The notes beneath the pieces were generated by a model. The model did not search any database and was not told where the DNA came from. It was given only the letters and a program-made list of their open reading frames with translations. A stretch of DNA of 64,000 nucleotides. Origin: Takashimella koratensis. Lineage: Eukaryota > Basidiomycota > Tremellomycetes > Trichosporonales > Tetragoniomycetaceae. This document shows, piece after piece, positions 1 to 64,000 of this stretch. Position 1 is the stretch's first letter; every line of letters starts with the position of its first letter. Position numbers and translations under genes: made by a program. The stretch is from NCBI GenBank assembly GCA_003116875.1, contig BCKT01000007.1, positions 794,365 to 858,364 on the forward strand. The letters run 5' to 3'.

Positions 1-83
1 GATTAGTCAGTTGTAATGCACCAGTAATACAAATTACTGAGACGATTTCTACCCGTGGATAGCATGACGGCCATGTATGAGCA

Positions 84-2844
84 CTACCAGCTTTGCGGGC
101 CCTGCTGGAGGAAGCTCGTAAGGTCTGGCGAGAGCACACCGCCAGACGCAGCGAGGACCTGTCGGTGTCAGCGTTATCGACTGACCCCACGTTAAACGCT
201 CTACCATGGGGACAGAACATCACACTCACCTGCGCAGCCATCTCCTTCCCACCGCCATCCCAGGTTCTCGACAACACGGGCCTCAACACCTCCCCTACCA
301 ACCTATTAACCAACTCTCCAACCTCTGCGCTGGCCTGTCGCCTCCACAGCAACATGTTCCGCATCAACTTGATTCGGCGGCGGACATAACGCTGCATCGC
401 GGTTCGCGAGTAGGGATCGAATGGAGGAGGAGGGAAAGCGTCGACTGCTGTCACTGCCGCAATGGAAGAGGATAGCTCGAGTAGATGAGTGTGGTAGATC
501 GCCAACACGGCTTTCAAGAAGCCCTACGCAGATATCAAGTCAGCAGAAATCCCGAAGCTGGGAGTCATTCAACTGAAATGAAATGTAACACTCACGGTAA
601 ACTTCCTGCTATCCTTGCCTGACTGCTCCGAGACCACATCCGCCAGATCCACCGCCCTTCTCGTCTGTGGTGCTGAATACGGATCGTACGCTCCCGCCTC
701 GACCGCTTTCGTGAGCAGCGGAACTACCGCCTTGTTCACCATCTCCGCCACTAGGTTCTCGTCCATGTCCGCGTCGGCAGGATCGATATCCATATCGTCG
801 TCGTCTCGGTCAGGATCCGAGTACTCGTGTAGGGACGTAAACCATTTGAACGACTCCACCGTGCGTGAGCTCTATCAGCGGGAACGTGTTAGTTGGCCTT
901 TCTTCTCAGTCCAATGCAAGCCTCAGTCATGAAGGAGAGACCAACTCACCCTGAATGGCTCCCACCCGACCATCTCGCCGCGCGCCCAGAACTCCCACGC
1001 TTGAACAAGTGCCAATCCTCCAAAGGCTCCCTTGTACTCCTCCTCATACCTCTTCCTCCAATCCCCAAACCGGACCGCCAGACCCAGATTCGGATCTCTA
1101 AAGTCCTCCGCTTTGACATCCTCCAACAGCGCGTGAACCCGTTGCTCTAGCTCGTTCTGCGCAGCTTCGTAGTCCCTCGCCGATGATTCGTCCATGGACG
1201 AGTCGGTCGAGAAGCCTTCCTCCGCTGCAGCTTTGGTCGGCCTGTGACTCCGGTGCGAACGGCGTTGGTCCCGCTCAGCCCGACGGGCTCGGCGGGGTGG
1301 GGCACTGGGCCCGGCCTCGACAATAGACTGGCCAGCTGGTGCCCCGACAAACATTGCAAGGTCGTCAGAGTCATCATTGGCTCGACGCAAGTTGGCATCC
1401 TGCGCTCGTTCCTTCAAGTGAGAGAGTGAGTCCGCCTCTATCGCTTCTAGTTTCGGGTACTGACGGATGGTGTCAGCTCAAGACCAGACCTTGTACCCAG
1501 TGAGCTCACCTTGTCCTCAAGGAAAGATCCCAGCATCTCCACCCATCCGCGGAACTCTTCCACCCACTCGCGCTTCCCTTCAACCTCCTCCACCTGTCTT
1601 CTCAAATCCTTCTCCTGCTGATCCAAAATCGCCAGGTCCTTCTCCGCAATCTCCACGTTCGCCTCTTGCTCATCCTTGACTGCTTTCAGGTCCTCGAGCG
1701 CTTTTCGAACCCTCTGTTGGGCTGCCGATATGGTGGGAAGTGGGCGTATTGAGGGCACTGCCGCGTCAGCTCAAGTTTCCGGGTCATGAGCTTACTAGGT
1801 GCTGGCTGGTAGACCTGTGACCGTTTCTCTTCCTTCTTAGACGGAATCTCGCCAAGTCCACCACGAGACAAGAGAGTCTGCTCCCATTCCCTCGTCTCCT
1901 CGTCATCCTCATCCTCCTCTTCCCTGCGCAGCTGTCAGCACAGCCCGATTGCGCCAAACAACACCTGACTCACCTATCGGCAATAAGCTCTCCCTTCTCC
2001 CCTTTCAGCCTCAACGCCGCCGACTTGTTCGCGCTTCTCCCAAGGGGCAACTTATCATTTGCCTCTGTATACCCTGCCAGATCCTCATCCCCATCATCTC
2101 CCTCGTCTTCTTCCCTCATCAGTCTACTCTCCGGATGCGGTCCTTTTTCCCCATCGTAGATCGAGATTTGGCCAAGCGGGATGAAATCATCCTCGACACC
2201 AGCTTTGCGCGCCTCGTTCTGTGTCTGCCGCTTGATCTTCGCAGCTGCAATCGCTGCAGCGTCAGGGATACCAGCCGTCGTGTCCTCCATGATAGACAGG
2301 CCGTATTTTTCTGCCGCAGCTCGCGACAGACCAGTGCTTGGGTCGACGTCTTCTCGATCTTCCCGAGTCGCTCGAGTGGGTGTCGCAGCTTTCAGCTCGG
2401 ATAGGTACTCCCGCGAGTAAGATTGAGAGGACGCAGTCGGGGTCGAGGTGGAAGGAGCTGGGGCTGGGCTCTGCGCTTTGAGCGATTGCGAGAGCAGCGA
2501 CTTTTTCGGCTTGAACGAGGCGTCGCCGCCCTAGTCAACGTCAGCTTCGTCCCACCCCCGTCCACCTTCTACCGAGCTTTGTGCATCCATGCATCCATCA
2601 GACTCACCTCTTCTTCTCCACCAAAGCTGAGCCGGCTGGCCTTGCCTAAGCTCCTCCCCTTCTTCTGCGCTCTCTTTCTCTCCATTACACTCCCACCCTG
2701 GCCCGCATCGTCGCCATCGTCAACATCGTGGGCGGTGAAGCTCATCTTGGCGAGGGGCGAGCTCGTAGCTCCAGCCGAAGAATCCTCGTCGTCCGCGTCT
2801 CGAGTCCGCAGCGACGGTCGAGACTTGGCTCGCTTGATGAACAT
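84..2844 (-). CDS. GCFC-domain protein, PAXBP1/ILP1-like (splicing-associated GC-rich sequence DNA-binding factor homologue)
   Basis: Eight exons on the minus strand: 2608-2844, 1974-2530, 1796-1923, 1510-1757, 950-1459, 596-871, 230-523, 84-158. They join in frame to 774 aa with GT-AG introns and CTGAC branch points. The start at 2844 reads MFIKRAKSRPSLR, like the basic MF-K/R start of PAXBP1 proteins; upstream in-frame ATGs give a less family-like start. Visible family blocks are FKPKKSLLSQSL (about residues 84-95), YSREYLSELKA (about 117-127), an IPDAAAIAAAK block, a coiled-coil stretch in the 1510-1757 exon, and a C-terminal GCFC domain with RRRIKLMRNMLLWRRQ. Members of this family associate with spliceosome disassembly factors in the nucleus. 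The acidic region encoded near 1870-1923 is typical. The family call is firm; the exact subfamily is inferred. Confidence 0.85.
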
Positions 2845-3587
2845 GATAGTGGAGGTGAGGCTAGCTGTGGCTGCCAGAGGTGTTGTTAAGAAGGAGGAAG
2901 CGGAGACGGGTGAGCGTTTCAACATTTCAACAGTTCGGCGAGCGGAAGCAAAATAAAAGCAAATAAAAGCAGTTCCTCGAGTGGCGTCACAGATCAACCG
3001 ACCACCAAGCGTCCTGTAGGTCCAACGCCATAAAAGTCATGTTTCAGCTGAGATCTGCGCCAAGACCTCGCAAGGGAGGGTATGCGGCGTTACGGTCAGC
3101 AAGGAGACCAGTGTACGGTCTACCTGATAAACTGCTGGGATCAAGCGAGCTGCGAGAGCACTGACAAGTTTTTCTTCCCCTGGAGACTTTCTCATCGCCG
3201 ATCCAGCCGATCGCCGTCATGCCAAATGAAAGTACCTCCAGCGCGACTCAAGCTGAAGAGATTGCTCTTCCAAATACATCTTGAGAAGCACCGATCTACG
3301 TCATAGAGCAGAGAGCAAAACATCTATCCAAGTTGAAGAACGGCACTCGGACTAACCCGCTCTCCGATGCCGCCGACAATTTGGTCGTGTAAGGGAACTC
3401 AGACCTTGCGCTCTTCACTTGGGCTTTCTGTACGGTCGTACTGCATAGTCGACTGCAGTGCTTTGCACCTCATGACCCCCCACATTCCTGCTTCTCTGGT
3501 TGTAACAGGGTCTCTCACTATGTGATTGAAATCATCGCCTCTGCTATCTATCTATCATTCCTCTCAACCACACTCAAGATCACCGTG
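2845..3587. other. Intergenic region between the GCFC gene start and the paladin gene stop
   Basis: About 740 bp with no supportable gene. It should hold the promoter of the minus-strand GCFC gene and the 3' region of the paladin-like gene. Small ORFs here (for example 3082-3306) have no family features and no splice support. Confidence 0.6.
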
Positions 3588-6500
3588 CTAATCCAAAGTC
3601 TTCCGACTCAAAACCGATCTAATCTCTCTCCTCTGCTCCAACCAAGCTGGGAAGTCCGCCTGATTCAATGATACCCCTTTCTTGTTCATCTCAATCAAGA
3701 AGTTTGCAAACACGATCAACGCGCCGTCTGCGGGCAGTACGTCAGCTCCAAGTCCGAATTAAAGAACCTTCGAAGCTGTGTATGGGGTGAAGTGATAACT
3801 CACATCGATAGAGGTAGTTGACGCCTTGGTGGGTTAGTGCTGAATGCTTGGCTGACCCGGGCTGTGCCGCATCGATTTTGAGTTTAAAGCTATTCACGAA
3901 CCGATCAGCATCTGTCGTAATCACATTCTCCAGAAACGATGACTTACTCGTAGACTGCTTTGCGGATATTTTGAACTCCCTCCATCAGATTAACCGCATG
4001 ATCTGTGAGTCGTTTCGCCTCTTTTCCGTACGTTAGGACCGTCACAAGTTGCAAAATCGTTTTGTAATCCCCTGTGATAACCCCAGAAAATCAGCTGAGA
4101 CCTCTCGGCCAAGATATCACGCTGACTCACCGTTCAAGTACTGAACCGAGTCTTGAAGATCTTCGTCCATCTCCAACGCAGGCTCTACTGTCGTCCCGTT
4201 CGTTACCATAGCAATCAACGCAGCAGCGATCATTCCGGTCGTGGTACGACCCCGGCCCATTTGGCAATTGAACCTATCGAACAAAATGTCAGCAATCTTG
4301 TCCTTCTTCGTCACGAGGGTAGACGTACACAAAGTCCGTGCCTTGTTCTAAACCTTTGACTACTCTATTGACGATCGCCTGCAGCGCCGCGGGCAAAGGA
4401 GCTTGCTCGTCGGTCTACCAGTGCGGTAACCCTTTATCAGCTCCTCATCCTCTCACAGATCCTCGTCGTCAAAGTACTCACAATAGCGATACGCAAGTAA
4501 TCCACCTGATACTTCTCCTTGACAACCCCCTCATACAGTTCCCTCGGCGTCATCACATCTCTCTCCTCCAGTGTCTCCCAAATCGGGATAATCTCGTAAG
4601 TCCCTGGCTTAGTCTCCACTTCATCATGGAGCAACAGCCTGCCTTCCCCTCTCTTGATCTCACGGAGGACATCTTCCTTCAACTGTGTCTCCATCCTCTC
4701 GACAACAGAGGCCGTGACGCCGGTAGTTCTAAGAGCAGTTCAGCTAGAGTCGAATCGAGCGAATTTTCACAGCCACTTACTCGACGTTGGTGAGGGGTTT
4801 ATCGACCAGTCGTAGCACGTGAGGACGAGATCTGACGTACTGGGAAAAGTCAGTTTCTGATCGAGTACCTGTAAAGCTTACAAGAACAGGCTCCTCCCTG
4901 AGCGAGGTCCAGAGTACACGCCGGTCTCCCTCTGGATGCGCCTCCATCTTTTTCAGCGCGTTCCTCAGTCCCGACGCGCTTGGCATACTGTTCACCATCA
5001 CCGTCAACTATCCATCCTCGCTATTATCAGGGGTCTCAGGTCTCACGTCCAACTCACCCAGTGCCGTACACGTAGTGCTTCCCATCCGACAGATCTTGTC
5101 TGCGGTAGTTGGCAGCTCCCTCCACGCGCCTAAGATCAAGTCAGCAAAATAGGACGTGTCAGTAGGAGAATGGGTCGGGACAGCTTACTCTGGGAGGCTC
5201 TGTTTCTGAAGACCAGAGAAGAAATCCGATTTGAGGATCTATTAACGAGGTCAGCTTATGAACTTGCAAGTCGGGACAGCTCAACTGAAGACCTACGGTT
5301 TGTGCCGACAAGATCGACCCAGCGCGATTCGCAACAACCTGAGTGACTTCGTCGGGCAGCTATATTTCAAGCTCATCAGCACTCCTTCCCTTCCCGCTTA
5401 ATTAAGACCCAAAGCTGGACTCACCGCCATCCCACTTGCCGGCTCCATCCTCTCGATCGGTGTCAACCCCTGCAGGCCGCCATCCAACAACTCATTCTCC
5501 AATGTCTTAAACACGGGCCTATGCTTGACAAACGATTCAAACGAGTACGGGTTCTCTTCATCGGGCCGCCTGTCGTCCAAATAGGCCTGAAAGACCATGA
5601 GGTGGTAGTATCGAAGGAGATTGTACATCCCTCTCTCGGTGGCGCTGGATTTCGATTCCGGGGTTTGGGCTTGGACAGCTTCCATACGTAGGTCTTCGAT
5701 AGCGTCGCGAAGGTTGAACTCGGTTGATGACCGGTCGATCGCTTCGTCGACGATCTGATTATTCACAGGTTCAGTTTCATACCAGGAGCTAACAAAACGT
5801 GACGCGACTTACCTGTTTAACTTCGAGACCGTTTCGAATGACTCGGAGACAGCTGTTGATAATTTGCCAACTAGTCCGCTGAGATGTGGTCTGCTTCCGA
5901 GTGAAATCTGGCCGCTTCGTAGGGTCCCGTGTCGAGCTATCACTCTTCAACCACCGCTGAATGAGCAGTATGATAACTGCAGCTGTTGAGCTCCGGCCCC
6001 GGCCTAGTTGGTCGTTCAAGATCACCGCGGATCGAGTCAGGTCGTTGGTCATGCACAGATCCAGCAACTCAGTGATGTCGTGAAACTACAGTCAAAGGTT
6101 AGATTTGGTTCAAACCTGCTCATCTTCAGCGACTCACATCTGGCGAAGACTCTGAGGTGATTGGGATCCTGACAAACGACAAATCGACAGCCGAGGACTT
6201 GACAGCACTCATGACTTCCCTGATGGACGCGACATCCTCCTTATCCGCCCTCTCCCAGATCGGAACGACCTCTCCATCCTCCGTTTCCGAATGAAGCAGG
6301 ACCCGGCCCTGGAATTCCGAGATCTCAGAGACGACGTCGCTCTTGAGCCGTTCTTCGAGGACTTCAAGACGAGAAGCGGAGACGCCGGTGTAGTCGCGCA
6401 TGTTTCGGAGAGCGTGTTGGTCTCTACGCAGGCAGTAAGGTGAACCTGATTGAGGTAGCGGTTGGTTCAGCTCCAAGTCTGCTTATAACAACTGCTATCT

Positions 6501-9289
6501 CACCATTGATCATGACCAAGGGCTCTTCCCGAAGACAAACCCAGATGACACTCTGTACTGCCGGGGTGCGCTCCTTGACGATCTCCAAGATACTGTAGAT
6601 AGCATCTTGAGTCGGCTGACCAGTGGCATAGACACTGGCTCCAGGAATCTGCCTGAACCCTACGGCGCCACGTACATTCTCCGCCGAAGCTGCCGATTTG
6701 ATCAACCACAAGTCGGACTTTAGCAGTGTTCTGGACGTAAGTCAGCTTGACATACCAAGATGGTGAAAAGTGAAGCTGGACAAGGCACTTACGAAGCTCT
6801 CAACATGATACCGCTACGGTTCTTGACGACGTGCTCGGCCCACTCATCACCAATGACTTTGCCCTGCATGTCGACTCTCGACAAACGGCTATCTCGCCGG
6901 TCGACCAAGTCTGACGACCGAGAGAATATGCTGAGGTCGTTGACGGGCCCAAAGACAAACAGCCGATTTCCTCCTGCTCGACGAATGATCTTGATTTGGC
7001 TGAAGGGTACGTCAGGCGCACTCACTTGAGCACGGTCAGGTCGGACTCACTTCCAGATCTCTGGGCGGTTCTTCATCGTCAGCTAAGCAAAAATACTATC
7101 GACCTACTTTTAACCAGGCGGAGAAGGTCACGCTTGACGACCTGTCCAGAACCTCCTCAACATAAGAAGCGAACACAATCAAGTCAAAGTATTGTTCCAG
7201 CTGCATTGTCAGCTTGCCGTTGTACTATTATAGAAGCTCACCGATCGGACAGCTTTCGCGAGATATGTGTGTGAGTTCTTATCCTCCATCGACGAGACGC
7301 TGTACTTGATTCGATACTCGAGCACATTCTCTCGCAAGTTGACAACGACGTCACCTGTGAACAAGACGGTCAACAAAGCCCCGATAGATCTTGGCGTCGC
7401 AGCTCACAGCTATCAATGATGTGGTCCACCAGCCGCTTCATTTGCCGGCCGTGGTCGAGGCTGGAGAGAAGTGAGAGGACAATCTGATAGTTGCCCATGT
7501 GAGCTTTGCGCAAGTTCTCGAGGAGATTTGGGTTGTTGGACAACAGGTCAACGGCGGAATTGGGTCTACGAGAGGGAAGATCTGATGGGTATCAGCTGGG
7601 CGCCATAGGGGGTTCTAGTAGTTGGACTTACTCCTATCCAGTTGCCTTGTAAGCTTCAGCAGAGACCGGTTCAGTGCCTGCTGTTGAGTCGTCTGTTCGA
7701 GGAAGTGGGCGACTTGCGATCCCGGAGCAGGCTGTTTCGTGCATGAGCTCGATTGGCCTCCGTATGTGATCTCAGCCGCTCACCGTCACGAAACCCGACG
7801 CGCCGCTTGCTGCAAGGAACGGATCTTCGAGTCCACGCAGGAGGTATTGTTTCCGCCTCACCAACAGCGCAGCAACCATCGCGAACGTTGCTGGGATCGT
7901 CAGCTCTAGCGTTACATTACGTCGAGCTCACTTCTAACCACGCCCATTCCGCAGTTAAAAACGAGTGAGGTATTGAGTGGGTCGACATCTTTTAACCTTG
8001 ACACATATGCGTCCAGATAATTGTCCTGATCAAGTCAGGATTCCCCTTTCAAGTCTTGACTCACCTCGATAGGTCTGTCCGGTGCCACAGGGATTCGATG
8101 ATAACCGACTCTCCAACCCTCTTTCTGTACTTCTTCATACACTTCTCGAGGAGTCTGGATACTACTCTCGTCTACGCTGACCCAGGTCGGCATGATCTCC
8201 CCTCCCTGAACTTCGTCGTGGGTAAGCAACAGCCCCCCGTAGCGTTTAGCTTCTTCGAGGATATCAAGCTTGAGTCGGCGTTCAATGTCTTCGAGGTTGT
8301 CGGCGCGATCAGAGAGTGTAAGGGTTTGGAATGGGTTACTCGAGTCTCGCAAAACGTAGGGTCGGCCGTTACTGTAACTAGGTCAGCATTGGGCGATCAC
8401 CGATTCCATCAACTAGACTTACCAATAAACTGCATGGGTCAGCCTCTTTTCTTTTCAAATGCTGTACAAGAGAAGATGTACTCACCAAGCGTCTCTTCAC
8501 GCGTACTGAACCAGATCGCCTGACCAGGTTCCAGCCCCGACTGTCCATTTGCAGCCGGGGCCGAAGCTACCTGTTCCAGCGGTGCTCCATTCTCCGAGTC
8601 GTTCACCGTTAGTGACGGCAGGGGCTGACACCCGAGGATAGTGAGGATCGACTTCAGTCCAGGGACCGTTGGTTGTGCAACCTGTAGGGCTCTTGTTCAG
8701 CTGGTGCTGCCAGAAAGGGTTTGATCGGCTGACGGAGCATAACTTACACCGAAGACGTTCAACCCTTCTTCGTCTGGGGCTCGGAAGTTTGGAGCACCTT
8801 GAATGTTGAGGTCGAGGTCGAGCGCTCGACCGGTCGGGTAGTGGTCTAGCGAACACCTTAGCTTCTATACTTTATCTGAAGACATGCGGGACTCTTTTGA
8901 GACCTTCAACTCGTACTCTTAACTAACCTGTTTTCAGGATAAATCTATGCACGTGCATTAGTATCTGTCCTTGCTCGACCCTGCCGCCGTACTCACCCTC
9001 TTGTGAGGACCCCTCCTGCTCGACGTCTAACCACCCCGTCCAGCTCCGTCTTCAACCTCGCTCCCATGCCCAGTACCCTCCCTTTCCCCTTCCCCATCGA
9101 CGACGGCGTATGTACGAGGTCCATCTCGCTAAACGTGGATGTGCGGCGCGGGTGCTGAGGCTCCCGCCCCACGCCGGCAAGCGGGGACGGGCGGTGCGGG
9201 AGGTGCGAAAGCGGCTGGGTCGGCGAGCGGTGGAGAGGTTCCAGAGGCGCAGAGGAAGACCGGGGAGGTGACGCCGGGTGGTCGGTCAT
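3588..9289 (-). CDS. Paladin-like protein with three PTP-like (phytase/CX5R) repeats
   Basis: A large minus-strand gene broken by roughly twenty short introns. It starts at 9289 (MTDHPASPP) and stops at 3588-3590. The N-terminal exons splice through a 17-nt exon near 8938 to give KTDHYPTGRALDLDLN and QGAPNFRAP, the conserved paladin lead-in. Three repeats follow, each with a 'LREEP/TREE' strand, a helical block and a phosphatase loop. Loop 1 (7934-7960) reads FNCGMGVVR, an intact CX5R. Loop 2 (about 5985-6018) reads NDQLGRGRS, with Asp in place of the catalytic Cys. Loop 3 (4240-4272) reads FNCQMGRGRTT, intact. The C-terminus (PAWLEQRREIRSVLSRKTLD) also fits. Paladins are cytosolic PTP-related proteins whose activity is debated; a phosphoinositide phosphatase role is reported for the animal protein. 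Exon borders in the middle were not all resolved. Confidence 0.85.
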
Positions 9290-10303
9290 TGTGGGTTATG
9301 TACTGGGACTGGGGAGTAGGGAGAAGTGGAAAGAGGGATAGTGGTTGGCGGCGGCGGCGGGGTTTATGTACCCAGAGCGGAGAGGCAAAGGACAGTACGG
9401 TGGTGAGAAGGCCAAAGGCGATGAAGAGTTAGATGGGATGAGGTGATACCGAGAGGCCGGAAAGGAGCGAGGAGCGAGGAGCGAGGAGTAAAGAGCAAAA
9501 GCCAGAGGAGGTGAAAACGTGAACGTGAACGTCTCCACTCTGGGGTCTCCAATTATCGCTCATCGGCAATGTCCTACTGTACGTATCCAGCCAGCCAGGG
9601 TAAAGGTAAACACACCCAGCCAGAGCCGATTGAATCGGGATTGCTCTCGTTTAACTTTGAGTGGGTTTGCTCTTATCAAACCATCCACTACCGTCCACTG
9701 TCCACTGGTCACTGCACTGGTCACTGGACACTGTCCAATGATCCCACCGCTGTCAATGACCAAAGGTGACTGACTGAGCGGCGAGCGATCATTGCGTACC
9801 CTTTAGCCGGTAACCGCGCACACGACCAGTACCTTTCCTTTGGACTGTGTGCCCGTGACTGCACTGCCCAGTCGCTCAGTCAGACACAGCCTGAGACTGA
9901 TGGATCGTCGCGTCTACCCTCGCTGCCGCATTCCGGATCCGATCACGAGGGCCAGTTCGACTCGGTGTATCCGCCGTCGGCGACCAGCTAGGTATATGGA
10001 CGACAAGTGACTGTGTTGCATACGGTAGAAGGACAACTACACTCCCAAACACCTTCCTAACCATGGCACTGAATCCAAACAATCAAAGGCTCCTCCCTTG
10101 GCACTTACCCTCCCTGACCTATGGCCACCGCCTACCTCCTACCTGCTCTACTCTTACCTCAGCCATCTCGGACTCCTATGATTGACTCCCCTTTGAACAA
10201 GATACTTTGGAAGGAGGTCTTCGCCAATGCGCCCGCCGGAACGGAATCGAGGACTCGCTCGACGAGGGTGTTGAACGCATCAAGTCCCCCCTCGGTCCCA
10301 GTT
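9290..10303. other. Intergenic region with a short direct repeat
   Basis: About 1 kb between the paladin start and the F-box-like gene stop, both on the minus strand. Near 9690-9745 the motif ACTGGTCACTG occurs twice in tandem, among further CACTGTCC copies. The purine-rich stretch at 9300-9510 probably belongs to the paladin promoter and 5' leader. No credible ORF. Confidence 0.5.
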
Positions 10304-11633
10304 TTAGGATAAAACGAGGAGCGAAACGTCGAGTTCGGTCTGGGTGGACTGCGCAACTCGCTGACGCCACGGCATCGTCACGACCCACTCTCTCCACTGC
10401 TGCGGCGAACGCTCGACGGGGGCGAAGTCGTTGATGAACGTTACCGGTGACTGGCTGTACTGATTCTGCGCGACTTTGGAGGCGATAACACGGGCGTCTT
10501 GCGGAGCACTCTGGTACCAGCACACGTTGATCACAACGTGACGGTTCACGTTGGCGGTTACGCCGACTTGTGGGTTCGAGATGAGCGGGATTGAGATGTT
10601 CGGAGTGAAGATCCGATACAGCCCGTCGTACGTGACGGCCGGGCCAGGGACCGAAACGTACTCGGGAAGGTTTTGTCGGTTCAAGGGGTTTCCACAGATG
10701 TAAGCAGGCACCATTGGCGGGTAACCAAACCAGCCGAGAGAAACCCATTCGAATGAGATGGGCCGAACGCCCAAGCGCTCAAGTGTGTATACGCTCCACC
10801 CAAGGTCACGAGGGTAATAGAGGTGGAAGAGGTGGGCGTTGGCGATTCTTTTTTGCTCGATACGCACGGCGTCGACGGAAAGTTCGATGTAACGATCGAC
10901 AATCTTGATATGTCGCGGTCGCTTAGGCTCGAGGACAGAAGCGTGGAAACATTCGACGAGGTGATCCAGAAAGCTATCGGAATCGAAAGTTACGAATGGG
11001 ATCCAAGACTGGTCTTGCGTGACTAGATCCTCGGCTGTCAGGTGGACAGGTCGCCGCACCCGGAATTTGACAATGTGCATCGTCACCAAGTTGGGCATTG
11101 GTGCAGAGTGGGTTTTGAGCTCTTCTCTGCTTACCCTACATAGATCCCTCGTTAGCTTACCGACATCTCAAATACCTGTGGGTTGTTTCCAGTACTTACA
11201 GGCAGAACGCAATGTACCCTTCGTGGTCCAGAAGGTGATTGGAGATTGTCACATCCAAGTGTTGGACGTGATTTAACAGCTTTCTCTGGCGCTCGCTATG
11301 TTCTTTAGGTCGACGGTAAAACGTTGCCCCAAACTTGGCGTGCGCGTTGGGGGTGTGCAAATGAACGATATGGTAAAGTAACGGAGTCACGATCTTGTTG
11401 TGTATCTTGTCGACCCTTGCTAGCGTCGCGAGGAGCGGCAACTTGTCTGTTGCCTGGGCAATGACGTACTCGAGGAGCTCGGGGAGGAGAGGGCCGCGCG
11501 AATGTCCGATTGTTGTCGTATCGACGGTCTCGGTAGGGTTGGGATCGTTCGATCGGCGCCCACGACGATGACGGGATCGGAGGTTGAGGCGGGGCTGGAG
11601 GTTGGACGATATAGGTGCGGCTCTGCCGGGCAT
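10304..11633 (-). CDS. F-box-like hypothetical protein
   Basis: Two exons, 11200-11633 and 10304-11135, join across a 64-bp intron in phase 2 to give 421 aa. The start is the ATG at 11633 (MPGRAAPISSNLQPR). Around residues 45-95 there is a block LLPELLEYVIAQATDK, then LLATLARVDKIHNK and PLLYHIVHLHT. This has the spacing of the degenerate F-box proteins common in basidiomycetes: a helix, 'L..L..V....', then 'PLLY..V.L'. The rest is a C-terminal region of about 300 aa without a motif I recognise. If it is an F-box protein it would be an SCF ubiquitin-ligase adaptor; that part is inference. The existence of the gene is well supported by the long ORF and clean splice. Confidence 0.65.
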
Positions 11634-12209
11634 GGTGGTGGAGGTGGGAGAAGGAGAGCAGGAGAGGCCGGGTGGTAGAGGGTTGGAGAGGTGGGAGTCA
11701 CGAAGGTAGCGAGGGTGTGCAGGTGGGGAGAGTGGAGCGGAGCGAAGGGGTGAAGAGAAGAGGAGAGAGGAGGAGAGAGTGGGAGAGGATAGGAGAGAGA
11801 GGTACTACGAGGAGATGGAGTGAGGAGGTAGGTCTGGAGGAAGGTGGATGACCGATGGTGTGGAAGCGGGACAAGGTGATGTCGACTACGTGCGGTGTTG
11901 ATGAACGCTAAAGGAGGCTTCACATGTCCCTCACCATTCTCCTCGACCATTCCCAAACCCCGGTCTGTCCATGAATACATCCTTGCAATCGTCGCCAGTA
12001 CGTATGCGTCAGTACTATACGCGTAGACGTCTCAGCCGCAGCGGCCTTCCAGGTCAATGTTCAGGTGCAACTCCTCGCCCTCTCCAAAGCTACAATGAGA
12101 ACAATTCGATTTCTGAATCGACGTACTGCACATCACGCTGTCCAAGATTGATCGGTTGCATCCATCATCTACATCTCTGTACAAAACTTCCCAACACGCT
12201 CTCCACCAA
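11634..12209. other. Intergenic region with a purine-rich tract
   Basis: Promoter side of the F-box-like gene. 11635-11835 is a GA-rich run on the plus strand (a CT-rich leader on the gene's strand). The long ORF reading through it on the minus strand (to 11980) is low-complexity Ser/Pro/Leu and is not supported. Confidence 0.5.
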
Positions 12210-13566
12210 TCATTTCCCGAACGTGCTGAACATACGGTCGCCCTAGTAGAATATCAGCTCGTAATCCTTATGCAACAGGGGCCTACCCCATCCTCATCAC
12301 CGTTACAAGCACAAAAGAGCATTCAATTCCCTACTCACCGCATCACCGAGACCTGGCGAGATGTATCCCTTGTCCGTGAGCTCCTCATCGACACCTCCGA
12401 TGTAGATCTGTACGTTGCGAGTCAGCAACCGCTTCCAGGACAGAACAGGATATCCTCGGCGACCTTTGAATGCCACTCACCTCGACATCGGGATACTCGT
12501 TCTGGACGTGCTGCACACCAGTCCGGCTACCAAGGACCGAAACGAGTCTGATCTGAGACTCTTTGAGTCCCCAATCAACGAGCATACCGATAGCGGCGAC
12601 GGCAGTGTTTCCGGTAGCGATGAGGGCTGAACAACGCAGAGTCAGCGCGGAACGTGAGTGAGAAGGTGAGAATAAGGGCAAAGGGGTGTAGTAGAGGTAC
12701 GAGAGGAGGATGGGAGTAGCAACAGACACTCACGGTCAAGAACGAAGACGAGGTCGGCGGTGACAGTCGAAGGAAGCTTGGAGTAGTACCTACCCTGCAT
12801 CAGCTCTACAGCTTCACACATTCAACCAAGAACTGGGCTGCGCTATCCTTCACTCGCCCTCGACTTACTCGATGGCTTGTAATGTTGCCTTCTCACGGAA
12901 CAGACCAAGGTGAAGCACCGTGGCATCGGGGAAGAAATCCAAAGCCGCTGTGGGGTCGAACATCAGCTATGGGATCACATGAAAGAAGGCAAGGCCAGCT
13001 GGGAGACATGAGACGTACCGTCGGTCATGCCGATACCTGCGCGAAGGATGGGCGAGAACCCGATTCGAAGGGGCACGGTGTGGCCGGTGAATTGAGCGAT
13101 GGGTGATTGGAGCTGTAGACGGTGGGATCAGCACTGGGACGGATCATGAGAGAATTTGGGGAGGGAGGTGGGGATGGTCGGTGGCTAGAAAGTGAAGGAG
13201 GTGGGTGGAATGTGAAGAGGAACGGTGTTTGGGAGGGGAGAAGGCGGACGTACACCTGGGACATCGGCGAGAGGGAGCGATCGCGCAGCTTCGTACATCA
13301 TCATCGACCTGTGCGGGTCAGCTCGTACATTTACTCCACCTCGCGGCCTCAGTCCTAGCTCTTCGTCCTCAGATAACACAGCTCGTAGCGACGGGAAGTG
13401 ATCCACGCAAGCTGATGAGGGTAACTTGGGGTATTCCACACTAGACTTACCCGATCGCCTTGACACCTTCGCGAAAGTCTTTGGCCGGGAGGTCATGTAA
13501 GCGCAGTTGGGTGAGTTTGGAAGATACCAGCGGGTGAGCCGAGACGAAGATCTTTGGTGCGGACAT
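12210..13566 (-). CDS. FUR1: Uracil phosphoribosyltransferase
   Basis: A minus-strand gene with several introns. It starts at 13566 (MSAPKIFVSAHPL) and stops at 12210-12212. Spliced blocks in order are KDFREGVKAIG, a MMMYEAARSLPLADV helix, GFSPILRAGIGMTDA, the PRPP-binding loop LDPLIATGNTAVAAI (the exon begins near 12625), SVLGSRTGVQHVQNEYPDVE, IYIGGVDEELTDKGY, GLGDA and a C-terminal GDRMFSTFGK. This is the complete UPRT family order. The enzyme makes UMP from uracil and PRPP in pyrimidine salvage in the cytosol; in fungi it also activates 5-fluorouracil, so its loss is a known route to 5-flucytosine resistance. The last intron runs from the GTGAGT after GLGDA to the CTAG near 12245. Confidence 0.93.
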
Positions 13567-14228
13567 GATCAGTCGGATTTGGGTCGTTGGGTCGAGGAAT
13601 GTAAGATAAGGCGAGAACGAGGACGAGGGTGGCGTAGGTGAGTCGAGAGAGAGAGTCGTCTAGGACAAGGAGTGAGCGATGATGAGGGCGGAGGGGAATA
13701 GCGAGGTATGGATGGGTAACAGTGAGGAGAAGGGCGTAAATGTAGTCGAAGAGGGATGGACAAAGTTGGGGTCGGTGGGGTCGGTGAAAGGTGTCGTGGG
13801 TGGTCGGTGGTGGGTGGACGTGTTCCTGGGTGGGTGTATCGTGCTTAGCCGGCCGGACGAGATGGTCCACTCTGGCCCGACGCCGCCGCCGCCGCCACCC
13901 AACCTCCTGAACTCACCCTGTACTCTGAACTGACCCGAACAGCCCAAACCCGACCGAAGCTGGATTGTTTGGCCCACAGTAACAGCAACCTCTTACCCAA
14001 TGCAGTGTCAGAGCACGACAGTACATAGAAAGTAGATGTAATCACATAGGTGTTATATGCGTACAGTAGAGTACAGAACGGACACAACTAATCGCCGTCT
14101 CGCCTTTCGGCCTGCTCGCATCTCCCGAACCAGTCCTGCAAACCGACCCTCCACCTCCACCCCCCGCCGGCCCATCCTTGATGGCCGTCACGTCTTCACT
14201 AGGGGAAGAAACATCCTCTTCGGTCCAG
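13567..14228. other. Intergenic region upstream of the UPRT gene
   Basis: About 660 bp between the UPRT start and the PITH gene stop. Purine-rich in 13600-13850, probably the UPRT promoter and 5' leader. ORFs in it are low complexity and unsupported. Confidence 0.5.
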
Positions 14229-15573
14229 CTAGTAGCCCGGCCGGAAAGACGCGCCCTCTGCTACCCCGTCGACTTTATGGTCCGTCGGTCTTGCCGCGGA
14301 CTCGTAGATGATCACCCCCGGTCGACCGGGCAACTGTCTTTGTCAGCCTAGTTCACCGTCACCACCCTTCCCTGCATCTCTGCAGTCGTGACTCGTACAC
14401 AAATACGCGAAATTTCCATCTTTCGGGCTTGTGGGCTTGTGCAGATGAAGTCAAGACTTACCGGCTTGAACGAGCCTCTGAAACCAACATAGAATACTCG
14501 TGTAGATTCCTCGTCGTCACCTTCCGAGACGTTATGTGGGAAGTACATTGTCAAGTGAGTCACAGAAGTGAATTTTAACGCTCTGTATCAAGTATCAACC
14601 CGAGGTCGCAGAGGGATCAATGATTGAGAGGCGAGCGGAGCGAATAGAGAGAACAGGAGCCAAGGGGGGTAGACATGTTAGCGAATGGAAGACATGCAAG
14701 CGGAGGCGACTCACTTCACTTGGTACTCTACCCCCGTGGGTTGAGGTACAACGTCCAGAACCTGCGCTGCCTGTCCATCCTCAACATCTGAAAAGTCCAT
14801 CCCGGGTCGGTTGACGAACTGCGTAGAAAGTTGTGCTCAGTGATGGTCGACGGCTGTCTTCAAGATTGGAAAGCGCAGGTGGTGAAAGTCGGCAAGGTGG
14901 TGAGCACGTACTAGCTTCATCTGGGCCGGTGCGAACCCTCCTAGACCCGATTTGAGGGTAATCGACCTGATCGAGACCGACGATAAGAACGGGACTGCGG
15001 CGGTGTCAAACACCTGCTTCGCAACTTGGGGACAGCAAAGTAGCTGTAGAGACCGAAGACGTGGTGCAGGGAGATGAACGCTTCTACTCACTGTGGATGA
15101 GCAACGAGTCGTCCGCGTCGCTTTCGAGCCACTATCCGTACATCTCAATCAGCTCTTCTCCCTTTCCATCGACCCTGCGGTGTTCGTGTACACTTACCTC
15201 CATTTCGTCCTCTTTCATCGCCCACTCTCTATGTCAGTCAGCAACTCCCACTTCCCCAACGTCCAGCACCCGAGATCCTAAACCAACTCTAACCTCTCCT
15301 GTGCCTCTTCGCCTCCCTTGACTATACTTCGCATCACCCAGAGCCCAAAACTTACTTGATAACCTTCTGTCCGGCCTCGCCGCCTCCGACCGCGTTCAGA
15401 GCAACGACATTGGGTTTGTCAATTTGGGTGAACAGCGAGTCTGCAGGTCCTGATGAGAGCGGCACGTCGTGATCGTGACCGTCGTGGCCGTGACCATGAT
15501 CACCGTGTCCATGACCCCCATGTCCGTGGTTGTGATCGTGATCATGGTCGTGTGCTTCGTTTGAGCATGACAT
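14229..15573 (-). CDS. PITH-domain protein (PITHD1-like) with a His-rich N-terminus
   Basis: A minus-strand, multi-exon gene. It starts at 15573 (MSCSNEAHDHD) and stops at 14229-14231. The first ~35 residues hold an almost pure His/Asp/Gly run (HDHDHDHNHGHGGHGHG and on). The PITH core follows: DSLFTQIDKPNVVALNAV, DDSLLIHVPF, a LKSLTLKSG-like strand, then MYFPHNVSEGDDEESTRV and FYVGFRGSFKP. A final exon (after an intron of about 125 bp) encodes GVIIYESAARPTDHKV, the family's terminal strand. PITH domains were first seen at the C-terminus of thioredoxin-like TXNL1 and bind the proteasome there; the stand-alone proteins are less well understood. The His-rich head could bind metal ions, which is inference. 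Earlier ATG-like starts (15588) use TTG, so 15573 is preferred. Confidence 0.88.
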
Positions 15574-15850
15574 GTCGGCAATGATCAATCCTCAACCTAT
15601 GCTCGAGCAGCACCTAGCATGAAGACCCAAAAATCAACCCACCGGACCATTCGGCGTCATCGTTACTTAACTGGCTATAAATTTGCTTCCGCTCCATCTT
15701 GAACTGGCAACTTCTACTGTGACTCTGAATCTCAGTTTTTTTCTCCGTCTCCGCATCCACCACCACCACCACCACCACCACCAACGTCTCGACCCCACAT
15801 CGACCCACCTTGAACCTCAACCCCACGCTCACCGCAGCATCATAATAACC
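15574..15850. promoter_or_regulatory. Divergent promoter between the PITH gene and the small membrane protein gene
   Basis: Only 277 bp separate the two divergent start codons, so they probably share regulatory DNA. The plus-strand leader contains a CAC triplet run at about 15757-15783. Confidence 0.5.
15757..15783 (+). repeat. CAC trinucleotide microsatellite
   Basis: Nine tandem CAC/CCA units in the probable 5' leader of the small membrane protein gene. Noncoding in the proposed model. Confidence 0.9.
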
Positions 15851-16346
15851 ATGTCCGCACCTCAATCCAAGTCGCTCTACCTCCCTTCTGGCGCACCCGA
15901 GACTCCCAAGGGCTTGTTGGCGTACATCTGGCAAGACCAGATCATGAACCCCGCTCACCGAGAGGGTAACATTTCGTGCGTTAAAGTCTGGGTTCTCGGA
16001 TGATCTCTGCTCCATCTGTCTGGCCGGAGAGTGAACGTGGGAGGGTGGGACGTCTGCACATTGCGCAAGTGGTGAGAGGATGTGCGGATGCTGTCGATGT
16101 AGGGTGCAAAGCGGTAACGGGGTGGTTGTGTCTTCGACTGCAATCGGTGACGGAAGAACTCGCAAAAAGATTACTCTGGAACCGAGATTGTCTTCCGCAT
16201 TTTGGGACCAAAGAGAAAGCTATGACGCTGACACTGTCTCCCTCTTACTTCTCTGATACAGTATCGCCCGCGCCGTTGGTCTCTTTGCTGCTGGTATCAT
16301 CGTCGTCCGTAGCGGCCTCGGCGCGGCTCTTGTTCCCGTCTTCTAA
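15851..16346 (+). CDS. Small single-span membrane protein, possibly TOM6-like
   Basis: Two exons, 15851-15975 and 16262-16346, join in phase 2 to 69 aa. The start is MSAPQSKSLYLPSGAP. Residues 42-69, encoded by exon 2, form one hydrophobic segment (IARAVGLFAAGIIVVRSGLG) ending in ALVPVF, so the protein is tail-anchored or single-span. The size, the soluble N-terminus and the C-terminal hydrophobic anchor resemble fungal TOM6, a small subunit of the mitochondrial outer-membrane translocase. The sequence match is from memory of the family pattern and is weak. The unusually long intron for this window (286 bp) is supported by GTGCGT...ACAG and by the clean reading frame. Confidence 0.6.
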
Positions 16347-16809
16347 TCCCTCATCCTATCATCCAGTGAGCTGCTACCTTCCTGTTCTCGAGATACCGTG
16401 ATCTAACCAACCTCCAGCCCTTCATCTACTTCACCCGCGCTTCCATCTCTTCTCGTCCTGCTGCTCTTCGGGATCTATTGAACACCCGGCAGTTGAACAT
16501 GTATAATTACGCATACGCACCGAGGACAGCAGTGTACATTAGATCAAACGCACAACCCCTCAATCGCGTTCTAACCCATGCATCGTTATTCTCCCCTCAT
16601 TCTACTCCTTCATGTTAACGATGAACTTTCAAACGACCAAGCGAAATCGGTATACATTCTGACACCACAAGTTACCGAAAGGATTCTACCTACTTTGACC
16701 TAGACACATATTTCCCACAGCTATTTAGGACTCACCCAGAACCATTACTGGTTGGGTATATATCTCATCAGACTCATTACGTCAAGACAAGATACAAGCG
16801 ACTTTCTAA
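16347..16809. terminator. Convergent 3' region
   Basis: The small membrane protein gene (+) and the annexin gene (-) end towards each other here. About 460 bp of rather AT-rich sequence must hold both polyadenylation regions. No gene seen. Confidence 0.5.
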
Positions 16810-18569
16810 CTAGTTCATATCGATGATAGCGACCAGGGCCTTTTCGTACTTGCCCGATGTCTCACCCTCGACACGGCGTCGGAGGGATCGGTTGTGGGTA
16901 GCTTGGTACTGGTTCTTGATAGCGTTGAAGCGGGGTCTATCCCAGTGAGCACGGACGAGACGGTAGATCCTGTGATATGTCAGCTTGTCAAAGATCAAAG
17001 TGTTACGCTTCTCGCTTTCAAAGTCGATATCACTTACAATCGCTCATCTTTCGTGCCCATACCCTTCATCGCCTCCTCAAGCATCTCGGAATCTCGGTGC
17101 ACACCATGCCCGTCGGCCTCGGCGCCACGGGCAATAAACAAGAGCGCGTCGCGCATGTGACCTGAGAACTCGCTGTGGATCCTGTGGACGGTAGGTGTCA
17201 GCAGGACTGGGAGGTGCGCGTTGAAGAGACACTATTGTCCTAGATAGAGCTGGATGAAAGGCTCGATCAACAGTGATAGATTTACTTACATGTGCGAGAG
17301 GCTGTGACGGTGTCGCTGAGGGAAGGCCTGAGCAATCGCTGCGAGGTGGGCATTGGAGCGGGACAATAGGATGCCGCAGATTGCAATCTCGTCCTGTCCA
17401 AAATTAGCTATATATTCTTCCTTCCTACGCTTCCGACTTCTTCTCCACCTCTCACCACCCAGCAACACTTACCGTCCCAACCTTGCCCGGTCCAGCACGA
17501 TACAGAGCCTCCACATCACTCTGTACCATGGCATAATCGACATAAGTCGACTCATCCCTTGTCCCTGCCAAGGCCATATTGAACATCCTCTCCGTCTTCA
17601 TGCTCAGTTCCCCACGAACGACATGGACCAGGTCTTTACCGTACACGCGTTGGTAACCCTGTTTGAGGAGGAACATCTCTTCGTTGGATCGGCCGAGAAG
17701 GACTTCGTTAAGGAGGTCTTCGTGGGTCCCGGCGCCGACACAGGCGCGGTGGAGGAGGTGCAGGTCGCCCCCGAGTGGACCGAGGGAGAGGAGGACGAGG
17801 GTGTATTCGAGCCTGCAAGGTGAGCACGGGTGGAAGGCGGAGAGTTGAGAAACGATTTACCAGTTGGACAGCTCACTCTCGAGCGTCTTGCGCAAGGTTC
17901 GGCCTACAGTCTGCTCATACGTCCTCGCCAGTAGATCCATCTGGAACGCATCGAGCGACGCCATCGTATCGATCAACGCGCGTTCGTCCGTCCCGAAGCC
18001 CTGTTTGCGACAAGTCAGCCATGAAGTTCTCATCTCTTTCCATCAAAACTCCTTGATACTTCTCTCTTCCACGCCTCTTCCCATCCACTTTCACCAAAAC
18101 ATGGCTGATCCCTCTCACTCACCTTGGTCGCCTTGCGGATCCGCTCGGCATCAAACTGCGCGTTGTAACCGGACAAGTTTGACAAGGGGGGTGCTGGCGG
18201 TGGAGCCGGGATCACGACTCCCAAGAACCTTGGACCTCCACCTGGCGCACCCGGGGGTGGACCTTGCTGGTACCCGTACCCTCCTGGGGCCGGGGACGGG
18301 GCGTACCCTTGTTGCGGCGGCGGGGGACCTGGAGGTCCGCCGTAGCCTTGCTGCTGAGGATAGGGCGAAGGAGAGTGGCCGTAGGGTTGTTGACCGTATC
18401 CGCCTGGCCCAGAAGGTGGGGGCTGGCCGTATTGAGGTTGGCCATAGGGTTGTTGTTGACCGTAAGGCGGTTGTTGGCCATATGGCTGCTGTTGCTGGCC
18501 GTATGACGGTTGCTGACCGTACGGCTGCTGGCCATACGGAGGTTGCTGGTTATAGTTGTTGCCGTACAT
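16810..18569 (-). CDS. Annexin with a PYGQ-repeat N-terminal tail
   Basis: A minus-strand gene with several introns, from ATG 18569 ([19 protein letters not shown]) to the stop at 16810-16812. The first ~120 residues are low complexity: repeated PYGQQ/PYGQ units, then Gly/Pro-rich sequence. Four annexin repeats follow, with loops recognisable as [44 protein letters not shown] and [19 protein letters not shown]. The GxGT loops are the calcium-binding type. It should bind acidic phospholipid membranes in a Ca2+-dependent way. A TATATATA sequence at 18646-18653, about 77 bp upstream of the ATG, is a good TATA box. The PYGQ tail resembles those of other fungal annexins and of ALIX/ALG-2-binding proteins. 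Confidence 0.95.
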
Positions 18570-18645
18570 GGTGCGTTGAGAGTAGGCGATGTGAAGAAAG
18601 GATGGAGAGAAAGACGAGCAGCGGCGAGTTCGAGTCGAGGGAGAT

Positions 18646-18653
18646 TATATATA
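18646..18653 (-). promoter_or_regulatory. TATA box of the annexin gene
   Basis: TATATATA lies about 77 bp upstream of the annexin ATG at 18569. The sequence is palindromic, but the only start codon at a suitable distance is on the minus strand. Confidence 0.6.
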
Positions 18654-18782
18654 GGTTGCTAGATTAAACTATAGGATGCCGAAAGTATCGGATCGGCAGA
18701 AGAGTCGGTGTCAAGCTGTGCGATGGGTAAAGGGTTGGTTGGTTAGATTACAGATGCAGGAGCTATCGATAGCGGATCAGTT

Positions 18783-18836
<54 letters not shown>

Positions 18837-19368
18837 CACACACGCACAGCATCGCATCAGAGCGTCATTCAGGACACAGCTTTGGCGGAATGATCTTGCA
18901 CGTGGCCTTCGCGTGGCCTCACCCTTTTCACGGACACGTGACTCAAAGTGTTGGTGTGCATCGCCATTTGAAGCACCCTCTTGTGCGTTTCAGCATCTTG
19001 GTCCTCCTAGTCTTCCAATGGCAGAGATGGCAGCAGTCAGCGCGTCGATCAAGGAATCGCCTGGGCCTATCCATTGTTCAACGTGGTCTGCCAACTCTGT
19101 CGCTTCGGGGCCATGACAGCTCAACGAAACCAGCTAGCCCACTACAATCTACTGTTCACAACTTGCCGAAAATACCCCGCCCCGGATCGTAATGGCCCGT
19201 GAGCCGGCCACGAGCTGTGGTTCAGAACTCATAATCCACATCCGAGCTCCCCGTCTGTCTTCCTCCTCCCTCCACGCCTCCACACCTCCTCAACCTATCG
19301 CTTACAACCCTTCTCCTTTCGCCTTGATCCTCTGGCTCTCTTTGCTCCTCTGCCCTCGCCAAGCTATC
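18654..19368. other. Divergent intergenic region with a CA microsatellite
   Basis: Holds the annexin promoter and the GH43 promoter. Contains the CA repeat listed separately. An in-frame ATG upstream of GH43 at 19192 would add 59 residues; see the GH43 entry. Confidence 0.5.
18785..18848 (+). repeat. CA dinucleotide microsatellite
   Basis: About 30 CA units with two CG interruptions, between divergent genes. Confidence 0.95.
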
Positions 19369-21145
19369 ATGGCCCCCCTCAACCCGATCATACCCGGGTT
19401 CAACCCCGACCCGTCCATCTGCTGCGTCGGGACCGACTTTTTCGTCGCTACCTCTTCCTTCGAGTTCTTCCCCGGTGTCCCAATCTACCACTCGACTGAC
19501 TTGATCAACTGGAAACTAATCGGACACGCACTGAACCGACCCAGCCAATTACCGATGCGTGCGGTTCCCTTCTCCGGAGGAGTGTGGGCGCCAACACTCA
19601 GGTACCACAAGGGAAGATTCTATATGACCACTGTGATCATGCATGGAAGGGGCTCAGCAGAGGTGAGTCAGAGTGAGATGATGATACGATTTGAAAAACG
19701 AGCTGACAGGTTGTAGTACTCGCCACGACCATTCTTCGTGTATACCGATAATATCTGGGACGAGACGGCGTGGAGTGAGGTGGTCAACCTGCAGGCCCAT
19801 GGGATCGACCCAGACGTAAGTTGTTACCACCATCCCCACTGACAACTCAGCTGTTCTTTGACGACGATGACCGAGTGTACCTCTGCACTGCACCCAAGTA
19901 TCGCGCGCACCAGAACATCTCTGGCACCCCTATTCCGCACCTTATCACCGCTGGCTGCGAGGTGGATATCACCACTGGCCGTGCGTTATCCCCTCAGGTC
20001 ATCCTCCGCGTCTCTGATCCCGACGTTGGTCGACGAATCGCCGAGGGTGCACACATCTACAAGAAAGACGACTGGTACTACCTTGTCACTGCTGAGGGCG
20101 GGACAGAGAAACTCCACCGCGTGATCATCACGAGGAGTAAACACCCTCTGGGGCCATACGAGCTCCCGCCGGAAGGTGTGAACCCATTGGTCTTCAACCA
20201 TCTTCACCCGGAGGTACAGCATACGGGGCATGCGGATTTCGCAAAGGGCCCCGACGGAAGGTGGTGGGCGGTCATGCTAGGTGTGAGACCACAAGAGAAT
20301 GGGATCGCACCCCTGCAAAGAGAGAGTTTTCTCGCGCCTGTGGAATGGCCAGTCAACGGTTGGCCAAAAGTCAATAATGGCGAACTGATAGGACTGGTTA
20401 TTCCAGCGGATCTGCCTTCGACTCCGGCACCCTCTCAATGGAGAGACGACTTTGATAGCGGTAAGCCACCGCTGAAGCAAGCCGGAGCCTACAAAATACA
20501 CCGGCTGACTGAGTTTGCAGAATCCCTTCAATCCGGTTGGTACCATGTCCGAACACCTGTTGGGTACGAATATAGCCTCACCACTCGACCCGGTTCCCTG
20601 ACTCTCTACGGATGCGGATACACCATCGACAACGCCGAGTGCCCCAGTTTCCTCCTTCGTAAACAAACTCAGCTCAGTGGGGTATGGACAACCGTGTTGG
20701 ATTTCGATCCGCAGAACGCAGTGGACGAAGCGGGGACAGCGGTGTTCATTAGCGGACACTCTTATGTTGCGATGCTGGTGCGACGGGGAGAGGAGGGGCT
20801 GCAGGTTGTAGCTAGGTGGCCTGAACAAGGGACGAGCGAGAGGAAAGTAAGTAGAGAGTAGAGAAGTACCCGGTACTGACCAAACAGGAGGTCAGTGTGG
20901 ACCTGTCATCGGGTAAACCAATAGAACTTCAAATCAGGACAACGCCCTTGACATATTCCCTATCGTTTAGAGAGAACCAGGCGGTTGAGTTTACAACACT
21001 TGTAGAGCTCCCCACCACTGTCTTGCATGAGCAGACGGAACTCCGAGCATTCACAGGCCCGCACTTTGGGCTATTCTCACAGAGTAATAATCAGTACAGC
21101 ACTACCCCAGCTTATTTTGACTGGGCGTCGTTCACGCCTGAATGA
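19369..21145 (+). CDS. Glycoside hydrolase family 43 beta-xylosidase / arabinofuranosidase-like
   Basis: Four exons, 19369-19662, 19717-19815, 19851-20846 and 20888-21145, join in phase 0 to 548 aa. GH43 hallmarks: PGFNPDPSI at residues 9-17 with the catalytic base Asp14, GIDPDLFFDDDD near 127-138 with the pKa-modulating Asp, and EGAHIYKKDDWYYLVTAEGG from about 196 with the general-acid Glu. A C-terminal beta-sandwich (about 345-548) is as in fungal two-domain beta-xylosidases. It should release xylose or arabinose from short oligosaccharides. The start at 19369 (MAPLNPIIPGF) matches intracellular family members. An in-frame ATG at 19192 would add 59 residues with a hydrophobic stretch (FALILWLSLLLC), so a membrane-directed or secreted form is possible. 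The next gene is an MFS sugar transporter on the same strand. Confidence 0.93.
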
Positions 21146-22052
21146 TCTGGAAGCGTTTATCCTGGACATGACTTGGAAATCGATAGATTGATATAGATGT
21201 TCGAGTTGTCCATTCTATCATGCATCAGAGTGAACTTTAGCCGACGTGCGCTCTCGCAGCTTGGTCAACAGTATTGTGAATAGATGCATACATCTTGACC
21301 TAGGTGCAGCGTCTGAAGCTGCTTGGTGTACATGAAAAAACTCCACATTGCCACGTGCTGCGGAACACAGATACCGAGGCACATGGTCGGACCGAGCTTT
21401 CTTTGGTCGGCTGCCATCGGATTCACTCCCGACTACCGGCTTGGCGCCGACAATTTCACAGCTAACGAGCTTCTTTCATCACCTGCTTTGTTTCTCATCT
21501 GGGCTCCTCCTCTCCTTCTCCTCTGCTCGTGCACTGCGCCATCTGGAGAAGACTGACCAACAGTAGTCATCTGCCTCTATTCGTATCCGACAATCTCCCG
21601 AAAATGACAATAGAAAACACAATGTCGGCGCAAGTCTCAGCATTCGGGCAGCAGCCGCAAGTTGTTTGAAGGGGTAGAGTCAGACAAGGTTGGGGTCGGG
21701 GATGAATGGATCAACTGCGTAGGACCGAGAATACACCGTTTAGCAGAGACCAGACGGAGGAAAAGAGGTGAAAAGAGCGGAGGAGCGTAGAGGATATGTA
21801 GGGTGTAGACCGAGTATTCGCCGTTGAGGAAGGGCACCCAGGTCACAGGTCACAAACACGAGGAGTGGAGAAAAATCAGACGCTAGATGATTTGTGGGAA
21901 GTTGCCGAGAACCGGGTATATAGAGCCCCGAGCGCCCCGCTAGATACAAGTTTGCCCCGCACTCCAAGTGTACTTCCCACCGCGATCACCCCTCTCCCCC
22001 CTCCTTCTCTTCTCATTCATACCCGCCTTATCACTATTGAAGTACTATCAAA
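21146..22052. other. GH43 3' region and MFS transporter promoter
   Basis: About 900 bp. The distal part looks like the transporter promoter: a TATATAG near 21917-21923 and two CCCCGC boxes at 21935-21940 and 21955-21960. No gene supported. Confidence 0.6.
21917..21960 (+). promoter_or_regulatory. Transporter promoter: TATA box and two CreA/Mig1-type sites
   Basis: TATATAG at about 21917-21923 is followed by CCCCGC at 21935-21940 and 21955-21960. The complement GCGGGG fits the SYGGRG consensus for CreA/Mig1 glucose repressors. Carbon-catabolite repression of a sugar transporter beside GH43 would make sense, but the role is inferred and the sites lie downstream of the TATA box. Confidence 0.45.
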
Positions 22053-24318
22053 ATGACTGTCCAACCTGTCTACGCTGCTCTGAACAGTACGTCCCATCCA
22101 TCTCCTCTTACACTTGTCCTATCCTACCCTTGGCTTGTCCCTTGTTCCGCGTCGTGGTTTAGAGTTATTGGTTGAGCGCATACTACAGATAATGCCAATC
22201 CGATCTGGTACAAGGACGCCGGACTTCGAAGGATGGCAATCCATATCTTAATGCTATACCACTGCATTTTCTCCTTTGGGGTAAGTACCAATTTCAAATT
22301 TGGGAAGACTGAAGAGCATTGCTAATAAGACTTGGCTTGGTATTGGTTGGAACCGATAGTACGATGGGTCCTTGCTCAACGGACGTAGGTAGAGAAGTGG
22401 CGATCCGTGTTGATCGAGTCAGTTCAGACAGTTCCCAGATGGCAAAAGGACTTTGACAACCCGGCGGGCAGCGCTTTAGGCCTCATGTCCGCCTCTCTCT
22501 GGTTCGGTAAGTTTTCAGTATGCTCTGTTATCCTGCACTTGAACGAATCACGAGCGTATATGAGACTCACACCAGGGCCAGCTAAGATCGGGACTCCGTT
22601 TATCGCGAGCTACGTCGGAGATCGATACGGTCGCCGAGTCGCTCTTCTCGGCGCGTCGCTGCTCGCCCTAGCTGGGTCTCTGATCAATACATTTGCAAAC
22701 TCGCGTGGGATGTTCGTCGGAGGTCGCGTAGTCCTTGGTGGTGGGTTGGGTATGATGGCGACCATCGCCCCGCCAATGGTGCAAGAGCTTGCTCATCCGG
22801 TATGTCTGAGTTTTCCATCTCATGAAGGACCCAGCACGTGATAAAGGATCGTGTACTGACCTCTGCAGCGTATCCGGTCCGTCGCTGGTGCGATGTGGCT
22901 TACTTCTTTCTTTGTCGGGTCGACCATCGCCGCCTGGCTCTGTTTCGGCCTGATCAACTGGGACAACTCGTGGGCGTGGCGTCTTCCGACCCTTGTCCAG
23001 GGCTACGGTGCCGCCGCTTTGGCCATCTACATCCTATGCGGGCTAATGGCCGAGTCTCCTCGTTGGCTCGTCAGTGTCGGGAAAGAAGATCGGGCACTCA
23101 AACTCCTCGCTGCCCTTCATGCCAACGGGGAGGAAAACGACCAGTTGGTGCAGTATGAGATGGCGGAGATTCGACGATCGATTGAAATTGAGAGAGAAGG
23201 TGGGATTGGGTATACGAGTTTCCTCAAGACTCCGGGGAATAGGAAGAGGTTGTTGGTTATCATGGTCATCGGTGCCTCAGGGCAATTGGCGGGTAACGGT
23301 CTCATCTCGTACTACATTTCGTGAGTGGTAGCGCTCACTTCGGTGTGAAATCAAGGGAGCAATGAGCGCTGACGATCGTTTCAGACCGATTCTGAAGCTC
23401 GTGGGGATCGTCCAGCCTGCGCAAATCGCAGGGATCAACGGAGGTCTTGCCATTTGGAACGGGATCACTACTGTCATCTTTGCTCAATTCGTCGAGCGTG
23501 TAGGACGTCGACCCATGTGGATTGGAGGAATCTCAGGAGTGCTCGTATCTTTCGCCTGCGTCACCGGACTCTCCGTGAGTCCTAGCTTCCTCGTTCTATC
23601 GAGTTACTGTTTTTCGTCTTCTGGAGTTGATAAAGCTGACTTGGTTCCTAGGGTGGCTTCGCTCAGACTCAGAAGGGAAGTGTAGGAGTCGCTGTTATCC
23701 CTTTCCTCTACCTCTTCAACGCCTTCTACAACATGTCCTGGTCGTGTCTCGGGAACCTATGTAAGTCGGGCTCGGAGTGGATCTCCATCCTTGCTCCTTT
23801 CTTCCCGCTTTGGGCGTCTTCTTTCGCGCGCAGGAAGTGGCACTAACTCAATTCTAGATGTCACAGAGATCGTGCCGTTCTCGCTTCGAGTGAAAGGATT
23901 GAGTCTGTTCGTTTTCACCCAGTCGTGTGCTCTGGCATTTAATCAATACGTGAACCCTATCGCCCTTGCCGCAATCAGTGAGTTTCAAACCCATTCATCT
24001 CTTCACATCCAAAGACCTATCCGTTTTCCCTTGCCCTCCTCTTCTCACTCTCCGCTCCCCGGTCATGGCGACTTGGGTCGGTGCTCACACGCCACAGCTT
24101 GGAGATACTACTTTGTCTACATTGCTATCGAGATCGCCATGATCGTCTTCGCTCACCTGGTCATCATCGAGACCAAAGGTCATACGATTGAAGAAGTCGC
24201 GAGGCTGTTTGATGGGAAAGAAGCGACCGAGGATTTGACTCAGGCTGCAGTAGAGTCGGAGCAGCTTGGAGAAAAGGGAGATCAGCAGCATTTGGAGAGA
24301 GCCGTCTCTGAGAATTAG
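22053..24318 (+). CDS. MFS sugar transporter (lactose permease / hexose transporter family)
   Basis: Starts at ATG 22053 (MTVQPVYAALN) and ends with ERAVSEN at 24318. About nine exons, including a 25-nt one encoding YDGSLLNG around 22360-22384. Family features in order: WYKDAGLRRMAIHI before TM1, YDGSLLNGLQ, a loop 2-3 motif GDRYGRRVALLG, GGRVVLGGGLGMM, AESPRWLVSVGKEDRA after TM6, a central loop with EMAEIRRSIEIE, then EFVERVGRRPMWIGG (as QFVERVGRRP), TEIVPFSLRVKGLS and a C-terminal IETKGHTIEEVARLFDG. Twelve membrane spans are expected at the plasma membrane. The match to the LAC12-like branch (GYDGSL-NGLQ, 'ETKGHTIEE') suggests a disaccharide or oligosaccharide substrate; with GH43 next door, xylo- or arabino-oligosaccharides or pentoses are plausible. 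Confidence 0.92.
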
Positions 24319-24861
24319 TTCTGTGTTCAGAATGAAGTAACGTCGAGAGTCGGGATGCAATATGGATAAGATGTCTGGGAGGAACACAGCGAGCACGCCT
24401 TGAACCGTGGCGGATGTTGCACTTCCACGGGGGAGGGACAGATTTCGCAGATTTTGTTGGAAACAAAAAGGGAGGCGCCAAACCACTGTCAACCACTTAT
24501 CGCGGTCACCACCGTCATTGGAGGAGCAAGATGCATATGACAGAGCGAGGGAAGAGGCAAGGTGTCGAATGTTCACTAAATTGCTACCAAAAGTTCTCTT
24601 CATTGCCAAATACCATAACCAATCTTACCTAACATCACGTGACGGTCACTCGACATTCAGTCTTTGTTCCGGCCTCGTCCTTTCAGTCTCAGGTCTCCTG
24701 TCGTCAGCAGCTAGGTTATCAGCCAACAACCTCTCTACCTCCTGGTATCTGTCTCCTATCCACCCCTGTGTCCACTCGTACACCTATCATCACCCTCTCT
24801 CTCGTTGCCTGTCGCTGTGTCGAGCGTCCCCGCCCTCTTTTGTGTCACCTAGACCTAGACC
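24319..24861. other. Intergenic region before SGF11
   Basis: About 540 bp with no supportable gene; holds the transporter 3' end and the SGF11 promoter and pyrimidine-rich leader. Confidence 0.5.
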
Positions 24862-26551
24862 ATGTCGACTTCTCGTTCCGAGTTGAGATCAGCGGTGAGT
24901 CGTTTTGTTTCCGACCCATATCAGCAGACCAGGCAAGCTCGTGCTGACTATCATCGATAATCACTGCGATATTTTCTCTCCACTTCTCGTGATTCGATTG
25001 CCCTTTCTATTTGTGGCCGTGTTGCTCGGATACCAGGCCGAGGCGATCTTTGCCGAGCTGCTCGAGGACTGTATCACCACCACAGTTATTGGTGCGCATC
25101 GTGAAGTCAAACGTGGAAGAGTACCTTGTTCTATCTGTGGCACGAAGTAAGTCTCTCCTTTGCACACATCTATTCCCCTCTGTCCTAATCTCCACCATGA
25201 TCTCCTTCCTCCCTGTCCAGGCATCCTCGCGTCCTCCTCCGTACGCCTTCCCCTTGTCATCCGCTAAACCCCTCTCGTAGGTGCAGACAACATATCGTTC
25301 CGCCCTCTATCCGCCCTCCGGCCGTGCTATCCCGTGAATCCTCACCCATCAAATTCAACGGCACTACGCCCGCCGGGAGCGGCGCAGGCGGAACCAGCAG
25401 CGCTGCAGGATCCGCGGGACCGTCGTCAAGGCCCGGAGGATACGCGGTCGGGCCGGAGAAAGGGACGGGCAAAGCCACGGGGATAGGAAGTGGGAGTGGG
25501 AGAGTTGATTCGAATGGGAATGCGTTCTTTGATTGTTTAGTCTGTGGGAGAGCGGTAAGTCGATTTCTTTCCTCGATGTGTCGTTATTTGAGGTGTCTTG
25601 ATCTGGGACGAAAAGAATACCTCTATTCCCGATAAAGTTCACGATCAGGCGTCAGGTTTTCATTAGATACTAACATGGTCACGCTATCCGTTCTCGTCTC
25701 CAGATCACCTCCTCTCGCTACGCACCACACCTCTCGTCGTGTCTCGGGTTCAGTGGATCCACACGTCGTGGTGCCTCCCGAGTTGCATCTGCCAAAGCGC
25801 GGCTAGGGACCAACGACCGATCAAGCCCTTCTCCCTATGTGTATAGCGACAATGGTGATTCGGACGTCGATAGTGTGACGGGCGTGAAACGTGGGCGAAG
25901 TGAGTATGCTCTTAAACGAAACTGCGGGACATGTTGTGCGATGGATGAGACAGTCACTGACACGGACAGAACCAAATGGATCGGTGAAGAGGGCACTGTC
26001 ACCGGGTAAACCGGTGTTGAAGAAGGCCAAGCTCTCTTCTGCTTCTGGTACAGGTAGGTACTCGCTCGCAGCGACTTTTTATCTCAACACGAACGTGCTC
26101 ACTGATGTCTCTGACCACCTAGCTACACCAACGCAACGACCGGGCCATATCCCTTCTCGTCTCGGTGGACCTCCAACCAACGCCCGAGCCTCCTCCGACC
26201 GATCTTCCCCGTCTTCCTCTCCGGCCAAATCCCTCGCTTCTCTCGGTAGCGCAGCACGTAAAACCCTACCCGGTCTGGGAGGCGCGACCACCAATCACGT
26301 GGGACACGCGCGGTCAATGGGGAGTGTCGCAGGAACTCTAGATGGAGATGGGGACGACGAAGACGAGCCGGATTTGGACGCTTATATGGATGCAGACAGT
26401 CAGGCGGATGGAACGTATAGAGGTGAGTACGGTCATTAGGAGAGGGTTGGATGTGGGTGAGGTGGCTGCTTCAAGATTGAACTGACATTGAACAGAGGAC
26501 GTGGATGCGGGAGGAGACGAGTCGAGCGAGGTCGCAGACGACGACTATTGA
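24862..26551 (+). CDS. SGF11: SAGA-associated factor 11 (SAGA deubiquitinase module)
   Basis: Seven exons, 24862-24894, 25037-25146, 25281-25554, 25704-25899, 25970-26053, 26123-26422 and 26496-26551, splice in frame to 350 aa. The N-terminal helix AEAIFAELLEDCITT is followed by AHREVKRGRVPCSICGTKC, a conserved Sgf11 block crossing the exon 2/3 junction. A zinc finger follows: FDCLVCGRAITSSRYAPHL then SSCLG, i.e. C-x2-C...H-x3-C as in Sgf11/ATXN7L3. The long C-terminal half is Ser/Pro/Gly-rich with an acidic end (DGDGDDEDEPDLDAYMDAD). In the nucleus Sgf11 anchors and activates Ubp8, which removes ubiquitin from histone H2B. The protein is much longer than yeast Sgf11 (99 aa), as is usual in basidiomycetes. 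Confidence 0.87.
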
Positions 26552-27645
26552 TGTGGCGTGGGAGTCAACGAGGAGTAGTAAGAAGGAAGGTTGAAGTTGC
26601 TCACCAGTGACGAGTAGTTGGTGCTCGTTCTCAGCCAAGAGTCCCATTCTGTGCCTTGTCCTGAAACCTGTTATTTATCCAGTACCATACCTCAAGTGTC
26701 TCATCTTGCTTTGTGCCGTCGTTGATTGTCCTTGTCATTCTTCTTACGTTCAAGCTCATACCCATTATCTACGTCTAGTACCTGTTTTCTTCATCTGTTG
26801 ACGGTATACGGATCCTTGATGCCATTATTGACCTGTCCTTTTCCTCGCTCTTGTTCTTGTCCACTTTCTCGCCCTGGTTCAAACCCTTGTTCTTGTCATT
26901 GACAACACGGCCATAGCTTTACCGCTAGTCCCGAACGCAAGTAGTCAGAAGCAGAGAAACTGTCGCCCATTCCCTCCTCGGTCGCGTCATAGCCTGTTAG
27001 TTCCGGATCCAACTCTGCTCGTTTGGATCGGTGGATCTGGTAGTGATGGCGCTGAACGCGTACAGATACCTTTCGATTGGTTAAATAACGGACGAGTGAT
27101 TGATTGCTTTGATCGAGAGGTAGGTGGCACCGTGGCACCTTCCAAAGGAAGGTGAAGACTGACGACTGATGACTGATGACTGATCCCGAACCATCATTTG
27201 GGTTTCACCTTGGCACTGTACATTCCTCATCCCTGCTCCTCACCCCTCCTCCACGCTCAGCACCACCACGAACCTACATCCCACTTGATCATCGCCCCTG
27301 CCGATCTGTGACGAGACAACCAGCAACCAGCTGCAACGTGGTGACGTCGTGTGCCCCGCCCCCTCGTACTGTGAGCTGTGTCCTCACCAACACGTGGCAA
27401 TTGATGTTCTCGTTCCATTTCCATTTCGTACCTTGCCATCCTCGTTGTCTCATTCACACTTATTCTTCTTCCTCTTCCTTTCCCACCAACTAGTGTTCTC
27501 TTCTCTCTTCGCTCTTACCCTCATCTTTCTCCCCTCCCACTCTCCCCTCCCACTCTCCCTCTCTCCCTCATCGATCTTCCTCTCCAGACTCCCTCGTCTC
27601 ACCTAGCCCCCTCACCTCCCCTCTCCCTTCTTCTCCTCAGCGGCC
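26552..27645. other. Intergenic region with pyrimidine-rich leader
   Basis: About 1.1 kb. GACTGAT-type short tandem units lie at about 27155-27185, and 27420-27640 is CT-rich, fitting the 5' leader of the membrane protein gene downstream. No coding signal. Confidence 0.5.
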
Positions 27646-29536
27646 ATGTCACCGCCAAGCACCAACCCTTTGCTCTCAGCAGCAGGTTACAGCCTTTTCG
27701 ACGTAGTAAGTTGCAGTCTCCACTCCGTCCTCTCTTCCTCCCTTCTTGGCTACGCAGTTCAGCCCGACGTAGCCATACAAAGGAGCACGACACGTCGCTG
27801 ACGACGACAGTATGGTCCAGTGATGATTGGTGTTCTGCTCAGCGTCTTCGGATGCGGAATCGTCTTGGTGAGTGGTGCAGCTGTTAACGCAGTCGCCAAG
27901 CCGGTAGCCACACATTTTCACGCAGCCTCGCCGAACACCTCCACAAAGTCAACCTTGAGCGAAACGCTAACCATCTTCAGCACCAAGTGAGCTGCACGGT
28001 TGTTGACCACAAGCTCACCAAAAAAGACTCTCTCCTTTCTTGCTAGGTACCCAGACGAGTCCCTCGCCACCAAAGCGCTTCTCTACGTAGGTTTCCTACA
28101 CATATCTGACTACCGCTCACCTATCGCTCAACCCAGTTCATCCTCGCTTTAAATGTGGCGCAATCCGTGTCGGACTCGTCGCGCCTGCTCAAGCTGTGTG
28201 TCTACCATGCTGGAGACATCATTTACGTACGTCCACCTTCCAGGTGATCGCTTCACAGGCCCTCTATCTTCCCTCGCCACCTTCCTCCACGTTGACTTCT
28301 TCAACATCTTCACTGGTCAACCACTGATCCCCAACTCAATCAGTTCCTCGACATTCGTGCTCGTCCCGAAGACGTCCTCTCCCCTTCTCTCTCCATCGGT
28401 ATCTCCACCATTGTGCAGATCTTCCTGGCACGCCGCTGTGTTCTCTTCGCACAAGTCACTGCATCACCGGATCGTCGGCGGTCGATAGCGCACGCGTTGC
28501 AGATCGCGTTGATGGTTGGGGTACTTGGACTTGGAATTGGACTCAGTGGTGGGACGGGACTGGGGACCGCCATCTATCTCGAGGTGAGCTATAAATGTTG
28601 CGAAGGTCATAGCCAGCTGACAAATATCAGGAGTTGCCCAACTATGTGTGGGCCGATAGGAACGTGCAGCCACATGGGACGTTCCCGACGCTGGCCACGA
28701 TCTGGCTGAGCTCTTCCTCAGTGAGTTGAAGATAGCAGAGTAGCGCCTACAGCTGACGATGGCAGGGAACCGACCTTCTGATCGCTTGCATCATCGTGTA
28801 CGAGCTTCGAAACGCCGTGGTAAGCTGAATGCTCCCAGAATTCGTCAAGCTTTCGTTTCTACCGATTCTGATAACTGCACAGCGCGGGGGAAACAAAATG
28901 GTTAATGCGGTCATCCGAATTGCCGTTCGATCTGGGGCAATTGTCACTGCTCTCCAAGTCACCACTTTGATCATGTACCTACACGCGTAAGTCATCTCCT
29001 CTACTACTCGTTCTATACAATCAGCTCACTTCTGACACAGTGTGTCGGCGTGGGCAAACTGGGGACCCATTTTCATCTCTAAAGTGTACACGATGACGCT
29101 CCTCGCTGCCATTGCCGAACCTCGAGCAGTGACCCTCGCGGCTACCGGATCACGTCGGCACCCACCTGCACCTGGCGTGGAACTACCACTGTCTGTACCT
29201 CGTTTGGTCGACTCCTGGCGCTCGCAGAACGATACCTTTGGAGCTCCTCGTGAACCGACTGAAACCATGTCCGGAGATACACCGGAACTCAGCAAAGGGC
29301 AGAGCGACTCGACGTACCCAGCTCGACACGCTTCGCTCGTCCCGTCCGCCGACGGTCTCAGTGGGAGGCTCATGATTACCCCCGAAGGAGACGGAGAAGG
29401 GGAAGGGGAAGGGAGTGACGACTCGCATAGGATCAGAGAAGGGAAGAGGATAAGTATGGGGGAGTCGATCGAGGCCGCGAGAAGGGAGAGCGGATTGGAG
29501 GGGGAGAAACCACTGGGCGTGTTGGATTTCGTCTAG
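27646..29536 (+). CDS. Polytopic membrane protein, similar in layout to the basidiomycete DUF6534 family
   Basis: Starts at ATG 27646 (MSPPSTNPLLSAAGYSLFD). Exon 2 reads YGPVMIGVLLSVFGCGIVL. Later blocks: YPDESLATKALLYFILALN, IGISTIVQIFLARRC, LQIALMVGVLGLGIGLSG, WLSSSSGTDLLIACIIVYEL, then NKMVNAVIRIAIRSGAIVT and VYTMTLLAAIAEPRAV. Together they suggest about seven membrane helices and a Ser/Glu/Gly-rich cytosolic tail of about 140 residues ending at 29536. The order 'GP--IG' start, D-rich loop, 'T-LLI---IVYELR' and 'I-R--I-SGAI-T' matches what I recall of DUF6534 proteins, whose function is unknown. Exon borders between 27900 and 28250 are uncertain. Confidence 0.65.
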
Positions 29537-29868
29537 CCTAGTCGGAGCAGTGAGAAGGAATAGGAGAGGGAGAAAGGGGGAAAAGTTTATCGCACATCGC
29601 ACAACCAAACCATTGTATCATAGCTCGTTGAAGTTGAGTCATTGGAAGGAAATGAAAAGGGTACCGTAATCCCATATTGCTTTGGGAAAGGTCAGAAATG
29701 TCTTGTATACAATCAAAGTAGGACAAGTCTCAATCGTGAATGTGTACGTGATCGTTGTCGCATTCGTCATTGGTCTATGAAATACAACATGACAGCAACC
29801 TTGCACCTTGTCACTTTATGCCACCTTTGCATCCTTCCACTCAACCTCTGTCAGTATCCTGCCAGAGC
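29537..29868. terminator. Convergent 3' region
   Basis: About 330 bp between two genes ending towards each other (membrane protein + and Arp10 -). No gene seen. Confidence 0.5.
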
Positions 29869-32247
29869 TCAACCCACACTAACCCCCGTGCTCCAATCGC
29901 CCAAGACCGCCGCCTCCCCCCACCCTCTTTTCCTCTTATCCCCACTACCTCCACCCCCGCCTAGCGCCATACCCGGTAACAACTCGTCAATACTCACTCC
30001 CACCGCAGCTCGGACTTGTGCCTCGTCCGAATCATTAGCCTCCAGAGCTTCGAGGTGCGCAACGTAGGTTTCTCCCCTCGCCAGCGCGTCGGAGACTCGG
30101 GTGTCGTAGTCTTCTCGAGAAAGTTCAGGGCCAGAGGTCTTTAATGCGCTACGGTTCATGTTAGACTCAGAATATGTGTGATATTGGGTGAGGAGGGATA
30201 GGGAGAGAGCAAAGACAAACGAAAAGAAGAGTGACTTACCCTGCTAGAGAACCCCCAACCCAAGCAGTTAAGCTTGGAGCCCACCTCGGCGCTTTCCCCC
30301 CACCCGATCCCACAGGCGGCGACGGATCATTGAGTATCGCCAGAGTCGATCCAAGTCCATACAGGACTTTATACGGTTCCCTCTGCCTTGCTCGCCAAGT
30401 TTGCGCAGAGGACTGGGGGCCGCTGTGAGGTGGGATAACGGGGGCGGTAGGAGTGATGGGCGAGAATTCTGGTGGAGAAAGGAGGTGGCGCAGAAGAGAG
30501 ATACGGAGACGGGGAATGAAACCGGGAAGAGAGGAGGTGCCGCCCACGATGAGGATAGAGGATGCGAGAGGGGCACGGAGGTCAATAGGTGCCTATGAAG
30601 GTCAGTGGGGGAATGTGTCGAGATGGAGAGGGAAGAAGCAGATCAAACAGGTGGACAGGGATGAGAAAGGTGGCGCAGGAGGGAGCATTGAAGGCGACGC
30701 CGCCATTACAGTGGCAGTGGGACAAAGCGACTGGCTACTCTTGACTCACTTTGAGAAGTGTCGAGAGGACGAGTTGAGGAACTGATGGCGCGTCCGAGTC
30801 CGTTTCATCGAACAAGATCTCAGCGGCTCGTTCCCGGATCCACCCGGGCACGATTACCACTCCTTCCCCAACACTGAATTCAACGTCCTTTGCTGTCGAG
30901 TTTTCGGCGTACCTCGCTTTCAACTTTTGCACTTGCTCCATCGTCCCTTCCTCATCGATCTGCACCTCGTTGCTTGCCGGTGGTGGCGCTTGGTTCGCGT
31001 TAGTAGGGATGACGACGCCGCCGACGAAACAGCTCTCCGTGAGGACACGCTCGACGAACGCGTCGGTGAGGATGTGGGTGGGGATAAGAGTCGAAGGGGA
31101 GTCGAAGGCGGTGTAGGTGCATAAAGAGAGGAGGGCGAGGAGCCGGCGATGTAGTGATTGACCGGCGAGAGGGGTCGAGCGGGCTAAGTGGTGTAGAGGG
31201 CGCGAGTAGGCGACCTAGTATAGAGATTTAATACAAGGATTGGGACAGGGATAAGGCTGCGACATTGTGAAGCAGGTGGAATGGGAAAAGCAGAGGAAAT
31301 TGAGAGTCCACTCACAGGTGTCACAGTCGTCTCCAACCATCCGCAATCAACGACCAGACCCGTCACTCTCCCTACGGCAGCGAGCGATAACAGCGCGCCT
31401 GAAGTGAACGAGACGGAGGGGACATTGAGGTTATCGAAGAGGACTCGGGCAATATCTTCTTTGATGAATGTGGGTAGGAAGGTCGATTCGACAATGATCA
31501 TTTTACGAGCTTTGGGATCTGTCAGAAGGTGTCTAAAGGAAGCTAGTCAGTGCCTGTTCTAGACGATCACACAGACGCCGGTGATGCAGATGGAAAATGG
31601 GAGAGAGGACAGAGGTAGGAAAAGAGACTTACTTGTGGAAGATTTCTCGAAGTCGCCGTAGTATACGTGAAGCAACCATCCTCCTCCCCTCGGACCTGCT
31701 GACAGCGCCCGCCAAATGGCTCAGATCGAGCCCAAACATCTCAGCTCGACCAGCATCGCGGTCGGTGCGGTCTTGCGACCAGAAAACAGCTCGCGGGTCT
31801 GGTTCGCCCGAGAAGCCGACTTTCCATACGCGTGAGCCGGGACTGGAAATTTATCAGTATAGTTAGGACTGATTTGAAGAGGTAGAGTGTGTGTACGAGG
31901 AGCAAAGAGGAGCATAGGTACAAGTTGAAATAGAGGGAGGGCACGTACTCGATAACTACTCGGTCTTCGATACCGTACAGCGAGTGCCGCCGGGAAGACT
32001 AAACCAGATCGATGTCAGCAACACCCAGCAAGACGAACAATCAAGCTCAACTCCAATGACAGAGAAGAACCTGTAGTTCTCTTTATTGCAACCGTCGCTC
32101 ACTCACATAAGCGGGAGACGCGCCAGCCGGCCGCGCTTTGCCCGTGCGCACATCCACCGCAGTCCGTTTTGTTGGTGTAGAGTACATCGCGGACGCCGAG
32201 GACGACGCAGCCGCGGTATCGGATGTAGCAGGAGGGACCGAGGCCAT
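29869..32247 (-). CDS. ARP10: Actin-related protein 10 (dynactin pointed-end complex)
   Basis: A minus-strand, multi-exon gene from ATG 32247 (MASVPPATSDTAAASSS) to TGA 29869-29871. After a low-complexity Ser/Ala head of about 45 aa comes the actin-fold start YGIEDRVVIDPGSRVWKVGF then SGEPDPRAVF, the Arp10 form of the actin phosphate-1 loop. Further actin-like blocks: RKMIIVESTFLPTFIKEDI, VLFDNLNVPSVSFTSGALLS, GLVVDCGWLETTVTPV (phosphate 2), AEILFDETDSDAPSVPQLV, and SSILIVGGTSSLPGFIPRL (adenosine motif). The C-terminal tail (Gly-rich GGGGGSGDKRKRGW) extends beyond actin. Dynactin links dynein to cargo; Arp10/Arp11 caps the pointed end of the Arp1 filament. The Arp10 identity rests on the EDRVVIDPGSR start and the divergence from actin and Arp1-9. 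Confidence 0.82.
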
Positions 32248-32547
32248 GGCGGGCTCGTGTCGGCGTCTAGACTCGTCGGTGTTGATGTTGGAAGTCAAGC
32301 GAGGTGTTGTAGGTTGCGGCGCGTTGCTCGGACTGCCAAAATCATTAACACGGGGACGGCGGATAGGTATTTAATCCAGAGCCAGATTGGGACGGAATAA
32401 AGTAAATCAACCACGACCCTGAGTATCCCACGTGGTTTCGGCTACTGCCAGATTTTTTGGATTTTCCACTTAAATTTTCAGGTTGTATCATCTCCTCCTC
32501 CATCCCTCCACTACCTACCCCTTAACCCACCTACACCTACTCTCACA
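32248..32547. promoter_or_regulatory. Bidirectional promoter ARP10 / RRP5 with an E-box
   Basis: Exactly 300 bp separate the two divergent ATGs. A palindromic CACGTG lies at 32429-32434 and could bind a Cbf1/bHLH factor. The RRP5 side has a CT-rich leader. Confidence 0.5.
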
Positions 32548-35500
32548 ATGGCTTTTGGTAGCAAGAAGCGCTCCCAGGCTTCTGAGAGTTCTTCCTCCTA
32601 TTCCAAAAAGCCCAAGTTCGATTCCGCCCCTTCGACCTCGGGGTCGACTTACGAGGCCGCCCGAGCGGCTCCGGCATTCACTTCGGCGTTGCAGAATGAT
32701 GAAGTTGATTTCCCGCGTGGAGGAGGAACGAGCTTGACTGCTTTCGAAGTGAAACAGACCCGCGTAGAGGGACAAAGAGAGGCAGATGCAGAGGTCAAGG
32801 TGAGTAAAGGCTTACGGAGGAGGTTGAGGTAGAGGTAGAGGTAGAGGTAGAGAGAAGGGTGAGGAAGAGAGTGAGGTGCTGATGTTTTGATAGACGACAC
32901 GACCTACCGACAAGAAGCGAAAGATCAGCGAGAGGCAGGCGAAGCGGTTGAAGAAAAATGAGGTCAAGCAGAAAGAAGAGGACACGGACTCGTTCCGAGT
33001 GGAAGAGCTTAGTTACAACGTGAGTTCACCTGGGACCAAACTCTGGGTGCACTTTCATCGCATCATCGTCGGGTTGACTGACACCCTTGCAGCGTTTGAT
33101 ACCGGGAACCAAAGTGCTCGCTCGAGTTCACAGCGTCTTGCCACTTCATCTTATCGTCTCCCTCCCTAATAACCTCCTCGCCCACATACCCATCACTGAA
33201 GTTTCCAAAACCCTCACCTCGCTGCTCGCGGCTGAAGAAGCCAAGGCTGCCGACGACGACGACGAGATCAAATCTGAACCCGAAGCAGAGGACGAGGAGG
33301 ACACCGAGGCGCCTGACCTCGCGCAACTGTTTACTCCCGGCCAGTACTTCCCAGCGAAAGTGATCAACCTCTTCCCGACCGCTAGCCAGGCGTTCATCTC
33401 CCAATACCCAGTGTCCGAAACTACTCGACTGGCAGCACGTGTCGAGCTTACTCTCGTCCCGTCCGAAGTCAATGCGGATATCGCCAAGACCGATGTCGTC
33501 GAGGGATACGCGATCACGGCCGAGGTGCTCTCTGAGGAAGACAAGGGATGGCGCGTCGGTCTTGGTCTCTCCGACGCCGAGGGATGGATCAGCTCTGAAG
33601 AGGTGGAGAAGTACGGCCGTGGCCTCATCGCAGGCCAACTGGTCTCCGCTACCGTGTCCTCCGTCGCTGCAGGAGGCCGTGTGGTTCAACTCACCCTCGA
33701 CCCGCAAGCCCTCGCTCGTGCCACTGTCTCCGAAGCCACAATTGGCTCGCTGGTACCCGGTACTCTCGTTTCGGCTCTCATCACCGCCGTCGTTCCTTCT
33801 GGTCTCAACCTCAAGGTCTGCGGTTTCTTCGACGGCTCCGTCGACCTCGCCCACCTTGCTCTCGGCGACGACGACGTTGAGGACAAGTACAAGATCGGAA
33901 AGAAGATCAAGGCTAGGGTTCTCTACGATACCGTTGTTACGTCGTCTCGACGATTTGCGCTCTCGCTCCTCCCGCACGTCTTGCAGCTCACCAGCCCCGT
34001 GGGCGTGGATAAGAAGACGGCCCTGGAAGTCGCGGTCCCGATCGGGAAGACGTTGCCGAGTGTTAGGGTCGTTAGGGTGTTGTCCGACTGGGGTCTTGTG
34101 TGCCGCACCGATGACGGCCTGGAGGGTTTTGCCCATGTAAGTTTTGCTCGAAGCATGTCTGGTGAGAGCAATCGCTGATGTGACCAACAGATTAGCCACC
34201 TTTCCGATGACCGACTGCCAGCATTATCCGCTGGAACTGGCCAGTACAAAGCCGGGACTTACCACCGCGCTCGAGTTATCGGCCACTCCCCACTCGACGG
34301 TGTTCTTCTTCTCAGCTTTGAGCAAAAAGTTCTCGACCAAGTCTTCATGCAAGTCGGCGAGCTTTCCATCGGCCAGATTCTCAAGGGCACTATCCGCCGA
34401 CTTTCTGACAAGGGCCTGTTCATCAACGTTCAAGGCAGTGTCGACGGTGTTGTTTGGCCTCTGCACTACGCCGATATCCGCCTCAAACACCCGGAGAAGC
34501 GATTCAAGGTCGGCGGGACGGTCAAGTGCCGCGTCTTTGCGCTGGAGCCGGAACGCGGACGGGTTGTGCTCACGTTGAAGAAGAGCCTGGTCGACTCGGA
34601 CCTCTCTATTCCGCAGGGCTTTGAGAGCGTCGCACCTGGTCAAGTCACACCGGCTGTCGTCTCCAAGCTTCTCGACAAGGGCTGCATCGTCGACCTCTTC
34701 GGCGGACTTCGTGCATTCATCCCCCAGTCCGAAGCCAGCCAGAACTACATCGTCAACCTCGCTGATATGTTTTACGTCGGCAAGCCCGTCAACGTTCGCA
34801 TCACCGATGTCAACCCGGACACTGCGCGGATTGTCGCTTCGGTCCGACAGGCTCTCCCGACCGCTCTCGCTGCGGAACAGCTTAACGTTGGCGCCGATGT
34901 CGCCGGTATCGTCGCCCAGATCCACGCTGAGCAAGTCGCGATTGCCCTCGTTCCCAGTCAGCTCACCGCGCTGCTGTCGCTATCCAACCTGTCGAACCAC
35001 CGACACTTGGGCGTGGACGAGTTGCGCGCAACCCTCAAGGTCGGAGACAGGATCGACGACTTGGTAGTCGTTTCCAAGAACCCGACCTCAGGTCTTTTGA
35101 TCGTCGCAAATAAGCGAGCGAAGAAGGTAGCTGAGGCGAAGGACACAGGTGTCGATGGGATCTCGGCAAAGGCGCAATCGATCAAGGAGATCACCGTGGG
35201 CCAGATCGTTCCCGGTCGAGTCATCAGCCTCACCCCTCAAGGGACAATGATCCAGATTAATAGCCACCTGCGTGGCCGTATCCACCCCACCGACAGTGCC
35301 GAAGACTTCTCCACTCTCGATGCGGGGAAGATCAAGAGTAAAGTCGGCGACTCGGTCCTTTGCGTCGTCGTCAACGTTAACAAGAAACGAAACGCGATCG
35401 ATTTGTCGACACGAAAGTCTTTGCTCGAACCTGTCACTTCCGAGAAGGAGGGCAGTGTCAAGCCAGTCGACCCAGTGGTGGAGACGGTCAAGGACTTGAA

Positions 35501-37604
35501 GGAAGGTCAGGCGGTCCGAGGGTTCGTTTTCAACGTCGCGGACAACGGTTTGTTCGTGTCTCTTGGCCGAAACGTCACCGCTCGAGTCATGATCAAAGAG
35601 ATGTTCGACGACGTAAGTGTCATGTTTCTTAACCGCTTGTTACTTAGGTACTAACGCGTGCTACAGTTTGTGAAAGACTGGAAGTCTCGATTCGCCGTTG
35701 GCCAGCTCGTCTCCGGCAAGATCCTGTCCGTCAACACCGACACCTCCAAGGTCGAGATGTCTCTCCGCACCAAGTCCTCCAAGGGCAAGAAATCACCCAC
35801 CGCGACCATTTCCGACTTCTCTGTGGGTCAGAAAGTCTCGGCATCGGTTAAACGTGTCGAAGCGTACGGTCTTTTCCTCCGGATCGACGACACCAACATT
35901 AGTGGGATCTGCCACCGCTCTGAGATCTCGGATAATCCCAAGCAAGACGTCCAGCAGGCTTTGAAAGGGTTTAGGGAAGGAGACGCGGTAAGAGCGGTCG
36001 TGGTTGGTGTGGACACGGAGAAGGGGAAGATTAGTTTCAGTATCAAGGCCAGCAGGTTTGCGGATGAGTTTGAAGGTGAGGATGATGACGAGGAGCAGGG
36101 AGAGGAAGAGGAGGATGAGGAGGAGGATGAGGATGAGCAGGATGGCGAGCTTGGGTTTATTGGTGGTATTGGAGATGATGACGAGGAGGATGGCGAGGAA
36201 GATGAGGAGGACGATGAGGATTGGGAGGGTGTGGAGGACGACGAGGAAGATGACGAGAATGACGAAGACGCCGACATGGACGAAGAGGACGATGAAGAAG
36301 AGGTGAGTCATTCTGTCAAAGCGCAGTCCTAACTCCAGATCGACACCGCACCTGCTGGCAGCTCCAAAGCGCAGGCCAAGTCCAACACCGCCGCTGGATC
36401 CACCGCTCTCTCCGTCGGCACCGGATTCGACTGGACCGGCTCCGCTCCCGTTGCGGAGGACGACGACGAGGATGATGAAGACGAGGACGAAGACGAAGAC
36501 GCCGCGGTCACCGCTTCGTCCTCTCGAGCAGCAGGCAAGAAACGCGCCGTCGACCTCACTGCCACTGCACCTGACTCACGCCCGGAGTCCGCATCCGACT
36601 TTGAACGTGCCCTCCTCGCCTCCCCCAACTCGTCTTTCCTCTGGATCCAATACATGAGCTTCCAGCTGTCCCTGCACGAGATCGAGAAGGCGCGGAAGAT
36701 TGGACGCCAAGCGCTGGAACGGATCTCGTTCAGAGAGGAAGAGGAGAAACTTAACGTCTGGATGGCACTGGTTAACCTCGAGATCGGGTTTGGGACGGAC
36801 GAATCAACGGATAGATTGTTCAAGGAGGCAGTGCAGTTTAATGATGCCCGGACGGTGTTTGTTCGATATGCCGACGCGCTCCAAACCGCCGGCAAGGATG
36901 GGGTGAGTCACAGCTGATGCGGGAAGAGGGAACGATTAGCTGATGTCATTGGTAGCTGGTCGAGGATGTCTACAAAAAGATGCTCAAGCGGTTCTCCGCC
37001 CACCCCGATACTTGGGCCCGGTTCGCCGAGTTTTACTTGAAGAAGGGAGACACAGACGCTGCGCGTGCGCTCCTTCCTCGTGCCCTGCAAAGTCTCGAGA
37101 AGAACAAACGTGAGTTTCTGTGCTATTCAGCTCGCCCGCACTACTCGCTCTCAGGCTACGAGCTGACAAGACTCGGACACAGACGTCGAGGTTACGGAGA
37201 AGATGGCGGTGCTCGAATTCAAATACGGAGATGCTGAGCGAGGAAAGACTCTCTTTGAGGGTATCCTCGATCGGTATCCGAAACGCCTTGACCTGTGGAA
37301 CGTCTACGTCGACCAGGTTGCCAAGGCCGGCGACATTGCCTCTGTCCGGTAAGTGGCTCGACCGCCGTACAAGTTGTACTCAAGCTGATACCGTCTTCAC
37401 AGTGGCCTCGTTGACCGTGCCCTCGGTCAAAGGCTCACGATGAAGCGAGCAAAATTCTTGTTCAAAAAGTGGCTCTCTCTCGAGACCCGGATCGGCGACG
37501 CGGCAGGCCAAGAGCGGGCAAAGACCCGTGCTAGGGAGTGGGTAGAGGCGAATGCCAAACCCGCGGATGAGGATGAGGATGAGGATGAGGAAGACGACGA
37601 GTAG
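32548..37604 (+). CDS. RRP5: rRNA biogenesis protein Rrp5 (S1-repeat / HAT-repeat protein)
   Basis: Nine exons, 32548-32799, 32894-33019, 33093-34136, 34191-35612, 35667-36302, 36339-36902, 36956-37109, 37183-37348 and 37403-37604, join in frame to 1521 aa. The N-terminus (about 84 aa) ends in a KTTRPTDKKRKISERQAKR basic stretch, then come many S1-like beta-barrel repeats, e.g. LIPGTKVLARVHSVLPLHL, LSIGQILKGTIRRLSDKGLF, VGQIVPGRVISLTPQG and VGQKVSASVKRVEAYGLFL. An acidic linker follows (36080-36310), then C-terminal HAT/TPR helices (DFERALLASPNSSFLWIQYM, LYRYPKRLDLWNVYVDQV-like) and an acidic end. Rrp5 is needed for early cleavages of pre-rRNA for both ribosomal subunits in the nucleolus. Size and order agree with the family (yeast about 1730 aa). 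Confidence 0.94.
36075..36305 (+). repeat. Acidic low-complexity coding tract in RRP5
   Basis: GAG/GAT/GAC/GAA codon run encoding mostly Glu and Asp between the last S1 repeat and the HAT part. The opposite strand gives long Ser-rich shadow ORFs. Confidence 0.85.
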
Positions 37605-37814
37605 AGCATAGTTTTGCATAGTTTTGAGCATTTGTCTTTGATGTAGATTCCATGGACATGTTAAGCCGACTTTATTGCCACTGGATTGGATTGCCTGTGG
37701 ATTTCTCCGCCGGCGCGTGTGTAGTTAGTTGTTCCGAGTGAATTGCAAGTGACGTTTCCACATTCATCTGGTTTCACCCTTCACCCTCGCCTGTCGCCTG
37801 ACTCCGACCCAACC
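37605..37814. other. Short spacer RRP5 - TRS65
   Basis: 210 bp between two plus-strand genes; must hold the RRP5 3' end and the TRS65 promoter. Confidence 0.5.
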
Positions 37815-40691
37815 ATGAGCCCAGGCTCGATACAGCCGTCATTATCGGCGTCGGACAAACTCTTCGAGACCCTCTTTCATGCGTCCACGCTCGACCTCGT
37901 GGTTCCCAATACACCGGCGCTCATCTCTCCCCCGCCTGATGGGAAGGACCATGCCGCGTTGTCCGCCTGGTGGGAGGCCGCACGGGCCGCCGAGCAGCGA
38001 CAAACAGCCTTCTTCGGTAGGTACTGGACTGGATGGCTCGCAGAATGAAGGCGTGGGGGTGGAGAGGTGATGCTCGAAAGCCGTGGGGTTCGGGTCGCTG
38101 ACAGCGGCTTTTATGATCCTGGTTGATAGATGAGAGACTGGCGTACGTCCTCGGACTGACATTGTCGGACGAGCTTGTCGATGCGGGTCGCGCTTCTGGG
38201 TCCAAGAGCACTCCTCCCGACCTCGTCCGCTACATCTCTAGACTACAGGTGCGTGGGGGTCCGTACCACTCAGCAAGGGTCGCCCATCATCCAGGAGCAA
38301 ACACTAACGACGCTCCACCCTCCAGGTCTCCCTCTCCGCCTCCTTCCTCCCTGCTCTCAACATCCAGCAAAACGCTGCACCAAACGACCGACAAAGCATT
38401 GGCATCGGCGCAGCTCCCGGCTCCACCTCCTCTTTAGCTCCCCCTGGCCAATCTCCCCGGCCACAGACCCCGGTCAGCGGAGAGCCGAAACTCTCGCTCC
38501 CGCCCAACACTCCGAACCCCTTTCCTTCCATGTCGGCGGACGAATCGGCGTACGCGAACGTGGAGGGCATCAGCGTCTGGGAAGGCAGTCCATCCGACTC
38601 GGCGTCGACCTCTAATCAGCCCGGGAGTGGTACAGGGAGTGCTCGGCCGGAAGTCTTCCATGCGAATGGGGCATGGACGATCCTCTGGCGAGGCGAGGTT
38701 CCCATCGCGTACGTCCGAACGCCCATCGCCGCTCCTGTCCTCGGTATCACAGCGTCCGTCACGATGCGGGAACAAAGCGTGGTGACGCGGAAGCGAGGGA
38801 TGAGTATCGAGACGGCGTCGGTTCATAGCGATGCAGAGACCGTCAAGGATGGCGCGAACGCAATGGACGTAGATGAGGGGATCGTGATCGATGATCTCGC
38901 CGGATTTGACGAGATCGATCTTTTGAGTGGGCTTGCATCAGAACCCATGCCTACCACACGCCTGGCACCATCCCTTCGAGCCGAGCTTTCTCTACCCGCG
39001 CAACCTTCCTCCACGACCGCGCCCCTCATCTCACCTTCTACATCCGCACCCGTACCCCTCTCCGCCTCCCCAAGCATCGGCACCGGTTCATCCATGACCG
39101 TTCTCCGAAAGTCCTTTCGCCGAATCTTCTCCCTCTCCTCTGGCCTACGCGTACGTATGCGCACCCTCTTCCTCCCCCAGCTCCTCCCTCCTAAACAACC
39201 TTACACATCCACCCCGTCCGACTTTCTCGGCAACATTGCGCAGGGCGCGGACGACGCGGGCGCAGACCACGAGGGTGAAGGCGAGCGGCGGGTCGTCCTA
39301 TGCGTCGAGGTGGAGAACGTTGCGTCGCCAGCAGCACCTAACGGGCAGGGTGCAGGGGACGACTTGACGAGGTTTGGGTTCGAGGTGGAGCGTGTTGGCG
39401 TTGATGTTGGTGGCAAGGGCGGACGAGCGACTGCAGAGCTCACATGTCAGCCCGAAGAAGAGAGCGTGTTTCCGCTCCGCCTCGCTCCGCTAGAACAATA
39501 CAACTTGCTGTACGCTGTCTCCCTGGCCTCTGGTCATGAAGCGGGGGCTTTGGACGAGGCAATCGCTAGATCAACGGGTCGAGGCGACGAGCAGCGTCCA
39601 GTGTCAATCACACTCATCGGTCGACCTTTCACTGTCATTCTTGAAAAGGGTCAGCTGCCCCATGAAGGGACGTTCCAGTACCCTACGACCCCGTTCCAGT
39701 CTCGGTGGAACTGCACGCTTGACCTTGCCCCACTCTACGCTTCCCTTCCGTCCGCACCGCTGCACGCGACCAGCCCGTCAGCCCGTCCCCGCCCGCCTCC
39801 ACCAGCGATCGCAGGAGACAGGCGGTACTCCCTTGCCGCACTCCTGTCTGACAAGGACAGCACCGCATCTGAGCCCTCCCCAGCACCCACATCCGCCTCG
39901 AGCTTCAACACCGTGACCAGCGGTGCGACTGCCAACGCAAACAGCAATCGCCGCATCGTCTCTGCTCAACAAAAACCCCAGCCGATGTTACCTAGCCAGA
40001 ACATGGGCAACCGCGTTGCCTCTCTACGCGCGCCCCTAACCCTTCCGCCATCACGACCAGACGGACACGGCCTACTCGTATCTGTCCAAATCATTGCACC
40101 TCCCACCGCCTCTTTTGCTCACGCTAGCGCCGGTCCCAACGTGAACGGGTTCAGCCAAACCTCATCGGGGATTCGTGCATTCGATACTTTCTCTATCGAG
40201 GTGTTTGTCAATAACCGAACAGAGCTACCACGGCGATTCAACCTGTCTATTCCGCCCAAGGACGCGACTGATACACGCGTCCGTGAAGCGTGGCGCCGAC
40301 GGCGGCAAGAGTCTGCATCACTGGCTGACGATCAAAGTGAGTACACACCTTTGCTGCGCATCCTTATCGCCATCTTCCTTATCGCAATCCATCATCTCCC
40401 GTAGATCTATCCTTTCATTGCACGATCCCCGCGATCAAGTCCGCTGACGCCTTCGCAGTGCTCCAAATTCTCTTGGCCCAACACACCTCGCTGGCTCCCG
40501 CACTCGTCCCGCTCGAGACAGACGTTCGATGTGGACCACTCTTACCTGGCGCCTCATTGTCTGCGCGCATCCGTTTTCTTGCGCTCCGAGACGGAGTACA
40601 TAGGATCGACCGGTTGCGGGTCATCGGGGAGGACTTTGATTTTGTCGTATCCCCAGTGGTAGAGGTGGTCGTTGGGAGTGGGAGAGGGTGA
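37815..40691 (+). CDS. TRS65: TRAPPII complex subunit Trs65-like
   Basis: Four exons, 37815-38016, 38130-38248, 38326-40336 and 40405-40691, join to 872 aa. The N-terminal part (DKLFETLFHASTLDLVVPNT) and the strand-rich middle (WTILWRGEVPIAYVRTPI, FSLSSGLRVRMRTLFLP, RVVLCVEVEN) have the layout of fungal Trs65. The C-terminal Ig-like domain includes FDTFSIEVFVNNRTELPRRF, LETDVRCGPLLPGA and LSARIRFLALRDGVHRIDRL then RVIGED, which matches the conserved end of the Trs65 family ('D-R-GPL-PG', 'L-FLAL--GV'). Long Ser/Pro-rich inserts separate these parts. Trs65 is a fungal-specific TRAPPII subunit that acts at the late Golgi in activation of the Rab Ypt31/32. Assigned from motif order, not from a full alignment. 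Confidence 0.75.
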
Positions 40692-41037
40692 ATGGAGTGG
40701 ATGCATCATATCTCAGCTTGCGTGGCAAAGGCGATTCGTAGTAGGACGTGGATTCAGCTGTTTCTCTTGGATAGATTTGGACTTCACCCGGTGCGGAGTG
40801 TATTCGGACTTCTCACGTGTTCGTCCTTTGACATCTTCCTTTGCCTTTCACAGCCGCGTCTAGATGGGCATGGTCTAGGCCTGCTCGTTAAGGATCGCCA
40901 ATACACTGCGACTCGTTCTGATATCAAGACTTCAGACCCATCAGCGGTATCTTCATATTCCATCCTCTTGGATTTGCGAGTTTTCGTCTTTCCCACATCA
41001 TCCTCTTCACGTTCTAATTGCACAGCTGAAAGTCACC
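40692..41037. other. Left border of the island; spacer TRS65 - gene A
   Basis: 346 bp. No gene, and no inverted or direct repeats that would mark an insertion end were visible. From here rightwards the intergenic DNA looks richer in A/T than in the rest of the window (by eye). Confidence 0.45.
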
Positions 41038-41778
41038 ATGACGACTAGTCTCAAGCCAGGAGCTACTGGCCGGTACTTACCCACCAATGCGATCAGCTCC
41101 TTATCGACCGATGGTATGGATCCATGGACCGCACTTTGTTCAAACCTCGAGTCTCAGCTCATGATTGCCAGTTCTCAAATGAAGACCTCCAAGCACCCTA
41201 TCAATCGCAAGCTTCATCCCGCTTTGACACAGCTTGAAAGGTTCTGGGGAAACGTTATACCAAGTCAGCTGAACGCCCGAGAGCTCTCAAGTCAAGACGA
41301 AGCCAATAAGACATATGCAGAGCTATACGAGGAAGTCAAATACATTGAGACCCAGCTAGTCGAGCTCAACGGAGGCAGAAATCCGATTCCGGAAAAGCTG
41401 ATCGGACTGGCCTCATGTGTCTCTTCCGATGAAACTGGCATCTATATTTCCGTCGACAACGAGTACATGACGCTCGCCGAACGACGCGGAAAGTTAACGA
41501 TCGACCCCAACGGTAGCCGGCGAGAGTTCTCCTTTCCCCTTGACATCAACTTGGTGGTCATCATACCGTGGCACAAACATTGCATTTCATTTGTCCCGCC
41601 CAATACAAAGCCCTCGGTTTTCCCTCTTGGCCCAGACATCAATTCTGAGAGATGGTACTCACTCACCGCCGACGTGCATACCAACGTCACCCCGGATAGT
41701 CATGAGTTGCTTTCCTCTAGCCTCAAATGTGTTCACTCTGAGATATCTGACAAATCGGTTGAGGAAGCTGCCTTGTAA
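41038..41778 (+). CDS. Island gene A: unrecognised 246-aa protein of the tandem family
   Basis: A single uninterrupted ORF, ATG 41038 to stop 41776-41778. I do not recognise a known family. The N-terminal ~100 residues look helical (MDPWTALCSNLESQL, AELYEEVKYIETQLVELN). Then come the shared island motifs: EKLIGLASCVSSDETG (about 120-135), the strand IYISVDNEYMTLAE, the strand FSFPLDINLVVIIPWHKHCI (about 162-181), and a last strand LLSSSLKCVHSEI shortly before the end. Closest to gene B, which has DRWTALC, EELIGEGNYLAWN and VVFPWHKHFVFYYPN at matching positions. No signal peptide or membrane span is visible, so probably soluble and intracellular. Function unknown. Confidence 0.75.
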   Translation: MTTSLKPGATGRYLPTNAISSLSTDGMDPWTALCSNLESQLMIASSQMKTSKHPINRKLHPALTQLERFWGNVIPSQLNARELSSQDEANKTYAELYEEVKYIETQLVELNGGRNPIPEKLIGLASCVSSDETGIYISVDNEYMTLAERRGKLTIDPNGSRREFSFPLDINLVVIIPWHKHCISFVPPNTKPSVFPLGPDINSERWYSLTADVHTNVTPDSHELLSSSLKCVHSEISDKSVEEAAL

Positions 41779-42366
41779 TATCACAAGTGGTGGTGGAATC
41801 ACTAATCCATCGGACAGTGTATTTTGGCATGTCGCTATCCCACTAACTTTTGAAGTCTTCAATACTGTCCTCCTTGCCTGTGTGTTCGTGTCATACATAG
41901 TAAGAGGTTGTCGGAGAGCGGGTAGGCGGACTTGAGAGGGTAGGGAAGGAGAGGTGTCTGTTTGCTCTTTGACCGTCTGCGGAGCTGATTGGAGAGCGAG
42001 TAGACTAGCAGTAATGAATGGACTGTACGTGTCATGTCTTAGCTTGTGAGGAGAAAGGTGCACTCTAGTTGAAACGCGAATATCCTTTCTAGTGTTTGAA
42101 AAAATAAGGGATGTTTGAATATTGTCCTCCACCTGGTTGAGCTGATGGCGATCTCCGACGACATCCTTTTATACTCAACACTCCCTTGGATCGGACTTTG
42201 TTTCAGCATACTGTACATAGCGGCAACCAATGCACGTAGGATATGTATTTGTCGACCACATCGAAAACACGAGCTCTCTTCCAAGACCCAGCTTTCATAA
42301 TTGAAGATTGACCTTCAGTAAAGTCCTCGTTGAAGTCAGAGACATACGCTCGAAGTCGACTGAACC
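41779..42366. other. Spacer between island genes A and B
   Basis: About 590 bp, no gene supported. TTTATACTC near 42166-42174 is a possible TATA element for B but is about 200 bp from its ATG. Confidence 0.4.
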
Positions 42367-43116
42367 ATGACAGTCAATGTCAAGACACCCTTTGCCCGGC
42401 GAAAAATCGCAACGGACGGCAACATCTATGCCTTACCAGACTTTACAACCGATAGGTGGACGGCTTTGTGTGCCCCTATCGTTGCCAAGCTATCAAAAAT
42501 CACAGACAATCATCGAATGCAATACTCCTTAAACTCGGAAGACCGTATAAGCTATTGTGTATCCGAAATCATCTCGACATTTTACACTCGACTACCTGAT
42601 CACCTAAACACCCAGAACTACTCAAGCGAAATCGACGCCGACGCCAAATATAAAGCACTCTCCACGGAAGCCTCGCGTCTCAGTTCCCTCCTGGTACAGT
42701 TAACCGAAACCACGATCCCATCAGCGCCTGAAGAATTGATCGGTGAAGGCAACTACCTTGCTTGGAACATGTCTCAGCTACACGCTACAATCAACAATAA
42801 ACGTCAGAAAGTCAGTAGCATGGCGAGCTCGTTCAAGGTATATGAGAACGAGAAGGGAGGCATGACTCGTGTGGTGTCGTTCACTATTGATCTCAAGTCT
42901 ACAGTCGTCTTTCCTTGGCATAAGCACTTCGTATTTTACTATCCGAATAAGGCTGCCCACACTCTAGCCCAGCCAACGATCGTTCCATTCCAATCAACCT
43001 ACCATCTAGATGAGGGGGACTCAATCACTGCCGAGGTGGAGCCCGTCAGTTGTCCGAACGGCGAGGTGACGTCGGCTATCCTCAAGTGCACTTACGCGGA
43101 AGGCGCTTGCGACTGA
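42367..43116 (+). CDS. Island gene B: unrecognised 249-aa protein of the tandem family
   Basis: Uninterrupted ORF from ATG 42367 (MTVNVKTPFARRK) to stop 43114-43116. Paralogue of A: FTTDRWTALCAPIVAKL near residue 26, a helical part with ALSTEASRLSSLLVQLTE, the hinge PEELIGEGNYLAWNMSQ, strand LHATINNKRQKVSSM, then VVSFTIDLKSTVVFPWHKHF and VFYYPN, and the final strand TSAILKCTYAEG four residues from the end. The PWHKH element is identical in A and B and absent from the other members, so A and B are the most recent pair. No targeting signal. Function unknown. Confidence 0.75.
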   Translation: MTVNVKTPFARRKIATDGNIYALPDFTTDRWTALCAPIVAKLSKITDNHRMQYSLNSEDRISYCVSEIISTFYTRLPDHLNTQNYSSEIDADAKYKALSTEASRLSSLLVQLTETTIPSAPEELIGEGNYLAWNMSQLHATINNKRQKVSSMASSFKVYENEKGGMTRVVSFTIDLKSTVVFPWHKHFVFYYPNKAAHTLAQPTIVPFQSTYHLDEGDSITAEVEPVSCPNGEVTSAILKCTYAEGACD

Positions 43117-43612
43117 CACGTCCCTTAAGGATCTGGGCGTGCGAACATCAGATCCAGAAGGAAAGGAAGAGCTGCACCACTTGTGTTTCAAACCCTTTTC
43201 TTGCCCGGCTGGCTTGTCAGCCCTCCCCCCCCCCCCCCCCTCCCGCCTCTCCCGGTCCCCCCTTCTCTCTCCCTTGCCAGCCCCACCTTTGATTTGCCCA
43301 GCCCACTTGACTTCGCCCAAGTCCCGTTAAAATACCGATGCACACTGCTCATTGACCTTTCTGGAACTTTCCAAAAGTAGCTGTCGTCACTCGATGCGTT
43401 TGTAAGGCTAAGCACTCGCCGAACGTGTCGAAGGTGGGTTTGATAAAGGATTGCAGGTGGAGCGGTGGTGTATAAATACTTGTCCTGAGGGGGGAGGGGA
43501 AATGCTTACCCCCCCTTTTTCTTCTTTGCTTTCTACCACCATCCAATCCGAACTCGATCATCGAATCACTTCATACGACAGTTCGTGCAACGAACGACAA
43601 CCGTGCTCCCAA
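43117..43612. other. Spacer B - C with a poly-C run and the gene C promoter
   Basis: About 500 bp. A run of about 14 C starts near 43226, followed by CT-rich sequence. The last 170 bp hold the shared promoter listed next. Confidence 0.6.
43441..43530 (+). promoter_or_regulatory. Core promoter of gene C, near-copy of the gene F promoter
   Basis: ATAAAGGATTGC, then TATAAATA at 43471-43478, then GTCCTGAGGGGGGAGGGGAA and a C-rich plus CTTCTTTGCTTTC-like leader. The same elements in the same order and spacing lie at 48531-48630 before gene F. AGGGG (STRE-like) occurs twice just after the TATA box. ATG 43613 lies 142 bp past the TATA start. Confidence 0.75.
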
Positions 43613-44527
43613 ATGGATCCCCCCGAAGAAAGCGGCGACGACGACTGGCTTCAAGTTCCATCGAATCCCGAACCCGACTTCGATCCCGTTTTGGCGGACC
43701 CTTCTTTCTGGAAAACAGATGCTGGAGAGACTTTGAGGCGCCCAAGGTTCTCAACATGGTCCACAACAACTCGTCAGAACGAGACGAGCAGGGGCAGCTA
43801 TTTCACGATCGTCGGTGTTGGAAAAGCGACCTACGAGGACGCAGAGACGGCGCTCCACTGCAAGAGCAAAGCTCTGACGACTGCGGTGTCCGCGAACCAC
43901 GAAGACCTCGGTTTCAAGGGCATTTCGTACGCCAACGAATTCGACAAGCTTGGTTACAATTGGAGGTCGCTCCAAAGTCGCCGCATGAACCAGCATTTCA
44001 CTCGCACCAACAAGCCACTGGAATCAACAGCTTTGAAGTCGACTTCTGCTGCATTCACCCGAAACCTCCTCGAAACGGAGTGCCCGATTGGCGGACAGGC
44101 CGATCTCGATTGGAAGACGGTGGAGCTTGGTTTTTCGCGCTCCCTTTTCGCTTACAATGACGAATCGTTTGCCACCCCTCACATCTACGTCTTCATCAAC
44201 AAAAGTCTTCGACCCCTCTCAGAGTGGACCATCAACCCCTGTGTGACGCACAAATTCGAGAACGACAGTGTCAAAGGAGATTATTTCTCTCTGCGCCTTT
44301 CTCTGTTCCCCGCCGACACCGTCGTTTTTCCCGCTGGCGACGAAATTTTCGTTTACAATCGCGCCAAAGACATGGGGAAAAATACGTTTGCAGACGAGAA
44401 CACATTTTGGGTCGAGGAGCATACGACACCCGGCGCTCAGCGGTTTTGGCTCCACCTCAACATGTCGACACGCGAGCGCAACAATGCGACCTACGACGGG
44501 GAGGCGACAAGGGCGACGTCCGCGTGA
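43613..44527 (+). CDS. Island gene C: unrecognised 304-aa protein of the tandem family
   Basis: Uninterrupted ORF to the stop at 44525-44527. I chose ATG 43613 (MDPPEESGDDDWLQVPSNPE) because the in-frame ATG at 43502 sits only about 30 bp after the TATA box. The N-terminal ~190 residues are acidic, then helical/mixed, without a motif I know. The C-terminal part has the island order: strand PHIYVFINKSLRPLSEW (about 195-211), strand YFSLRLSLFPADTVVFPAGD then EIFVYNR (about 224-250), and a last strand RFWLHLNMST. Of the shared core it keeps 'DTVVFP-G' best. No signal peptide. Function unknown. Confidence 0.75.
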   Translation: MDPPEESGDDDWLQVPSNPEPDFDPVLADPSFWKTDAGETLRRPRFSTWSTTTRQNETSRGSYFTIVGVGKATYEDAETALHCKSKALTTAVSANHEDLGFKGISYANEFDKLGYNWRSLQSRRMNQHFTRTNKPLESTALKSTSAAFTRNLLETECPIGGQADLDWKTVELGFSRSLFAYNDESFATPHIYVFINKSLRPLSEWTINPCVTHKFENDSVKGDYFSLRLSLFPADTVVFPAGDEIFVYNRAKDMGKNTFADENTFWVEEHTTPGAQRFWLHLNMSTRERNNATYDGEATRATSA

Positions 44528-45395
44528 TCCTCCCGGTGTGGTCTTCGACCGACGATTTCCCAAATCGTCTCAGTTCCTCGGCCACACCATCTCTTGAGTG
44601 ATCCCGTACTTTTGAATTTGAAGAGTGAGATCAGGTTGACGTTGAGTTGCACGTGACGCACTGCCGTACTGAGTAGGATAGTTTCACCAAGTGAGACTGT
44701 CCGTTTGGATCGAACGTACAGCGTGTGAGAATGGTCAGAGCAGTTTACCTACGAATGCGATTTTGCTTTGAGTTGGAGAGGAGCCCACTGACGTCACTCC
44801 CTTAAGCACATGTTGGCCAGACTGGCTGGCCAAGTATGACCTTACTCTACCTCTGCTCATTATAATGTCTCAGCTCGACGGAAACAGGTCGCGCTGATGT
44901 GTTGCTTGCCTGCCAAAATGCTCCTATGAGAACTCTGCATGGCGCGATGAAAGGCTTACAAAGCTTTCAATGTTCCATTATCTTTCATACCCTCTCTTTC
45001 GAGTGCCTTGCTTCGCTCTCTTCAATTGCTTTTGGATGCCTTTACATCATACTGGTCGTCCACGTAGATCTCCATTGCGCCAATACGCCCGAATGCCACC
45101 CAGGCGCTCCCTTGCGCATCTCTAAAACGCCGATGACAAAAGAGAATACAAGAAAGGAGGTTGCTCAGTCAGCTCGGTAGTAGAAAACGTTGGTGTGCTC
45201 GGCTCAGTGCAATACCACAAACCACCTCTCCCCCCTCCTGTTTTCTTTTCTTTTTCTTTCTCTCTCTCCCTCCATAGTATTTTTCTTACAAGATTTTGCT
45301 AGATAGTATCGACTCCGGAATCACACTTCACTCGACGAGAAGTTCACCGCCACCGTTGAATCATATCTGCTCCATTATCTTGAGCCTACACCATA
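44528..45395. other. Spacer between island genes C and D
   Basis: About 870 bp. The ORF at 44899-45180 encodes a Cys/Leu-rich peptide with no family similarity and lacks an ATG at its 5' end; not called. 45220-45275 is CT-rich, probably the D leader. Confidence 0.45.
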
Positions 45396-46073
45396 ATGGC
45401 GTCCGAAGTTTGTTTTCAAAACCAGAGCGGGGGAACACGCTGCTCGTTGTCGCAGGCGTGTACCAAGATATCACACTCCTTCATTCGAAAGGGCAATTCT
45501 TGTGTTGATAGCACCAAATCGTCTGTGTGCTTCAACCTCGCTTACCTCTGGTCGCAGCGGGCAGATTACGTCAGATTCTCGGGCGACGAAGCGAGTTTTG
45601 ATAAGCCTATGTCGGACGAGCTACTCGATTTTGTAGCCAATGAACACAAGACTCATTGCAACATGGTTGACGAGCAGTCTCAGTTGAGCGAAGAGACGGT
45701 TGCGTTCTCCAACAGGTGGGCCCTGAACTTGGAACATGTCTTGGTGTCAGTCGAGCAGACGTTCCAACACATCCCTACTACGCAAGGCACAGACCAGCCC
45801 AGGCATTCGAAACCTCCAGATGTTCCGCCGAACATGCTTTCGATCCCAATTCATGACAACCAGATTTCCATGAGCGTGCCCAAGGGCAACATGGTATATG
45901 TTTACGACAAGGGCGAGCTGTCCACCAAGCGGCTCGTCCCGGTCCCCTCTTTCTTCCAGGAGGTGTGGAAATGGATCCCTGGGTCAACGACGAATCCCTT
46001 TTCTCACGAAGAGGCTGAGGGCAATTTCAGTGTCTTCTTCGAGGTCAAACAGCCCGTCCAAACAAATGACTAA
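45396..46073 (+). CDS. Island gene D: unrecognised 225-aa protein of the tandem family
   Basis: Uninterrupted ORF from ATG 45396 to the stop at 46071-46073. The N-terminal half belongs to the D/E/H subgroup: SQACTKISHSFIRKGN (about 19-34) then SVCFNLAYLWSQRADY (about 43-58), which lines up with CTKFSHQLIHTG and VHLNLARMWRDL of H and with CTDYKHSLIRRG and ICLNLARFWNNS of E. The middle is shorter than in E and H. The C-terminal part has PNMLSIPIHDNQISMSVPKG then MVYVYDKGEL, and a last strand GNFSVFFEVKQPV. The hinge motif LIG-S is not clear here. Function unknown. Confidence 0.72.
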   Translation: MASEVCFQNQSGGTRCSLSQACTKISHSFIRKGNSCVDSTKSSVCFNLAYLWSQRADYVRFSGDEASFDKPMSDELLDFVANEHKTHCNMVDEQSQLSEETVAFSNRWALNLEHVLVSVEQTFQHIPTTQGTDQPRHSKPPDVPPNMLSIPIHDNQISMSVPKGNMVYVYDKGELSTKRLVPVPSFFQEVWKWIPGSTTNPFSHEEAEGNFSVFFEVKQPVQTND

Positions 46074-46694
46074 ACGAAATGGTATTGCGCTGCTTGGCTA
46101 TCTTAATACTTGGGAGTGGAGGGGGTTCATTATCACTTTGCTTACACCGATGAAGGTCATTTTCGTCGTTACACACGTTCGAGGGGTCTTCTGCAAGGTA
46201 CAGGTCATATGGTTTTCTTTGCTCTGTCTTACTCTTTGAGCCTCCCTTGTTTCCCTGACAGCTGAATCCCTCTCGATCTTTCCACACACAGCATTGTCTG
46301 GCTGCAAAGACAGTTGCCGCTTGACTCTCCATTTTGTTCCGTACTGATCCACGTAAAAGTTCCTTCATCTGAGGGTAGAGGCGTGAGGTGTGCTGAACGA
46401 TTTGTTACCATCCCGTTACCATCCTTTCATGCCTTTGTGCTGCGCTCGCGTACGTGGTCTGAGTGTTGTTGCTTGACAGCCTCTGGTATCACCCACTCCT
46501 TTGATGATTGTTGTCCACCATGCAGCTATATGATGTACATCTCAGAGGAGGAGGAAGAAGGGGAAGAGGGGGAACGACAACTGAGAAGGGGGGGGGGGGG
46601 GGGGGGAGAGGGGGGGCGGTTCAATATCATAACTCCCAAACGTCTTTCCTCTGCATTCTATATCGGTCGAACTCCCACCGACGACCTGCCCCCA
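46074..46694. other. Spacer D - E with a poly-G run and the gene E promoter
   Basis: About 620 bp. TATATGAT at 46527-46534 is followed by ATCTCAGAGGAGGAGG, recalling the TATA plus CTGAGAGGGG arrangement of C and F; ATG 46695 is 168 bp downstream. A run of about 15 G starts near 46589. Confidence 0.5.
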
Positions 46695-47716
46695 ATGTCC
46701 ACCCAAGTTTCTCCCACAAACGACCTACTTCGACCCAGTTGGGATAGCATCGAAGACGAATGCACTGACTACAAACATTCTCTGATCCGAAGGGGAAAGG
46801 TCACAGTCTCTGCCCAGTCCCCAACACTCCGCTCACGAGCGACACGGTGAAGGCGACCATTTGCTTGAACCTCGCACGATTCTGGAACAATTCCGGGCGG
46901 TACACGGCGATTTTGAGAGACCGCAAGAAAGACCGAGAAGAAATTGAAGAATTGTCCGAAAAGTTGAAGCCGAATTGGGCGACCCTCAGCAACGACCCAG
47001 AGGCTCGCGAGTGGCTGCAGCTCTTCAGTTCACAAGTCGCTGCATGGAACGCCGGATTGAATGGTCCCATCGTTGATTCCCAAGCCTGGCAGTCATGCAC
47101 AGCGGCACTGCAGAAAAGTATCGAGCAGATGCTCAGTGCCGATGAATTTCCGAATCAGCTGCTTGGAGTCAGCAACATTTGGGCTCCCTCCCCAGACAGG
47201 GTGATTGTCATCGTCGACGCGAGTTTTCGTCGACTCAGCGACATCGCATCGATATCACTGCCCAGTCAAACTCTCGAGGGCAATTCGTCTTCAAGTGCTC
47301 GCCGCCTCAAATTGAGCATCGGACTCGAGCAATACGACACCGCTGTCAAATTTCCCTTTGGACGATCGCTGCACTCCAATCGGGCGACCTCCACCTTCTG
47401 CGAACCCATGCAGGGTCAAGTCTTCGATCTCATGAGGCATCTCCTCACTTACAAGTTGGACCTCTCCTCATCATATTTCCAGCCCCAAGTGAACGATTCG
47501 AACATTCAGAGACAAGCAATGGAGGTCGAATTTCTACCGAAGGTTGTGAGAGGCTCGGAGGGGGTGCCGTGGAACACTGTCTGTACTTTGGTTTTCCTAA
47601 TCATCAGAGCTGGGATGGCGCATGCCTCTCTATTTGCCTGTGGGAGAGTACCAGCAGTCAGTGCTGCTCACTCTTTGCGCGTTTCTGATTACACATACAG
47701 AGCTGCTGAACGATGA
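46695..47716 (+). pseudogene. Island gene E: family member with a -1 frameshift (pseudogene or sequence error)
   Basis: The reading frame opens at ATG 46695 (MSTQVSPTNDLLRPSWDS) and contains ECTDYKHSLIRRGK, then stops at 46848-46850. The rest of the protein continues in another frame from about 46830 (PLTSDTVKATICLNLARFW) to 47716. Both parts match gene H in order, so one gene was split by a one-base change, most likely in the CCCC run near 46826-46829. After the break: WQSCTAALQKSIEQML, the hinge FPNQLLGVSNIWAPSPD, strand VIVIVDASFRRLSDIASI, strand LKLSIGLEQYDTAVKFPFG and a last strand RQAMEVEFLPK. Relatives end soon after this strand, so the final ~50 codons may be read-through. No intron of acceptable length explains the frame change. 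Confidence 0.7.
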
Positions 47717-48734
47717 GCTGCTGCACACTTCCCAGCTTTGTCTCGACCTGTCAGAGGTGAGAACACAACTTCGAACATCTTTGAGGGGAATGGGGGTAGG
47801 GAGAGAAGGGAATACAGAGCCAATGTGCAGCAAAAGCCCTCTGCATTCTCGCCGTGTTGCAAATTCTTGCACTTTACCCGCCGTTACCTGAGTAGCTGGT
47901 ACGGTCAGTGTGAATCAGTTCTTGTTTCAGAAGTCAGCGTGACCTCCCTAAGAACCTTGCAGACATTCTGCGCTTACGATGCTTCCTCACGTAAGCACAT
48001 AGTATGCGTACGCTGGACTCAACTCGTGGCGGTTCTCCTTGCCGCGGGGNGGTCTTTCTTGCAGAGTGCTTGCCATCCCGTCCTTTTGCGGCAAGCGATT
48101 GTCTGGGAGCTTCGATGGTTAGAGCATCAAATTTTTCACAGCAGTGTAAAGGCTTGGAAATGCTGTTCGGCCGAAATTGGCTGACTCACTAGGACATCAA
48201 GTGACTTCGTCTTTCCCTAGCTCCACTTCCCCGTCGACGAAGGTCGACAGCATGAAGGATCACCTCAGCGAATCCTCCCTTCATGGGAACAGCGTACTCA
48301 GTATCGGCCGAAAGCCACTCTGGAGGTTCAGCCACTGTTTCACTCTTTTGTTTGTATATCCTATGTGTCATGCTATAGCTACAGCCTCTGCGACAGCTAT
48401 ACCTCTGCTCCAACCCGTGCGAGAGCCGTGAAAGATGTCCTGCCAGCGCGCTAGAACATTCCGGATTGTGAGGTTATGACGTCGCAATGTCTTTGTGTAA
48501 CATGCAACTTGGATGATAAAGGTCTACCACAATAAAGGATTGCTGGCTGAGCGGGTGTGTATATATGCTGTCCTGAGAGGGGTGGGGAATTTGTTTCTTC
48601 CCCCAGGTTTCTCCTCTTCGCTTTTGCACCACTACGACAACGACGACCAACGCAACCGCTACTTATTCGCCTTTTGCCAATCCACGCTTGATTCAACGAC
48701 AATCCCGCCTACCAGCACATTACCTCGTCTCCCC
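47717..48734. other. Spacer E - F, with an assembly gap base and the gene F promoter
   Basis: About 1 kb without a supported gene. One N is present at 48050. A minus-strand ORF at 48189-48413 is discussed under findings. The last 200 bp hold the gene F promoter. Confidence 0.5.
48531..48630 (+). promoter_or_regulatory. Core promoter of gene F, near-copy of the gene C promoter
   Basis: AATAAAGGATTGC, TATATATG at 48560-48567, GTCCTGAGAGGGGTGGGGAA, then a C-rich and TTTCTCCTCTTCGCTTTTGC leader. It aligns to 43441-43530 along about 90 bp with only small gaps. Confidence 0.75.
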
Positions 48735-48809
48735 ATGCAGTGCGAAGGTGACGAATTCGACAGCGGATCCGTCGGGCAACCTCCCCCTTATGAGTTGCAC
48801 AGCCCGTAG
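48735..48809 (+). other. 24-codon ORF in frame with gene F (upstream ORF or cut-off N-terminus)
   Basis: ATG 48735 opens a reading frame of 24 codons (MQCEGDEFDSGSVGQPPPYE and on) ending in TAG at 48807-48809. It is in the same frame as gene F, whose first ATG comes 27 bp after this stop. Its distance from the TATA box (175 bp) is close to that of gene C's start (142 bp). It is acidic like gene C's N-terminus and has a PPPY motif. Confidence 0.55.
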
Positions 48810-48836
48810 CAAGCCCCTGGCCTCAATCCGACCGCC

Positions 48837-49574
48837 ATGAGTGTGCGACCGCGACCTTCGATCATGTCGGAGCTCACTGACAAGGAACGCTCCCAACATG
48901 CTTCGTTCATTGACGTTGGAGACGCTTTGTACAGCAAGAGCGTCGAGTTGACGAAACTTGCGCGCCACGGTTGCTTCGGCCGCCCCTCTGCCCGAAACCT
49001 TCTCAAAATCGCTGAGATGCTCGACAGCGTCGGCAAAAGCTGGAGGGATGCCGACCGATACCATCTGTCGGAGTTGATGAAGAATGAGGACTCGAACACC
49101 AGCATTCAATTCGCTTCTCGTCCCGGCAAGATCATCGTGGACGCTTCGAAGGATTCGTTCAATCTCGCGAGTCTCGAATCGGTGACAGATGGCGACGTCT
49201 ATACATCTTTCCAGGCGATCTGTGGATTGCAGGCTCTCGAGCTTGGAGGAACACCTCAGACCATTGTCGATGTCAATGGAAAAGTCAGCCTCGTCAGCGA
49301 CCTCTCAGAAGGGAACGCAGAGTTCTTTGAGAGCAATGGCGACCTAAATTTCAAAGTGCGCTTCAAGCTCGCCAACACCACCGACAAGGTCACATTCCAT
49401 TGTGGTACGACCTGGGCAACGTTTCCCGACTCAAACGGGCGAACGAATGCTTCCAACGACCAATCGTCCTGGACGATCGACGGCGACGTCGTGACTGTCA
49501 CCATCAACCGAACAAAGTTCTTGGCAGAGGACAACTGGGAGGAGGTCGGCCGGCCTCGCTTGAGATTTTCTTGA
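48837..49574 (+). CDS. Island gene F: unrecognised 245-aa protein of the tandem family
   Basis: Uninterrupted ORF from ATG 48837 (MSVRPRPSIMSELTDKE) to the stop at 49572-49574. The N-terminal ~85 residues look helical (DKERSQHASFIDVGDALYSK, LLKIAEMLDSVGKSWRDADR). The C-terminal region is beta-rich: SFQAICGLQALELG (hinge position), TIVDVNGKVSLVSDLSEG (strand, turn, 'L-S'), LNFKVRFKLANTTDKVTFHC then GTTWATF (the FP-G strand position), and WTIDGDVVTVTINRTKF as the last strand. The F-P pair is changed to T-F-H here. An ORF in the same frame just upstream, ended by TAG, may be the lost first part. Function unknown. Confidence 0.72.
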   Translation: MSVRPRPSIMSELTDKERSQHASFIDVGDALYSKSVELTKLARHGCFGRPSARNLLKIAEMLDSVGKSWRDADRYHLSELMKNEDSNTSIQFASRPGKIIVDASKDSFNLASLESVTDGDVYTSFQAICGLQALELGGTPQTIVDVNGKVSLVSDLSEGNAEFFESNGDLNFKVRFKLANTTDKVTFHCGTTWATFPDSNGRTNASNDQSSWTIDGDVVTVTINRTKFLAEDNWEEVGRPRLRFS

Positions 49575-50454
49575 GATTTTAAGTGGAGCTTCTTCGTTGG
49601 ACTGAGGGCTTATCTGAGTGATACCGGTGTGGTGGAGGGCCTCGTTGAGTCAGTACAGGGTCTCTCATTGATACGATTGTTTGAGCTGGTACGCTGTTTC
49701 TTCCAAATGCACACAGAGCTAGGAACGCGCTTTCTTCCGCCCTGACATGCTGACAGCTTATGGAGTGCAACATGCATCTATACACTATGATGCGTACACA
49801 GCCAGACCTAGAGGGAATTGCACGCCTGTACACTTGTGCCTTTCTGTATCCTCTGCTATCTAAAAAATGGGAGGACTGCCGCATATGGAGCTGAGGAGCA
49901 GCGAGTGGGAGAAATTGGAGACCTAATCATTCTGCGGCCAAAAGCCTCTGCTCCCTCGCCTCGCTGCAGCCTCGTCAACTCGACTTGCCCTTCGCCTTCT
50001 ACCTGTGGTCAGGCAAAACAGCCAAACGCTCCACAGCTCGCTAAAAGACGATCGTGGCAGATCCAATGAAAGGTTGTCAGCAATCAAAGGACAAGTAACG
50101 AAACGGGGCGCAACCCGAGAGCCCTTCGTCGTTCCACTTGGTCTTTTACAAACAAAGGGTGAGCAGGTGGGACGCTTGGCCTATTGCGCCTAAGTCAGGA
50201 AAGTCTAGACCTTGAGGTGGTGTCGCAAGTGGAAGTCCGCACTGGTCAAAGGATGGTCGATATCTAAAGATTTCTGGTGAGGACAGGGGATTTTGGGGGT
50301 CTCAGAGGGAGAGGGGAGAGAAGATACAATCCCCCCTCCCTTGCGATTTTTTTGTCTCTTTCTCTTTCTCAACGGCCCACGACGATCGTCAACAGCACTC
50401 GACAACACTCAACAACCACCCACAAACGACACACCATCATCACGACAACACACC
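49575..50454. other. Spacer between island genes F and G
   Basis: About 880 bp. No gene supported. Near 50240-50345 an AAAGGATGG, TATCTAAAG (about 50258-50266) and AGAGGGAGAGGGGAG series loosely resembles the C/F promoter. A CT-rich leader follows. Confidence 0.45.
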
Positions 50455-51477
50455 ATGTCCACTTCTTCCGACACCGAACCGCAGCGGCTCGACACCGAAA
50501 CGCAGCAGCTCGACACCGAAACGCAGCAGCTCGACATCGAAAGGCAGCAGCTCGACACCGAAAGGCAGCAGCTCGACACCGAAAAGCAGCAGTTCAAAAT
50601 CAGCTGGGAGGAGCTCGACATCAGCGAAAACAATCTCAAGGAGGAGTTCAACAAGACAGCCGACATGCTCCAAGAATCTCGTGACAGGCGGAAGACCGCC
50701 CTGTACCCCGGCAAATTGTCATCGATTCACTCGTCGGCGACCGTTCCGTTATCGATCGGCCAAGAGACGACTCAGAAAGCGAGGTCCACTCTCGACTTGG
50801 CGAAATCGTTCGTTATACCCATCGATTTTGCAGCGAGGAAGGATGACAACCCAGAGTTGCTGCTGTCGGGCTTCGACGCCCTCATCTCAGCTTGGCGGGG
50901 GGAATTCAATCTCATTGCCAAACCAGACCCGCCCGTGGAACCACCTTTCGCCCAGAAGAAGCTCTCGTTGCTCGCCGCCATGAGAACCCGGGACATCCTC
51001 TCAACCTTGCTTTCGAAGTGCAAGGATTCTGTGGACGACCCTGGGCGACTCTCCCGTCTATCGAAGATGCTCAAGAAGGCGCTCACCGCTTCCTACGGGT
51101 TTTACGACCTTCGAGCAGATGAGGTGCTCAACACTTTCGTGTCCAGGAACAGCAAGTGGGAACGACTCTCTGCACTCCCGGTTGTTGCCGAGAGCTCCAA
51201 GTCGGAGTGTTCCCTGATCGAACCCACTGAACTGCTTTGGGGCCTCGTCACCATCGGCGTCCAACCAAACGAAGAGTTTTTGTTCCCTTTCGGTCTCAGT
51301 TCAGTCCTTTACCAAAAAGGCCGGGCGAAAATTTTGGAATCCAGAAACGGACATGATCTCGCCGCTATGGTGTTCTCAAACACGCAGGGAATGCCTGGTT
51401 CGGTGCATGTGCAGAGCTGTTTTCCGATAAAGTCACTCCTCAAGCCCGAATTCGTCAGCGATTTCACAATCGAGTGA
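50455..51477 (+). CDS. Island gene G: 340-aa coiled-coil member of the tandem family
   Basis: Uninterrupted ORF from ATG 50455 (MSTSSDTEPQRLDTETQQ) to the stop at 51475-51477. Residues about 11-45 are five near-identical heptads of the type LDTETQQ, ending in QQFKISWEELDI, a clear coiled coil. The middle is helical (DALISAWRGEFNLIAK, RLSRLSKMLKKALTASYGFY). The C-terminal part follows the island order: LNTFVSRNSKWERLSALPVV, then LLWGLVTIGVQPNEEFLFPF then GLSSVLYQKG, and a last strand GSVHVQSCFPIKSLL. It is the only member with an N-terminal repeat. An extension upstream to 50293 would need a non-ATG start and is not used. Function unknown. Confidence 0.75.
   Translation: MSTSSDTEPQRLDTETQQLDTETQQLDIERQQLDTERQQLDTEKQQFKISWEELDISENNLKEEFNKTADMLQESRDRRKTALYPGKLSSIHSSATVPLSIGQETTQKARSTLDLAKSFVIPIDFAARKDDNPELLLSGFDALISAWRGEFNLIAKPDPPVEPPFAQKKLSLLAAMRTRDILSTLLSKCKDSVDDPGRLSRLSKMLKKALTASYGFYDLRADEVLNTFVSRNSKWERLSALPVVAESSKSECSLIEPTELLWGLVTIGVQPNEEFLFPFGLSSVLYQKGRAKILESRNGHDLAAMVFSNTQGMPGSVHVQSCFPIKSLLKPEFVSDFTIE
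50484..50595 (+). repeat. 21-bp tandem repeat in gene G
   Basis: About five copies of a 21-bp unit of the form CTCGACACCGAAACGCAGCA (plus one base), each encoding one heptad. Copies differ at a few positions (ACG/AGG/AAG, ACC/ATC). Confidence 0.9.
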
Positions 51478-52180
51478 TTCAACTTTATCACGTTGTCGAG
51501 GCTCGATCAGCCCAACGAAATGCCGCGGAGACCTTTCCTACCGAGCTCATCTTCTCAGTCTTCGATCTGCTCTCAGAGGAGGAGGAGGAGGAGGAGGAGG
51601 AGGAGGAGGAGGAAGAGATGTTTATGTTACAAGGCGGAAGTGACTTGATGCAAGAATTTGTCTGTTGAAGAATATGAGTTACATCGGACAACGCTTCTGT
51701 GGAGTCTGATCATGATACACTGGAATAGATCATGCGGTTATGTGCTATAACATCGTCAACTAAGCATTGGCCGCCTGCCGTGCAAAACGCCAAGGCATTC
51801 ACCAAGCTCCCGTGTGAAAACTCCAAGCTGACCGCTCCATTTTCTCTCCGGATAGCTGGTGATCGTGCTCGCCGGTGCGGCTGCACTCTTTCCTTTGACT
51901 ACCTTTGACTTTCCCACTGTTGGCAAGATTTCACAGGCGTCCATTGTCTGGCCGATCATCATGGTTGACATTCCTTTGATTTGCGTCTCATCTTGGTTGT
52001 CCGACTTGCCACTCTCCTTTGGCCCGCTTACCCCACTACCTTATGTTTCCCTCTGTACTCAGTATAGACAACACCGAAAATTACCGCCTTTGCTGCTAGT
52101 CTTTATCATTGACCTACCTGATACTTTGACCATTCAACCATTCAACCATTTTGACTTATATCAAAGCTACAGATACTGTT
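51478..52180. other. Spacer between island genes G and H with a GAG repeat
   Basis: About 700 bp. A GAG trinucleotide run lies at about 51577-51618. No gene supported. GTATAGAC near 52061 is a weak TATA-like element for H. Confidence 0.45.
51577..51618 (+). repeat. GAG trinucleotide microsatellite
   Basis: About 13 tandem GAG units about 100 bp after the stop of gene G; noncoding in this annotation, though open as a poly-Glu ORF. Confidence 0.9.
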
Positions 52181-53191
52181 ATGTCTTCGGAGCCCACTTC
52201 AGCTGAAACAGTGACAGACCGGTCGTCTGTCTATTGGGACAACACCGCAGATGCTTGTACCAAGTTTTCGCACCAGCTCATTCACACGGGGTTGGACTTG
52301 ATGCCGAAAGAAACTGACAAAGACACACCTTCTGCGGCATACATAAAGGCGAGCGTTCATCTCAACCTCGCTCGAATGTGGAGAGACTTGAGCAAGCATA
52401 CCTCATACCTGAAGACCCTTCATGATGAAACCCAAGAGATGAAGGAACTGCACACCGACATGACGAAAGACTTGGCGACGCTGGAAAATTTCCCCGAGTT
52501 TCCTGCACTGCTCGAACAGTATATTGAACATGCAACGCAGCTACAGAGTGTAACCCAGGGCAGGTTTATCAACCCTGAGACTTGGAACTCGGCAGTTATG
52601 GCGATGCAAGAGCATGTGAATTCCGCGTTGCAAGCCGATACCGTTCCCCAGGGGATCATTGGATTGTCCAACTTTTACGCACCGTTTCGAGACAAGGCGT
52701 TCGTGAACGAAAACGATGTGTATCATAGACTTTCAACCGTCTCGCTCATGAGGCCATCGATGGCCAGATTGGGGTCCAGCTCAACTGTCACTCAACCCTG
52801 TTTAGGTCTGTTCATCAACGTGAAGACGATTGATACAACCATCTGTTTCCCGTATGGCATGATTGCTGTAGAAGGCCGTGACGGGCAACGATTCAGCCGA
52901 TTCACAGAGGGCGAAACTGTTGGTTACTTTCGAGCACTGGAGAACTGTCATTTCCGACTTTCTACCTTCCCCTTCGAGGCGGAACAAGAGGGACCTCTGA
53001 TTAAAGACAGGAACGCCAAAGAGGAGAAGGAAGCAGAGAGGAGGAGGAATGGGATCGTTGAGGACGAGTGGTGGGAGAGGAAAGAAACGGTGCCGGAGGA
53101 AGAGAAGAAGTTGGCTCAATTAAGGGTTACTTTCTGTCTGACATCGAACGCTCCCAGCAAAGCAGGGAGGCAGCCTGATAGCAAATCGTAG
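52181..53191 (+). CDS. Island gene H: unrecognised 336-aa protein of the tandem family
   Basis: Uninterrupted ORF from ATG 52181 (MSSEPTSAETVTDRSSVYWD) to the stop at 53189-53191. It is the most complete D/E/H-type member. Order: ACTKFSHQLIHTGL (about 25-38), ASVHLNLARMWRDLSKHTSY (about 57-76), a long helix with DETQEMKELHTDMTKDL, ETWNSAVMAMQEHVNSALQ, the hinge PQGIIGLSNFYAPFRD (about 155-170), FVNENDVYHRLSTVSLM, strand LGLFINVKTIDTTICFPYGM (about 206-225), a charged insert rich in Glu, Lys and Arg (about 270-315) and the last strand LAQLRVTFCLTS. Nearest relative is E. No targeting signal. Function unknown. Confidence 0.78.
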   Translation: MSSEPTSAETVTDRSSVYWDNTADACTKFSHQLIHTGLDLMPKETDKDTPSAAYIKASVHLNLARMWRDLSKHTSYLKTLHDETQEMKELHTDMTKDLATLENFPEFPALLEQYIEHATQLQSVTQGRFINPETWNSAVMAMQEHVNSALQADTVPQGIIGLSNFYAPFRDKAFVNENDVYHRLSTVSLMRPSMARLGSSSTVTQPCLGLFINVKTIDTTICFPYGMIAVEGRDGQRFSRFTEGETVGYFRALENCHFRLSTFPFEAEQEGPLIKDRNAKEEKEAERRRNGIVEDEWWERKETVPEEEKKLAQLRVTFCLTSNAPSKAGRQPDSKS

Positions 53192-53392
53192 CCATCGGTA
53201 ATTCGTTCATGCATAAGTCATTGACTGTGCAATGTGGGAGGGTATTGTTTCTTCCAGTGCGGCCATTGCCATTTGCCACCTCGGATCAGCGGAACCAAAT
53301 TTCTCCTCTTCGGTCTTTTCCACATCCACAACCTCGATCTCCAACTTTGGCTCTGTTCTCCATCCACCACCTCACCATCCCAGTCGCGCACC
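53192..53392. other. Right border of the island
   Basis: Only 201 bp between gene H and the GPATCH1-like gene. No repeats that would mark an insertion end are visible. Confidence 0.4.
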
Positions 53393-56300
53393 ATGACCTC
53401 GAGGCTCAAGCACAAGCTCGAGCTCGAGAACGTCAACCTCAAGAGCGCGTACCTCAACGAGTCGTTTGTCCAGGTACGTCCATATCACTGTCCTCTAGAT
53501 GTCGCAGCTTCGGAGTCGGAGGAGGTAGCTGATGATCTGTATGTGTTTTAGATTGGGACACCGTTGCCTGCTCTTGGGGATGTGAAGCGGGACAAGCAAG
53601 AGTTCAAGCCGCTTTGGGAGCAAGAGGTGAGTACCTCACTCACTTGAGGATACATTCTTCAGCAACTTATCCTCCAGTTGTGTTGAAATTAGCTGATTCT
53701 TTGATAGGTGCGAGATGAACAAGGTCGTCGACGGTTCCATGGCGCCTTCACTGGTGGTTTCAGTGCAGGCTACTTCAACACCGTCGGTTCGAAAGAAGGT
53801 AAGTAGATACCTCCAGCTCACACCTCTTGAGTCTACACCCTAAGGAGGTCTACACCCTAAGGAGGAGTCTCATCTGATACTTGTGTTTGTGCGCAGGATG
53901 GACGCCGTCCACGTTCAAGAGTTCCCGAAACAACCGGGCGTCCAAAGTCCAACGTCCCGAGGATTTCATGGATGACGAAGATATCGAGTTGATGAAGCAA
54001 GATCGGAGGTTGGAGAATACCGAGACGTTCAAGTCTGCTCCAGGGTTTGGTGGAGTCGGCGAGCCGTCTACTTCTAGGTGAGTCAGCCATGGCCTTGTGT
54101 TGGTTGCTTGAGAGTAAGAGTAGACGAGAAGCTAACATGTATCTAAGCTTGACTTCAACCCTCGAATCTCTCGTTGTACCAGCAAAGACCTCGATCGGAG
54201 CCTCACTTCTTCAGAAACTCGGCTGGCGACCTGGCCAGGGAATCGGTCCTCGAGTTACCCTTCGAAAACTACGGATACAAGAAGGCAAGCTCGGTCGCGC
54301 GAGGGTCGGGCTGGACGACGAGGACGGGGACGAGGCGGAAGGAGCAGGAGGAGAGGCGAGTAAACATACATATGCGCCGAGGGACGCGAGGTTGTTGGTT
54401 TATGAGGGGAAAGATGATAGAGAAGGGTTAGGGTTTGAGAAAGGGAGAGGGATGGGACCGTTACCTACGAGGCATGGACCAGGTAAGTAGCTAAAGCGTC
54501 CATTTTCTTCAGTTTAGGCTGACTCGTATCGGTCAGTCTTTGGCGCTGGAGGACCCGACGACGACGACGAAGATCCGTACGGTACGGGACCTAATTCGGC
54601 CCCGCAATACGTCTTCGACACCAACGACGACGACGAGGTCATCGTGATGGGTGCCGCCCCGGCTTCTTCTAGCTCACAAGATCCAAAACGAGGTTACGAC
54701 ACGAGACCCAAAGACGTCAACACATGGCACGATGGTCGACCGGTATTGGTTGGCTTCGTGCTGGATGCGAAAGGGGTCCCGCCCGATAAGTGGTTTGCGT
54801 TCCCCAAGGTTCCGCAGGACTGGAGACCACGGCCCGCAAGGGTGTGGGGGACGACGCGCAAGTTCGATGACCAGCCGGTGAAGGAGGTCAAGGAGCCGAT
54901 CCGTGGGGAGGCGCACCGACCGCTCACGCACCAGCAAGTAGGTCGCGCTTTGATCTCACATTGGCTGGACATGGAGGGAGAGATTATTGCTGACATACGT
55001 CCGCAGCGTGGAGAGGCTCTCGGCGAGGAGACAAGAGTGTCAACGGCCAAGTCAGTGTTTGAATACATGTCTGAGAAGGACCGGGAACGAATGGCCTCGA
55101 TCGCTGTCGCTGCGAAAGAAGAGGCTCCAGCTCCACTTTCTTTCGAACCTGAACCCGAACTTCCCCCAGAACGAGCGACAGAGGTTATCATCCCGCCTCT
55201 TTCCCCACGAACCGCATCTGCAGCATTACAAGGTTTCATACCTTACGGCGACGATCTCGCCAAGCAAGACCGGTACCGATCTTACCTCGTTTCACAGACG
55301 TACAACACTAAACACCCCAATCCGACTCTCCTCCCTTCAACATCTATTGACGACGTGAACAAAGAACTCGAGGGTTTCGCGTCCTCTGCGCGTATCTTTA
55401 AACCCATGTCGCATGCGATGGCATCTCGGTTCACTTCGGGCTCGGCGTCGCTGGCTAGTTCGGACCTCAAGCAGGCGAAACCGGGTTTGCACAAGTATGA
55501 CCCGGCGAAGCTGGCGCTGCAGTTTACGAGTTCGGAAGAGGATAAGGCGAAGCGGAAAGAGGTGGAGGAGGCGGAGGCAGCGAAGAACTTGACACCGAGG
55601 GAACAGGCGGCGAAGAATGGGATGTTTGGGAAACTCACGAGGGAGGTGAAGGAATTTTATCCGGTGAAATTGGTGTGTAGGCGGTTCCATGTCGCCGACC
55701 CGCATCCCGAGGGACCGCCAGGTGGGCAGGCGGGAGGTTCGGGATCGAAGAGCGCGAGTTTGGAGGATATGCCGTTACCGAAGAATGACGCGTCATGGGA
55801 ATCTTCGTTCGTCCACCAGAGCGGAACAGACCAAGAGAATGCCACGCCGCCACCGTCGTTAACCCAATCGTCGGGCGAACGGCAGCCGAAATCCATCGCA
55901 GAGGTCGGAATGGGAGACGATGTGAATCAAGGGAGAGATACATTGACGTATACGAAACCGAGTATCGATATCTTCAAGGCGATCTTTGCGAGCGATGACG
56001 AGGATGATGATGAGGAAGAGGGTGGTGCGGGTGAGAACGGGAAGGCTAGTGGGAGTGGGAGTGGGGTAGGGAATGAGAGTGGAAGCGGGATGGGAGTTTT
56101 GGCCAAGGTGGAGGAGAAGGAGGATCCGTACCCCGTCAGCGAACCGGTCGACTACACAACGTTTAAACCGGTCTTTAATAGCCGGAAACGCGTAGCGCAG
56201 GACGACGGAGACGGAGACGGGGAAGGGGATAGAGATAGGGGGGCCAAGGAAGGAGGAGGAGGAGGTGGAGGTGGGGGGAAGAAGAAGAAGGAAAAGAAAG

Positions 56301-56551
56301 AGAAGAAAGAAAAGAAGAGGACAGGGGCGTTGTCGTTTGAAGTTGACGAAGAAGGGGGAGAGTGGGTGGAGAAGAAAGTTGAGAAAAAGGTTGAGAAGAA
56401 AAAGGCAGAGATTGCGGTGAGCGTACCTAGCGCGCCGAGTATGGTGAGCGAGGTGAGCGGTGGCAGTGGATCCGGAACTGGTATGAGTGCACAGGCTGCT
56501 GCGGTCGCCAATGCAGGGAGAGGGAGGAAAGGCGCAGCGGACTTTATGTAG
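53393..56551 (+). CDS. G-patch domain protein, GPATCH1/TOUGH-like
   Basis: A plus-strand multi-exon gene from ATG 53393 ([15 protein letters not shown]) to the stop at 56549-56551. Family blocks in order: [36 protein letters not shown] then GSKEGWTPSTF (the DUF1604 block), [12 protein letters not shown], a G-patch [74 protein letters not shown] then DW, and later [20 protein letters not shown]. The C-terminus is Gly/Lys/Glu-rich with a [14 protein letters not shown] run (about 56280-56330). Introns include one near 54938-55007. Members act with the spliceosome and its DEAH helicases in the nucleus. The length and order are typical for the fungal form. Confidence 0.88.
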
Positions 56552-58618
56552 CATTGAGCATAGTAGATATTCGAGCATGCAAAATAGAGGTGTACAGTAG
56601 ACTGTGGACAAAGAGGGCTTGGCAAGCGTGCGGGCAAGGAGACGTAGCACGCGTAGAGTTCATGCAATCCTGGAAGACATGACACGGGGAATAGATTCCA
56701 CACAGCCCCTAGAACACACCACAGGTCACATATTACACAGCACATGGTACACAGCACACAGCAGACAACAGACAACAGACACAACATTGACTAATCTTGA
56801 GAGAAGAGGAAAGAGGACATTACTGAAACAGGGTGGTCGAAGATCATTCGTTTCAGGTTTTTATTCGCTGGAACCAAGCTTGACCACTCTTGACCACCGA
56901 GGTCCTGGAGTTGACAGGGAAACCAGGGAACCAGCATGTAGGCGCATTACTCTGTTTGACAAGGCACAGACGACTGAGGGTCGGCCACGTGGTGTTCCCT
57001 ACGCCCATTTCAATGTGGCGTACGACGCGTCTGATTTTCCTCTTGACTGGCTCGCGTCGACTTTTTTTTTTGCGCTCTTTCTCTTTCTCCGTCTAGCGCA
57101 CCGCGGAGTCGTCCGCTCTCGATGCTGACCGTTTCTGCCATGAGATACAGGGGATGGAGACAGTGCGGACGGGTGGGACGGGCCGAGACTGAGTCCAGAT
57201 CTCGCTAGTGGGTTGAGTCGGGCAGGAGTCGTTGTAATGATGGGAGAGCCTTTGTCGTCGTCAAGGAAGAAGCGATCAATGCGCTGTACCCTCGTTCCCC
57301 TCGTGCCCGATCATTCAACGCCATTCCTTGCGCTGACCTACTCGGTACCCTTTCCACACCCACACCCACACCCACACTCACACTCATGCCGACCCTCCTT
57401 TGAAATCTGTGTACATCGCCCTGCCCCTTGCCCACGAGTGACAGGAACAATAGACGAACGAATCAAATGCAGTCTCCAACACTTTCCAACCCCTGGCCTG
57501 GCGGTGGACATGGGACGTGTATGGGGATGAGATGGGTGGCTTCAACTGCGCGTGGGGTTACTCGTCGGCCTAGTGGTGGTGGTCGGTAACCCCGTCGACC
57601 CGACCACGTCATGAACATCCGTCAAACGGTGCTAGGCGGGCAAAGTTGAAGCCCGTGTGAAATAAAGAGAGAGGGCTTTGATCAAAGGGTCCAGGCGAGG
57701 GCGCAGAGAGATGACCGACTGACACGAGGGAGTCGGTCATCCACTCATCCGCAGGAGGTCCGTCCGCCTGAAGCCCAAAGGCAGGGGAGAAGAGGGGGAT
57801 GCAGAGGGGCAGGAGCGGGGGGGAGGGCGGACGCCAAGGGGTTACGCGCGGGGGCTGTGGCGTAAAGTCGGAAGGGAATAGCCGCGGATAGTCCAACCAG
57901 ACCATCAGGGAAGAAGAAGATTTGCCTTTCGTTTCGGTGCCTTTGAAGGAGGGTGTATATGTGCATCCTTTGCTCCTTTTCTCCTGACGACGGGCGCACT
58001 GGAGTCGAGTAGCACACGAGGCGATGGAGGCTAGGTATCCTTTGGGTCGTGTTTTATATCACTGGATCCAACCCCCACCTCGCATTGTTCATCCAACGTT
58101 CCCCCTCCTCGCATCATCCAACCCACCTCTCTCCTCTCTCCTCTCTCCTCTCTCCACCCTCGACCCTCGACCCACCTTCTACCCCCACCCGCCCTCACCA
58201 CGTCTCGACCAAACCCTAACCCTTAGTCTCTCGTTACTTGGTCATCCAACCACCCCCGTCACTCCTTCTCTCAACCATCGTTCAACCTCAAACCTCTCGA
58301 TCTCTCAAGGCTGGCTCCTTGGGACTTTGTCACCACCTACCACCACACCACCACCACCAACACCACCACCACCACCAACCCAACCCAACTCTTCTGCCCA
58401 ACTTTCCAGGTGTTGTTTCTTCCCTTCTCACCACGAAAGTTTTAACGATCCGCGACACGACTACGACACCCGCGTTCTCGACTTCGACCTCAATATCGAC
58501 ATCGCGTAACGAGCTCGTACCCCTGGGCCCTCTTTCACGTCTCTCCATAACGAAAACGAAAACACCAAAACCCAACCAATAACTGACCAACACCACCACC
58601 ATTACCACCTCGCCCAGA
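56552..58618. other. Two-kilobase intergenic region before the GH18 gene
   Basis: No gene supported. Noticeable: a CAGACAA/CAGACAC cluster at about 56760-56785, a T run at about 57062-57071, a CCCACA hexamer array at about 57354-57390, TTTATATC at about 58050-58057 as a possible TATA box, and a C/T-rich stretch at 58060-58610 with CTCTCCTCT and CCA repeats. The last part is a probable long leader for GH18; the ORFs reading through it are low complexity. Confidence 0.55.
57354..57390 (+). repeat. CCCACA short tandem repeat
   Basis: About five CCCACA/CTCACA units in the GPATCH1-GH18 intergenic region. Confidence 0.75.
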
Positions 58619-60849
58619 ATGTACGGACTCGCACTGATCACACTGGCGCTCGCTGCGCAGGGCGCGTTCGCCGACTCTCACTCTCGTCGCTTTGGGAACA
58701 AGCGGCACCGCGCCAGCCGGCTGGCCGCTGCCGCGTCCGACGAACTTGAGGCCCGTGCTGAACCCGTGGTCAATGACCTTGTGAGGAAAGACGCGTGCAC
58801 ACTCGGATCCTGGCAGTGCGTTGGCTCCGAGCTGCAATGTGAGTCATTCCGTTTCTACATCAGTCGCCACCATCAATCATAACCCTACATAGACACGCCC
58901 ATGCTAATCCACACGTAGGGTGCTACAACAACCAATGGAATATTGTGCAAAACTGTACCGGTCAAAACGTCGTCTGCTCGTGAGTCTATTCCTCGCTTTC
59001 AACCTCGCCGCAGCTTGGTTCTTTTCCCACGTCTATTAATACCCCCCTCCCTCCATCCCGCTTCCCACACTTCTTTCTCGTCTGAAACCCAACCAGTATC
59101 TTGTACCTCTGCTGACGAGATCGATTGCCTTACTCCGACTCCAGTGCGGACCCGAATGCGACTGGCTGCATCTACACGTGGCAGGTCCCGGATGACTCGG
59201 CCGCGACGACCACTGTCGCGACCACGACTTCTCCTGCGAGCACAGGCACGGCGCAGGTCGCCAGTGATGACTCTACGACCGACTCCTCGTCGACTGAAAA
59301 CGAGGACACGACTGGTGACGATGATGAAGGCGACGACGGCGAGGATGAGACGTGAGTAGACTTAGTCCCGTGCCCCTACCCTGTACTAGGCAGAGATAGA
59401 GAGGGCGCATCGCATTCCTCGATCCTCGCTGACACGTGCAAACCTTAGTTGCCCTACAGACGACGAGACCGAGTCTACGACGTCCAGCCCTGCCCCGACT
59501 TCCTCTGTGAGCGCGTCGGTGGTTTCTTCTTCTGTATCTTCCGCTTCGGCTTCGGCCTCGGTTTCTGCTCTCGGCGGCGACCTCTTCGCCAACGGCGGCA
59601 AGGGCAACAACGGTAACAACGGTGCCAGCTCGTCCATGACTGCCTCTTCTACGTCCAACGGGTTCGGCACCAACGCGACGAGCTCCACTCCGGCCGCGTT
59701 CGGTGCGGCCAGCGGGTCGGTCTCGGTGTCTGCCTCCAGTGCGACTGCCACGACAACTGGTCGTCACGGTAAGAGCAAGGGCGGGCAAGGATCTTCCGTC
59801 TCGTCGTCGGCCGCCGCTGGCGCCACTCCCCACGTCGTTTCCAGCGGCAGCGGTGCGAACGGCACTGCTTCGACCAACACGACTACTACGACCAACACCA
59901 CCACCTCGACCTCGAGCGGGAGCAGCGGCGGCGGGAGCTGGTCAGCCCCGCACTACGTCATCTACGCTGACGAGTGGCTCAACTCGATGCCGTCTGCCTC
60001 CGACTTGTCGAGCTACAACCGCTTCGTCCTGTCCTTCTGGATGACTGGCTCGGGTGCCGTCGACGACGCTCAGGCCTGGACTGGGTTCTCCGCTTCGACC
60101 CGCCAGTCGGTTCTGGACGAGTACCACGCTGCCGGGATCGCTTTGATGGTCTCTGCCTTTGGGTCCACCGACGCGCCGACGTCTAACGGTGCCGATCCGA
60201 CCGAGACGGCCCAGAACCTCGCTGCGTTCGTGAAGCAGTGGGGCTTTGACGGTGTTGATATCGACTACGAAGACATGGACGCTATGAACTCGAACCAAGC
60301 CGAAGCCTGGCTCATCACCTTCCAAACTGAACTCCGCAATCAGCTCGGCTCGAGCTACCTCATCTCCCACGCGCCCGTTGCTCCTTGGTTCACATCCGCC
60401 AGCGTCTACGCTTCGGGAGCGTACGTCCAGATTTTCCGCCAGGTAGGGGACACGATCGATTTCTTCAACGTCCAGTTTTACAACCAAGGCGATATCTACA
60501 TGGACTGCACGACTCTCATGACGAAATCGGGAAGTGACTGGCCATCGACAAGTGTGATGGAGATCAACTCGTACACTGGTGTTCCGCTGGATAAGATTGT
60601 ATTGGGGAAACCACTGGATTCGGGCGCGGCTTCGAACGGGTACATGGACCCATCGAGCTTGGCTCAATGTGTCGCACAGGGCAAGGCGCAGGGTTGGCCA
60701 GGAAGCGTCATGTACTGGGAGTGGACCTCGGTGAGTCTCTCGTTCTGGCTGCGCAGTGTTGGCTTGTCTTTGAAACCATACTCGCTCGTCCGCTGACACC
60801 CGTATAGGAAGCCACATCCGTCATCGAGACACTCCTCGCAGCGGTCTAA
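58619..60849 (+). CDS. Secreted glycoside hydrolase family 18 (chitinase-like) protein
   Basis: Five exons, 58619-58838, 58919-58979, 59145-59351, 59449-60730 and 60808-60849, join to 603 aa. A signal peptide is clear: MYGLALITLALAAQGAFADS. Next comes a small Cys-rich module (CTLGSWQCVGSELQ-WCYNNQ, then NCTGQNVVC), of the kind seen in fungal chitin-binding parts. A Ser/Thr-rich linker of about 200 residues follows, likely heavily O-mannosylated. The catalytic domain has FVLSFWMTGSGAVDDAQAW, GIALMVSAFGSTD, GFDGVDIDYEDMD at about 428-440 (the DxxDxDxE GH18 signature with the acid Glu kept), LISHAPVAPWF, FFNVQFYNQGD and GSVMYWEWTS. It should cut chitin or related N-acetylglucosamine polymers in the wall or outside the cell. 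Confidence 0.88.
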
Positions 60850-62265
60850 GCGAGGTCGTTTCATCTCCTATTTCTCATTTGGCTTCTGCATCTCTTCTCT
60901 TTCTCAGTTCCCGGTTCATTCGATACAAGCATTCCATCTCACGACCCCCATCCCAATCCCGACTCGCAACACGCAATCACCACACCGTTTCCATCCACTG
61001 CAATACGTCCAAAAAAAAACCCACAAACAAATCGCACAACGCACCTCGCCGTTCAGGCGCGCACGACTCAACTTGTCTTAACTTTCCGTTCATTTCGACC
61101 TCGCCTTTCGCCTTTTCTCGCCGTTGTCTACCTCGGCGCCGGTCACTGTATGGCCGTTACTTTTCTCTCTCGGCTGACTCGATGATGTCTCCTGTGGAGA
61201 TTAACCCAAGTCCGCCTTGGAGGTCATGGGCCTGAGGTGCGGTTTAAAACCGTCATCCATGGTCTTGAAATCAACCATGTCTTTTCTGGTTCCCCGAGTA
61301 TCTGTCGCAATCTCCTTCACACGCCCTCGTCACGTACTCTTTACGATCAGTCTCTTAACGACTACGACAACAACGCTTTTCACGCTCGTCTTGAATCATC
61401 AACAACTCTTGGTCTGCCCGATTCTTCGCCTTCTTCACCCTCTCTCACTCTTTCCGCTATCCCCATTCCCCTACGCACTCCTCCTCCTCAGTCTTTCCAC
61501 TCTCTCAAGTACTTTCTCAATTTGCTCTCTTCTCTCTTTACTCGCGTTTCATCTGCTGTTCTTAAACCCCCTTCTATGCTTTTTCGCTCATCTTTTTTTT
61601 TTCAATCCTGACGAATCAGGTATTTGTATGGAGAATAGATTGGATGGGCGCTGGTTAGCTTGAACGGGGTGGAGAGGGGACTGGGTCCTCGTGCAGATGG
61701 GGTCAGGAGGGGAGCGAGGGGGGTGGGAGTGCTGGTGATAGAGTAAGAGGGGGATGGGAGGAGAGGAGAGGAGATGTGAGAGAGAGCGAGGGGGTACCAA
61801 GAGGAGATACAGTAAGTATGTACGACCAAAACCCGACGAGCACGACGTAGTCTACGATATTGATCATGCCACTACTTTATCACCTTGCATTCTTTTCTAC
61901 CTTTTGTGATTTTCATCACGTAAAGCATTGAGGGTATTGCTCTTGCATGGACGTTAGACTTTTGAGTGAACTCGGGGCCCGACGGCCGCTTGTGGGATTG
62001 TGGGCGTAGATGGTGGACAGGAGAGCGAGAGCAGGGTGGGGGTGCCACAGTGAGACCGGAACCGGAACCTTATGGAAACCTGAAAGCTGGACGGTGCCTG
62101 AGCGGATGTTGACGATTGGATGAATCACGCCTTGGTTGGTTGCATGACAAAGACATCTATCTGTTCTGTCTTTCACCGCATTTCAACCGCATCCTTCCTT
62201 GTCTTGTCTTCATTTACTCGTCCCCTACCCCTTCTACTCTCAGCTACACTCGTAGACTCAATACA
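60850..62265. other. Intergenic region between GH18 and ATX1
   Basis: About 1.4 kb, no gene supported. It contains an A run near 61012-61020 and long CT-rich sequence at 61340-61620. ORFs here start without ATG and encode Leu/Ser-rich peptides. The promoter of ATX1 lies at the right end. Confidence 0.5.
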
Positions 62266-62896
62266 ATGGCAACTGTACGTTCTCCTTCGTTACTCCCTTT
62301 CCTCCCCTTACTCCCACATCTCCCACATCTCCCACATCTCCTACTTCTCCTACTTCTCCCACTTCTCCCACTTCTGCTCTCTCCTTCATCATTCGTATCG
62401 TGCATCGCCACCACTTTGCCCAAACCATCTCGTCGCTTTACTCACCAATTGAATACCTCGTCGCAAACACACCTACACATACAGGTCCAGCCCGTTGCAC
62501 CTGCTTACGAGTACACGGTCAAGATGACTTGTACTGGTTGTTCCGGTGCCGTTGAGCGCGTTCTCAAGAAGAACATCGAAGCTCGTGAGTTATTCCATCC
62601 ATGCATCTCCGTGTCTGGTAACTCCTACCTCATATCTCCTTCCTTATCATCAAATAACTCATTATCCATCCATCGTATCCTTCTCAACCATATCCCTTCT
62701 GTCCACCTTCATTTCGACTAACACTTAACCCCCGACAGCGAACGCATTCCACGTCTCGCTCCCGACTCAGCGCGTGGTCGTTTGGGGTCCTGCTTTACCC
62801 CCCTTTGAAGAGATCACGGCCAAGATTGTGAAGACGGGTAAAGAGGTTTTGGAGAAGCGTGAGATCCCAACGGGTGAGGTGGATCCTGTTGCCTAG
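62266..62896 (+). CDS. ATX1: Copper chaperone Atx1
   Basis: Three exons, 62266-62274, 62485-62584 and 62739-62896, join to 88 aa. The first exon encodes only MAT. The body reads YEYTVKMTCTGCSGAVERVL, with the heavy-metal-associated motif MTCTGC, then FHVSLPTQRVVVWGPALPP and KIVKTGKEVLEKREI. The MxCxxC cysteines bind Cu(I), which Atx1 passes to the Ccc2-type copper pump of the Golgi for loading of multicopper oxidases. The KTGKEV end is as in known Atx1 proteins. The start is fixed by the tiny first exon with a GTACGT donor. Confidence 0.94.
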
Positions 62897-63322
62897 GCGA
62901 GGGATGGGTGTTCGTTTGGCTCTAGAGAAGGCTCTGGGAGAGTGAGGAGAGAAGTGAGGGGAAAACCGAGTGTTGTGAACATTGTCAACATCCCCTTTAC
63001 CTTCGCATCCTCGATCCCTCAGATATCTTCACGTACTCGCCTACTCGCCTCGCTCGCTCGTTCTCGATAGGTATCTGTACAACCGTTGCTATGTATGTAC
63101 AGTATCCATTCTGCCTCTTCGCGTCGTCTCTTGGCCCTCTAGTCTTTCGTCCCTTTGTCTCTTTGTCTCCTCGTCTCGCCTCTGGGTCACCTTGCGTTCC
63201 ACTATCGCTGCATGGTGTACATACATATACATTGGTTTCAAGAATACACTAAATTTTCTACAGACAAGCACCAACAAGGCGGTGCAACCAACTTCGTACG
63301 AATCCTACCCATGGTAGAAAGA
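62897..63322. terminator. Convergent 3' region ATX1 / ERV2
   Basis: About 430 bp between two genes that end towards each other; T-rich on the plus strand. No gene seen. Confidence 0.5.
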
Positions 63323-64000
63323 CTACCAATCGTCTTCGTCTTGATCATGCGCATCGACCACTGTTTTTGCTTTTGATCCCATCCCCGCCAACGGTCGATA
63401 CCCTCCGCTCTCCTCTCGGTCCACCACATCCTCTTCCACCTCCACCTCTCTTGCACTCGTCTTCTTCGCCCCAAGGGCAGATCCGGACCCAGACGCACCA
63501 GCCTCGTCTCCACACCCGCAGTCGTATGTCGCGTCAAGTGTGAGACAGTCGAATTCGGGTTTCCCAAGACGCTCGTTGACGAGGTTATGGACGTGACAGA
63601 GCCACAGGGATGCCGATTTGCGTGAGGAGGTCTAGGTTGGAGATTGTAGTGAGCAATTAGTTGGGGGTGCACAGAGAGAGAGAGAGAATGGAGGAGCAGA
63701 GGAAGTAGCACGTCATGGGAGACATTGGAGGAATAAGGAGGGAAGGGGTGAGGCACATACCTGAGGTGGGTATTCCTTCAGCAGTTTTTGAAACTCGGCT
63801 GCACATTCGCCGCAAGGATAAAGGCGCGAGAACAAGTGGAAATACGATTTAAGAGCAGCTCGGTCATCCTCTGTTGGTTCCTGTGGATTGTGAGCTGCGA
63901 CCAAGAGATGAAGCAGAACGAGTTTAGGACAGCGGTGTCGCATGACTGCAGAGCCGAGAGGCTCACACTCACGTCGGGGAAACGGAGAGTGATCAGGTGT
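63323..64000 (-). CDS. ERV2: FAD-linked sulfhydryl oxidase, ERV2-type (5' end cut by the window)
   Basis: Minus-strand exons 63973-64000 (partial), 63761-63880 and 63323-63631. They read LITLRFPD, then EPTEDDRAALKSYFHLFSRL, YPCGECAAEFQKLLKEYPPQ, TSSRKSASLWLCHVHNLVNE, RLGKPEFDC and YDCGCGD. The CGEC active-site pair, the HNLVN--LGKP FAD-binding stretch and the second C-x16-C pair are those of Erv1/Erv2/ALR. CGEC and the PPQTSSR context favour ERV2, the ER enzyme that makes disulfides for secreted proteins, over mitochondrial ERV1. The C-terminal ~60 residues are low complexity and acidic, ending in EDDW. The N-terminus lies beyond base 64000. Confidence 0.88.

What the first reader, a model, noticed from the sequence alone, without database searches (positions are those of the whole stretch)
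41038..53191. Tandem island of eight unrecognised, strongly diverged paralogues with a shared C-terminal motif order
Genes A-H lie head to tail on one strand between TRS65 and the GPATCH1-like gene. Reading them side by side, most repeat the same C-terminal order. (1) A hinge: EKLIGLAS (A), EELIGEGN (B), NQLLGVSN (E), QGIIGLSN (H). (2) A strand plus turn: IYISVDNEYMTL (A), IYVFINKSLRPLS (C), VIVIVDASFRRLS (E), FVNENDVYHRLS (H), VDVNGKVSLVSDLS (F). (3) A strand ending in FP or a variant: VVIIPWHKH (A), VVFPWHKH (B), TVVFPAGD (C), SMSVPKGN (D), AVKFPFGR (E), TICFPYGM (H), FLFPFGLS (G), KVTFHCGT (F). (4) A last strand near the stop. I know no described family with this order. Such a diverged tandem set inside a housekeeping region suggests fast evolution under some conflict or self/non-self role, but the function is open.
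Basis: partly seen in the sequence, partly recalled or inferred. Interest (0 to 1): 0.9.

Follow-up and report, generated by a model that had tools for sequence, protein, structure and literature searches.

The report
Strongly diverged tandem fungal protein family
A row of eight side-by-side genes in a fungus belongs, for at least five and probably seven of them, to one undescribed protein family that also sits in two more clusters of the same genome; the proteins look like soluble two-part molecules (a bundle of helices plus a beta-sandwich) whose job is still unknown.

The parts
41038..41778 (+). gene A, 246 aa, family member (predicted helices at residues 29-128 = 41122-41421; beta-sandwich 136-236 = 41443-41745; motif VVIIPW at 41554-41571)
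   Evidence: phmmer A-B 1e-21; leave-one-out HMM 1e-10; AF2 model pLDDT 72.1, pTM 0.67
42367..43116 (+). gene B, 249 aa, family member (motif VVFPW at 42904-42918)
   Evidence: leave-one-out HMM 3e-6; AF2 model with A only: beta domain 154-244 at block pLDDT 59-80, residues before 151 mostly under 50
   Evidence: hhalign of residues 226-285 (341-aa numbering) to the 13-member profile, 0 of 150 shuffles, in register; HMM, domain-HMM and block tests negative
45396..46073 (+). gene D, 225 aa, family member
   Evidence: leave-one-out HMM 1e-8; D-E 4e-5 and D-O 2e-4 by phmmer
46695..46850 (+). first piece of gene E, in another frame than the rest; resembles the N-terminus of H
   Evidence: phmmer H versus this frame E 0.052, H residues 11-38; ORF list
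46769..47716 (+). main open frame of gene E (no in-frame ATG before 47129), family member, apparently frame-shifted (pseudogene or assembly error)
   Evidence: phmmer E-H 1e-28; leave-one-out HMM 4e-9
48837..49574 (+). gene F, 245 aa, unproven member
   Evidence: promoter shared with C; C-F N-terminal hhalign 1 of 60 shuffles; HMM, domain-HMM and block tests negative
50455..51477 (+). gene G, 340 aa, probable member with an added N-terminal 7-residue (21-nt) repeat
   Evidence: joint block test 16.9 versus -6.0+-4.9, 1 of 1000 shuffles, 0 of 101 control ORFs; hhalign to D/E/H 0 of 60; DNA repeats; whole-profile HMM negative
52181..53191 (+). gene H, 336 aa, family member with a longer loop between the two landmarks and a charged insert near the C-terminus
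   Evidence: leave-one-out HMM 1.5e-4; spacing 157 versus 106-132 in the others except E
43443..43532 (+). promoter and leader of C (TATAAATA), duplicated upstream of F
   Evidence: local score 74 versus maximum 29 in 600 shuffled pairs; repeat D3, 82% over 38 nt
48532..48624 (+). promoter and leader of F (TATATATG), the copy of the C promoter

Best explanation
SHOWN: the island is one of three tandem clusters, in a Tremellales-like fungus, of a strongly diverged protein family (16 genes counted, 13 secure). 15 of 16 are single-piece ORFs (E is broken). By eye none has an N-terminal signal-like stretch, and none has a clear membrane helix (one segment of O is borderline). They share two landmarks: a helix ending in an aromatic residue (W in 12 of 16; none found in I), and about 106-132 residues later (157 in E and H) a strand ending [ILVF]-x-[WFY]. 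PREDICTED: a helical bundle followed by a beta-sandwich (AlphaFold2 of A). INFERRED: the beta-sandwich is a variable binding or recognition module and the helical bundle an oligomerisation or effector module. The genes arise by local duplication and now and then move between clusters, and diverge because they recognise changing partners (other strains, parasites or selfish elements). E may be a decaying copy, as birth-and-death evolution would give.
For: Family. Three clusters. Architecture. Maximum 19-residue Kyte-Doolittle mean 1.21 or less in 15 of 16 genes, 1.71 in O at residues 349-367. Deep divergence: end branches median 1.58 changes per column; the three clusters need 4 label changes where 2 is the least and shuffles average 6.5 (4 of 200 as low), so genes are mostly nearest to their neighbours, but O of one cluster joins J and K of another (82/85). 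Shared promoter of C and F while their proteins are barely alignable. No recognisable family.
Against: No function has been tested. Rapid evolution is not separated from great age: no ortholog from another species was available. Only 1 of 5 AlphaFold2 models was good (72.1; the others 44.8-57.4). No NLR or HET-type gene was recognised near the clusters; only nine neighbouring exons and two flanking ORFs were scanned, and one of them (L025:6287-6976, -) holds leucine-rich repeats. The clusters sit among housekeeping genes. The deep forks of the tree are weak (38/24) and the tool warns that long branches meet at I-N and P-Q.
Confidence: 0.4

Rival explanations
1. An ordinary lineage-restricted family with a stress, storage, developmental or chaperone-like role, diverged because of age and weak constraint, without any conflict.
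Against: Three clusters with 16 genes and very deep divergence are more than I would expect of such a family (recall, no call); no sequence match to small heat-shock proteins.
Confidence: 0.4
2. MLKL/HeLo-like cell-death executioners: the helical bundle inserts in membranes when the beta-sandwich senses a trigger.
Confidence: 0.1
3. Domesticated protein of a mobile element or virus, kept and multiplied by the fungus.
For: Single-piece ORFs (15 of 16) beside an intron-containing gene (sequence of the G-patch gene); no homologue found for the two queries tried.
Against: No significant match to viral structures (best E 0.006 with TM-score 0.14); flanking elements were not looked for beyond direct repeats.
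Confidence: 0.06
4. The island is a chance row of unrelated orphan ORFs and the shared motif order is pattern-seeking.
For: C, F and G fail the whole-profile HMM, C and F also the domain HMM and block tests; the motif as written is loose.
Against: Leave-one-out recovery of 13 of 13 members with 0 of 200 shuffles each.
Confidence: 0.04

Closest known systems
MLKL four-helix bundle / fungal HeLo, HELL and Goodbye-like domains (incl. basidiomycete MLKL-like, BaMLKL)
   Same: An N-terminal helical bundle of similar length aligns to MLKL 2-104 at 2.4 A over 76 residues in the predicted model
   Different: No profile match listed, sub-threshold structural score, a C-terminal beta-sandwich instead of a kinase, amyloid motif or NLR body, and N-terminal extensions in several members
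Small heat-shock proteins / alpha-crystallin domain
   Same: Helical N-terminal part plus C-terminal beta-sandwich of about 90 residues; 16 of 50 rows in the list for the B model
Lineage-specific tandem gene families under birth-and-death evolution in fungi (recalled as a kind, no call)
   Same: Clusters, deep divergence, one broken copy, no outside homologue found for the queries tried
   Different: No family with this pair of domains was recognised by any library used here

Membership tests
The family defined here (helical bundle + beta-sandwich) | Recognised by a profile built from the other secure members | tested here: met
   A, B, D, E, H and I, J, K, N, O, P, Q, R: 13 of 13, E 9e-18 to 5e-4, 0 of 200 shuffles each
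The family defined here, gene G | Both landmarks at the family spacing | tested here: met
   1 of 1000 shuffles, 0 of 101 control ORFs
The family defined here, gene G | Recognised by the whole-family profile HMM | tested here: not met
   49 of 200 shuffles as good; hhalign to the 13-member profile 8 of 150
The family defined here, gene C | C-terminal block in register with the profile | tested here: inconclusive
   hhalign 0 of 150; HMM 61 of 200, domain HMM 379 of 1000, block test 218 of 1000 shuffles as good
The family defined here, gene F | C-terminal block in register with the profile | tested here: inconclusive
   hhalign 3 of 150, in register only with C and G added (2 of 150); HMM 33 of 200, domain HMM 121 of 1000, block test 703 of 1000 shuffles as good
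MLKL/HeLo four-helix bundle | Sequence-profile match to HeLo, SesA, Goodbye or MLKL N-terminal domain | tested here: not met
   None among the 14 Pfam families listed for 16 members (weak matches mostly filtered; I did not check which of these profiles this Pfam copy holds); no MLKL chain among the 4 PDB sequences listed at E up to 10 for the 13-member profile
MLKL/HeLo four-helix bundle | Same helix arrangement | tested here: inconclusive
MLKL/HeLo four-helix bundle | Membrane permeabilisation and cell death | not testable with these tools
   needs expression assays
Small heat-shock proteins | Alpha-crystallin domain | tested here: inconclusive

The most novel reading that the evidence does not exclude
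A yeast-forming basidiomycete lineage has built its own many-gene recognition system from small two-domain proteins, an MLKL-like four-helix executioner fused to an Ig-like beta-sandwich sensor, laid out in three diversifying clusters and acting without NLR receptors.
Probability: 0.08. Interest if true: 0.85.

Novelty: new variant of a known kind. Interest (0 to 1): 0.5.

Why it matters
It defines a protein family that the libraries used here miss, with a usable profile, two landmarks and three genomic clusters. That makes two questions testable: whether Tremellales species carry rapidly turning-over clusters of intracellular proteins, and whether these mark a recognition or cell-death system of their own. 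It also shows how far neighbouring genes can drift while a promoter (C and F) stays recognisable, if F is indeed a member.

Full report
WHAT WAS CHECKED. The window lies at G000:C7:794365-858364 of a 25.1-Mb genome in 24 contigs. Among the database relatives of the window's chitinase are named Tremellales at 71-72% identity (Tremellales sp., Kockovaella imperatae), Cryptococcus and Dioszegia at 62%. I infer a Tremellales-like fungus whose own proteins are not in that database. Genes A-H were read. The right-hand neighbour has a G-patch domain (E 8e-6). The left-hand neighbour has only a weak TRS65 match (E 0.004, below Pfam's cut-off), so that name is plausible rather than shown.

IS THE SIMILARITY REAL? 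Pairwise, A-B (1e-21) and E-H (1e-12) are clear. With E's longer open frame E-H is 1e-28 and D joins (D-E 4e-5). Plain phmmer found no convincing link for C, F or G.

THE FAMILY IS WIDER THAN THE ISLAND. Searching the same genome with A gave a weak place on contig C1 (E 0.013). Its ORF K, used in turn, gave J (1.7e-14), O (3.6e-4) and back to A (0.007). Reading the surroundings showed two more tandem clusters: I, J, K, N on the + strand at C1:980150-985182, just before a gene with squalene-cyclase domains, taken as ERG7, and O, P, Q, R on the - strand at about C1:1014911-1021500. Twelve single-protein searches of the genome were made, with A-H, I, K, N and R; J, O, P and Q were not used as queries. 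No place outside the three clusters appeared, but the first look is coarse and 16 is a lower bound.

STATISTICS. With 13 secure members (A, B, D, E, H, I, J, K, N, O, P, Q, R), each was sought with a profile of the other 12: E 9e-18 (K) to 5e-4 (Q), for 1970 sequences, 0 of 200 shuffles as good in all 13 cases. The earlier ten-member version gave E 1e-20 to 5e-4. hhalign leave-one-out gave z 6.3 to 32 for the 11 members tried (E and O not tried). With the C-terminal block alone, 12 of 13 had 0 of 1000 shuffles as good and R 1 of 1000, though several E-values there are weak (O 0.74, R 0.38, D 0.2).

C, F AND G. C: hhalign 21.8 versus 13.1+-2.1, 0 of 150, aligned over the strand, turn and FP block, against negative HMM (61 of 200), domain HMM (379 of 1000) and block test (218 of 1000). 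G: domain HMM 0 of 1000 in register, joint block test 1 of 1000 shuffles and 0 of 101 control ORFs, hhalign to D/E/H 0 of 60, but hhalign to the 13-member profile only 8 of 150 and HMM 49 of 200. F: HMM 33 of 200, domain HMM 121 of 1000, block test 703 of 1000; hhalign 3 of 150 off register, 2 of 150 in register once C and G are in the profile. The block test is blunt: among the 13 secure members both blocks fell on the intended places in only six (E, J, K, P, Q, R; H was off by two residues), A and B took a wrong first block, D, I and O a wrong second one, and I, N and O had 6, 9 and 4 of 1000 shuffles as good. A failure there is therefore weak evidence. By anchors that I chose by eye, C, F and G have the FP block 69, 62 and 66 residues from the C-terminus (62-79 in 12 of 16 genes; 96 in R, 117 in H, 124 in E; O shows 81 in the trimmed piece, 103 in the whole protein) and a helix end with W 124, 119 and 132 residues before it (106-132 in 14 of 16, 157 in E and H). 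This is descriptive only. W stands at that helix end in 12 of 16 genes, Y in B and J, F in N; in I no aromatic residue was found. The FP strand reads [ILVF]-x-[WFY] in 12 of the 13 secure members (D differs), with P in the middle in 9 of 13.

PROMOTER. Upstream of C and F lies the same stretch of about 90 bases with a TATA box (score 74 against a maximum of 29 in 600 shuffled pairs). Three other pairs of 120 pass the shuffled maximum slightly (I-Q 36, D-G 32, C-O 30), as short or low-complexity runs.

GENE E. A first piece that resembles the N-terminus of H (E 0.052) is in one frame (46695-46850) and the rest in another (from 46769); the stretch between holds no GT-AG interval of usable length by eye. 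It is a pseudogene or an assembly error.

ANATOMY. 15 of 16 genes read as single open pieces, and codon usage favours the stated frame in 17 of 17 pieces, while the neighbouring G-patch gene shows several short introns by eye. By eye no member starts with a signal-like stretch; the highest 19-residue hydropathy mean is 1.21 or less in 15 of 16 and 1.71 in O. AlphaFold2 of B with A alone gave only the beta domain at fair confidence (mean 49.4). A with B, H, E and D gave pLDDT 72.1 and pTM 0.67: helices 29-49, 54-77, 86-111, 119-128 and nine strands from 136 to 236; the other four models scored 44.8-57.4. H and E carry a longer loop. O has about 250 residues of low-complexity sequence in front; G has heptad-like repeats.

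EVOLUTION. End branches are very long (median 1.58 changes per column). The best supported groups are Q-R (100/99), I-N (95/92), E-H (93/92), D with E-H (90/95), J-K (89/88), A-B (88/92), and O with J-K (82/85), the last crossing clusters; the deepest fork is weak (38/24), and the tool warns that long branches meet at I-N and P-Q. This fits local duplication plus occasional movement. It does not separate fast evolution from age.

VERDICT. A real, undescribed (as far as searched), strongly diverged family in three clusters, found from a sound reading of raw sequence. Its conflict role is a reasonable but untested guess, about level with an ordinary role.

Noticed in passing
G000:C1:980150-985182 (L019:7150-9372, L020:30-2182) and C1:about 1014911-1021500 (L024:1911-8500, - strand): Two further tandem clusters of the same family, four genes each, about 30 kb apart on another contig.
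   Followed up: yes
window 43443-43532 and 48532-48624: The promoter and leader of C and F are copies of one another although the proteins are barely alignable.
   Followed up: partly
window 46695-46850: Gene E is frame-broken in this assembly; a long G run lies just upstream (about 46588-46606).
   Followed up: partly
window 48050: An undetermined base (N) between E and F shows that the assembly has weak spots here.
   Followed up: no
window 50469-50594: The start of gene G holds about six in-frame copies of a 21-base repeat (LDTETQQ-like, coiled-coil-like).
   Followed up: no
window 43487-43520, 48577-48607, 50275-50345: G-rich then C-rich runs in the leaders of C, F and G; could form hairpins.
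   Followed up: no
L024:6992-8500 (-): Member O carries about 250 residues of low-complexity sequence in front of the family core and a borderline hydrophobic segment at residues 349-367.
   Followed up: no
window 20274-20861 and 59636-60796: Exons of a GH43-type glycosidase (GH43_C2 domain) and of a GH18 chitinase (by its relatives); the latter places the fungus near Tremellales.
   Followed up: partly
L025:6287-6976 (-), G000:C1:about 1029287: An exon with leucine-rich repeats (RanGAP-like by recall) some 8 kb from the second C1 cluster.
   Followed up: no
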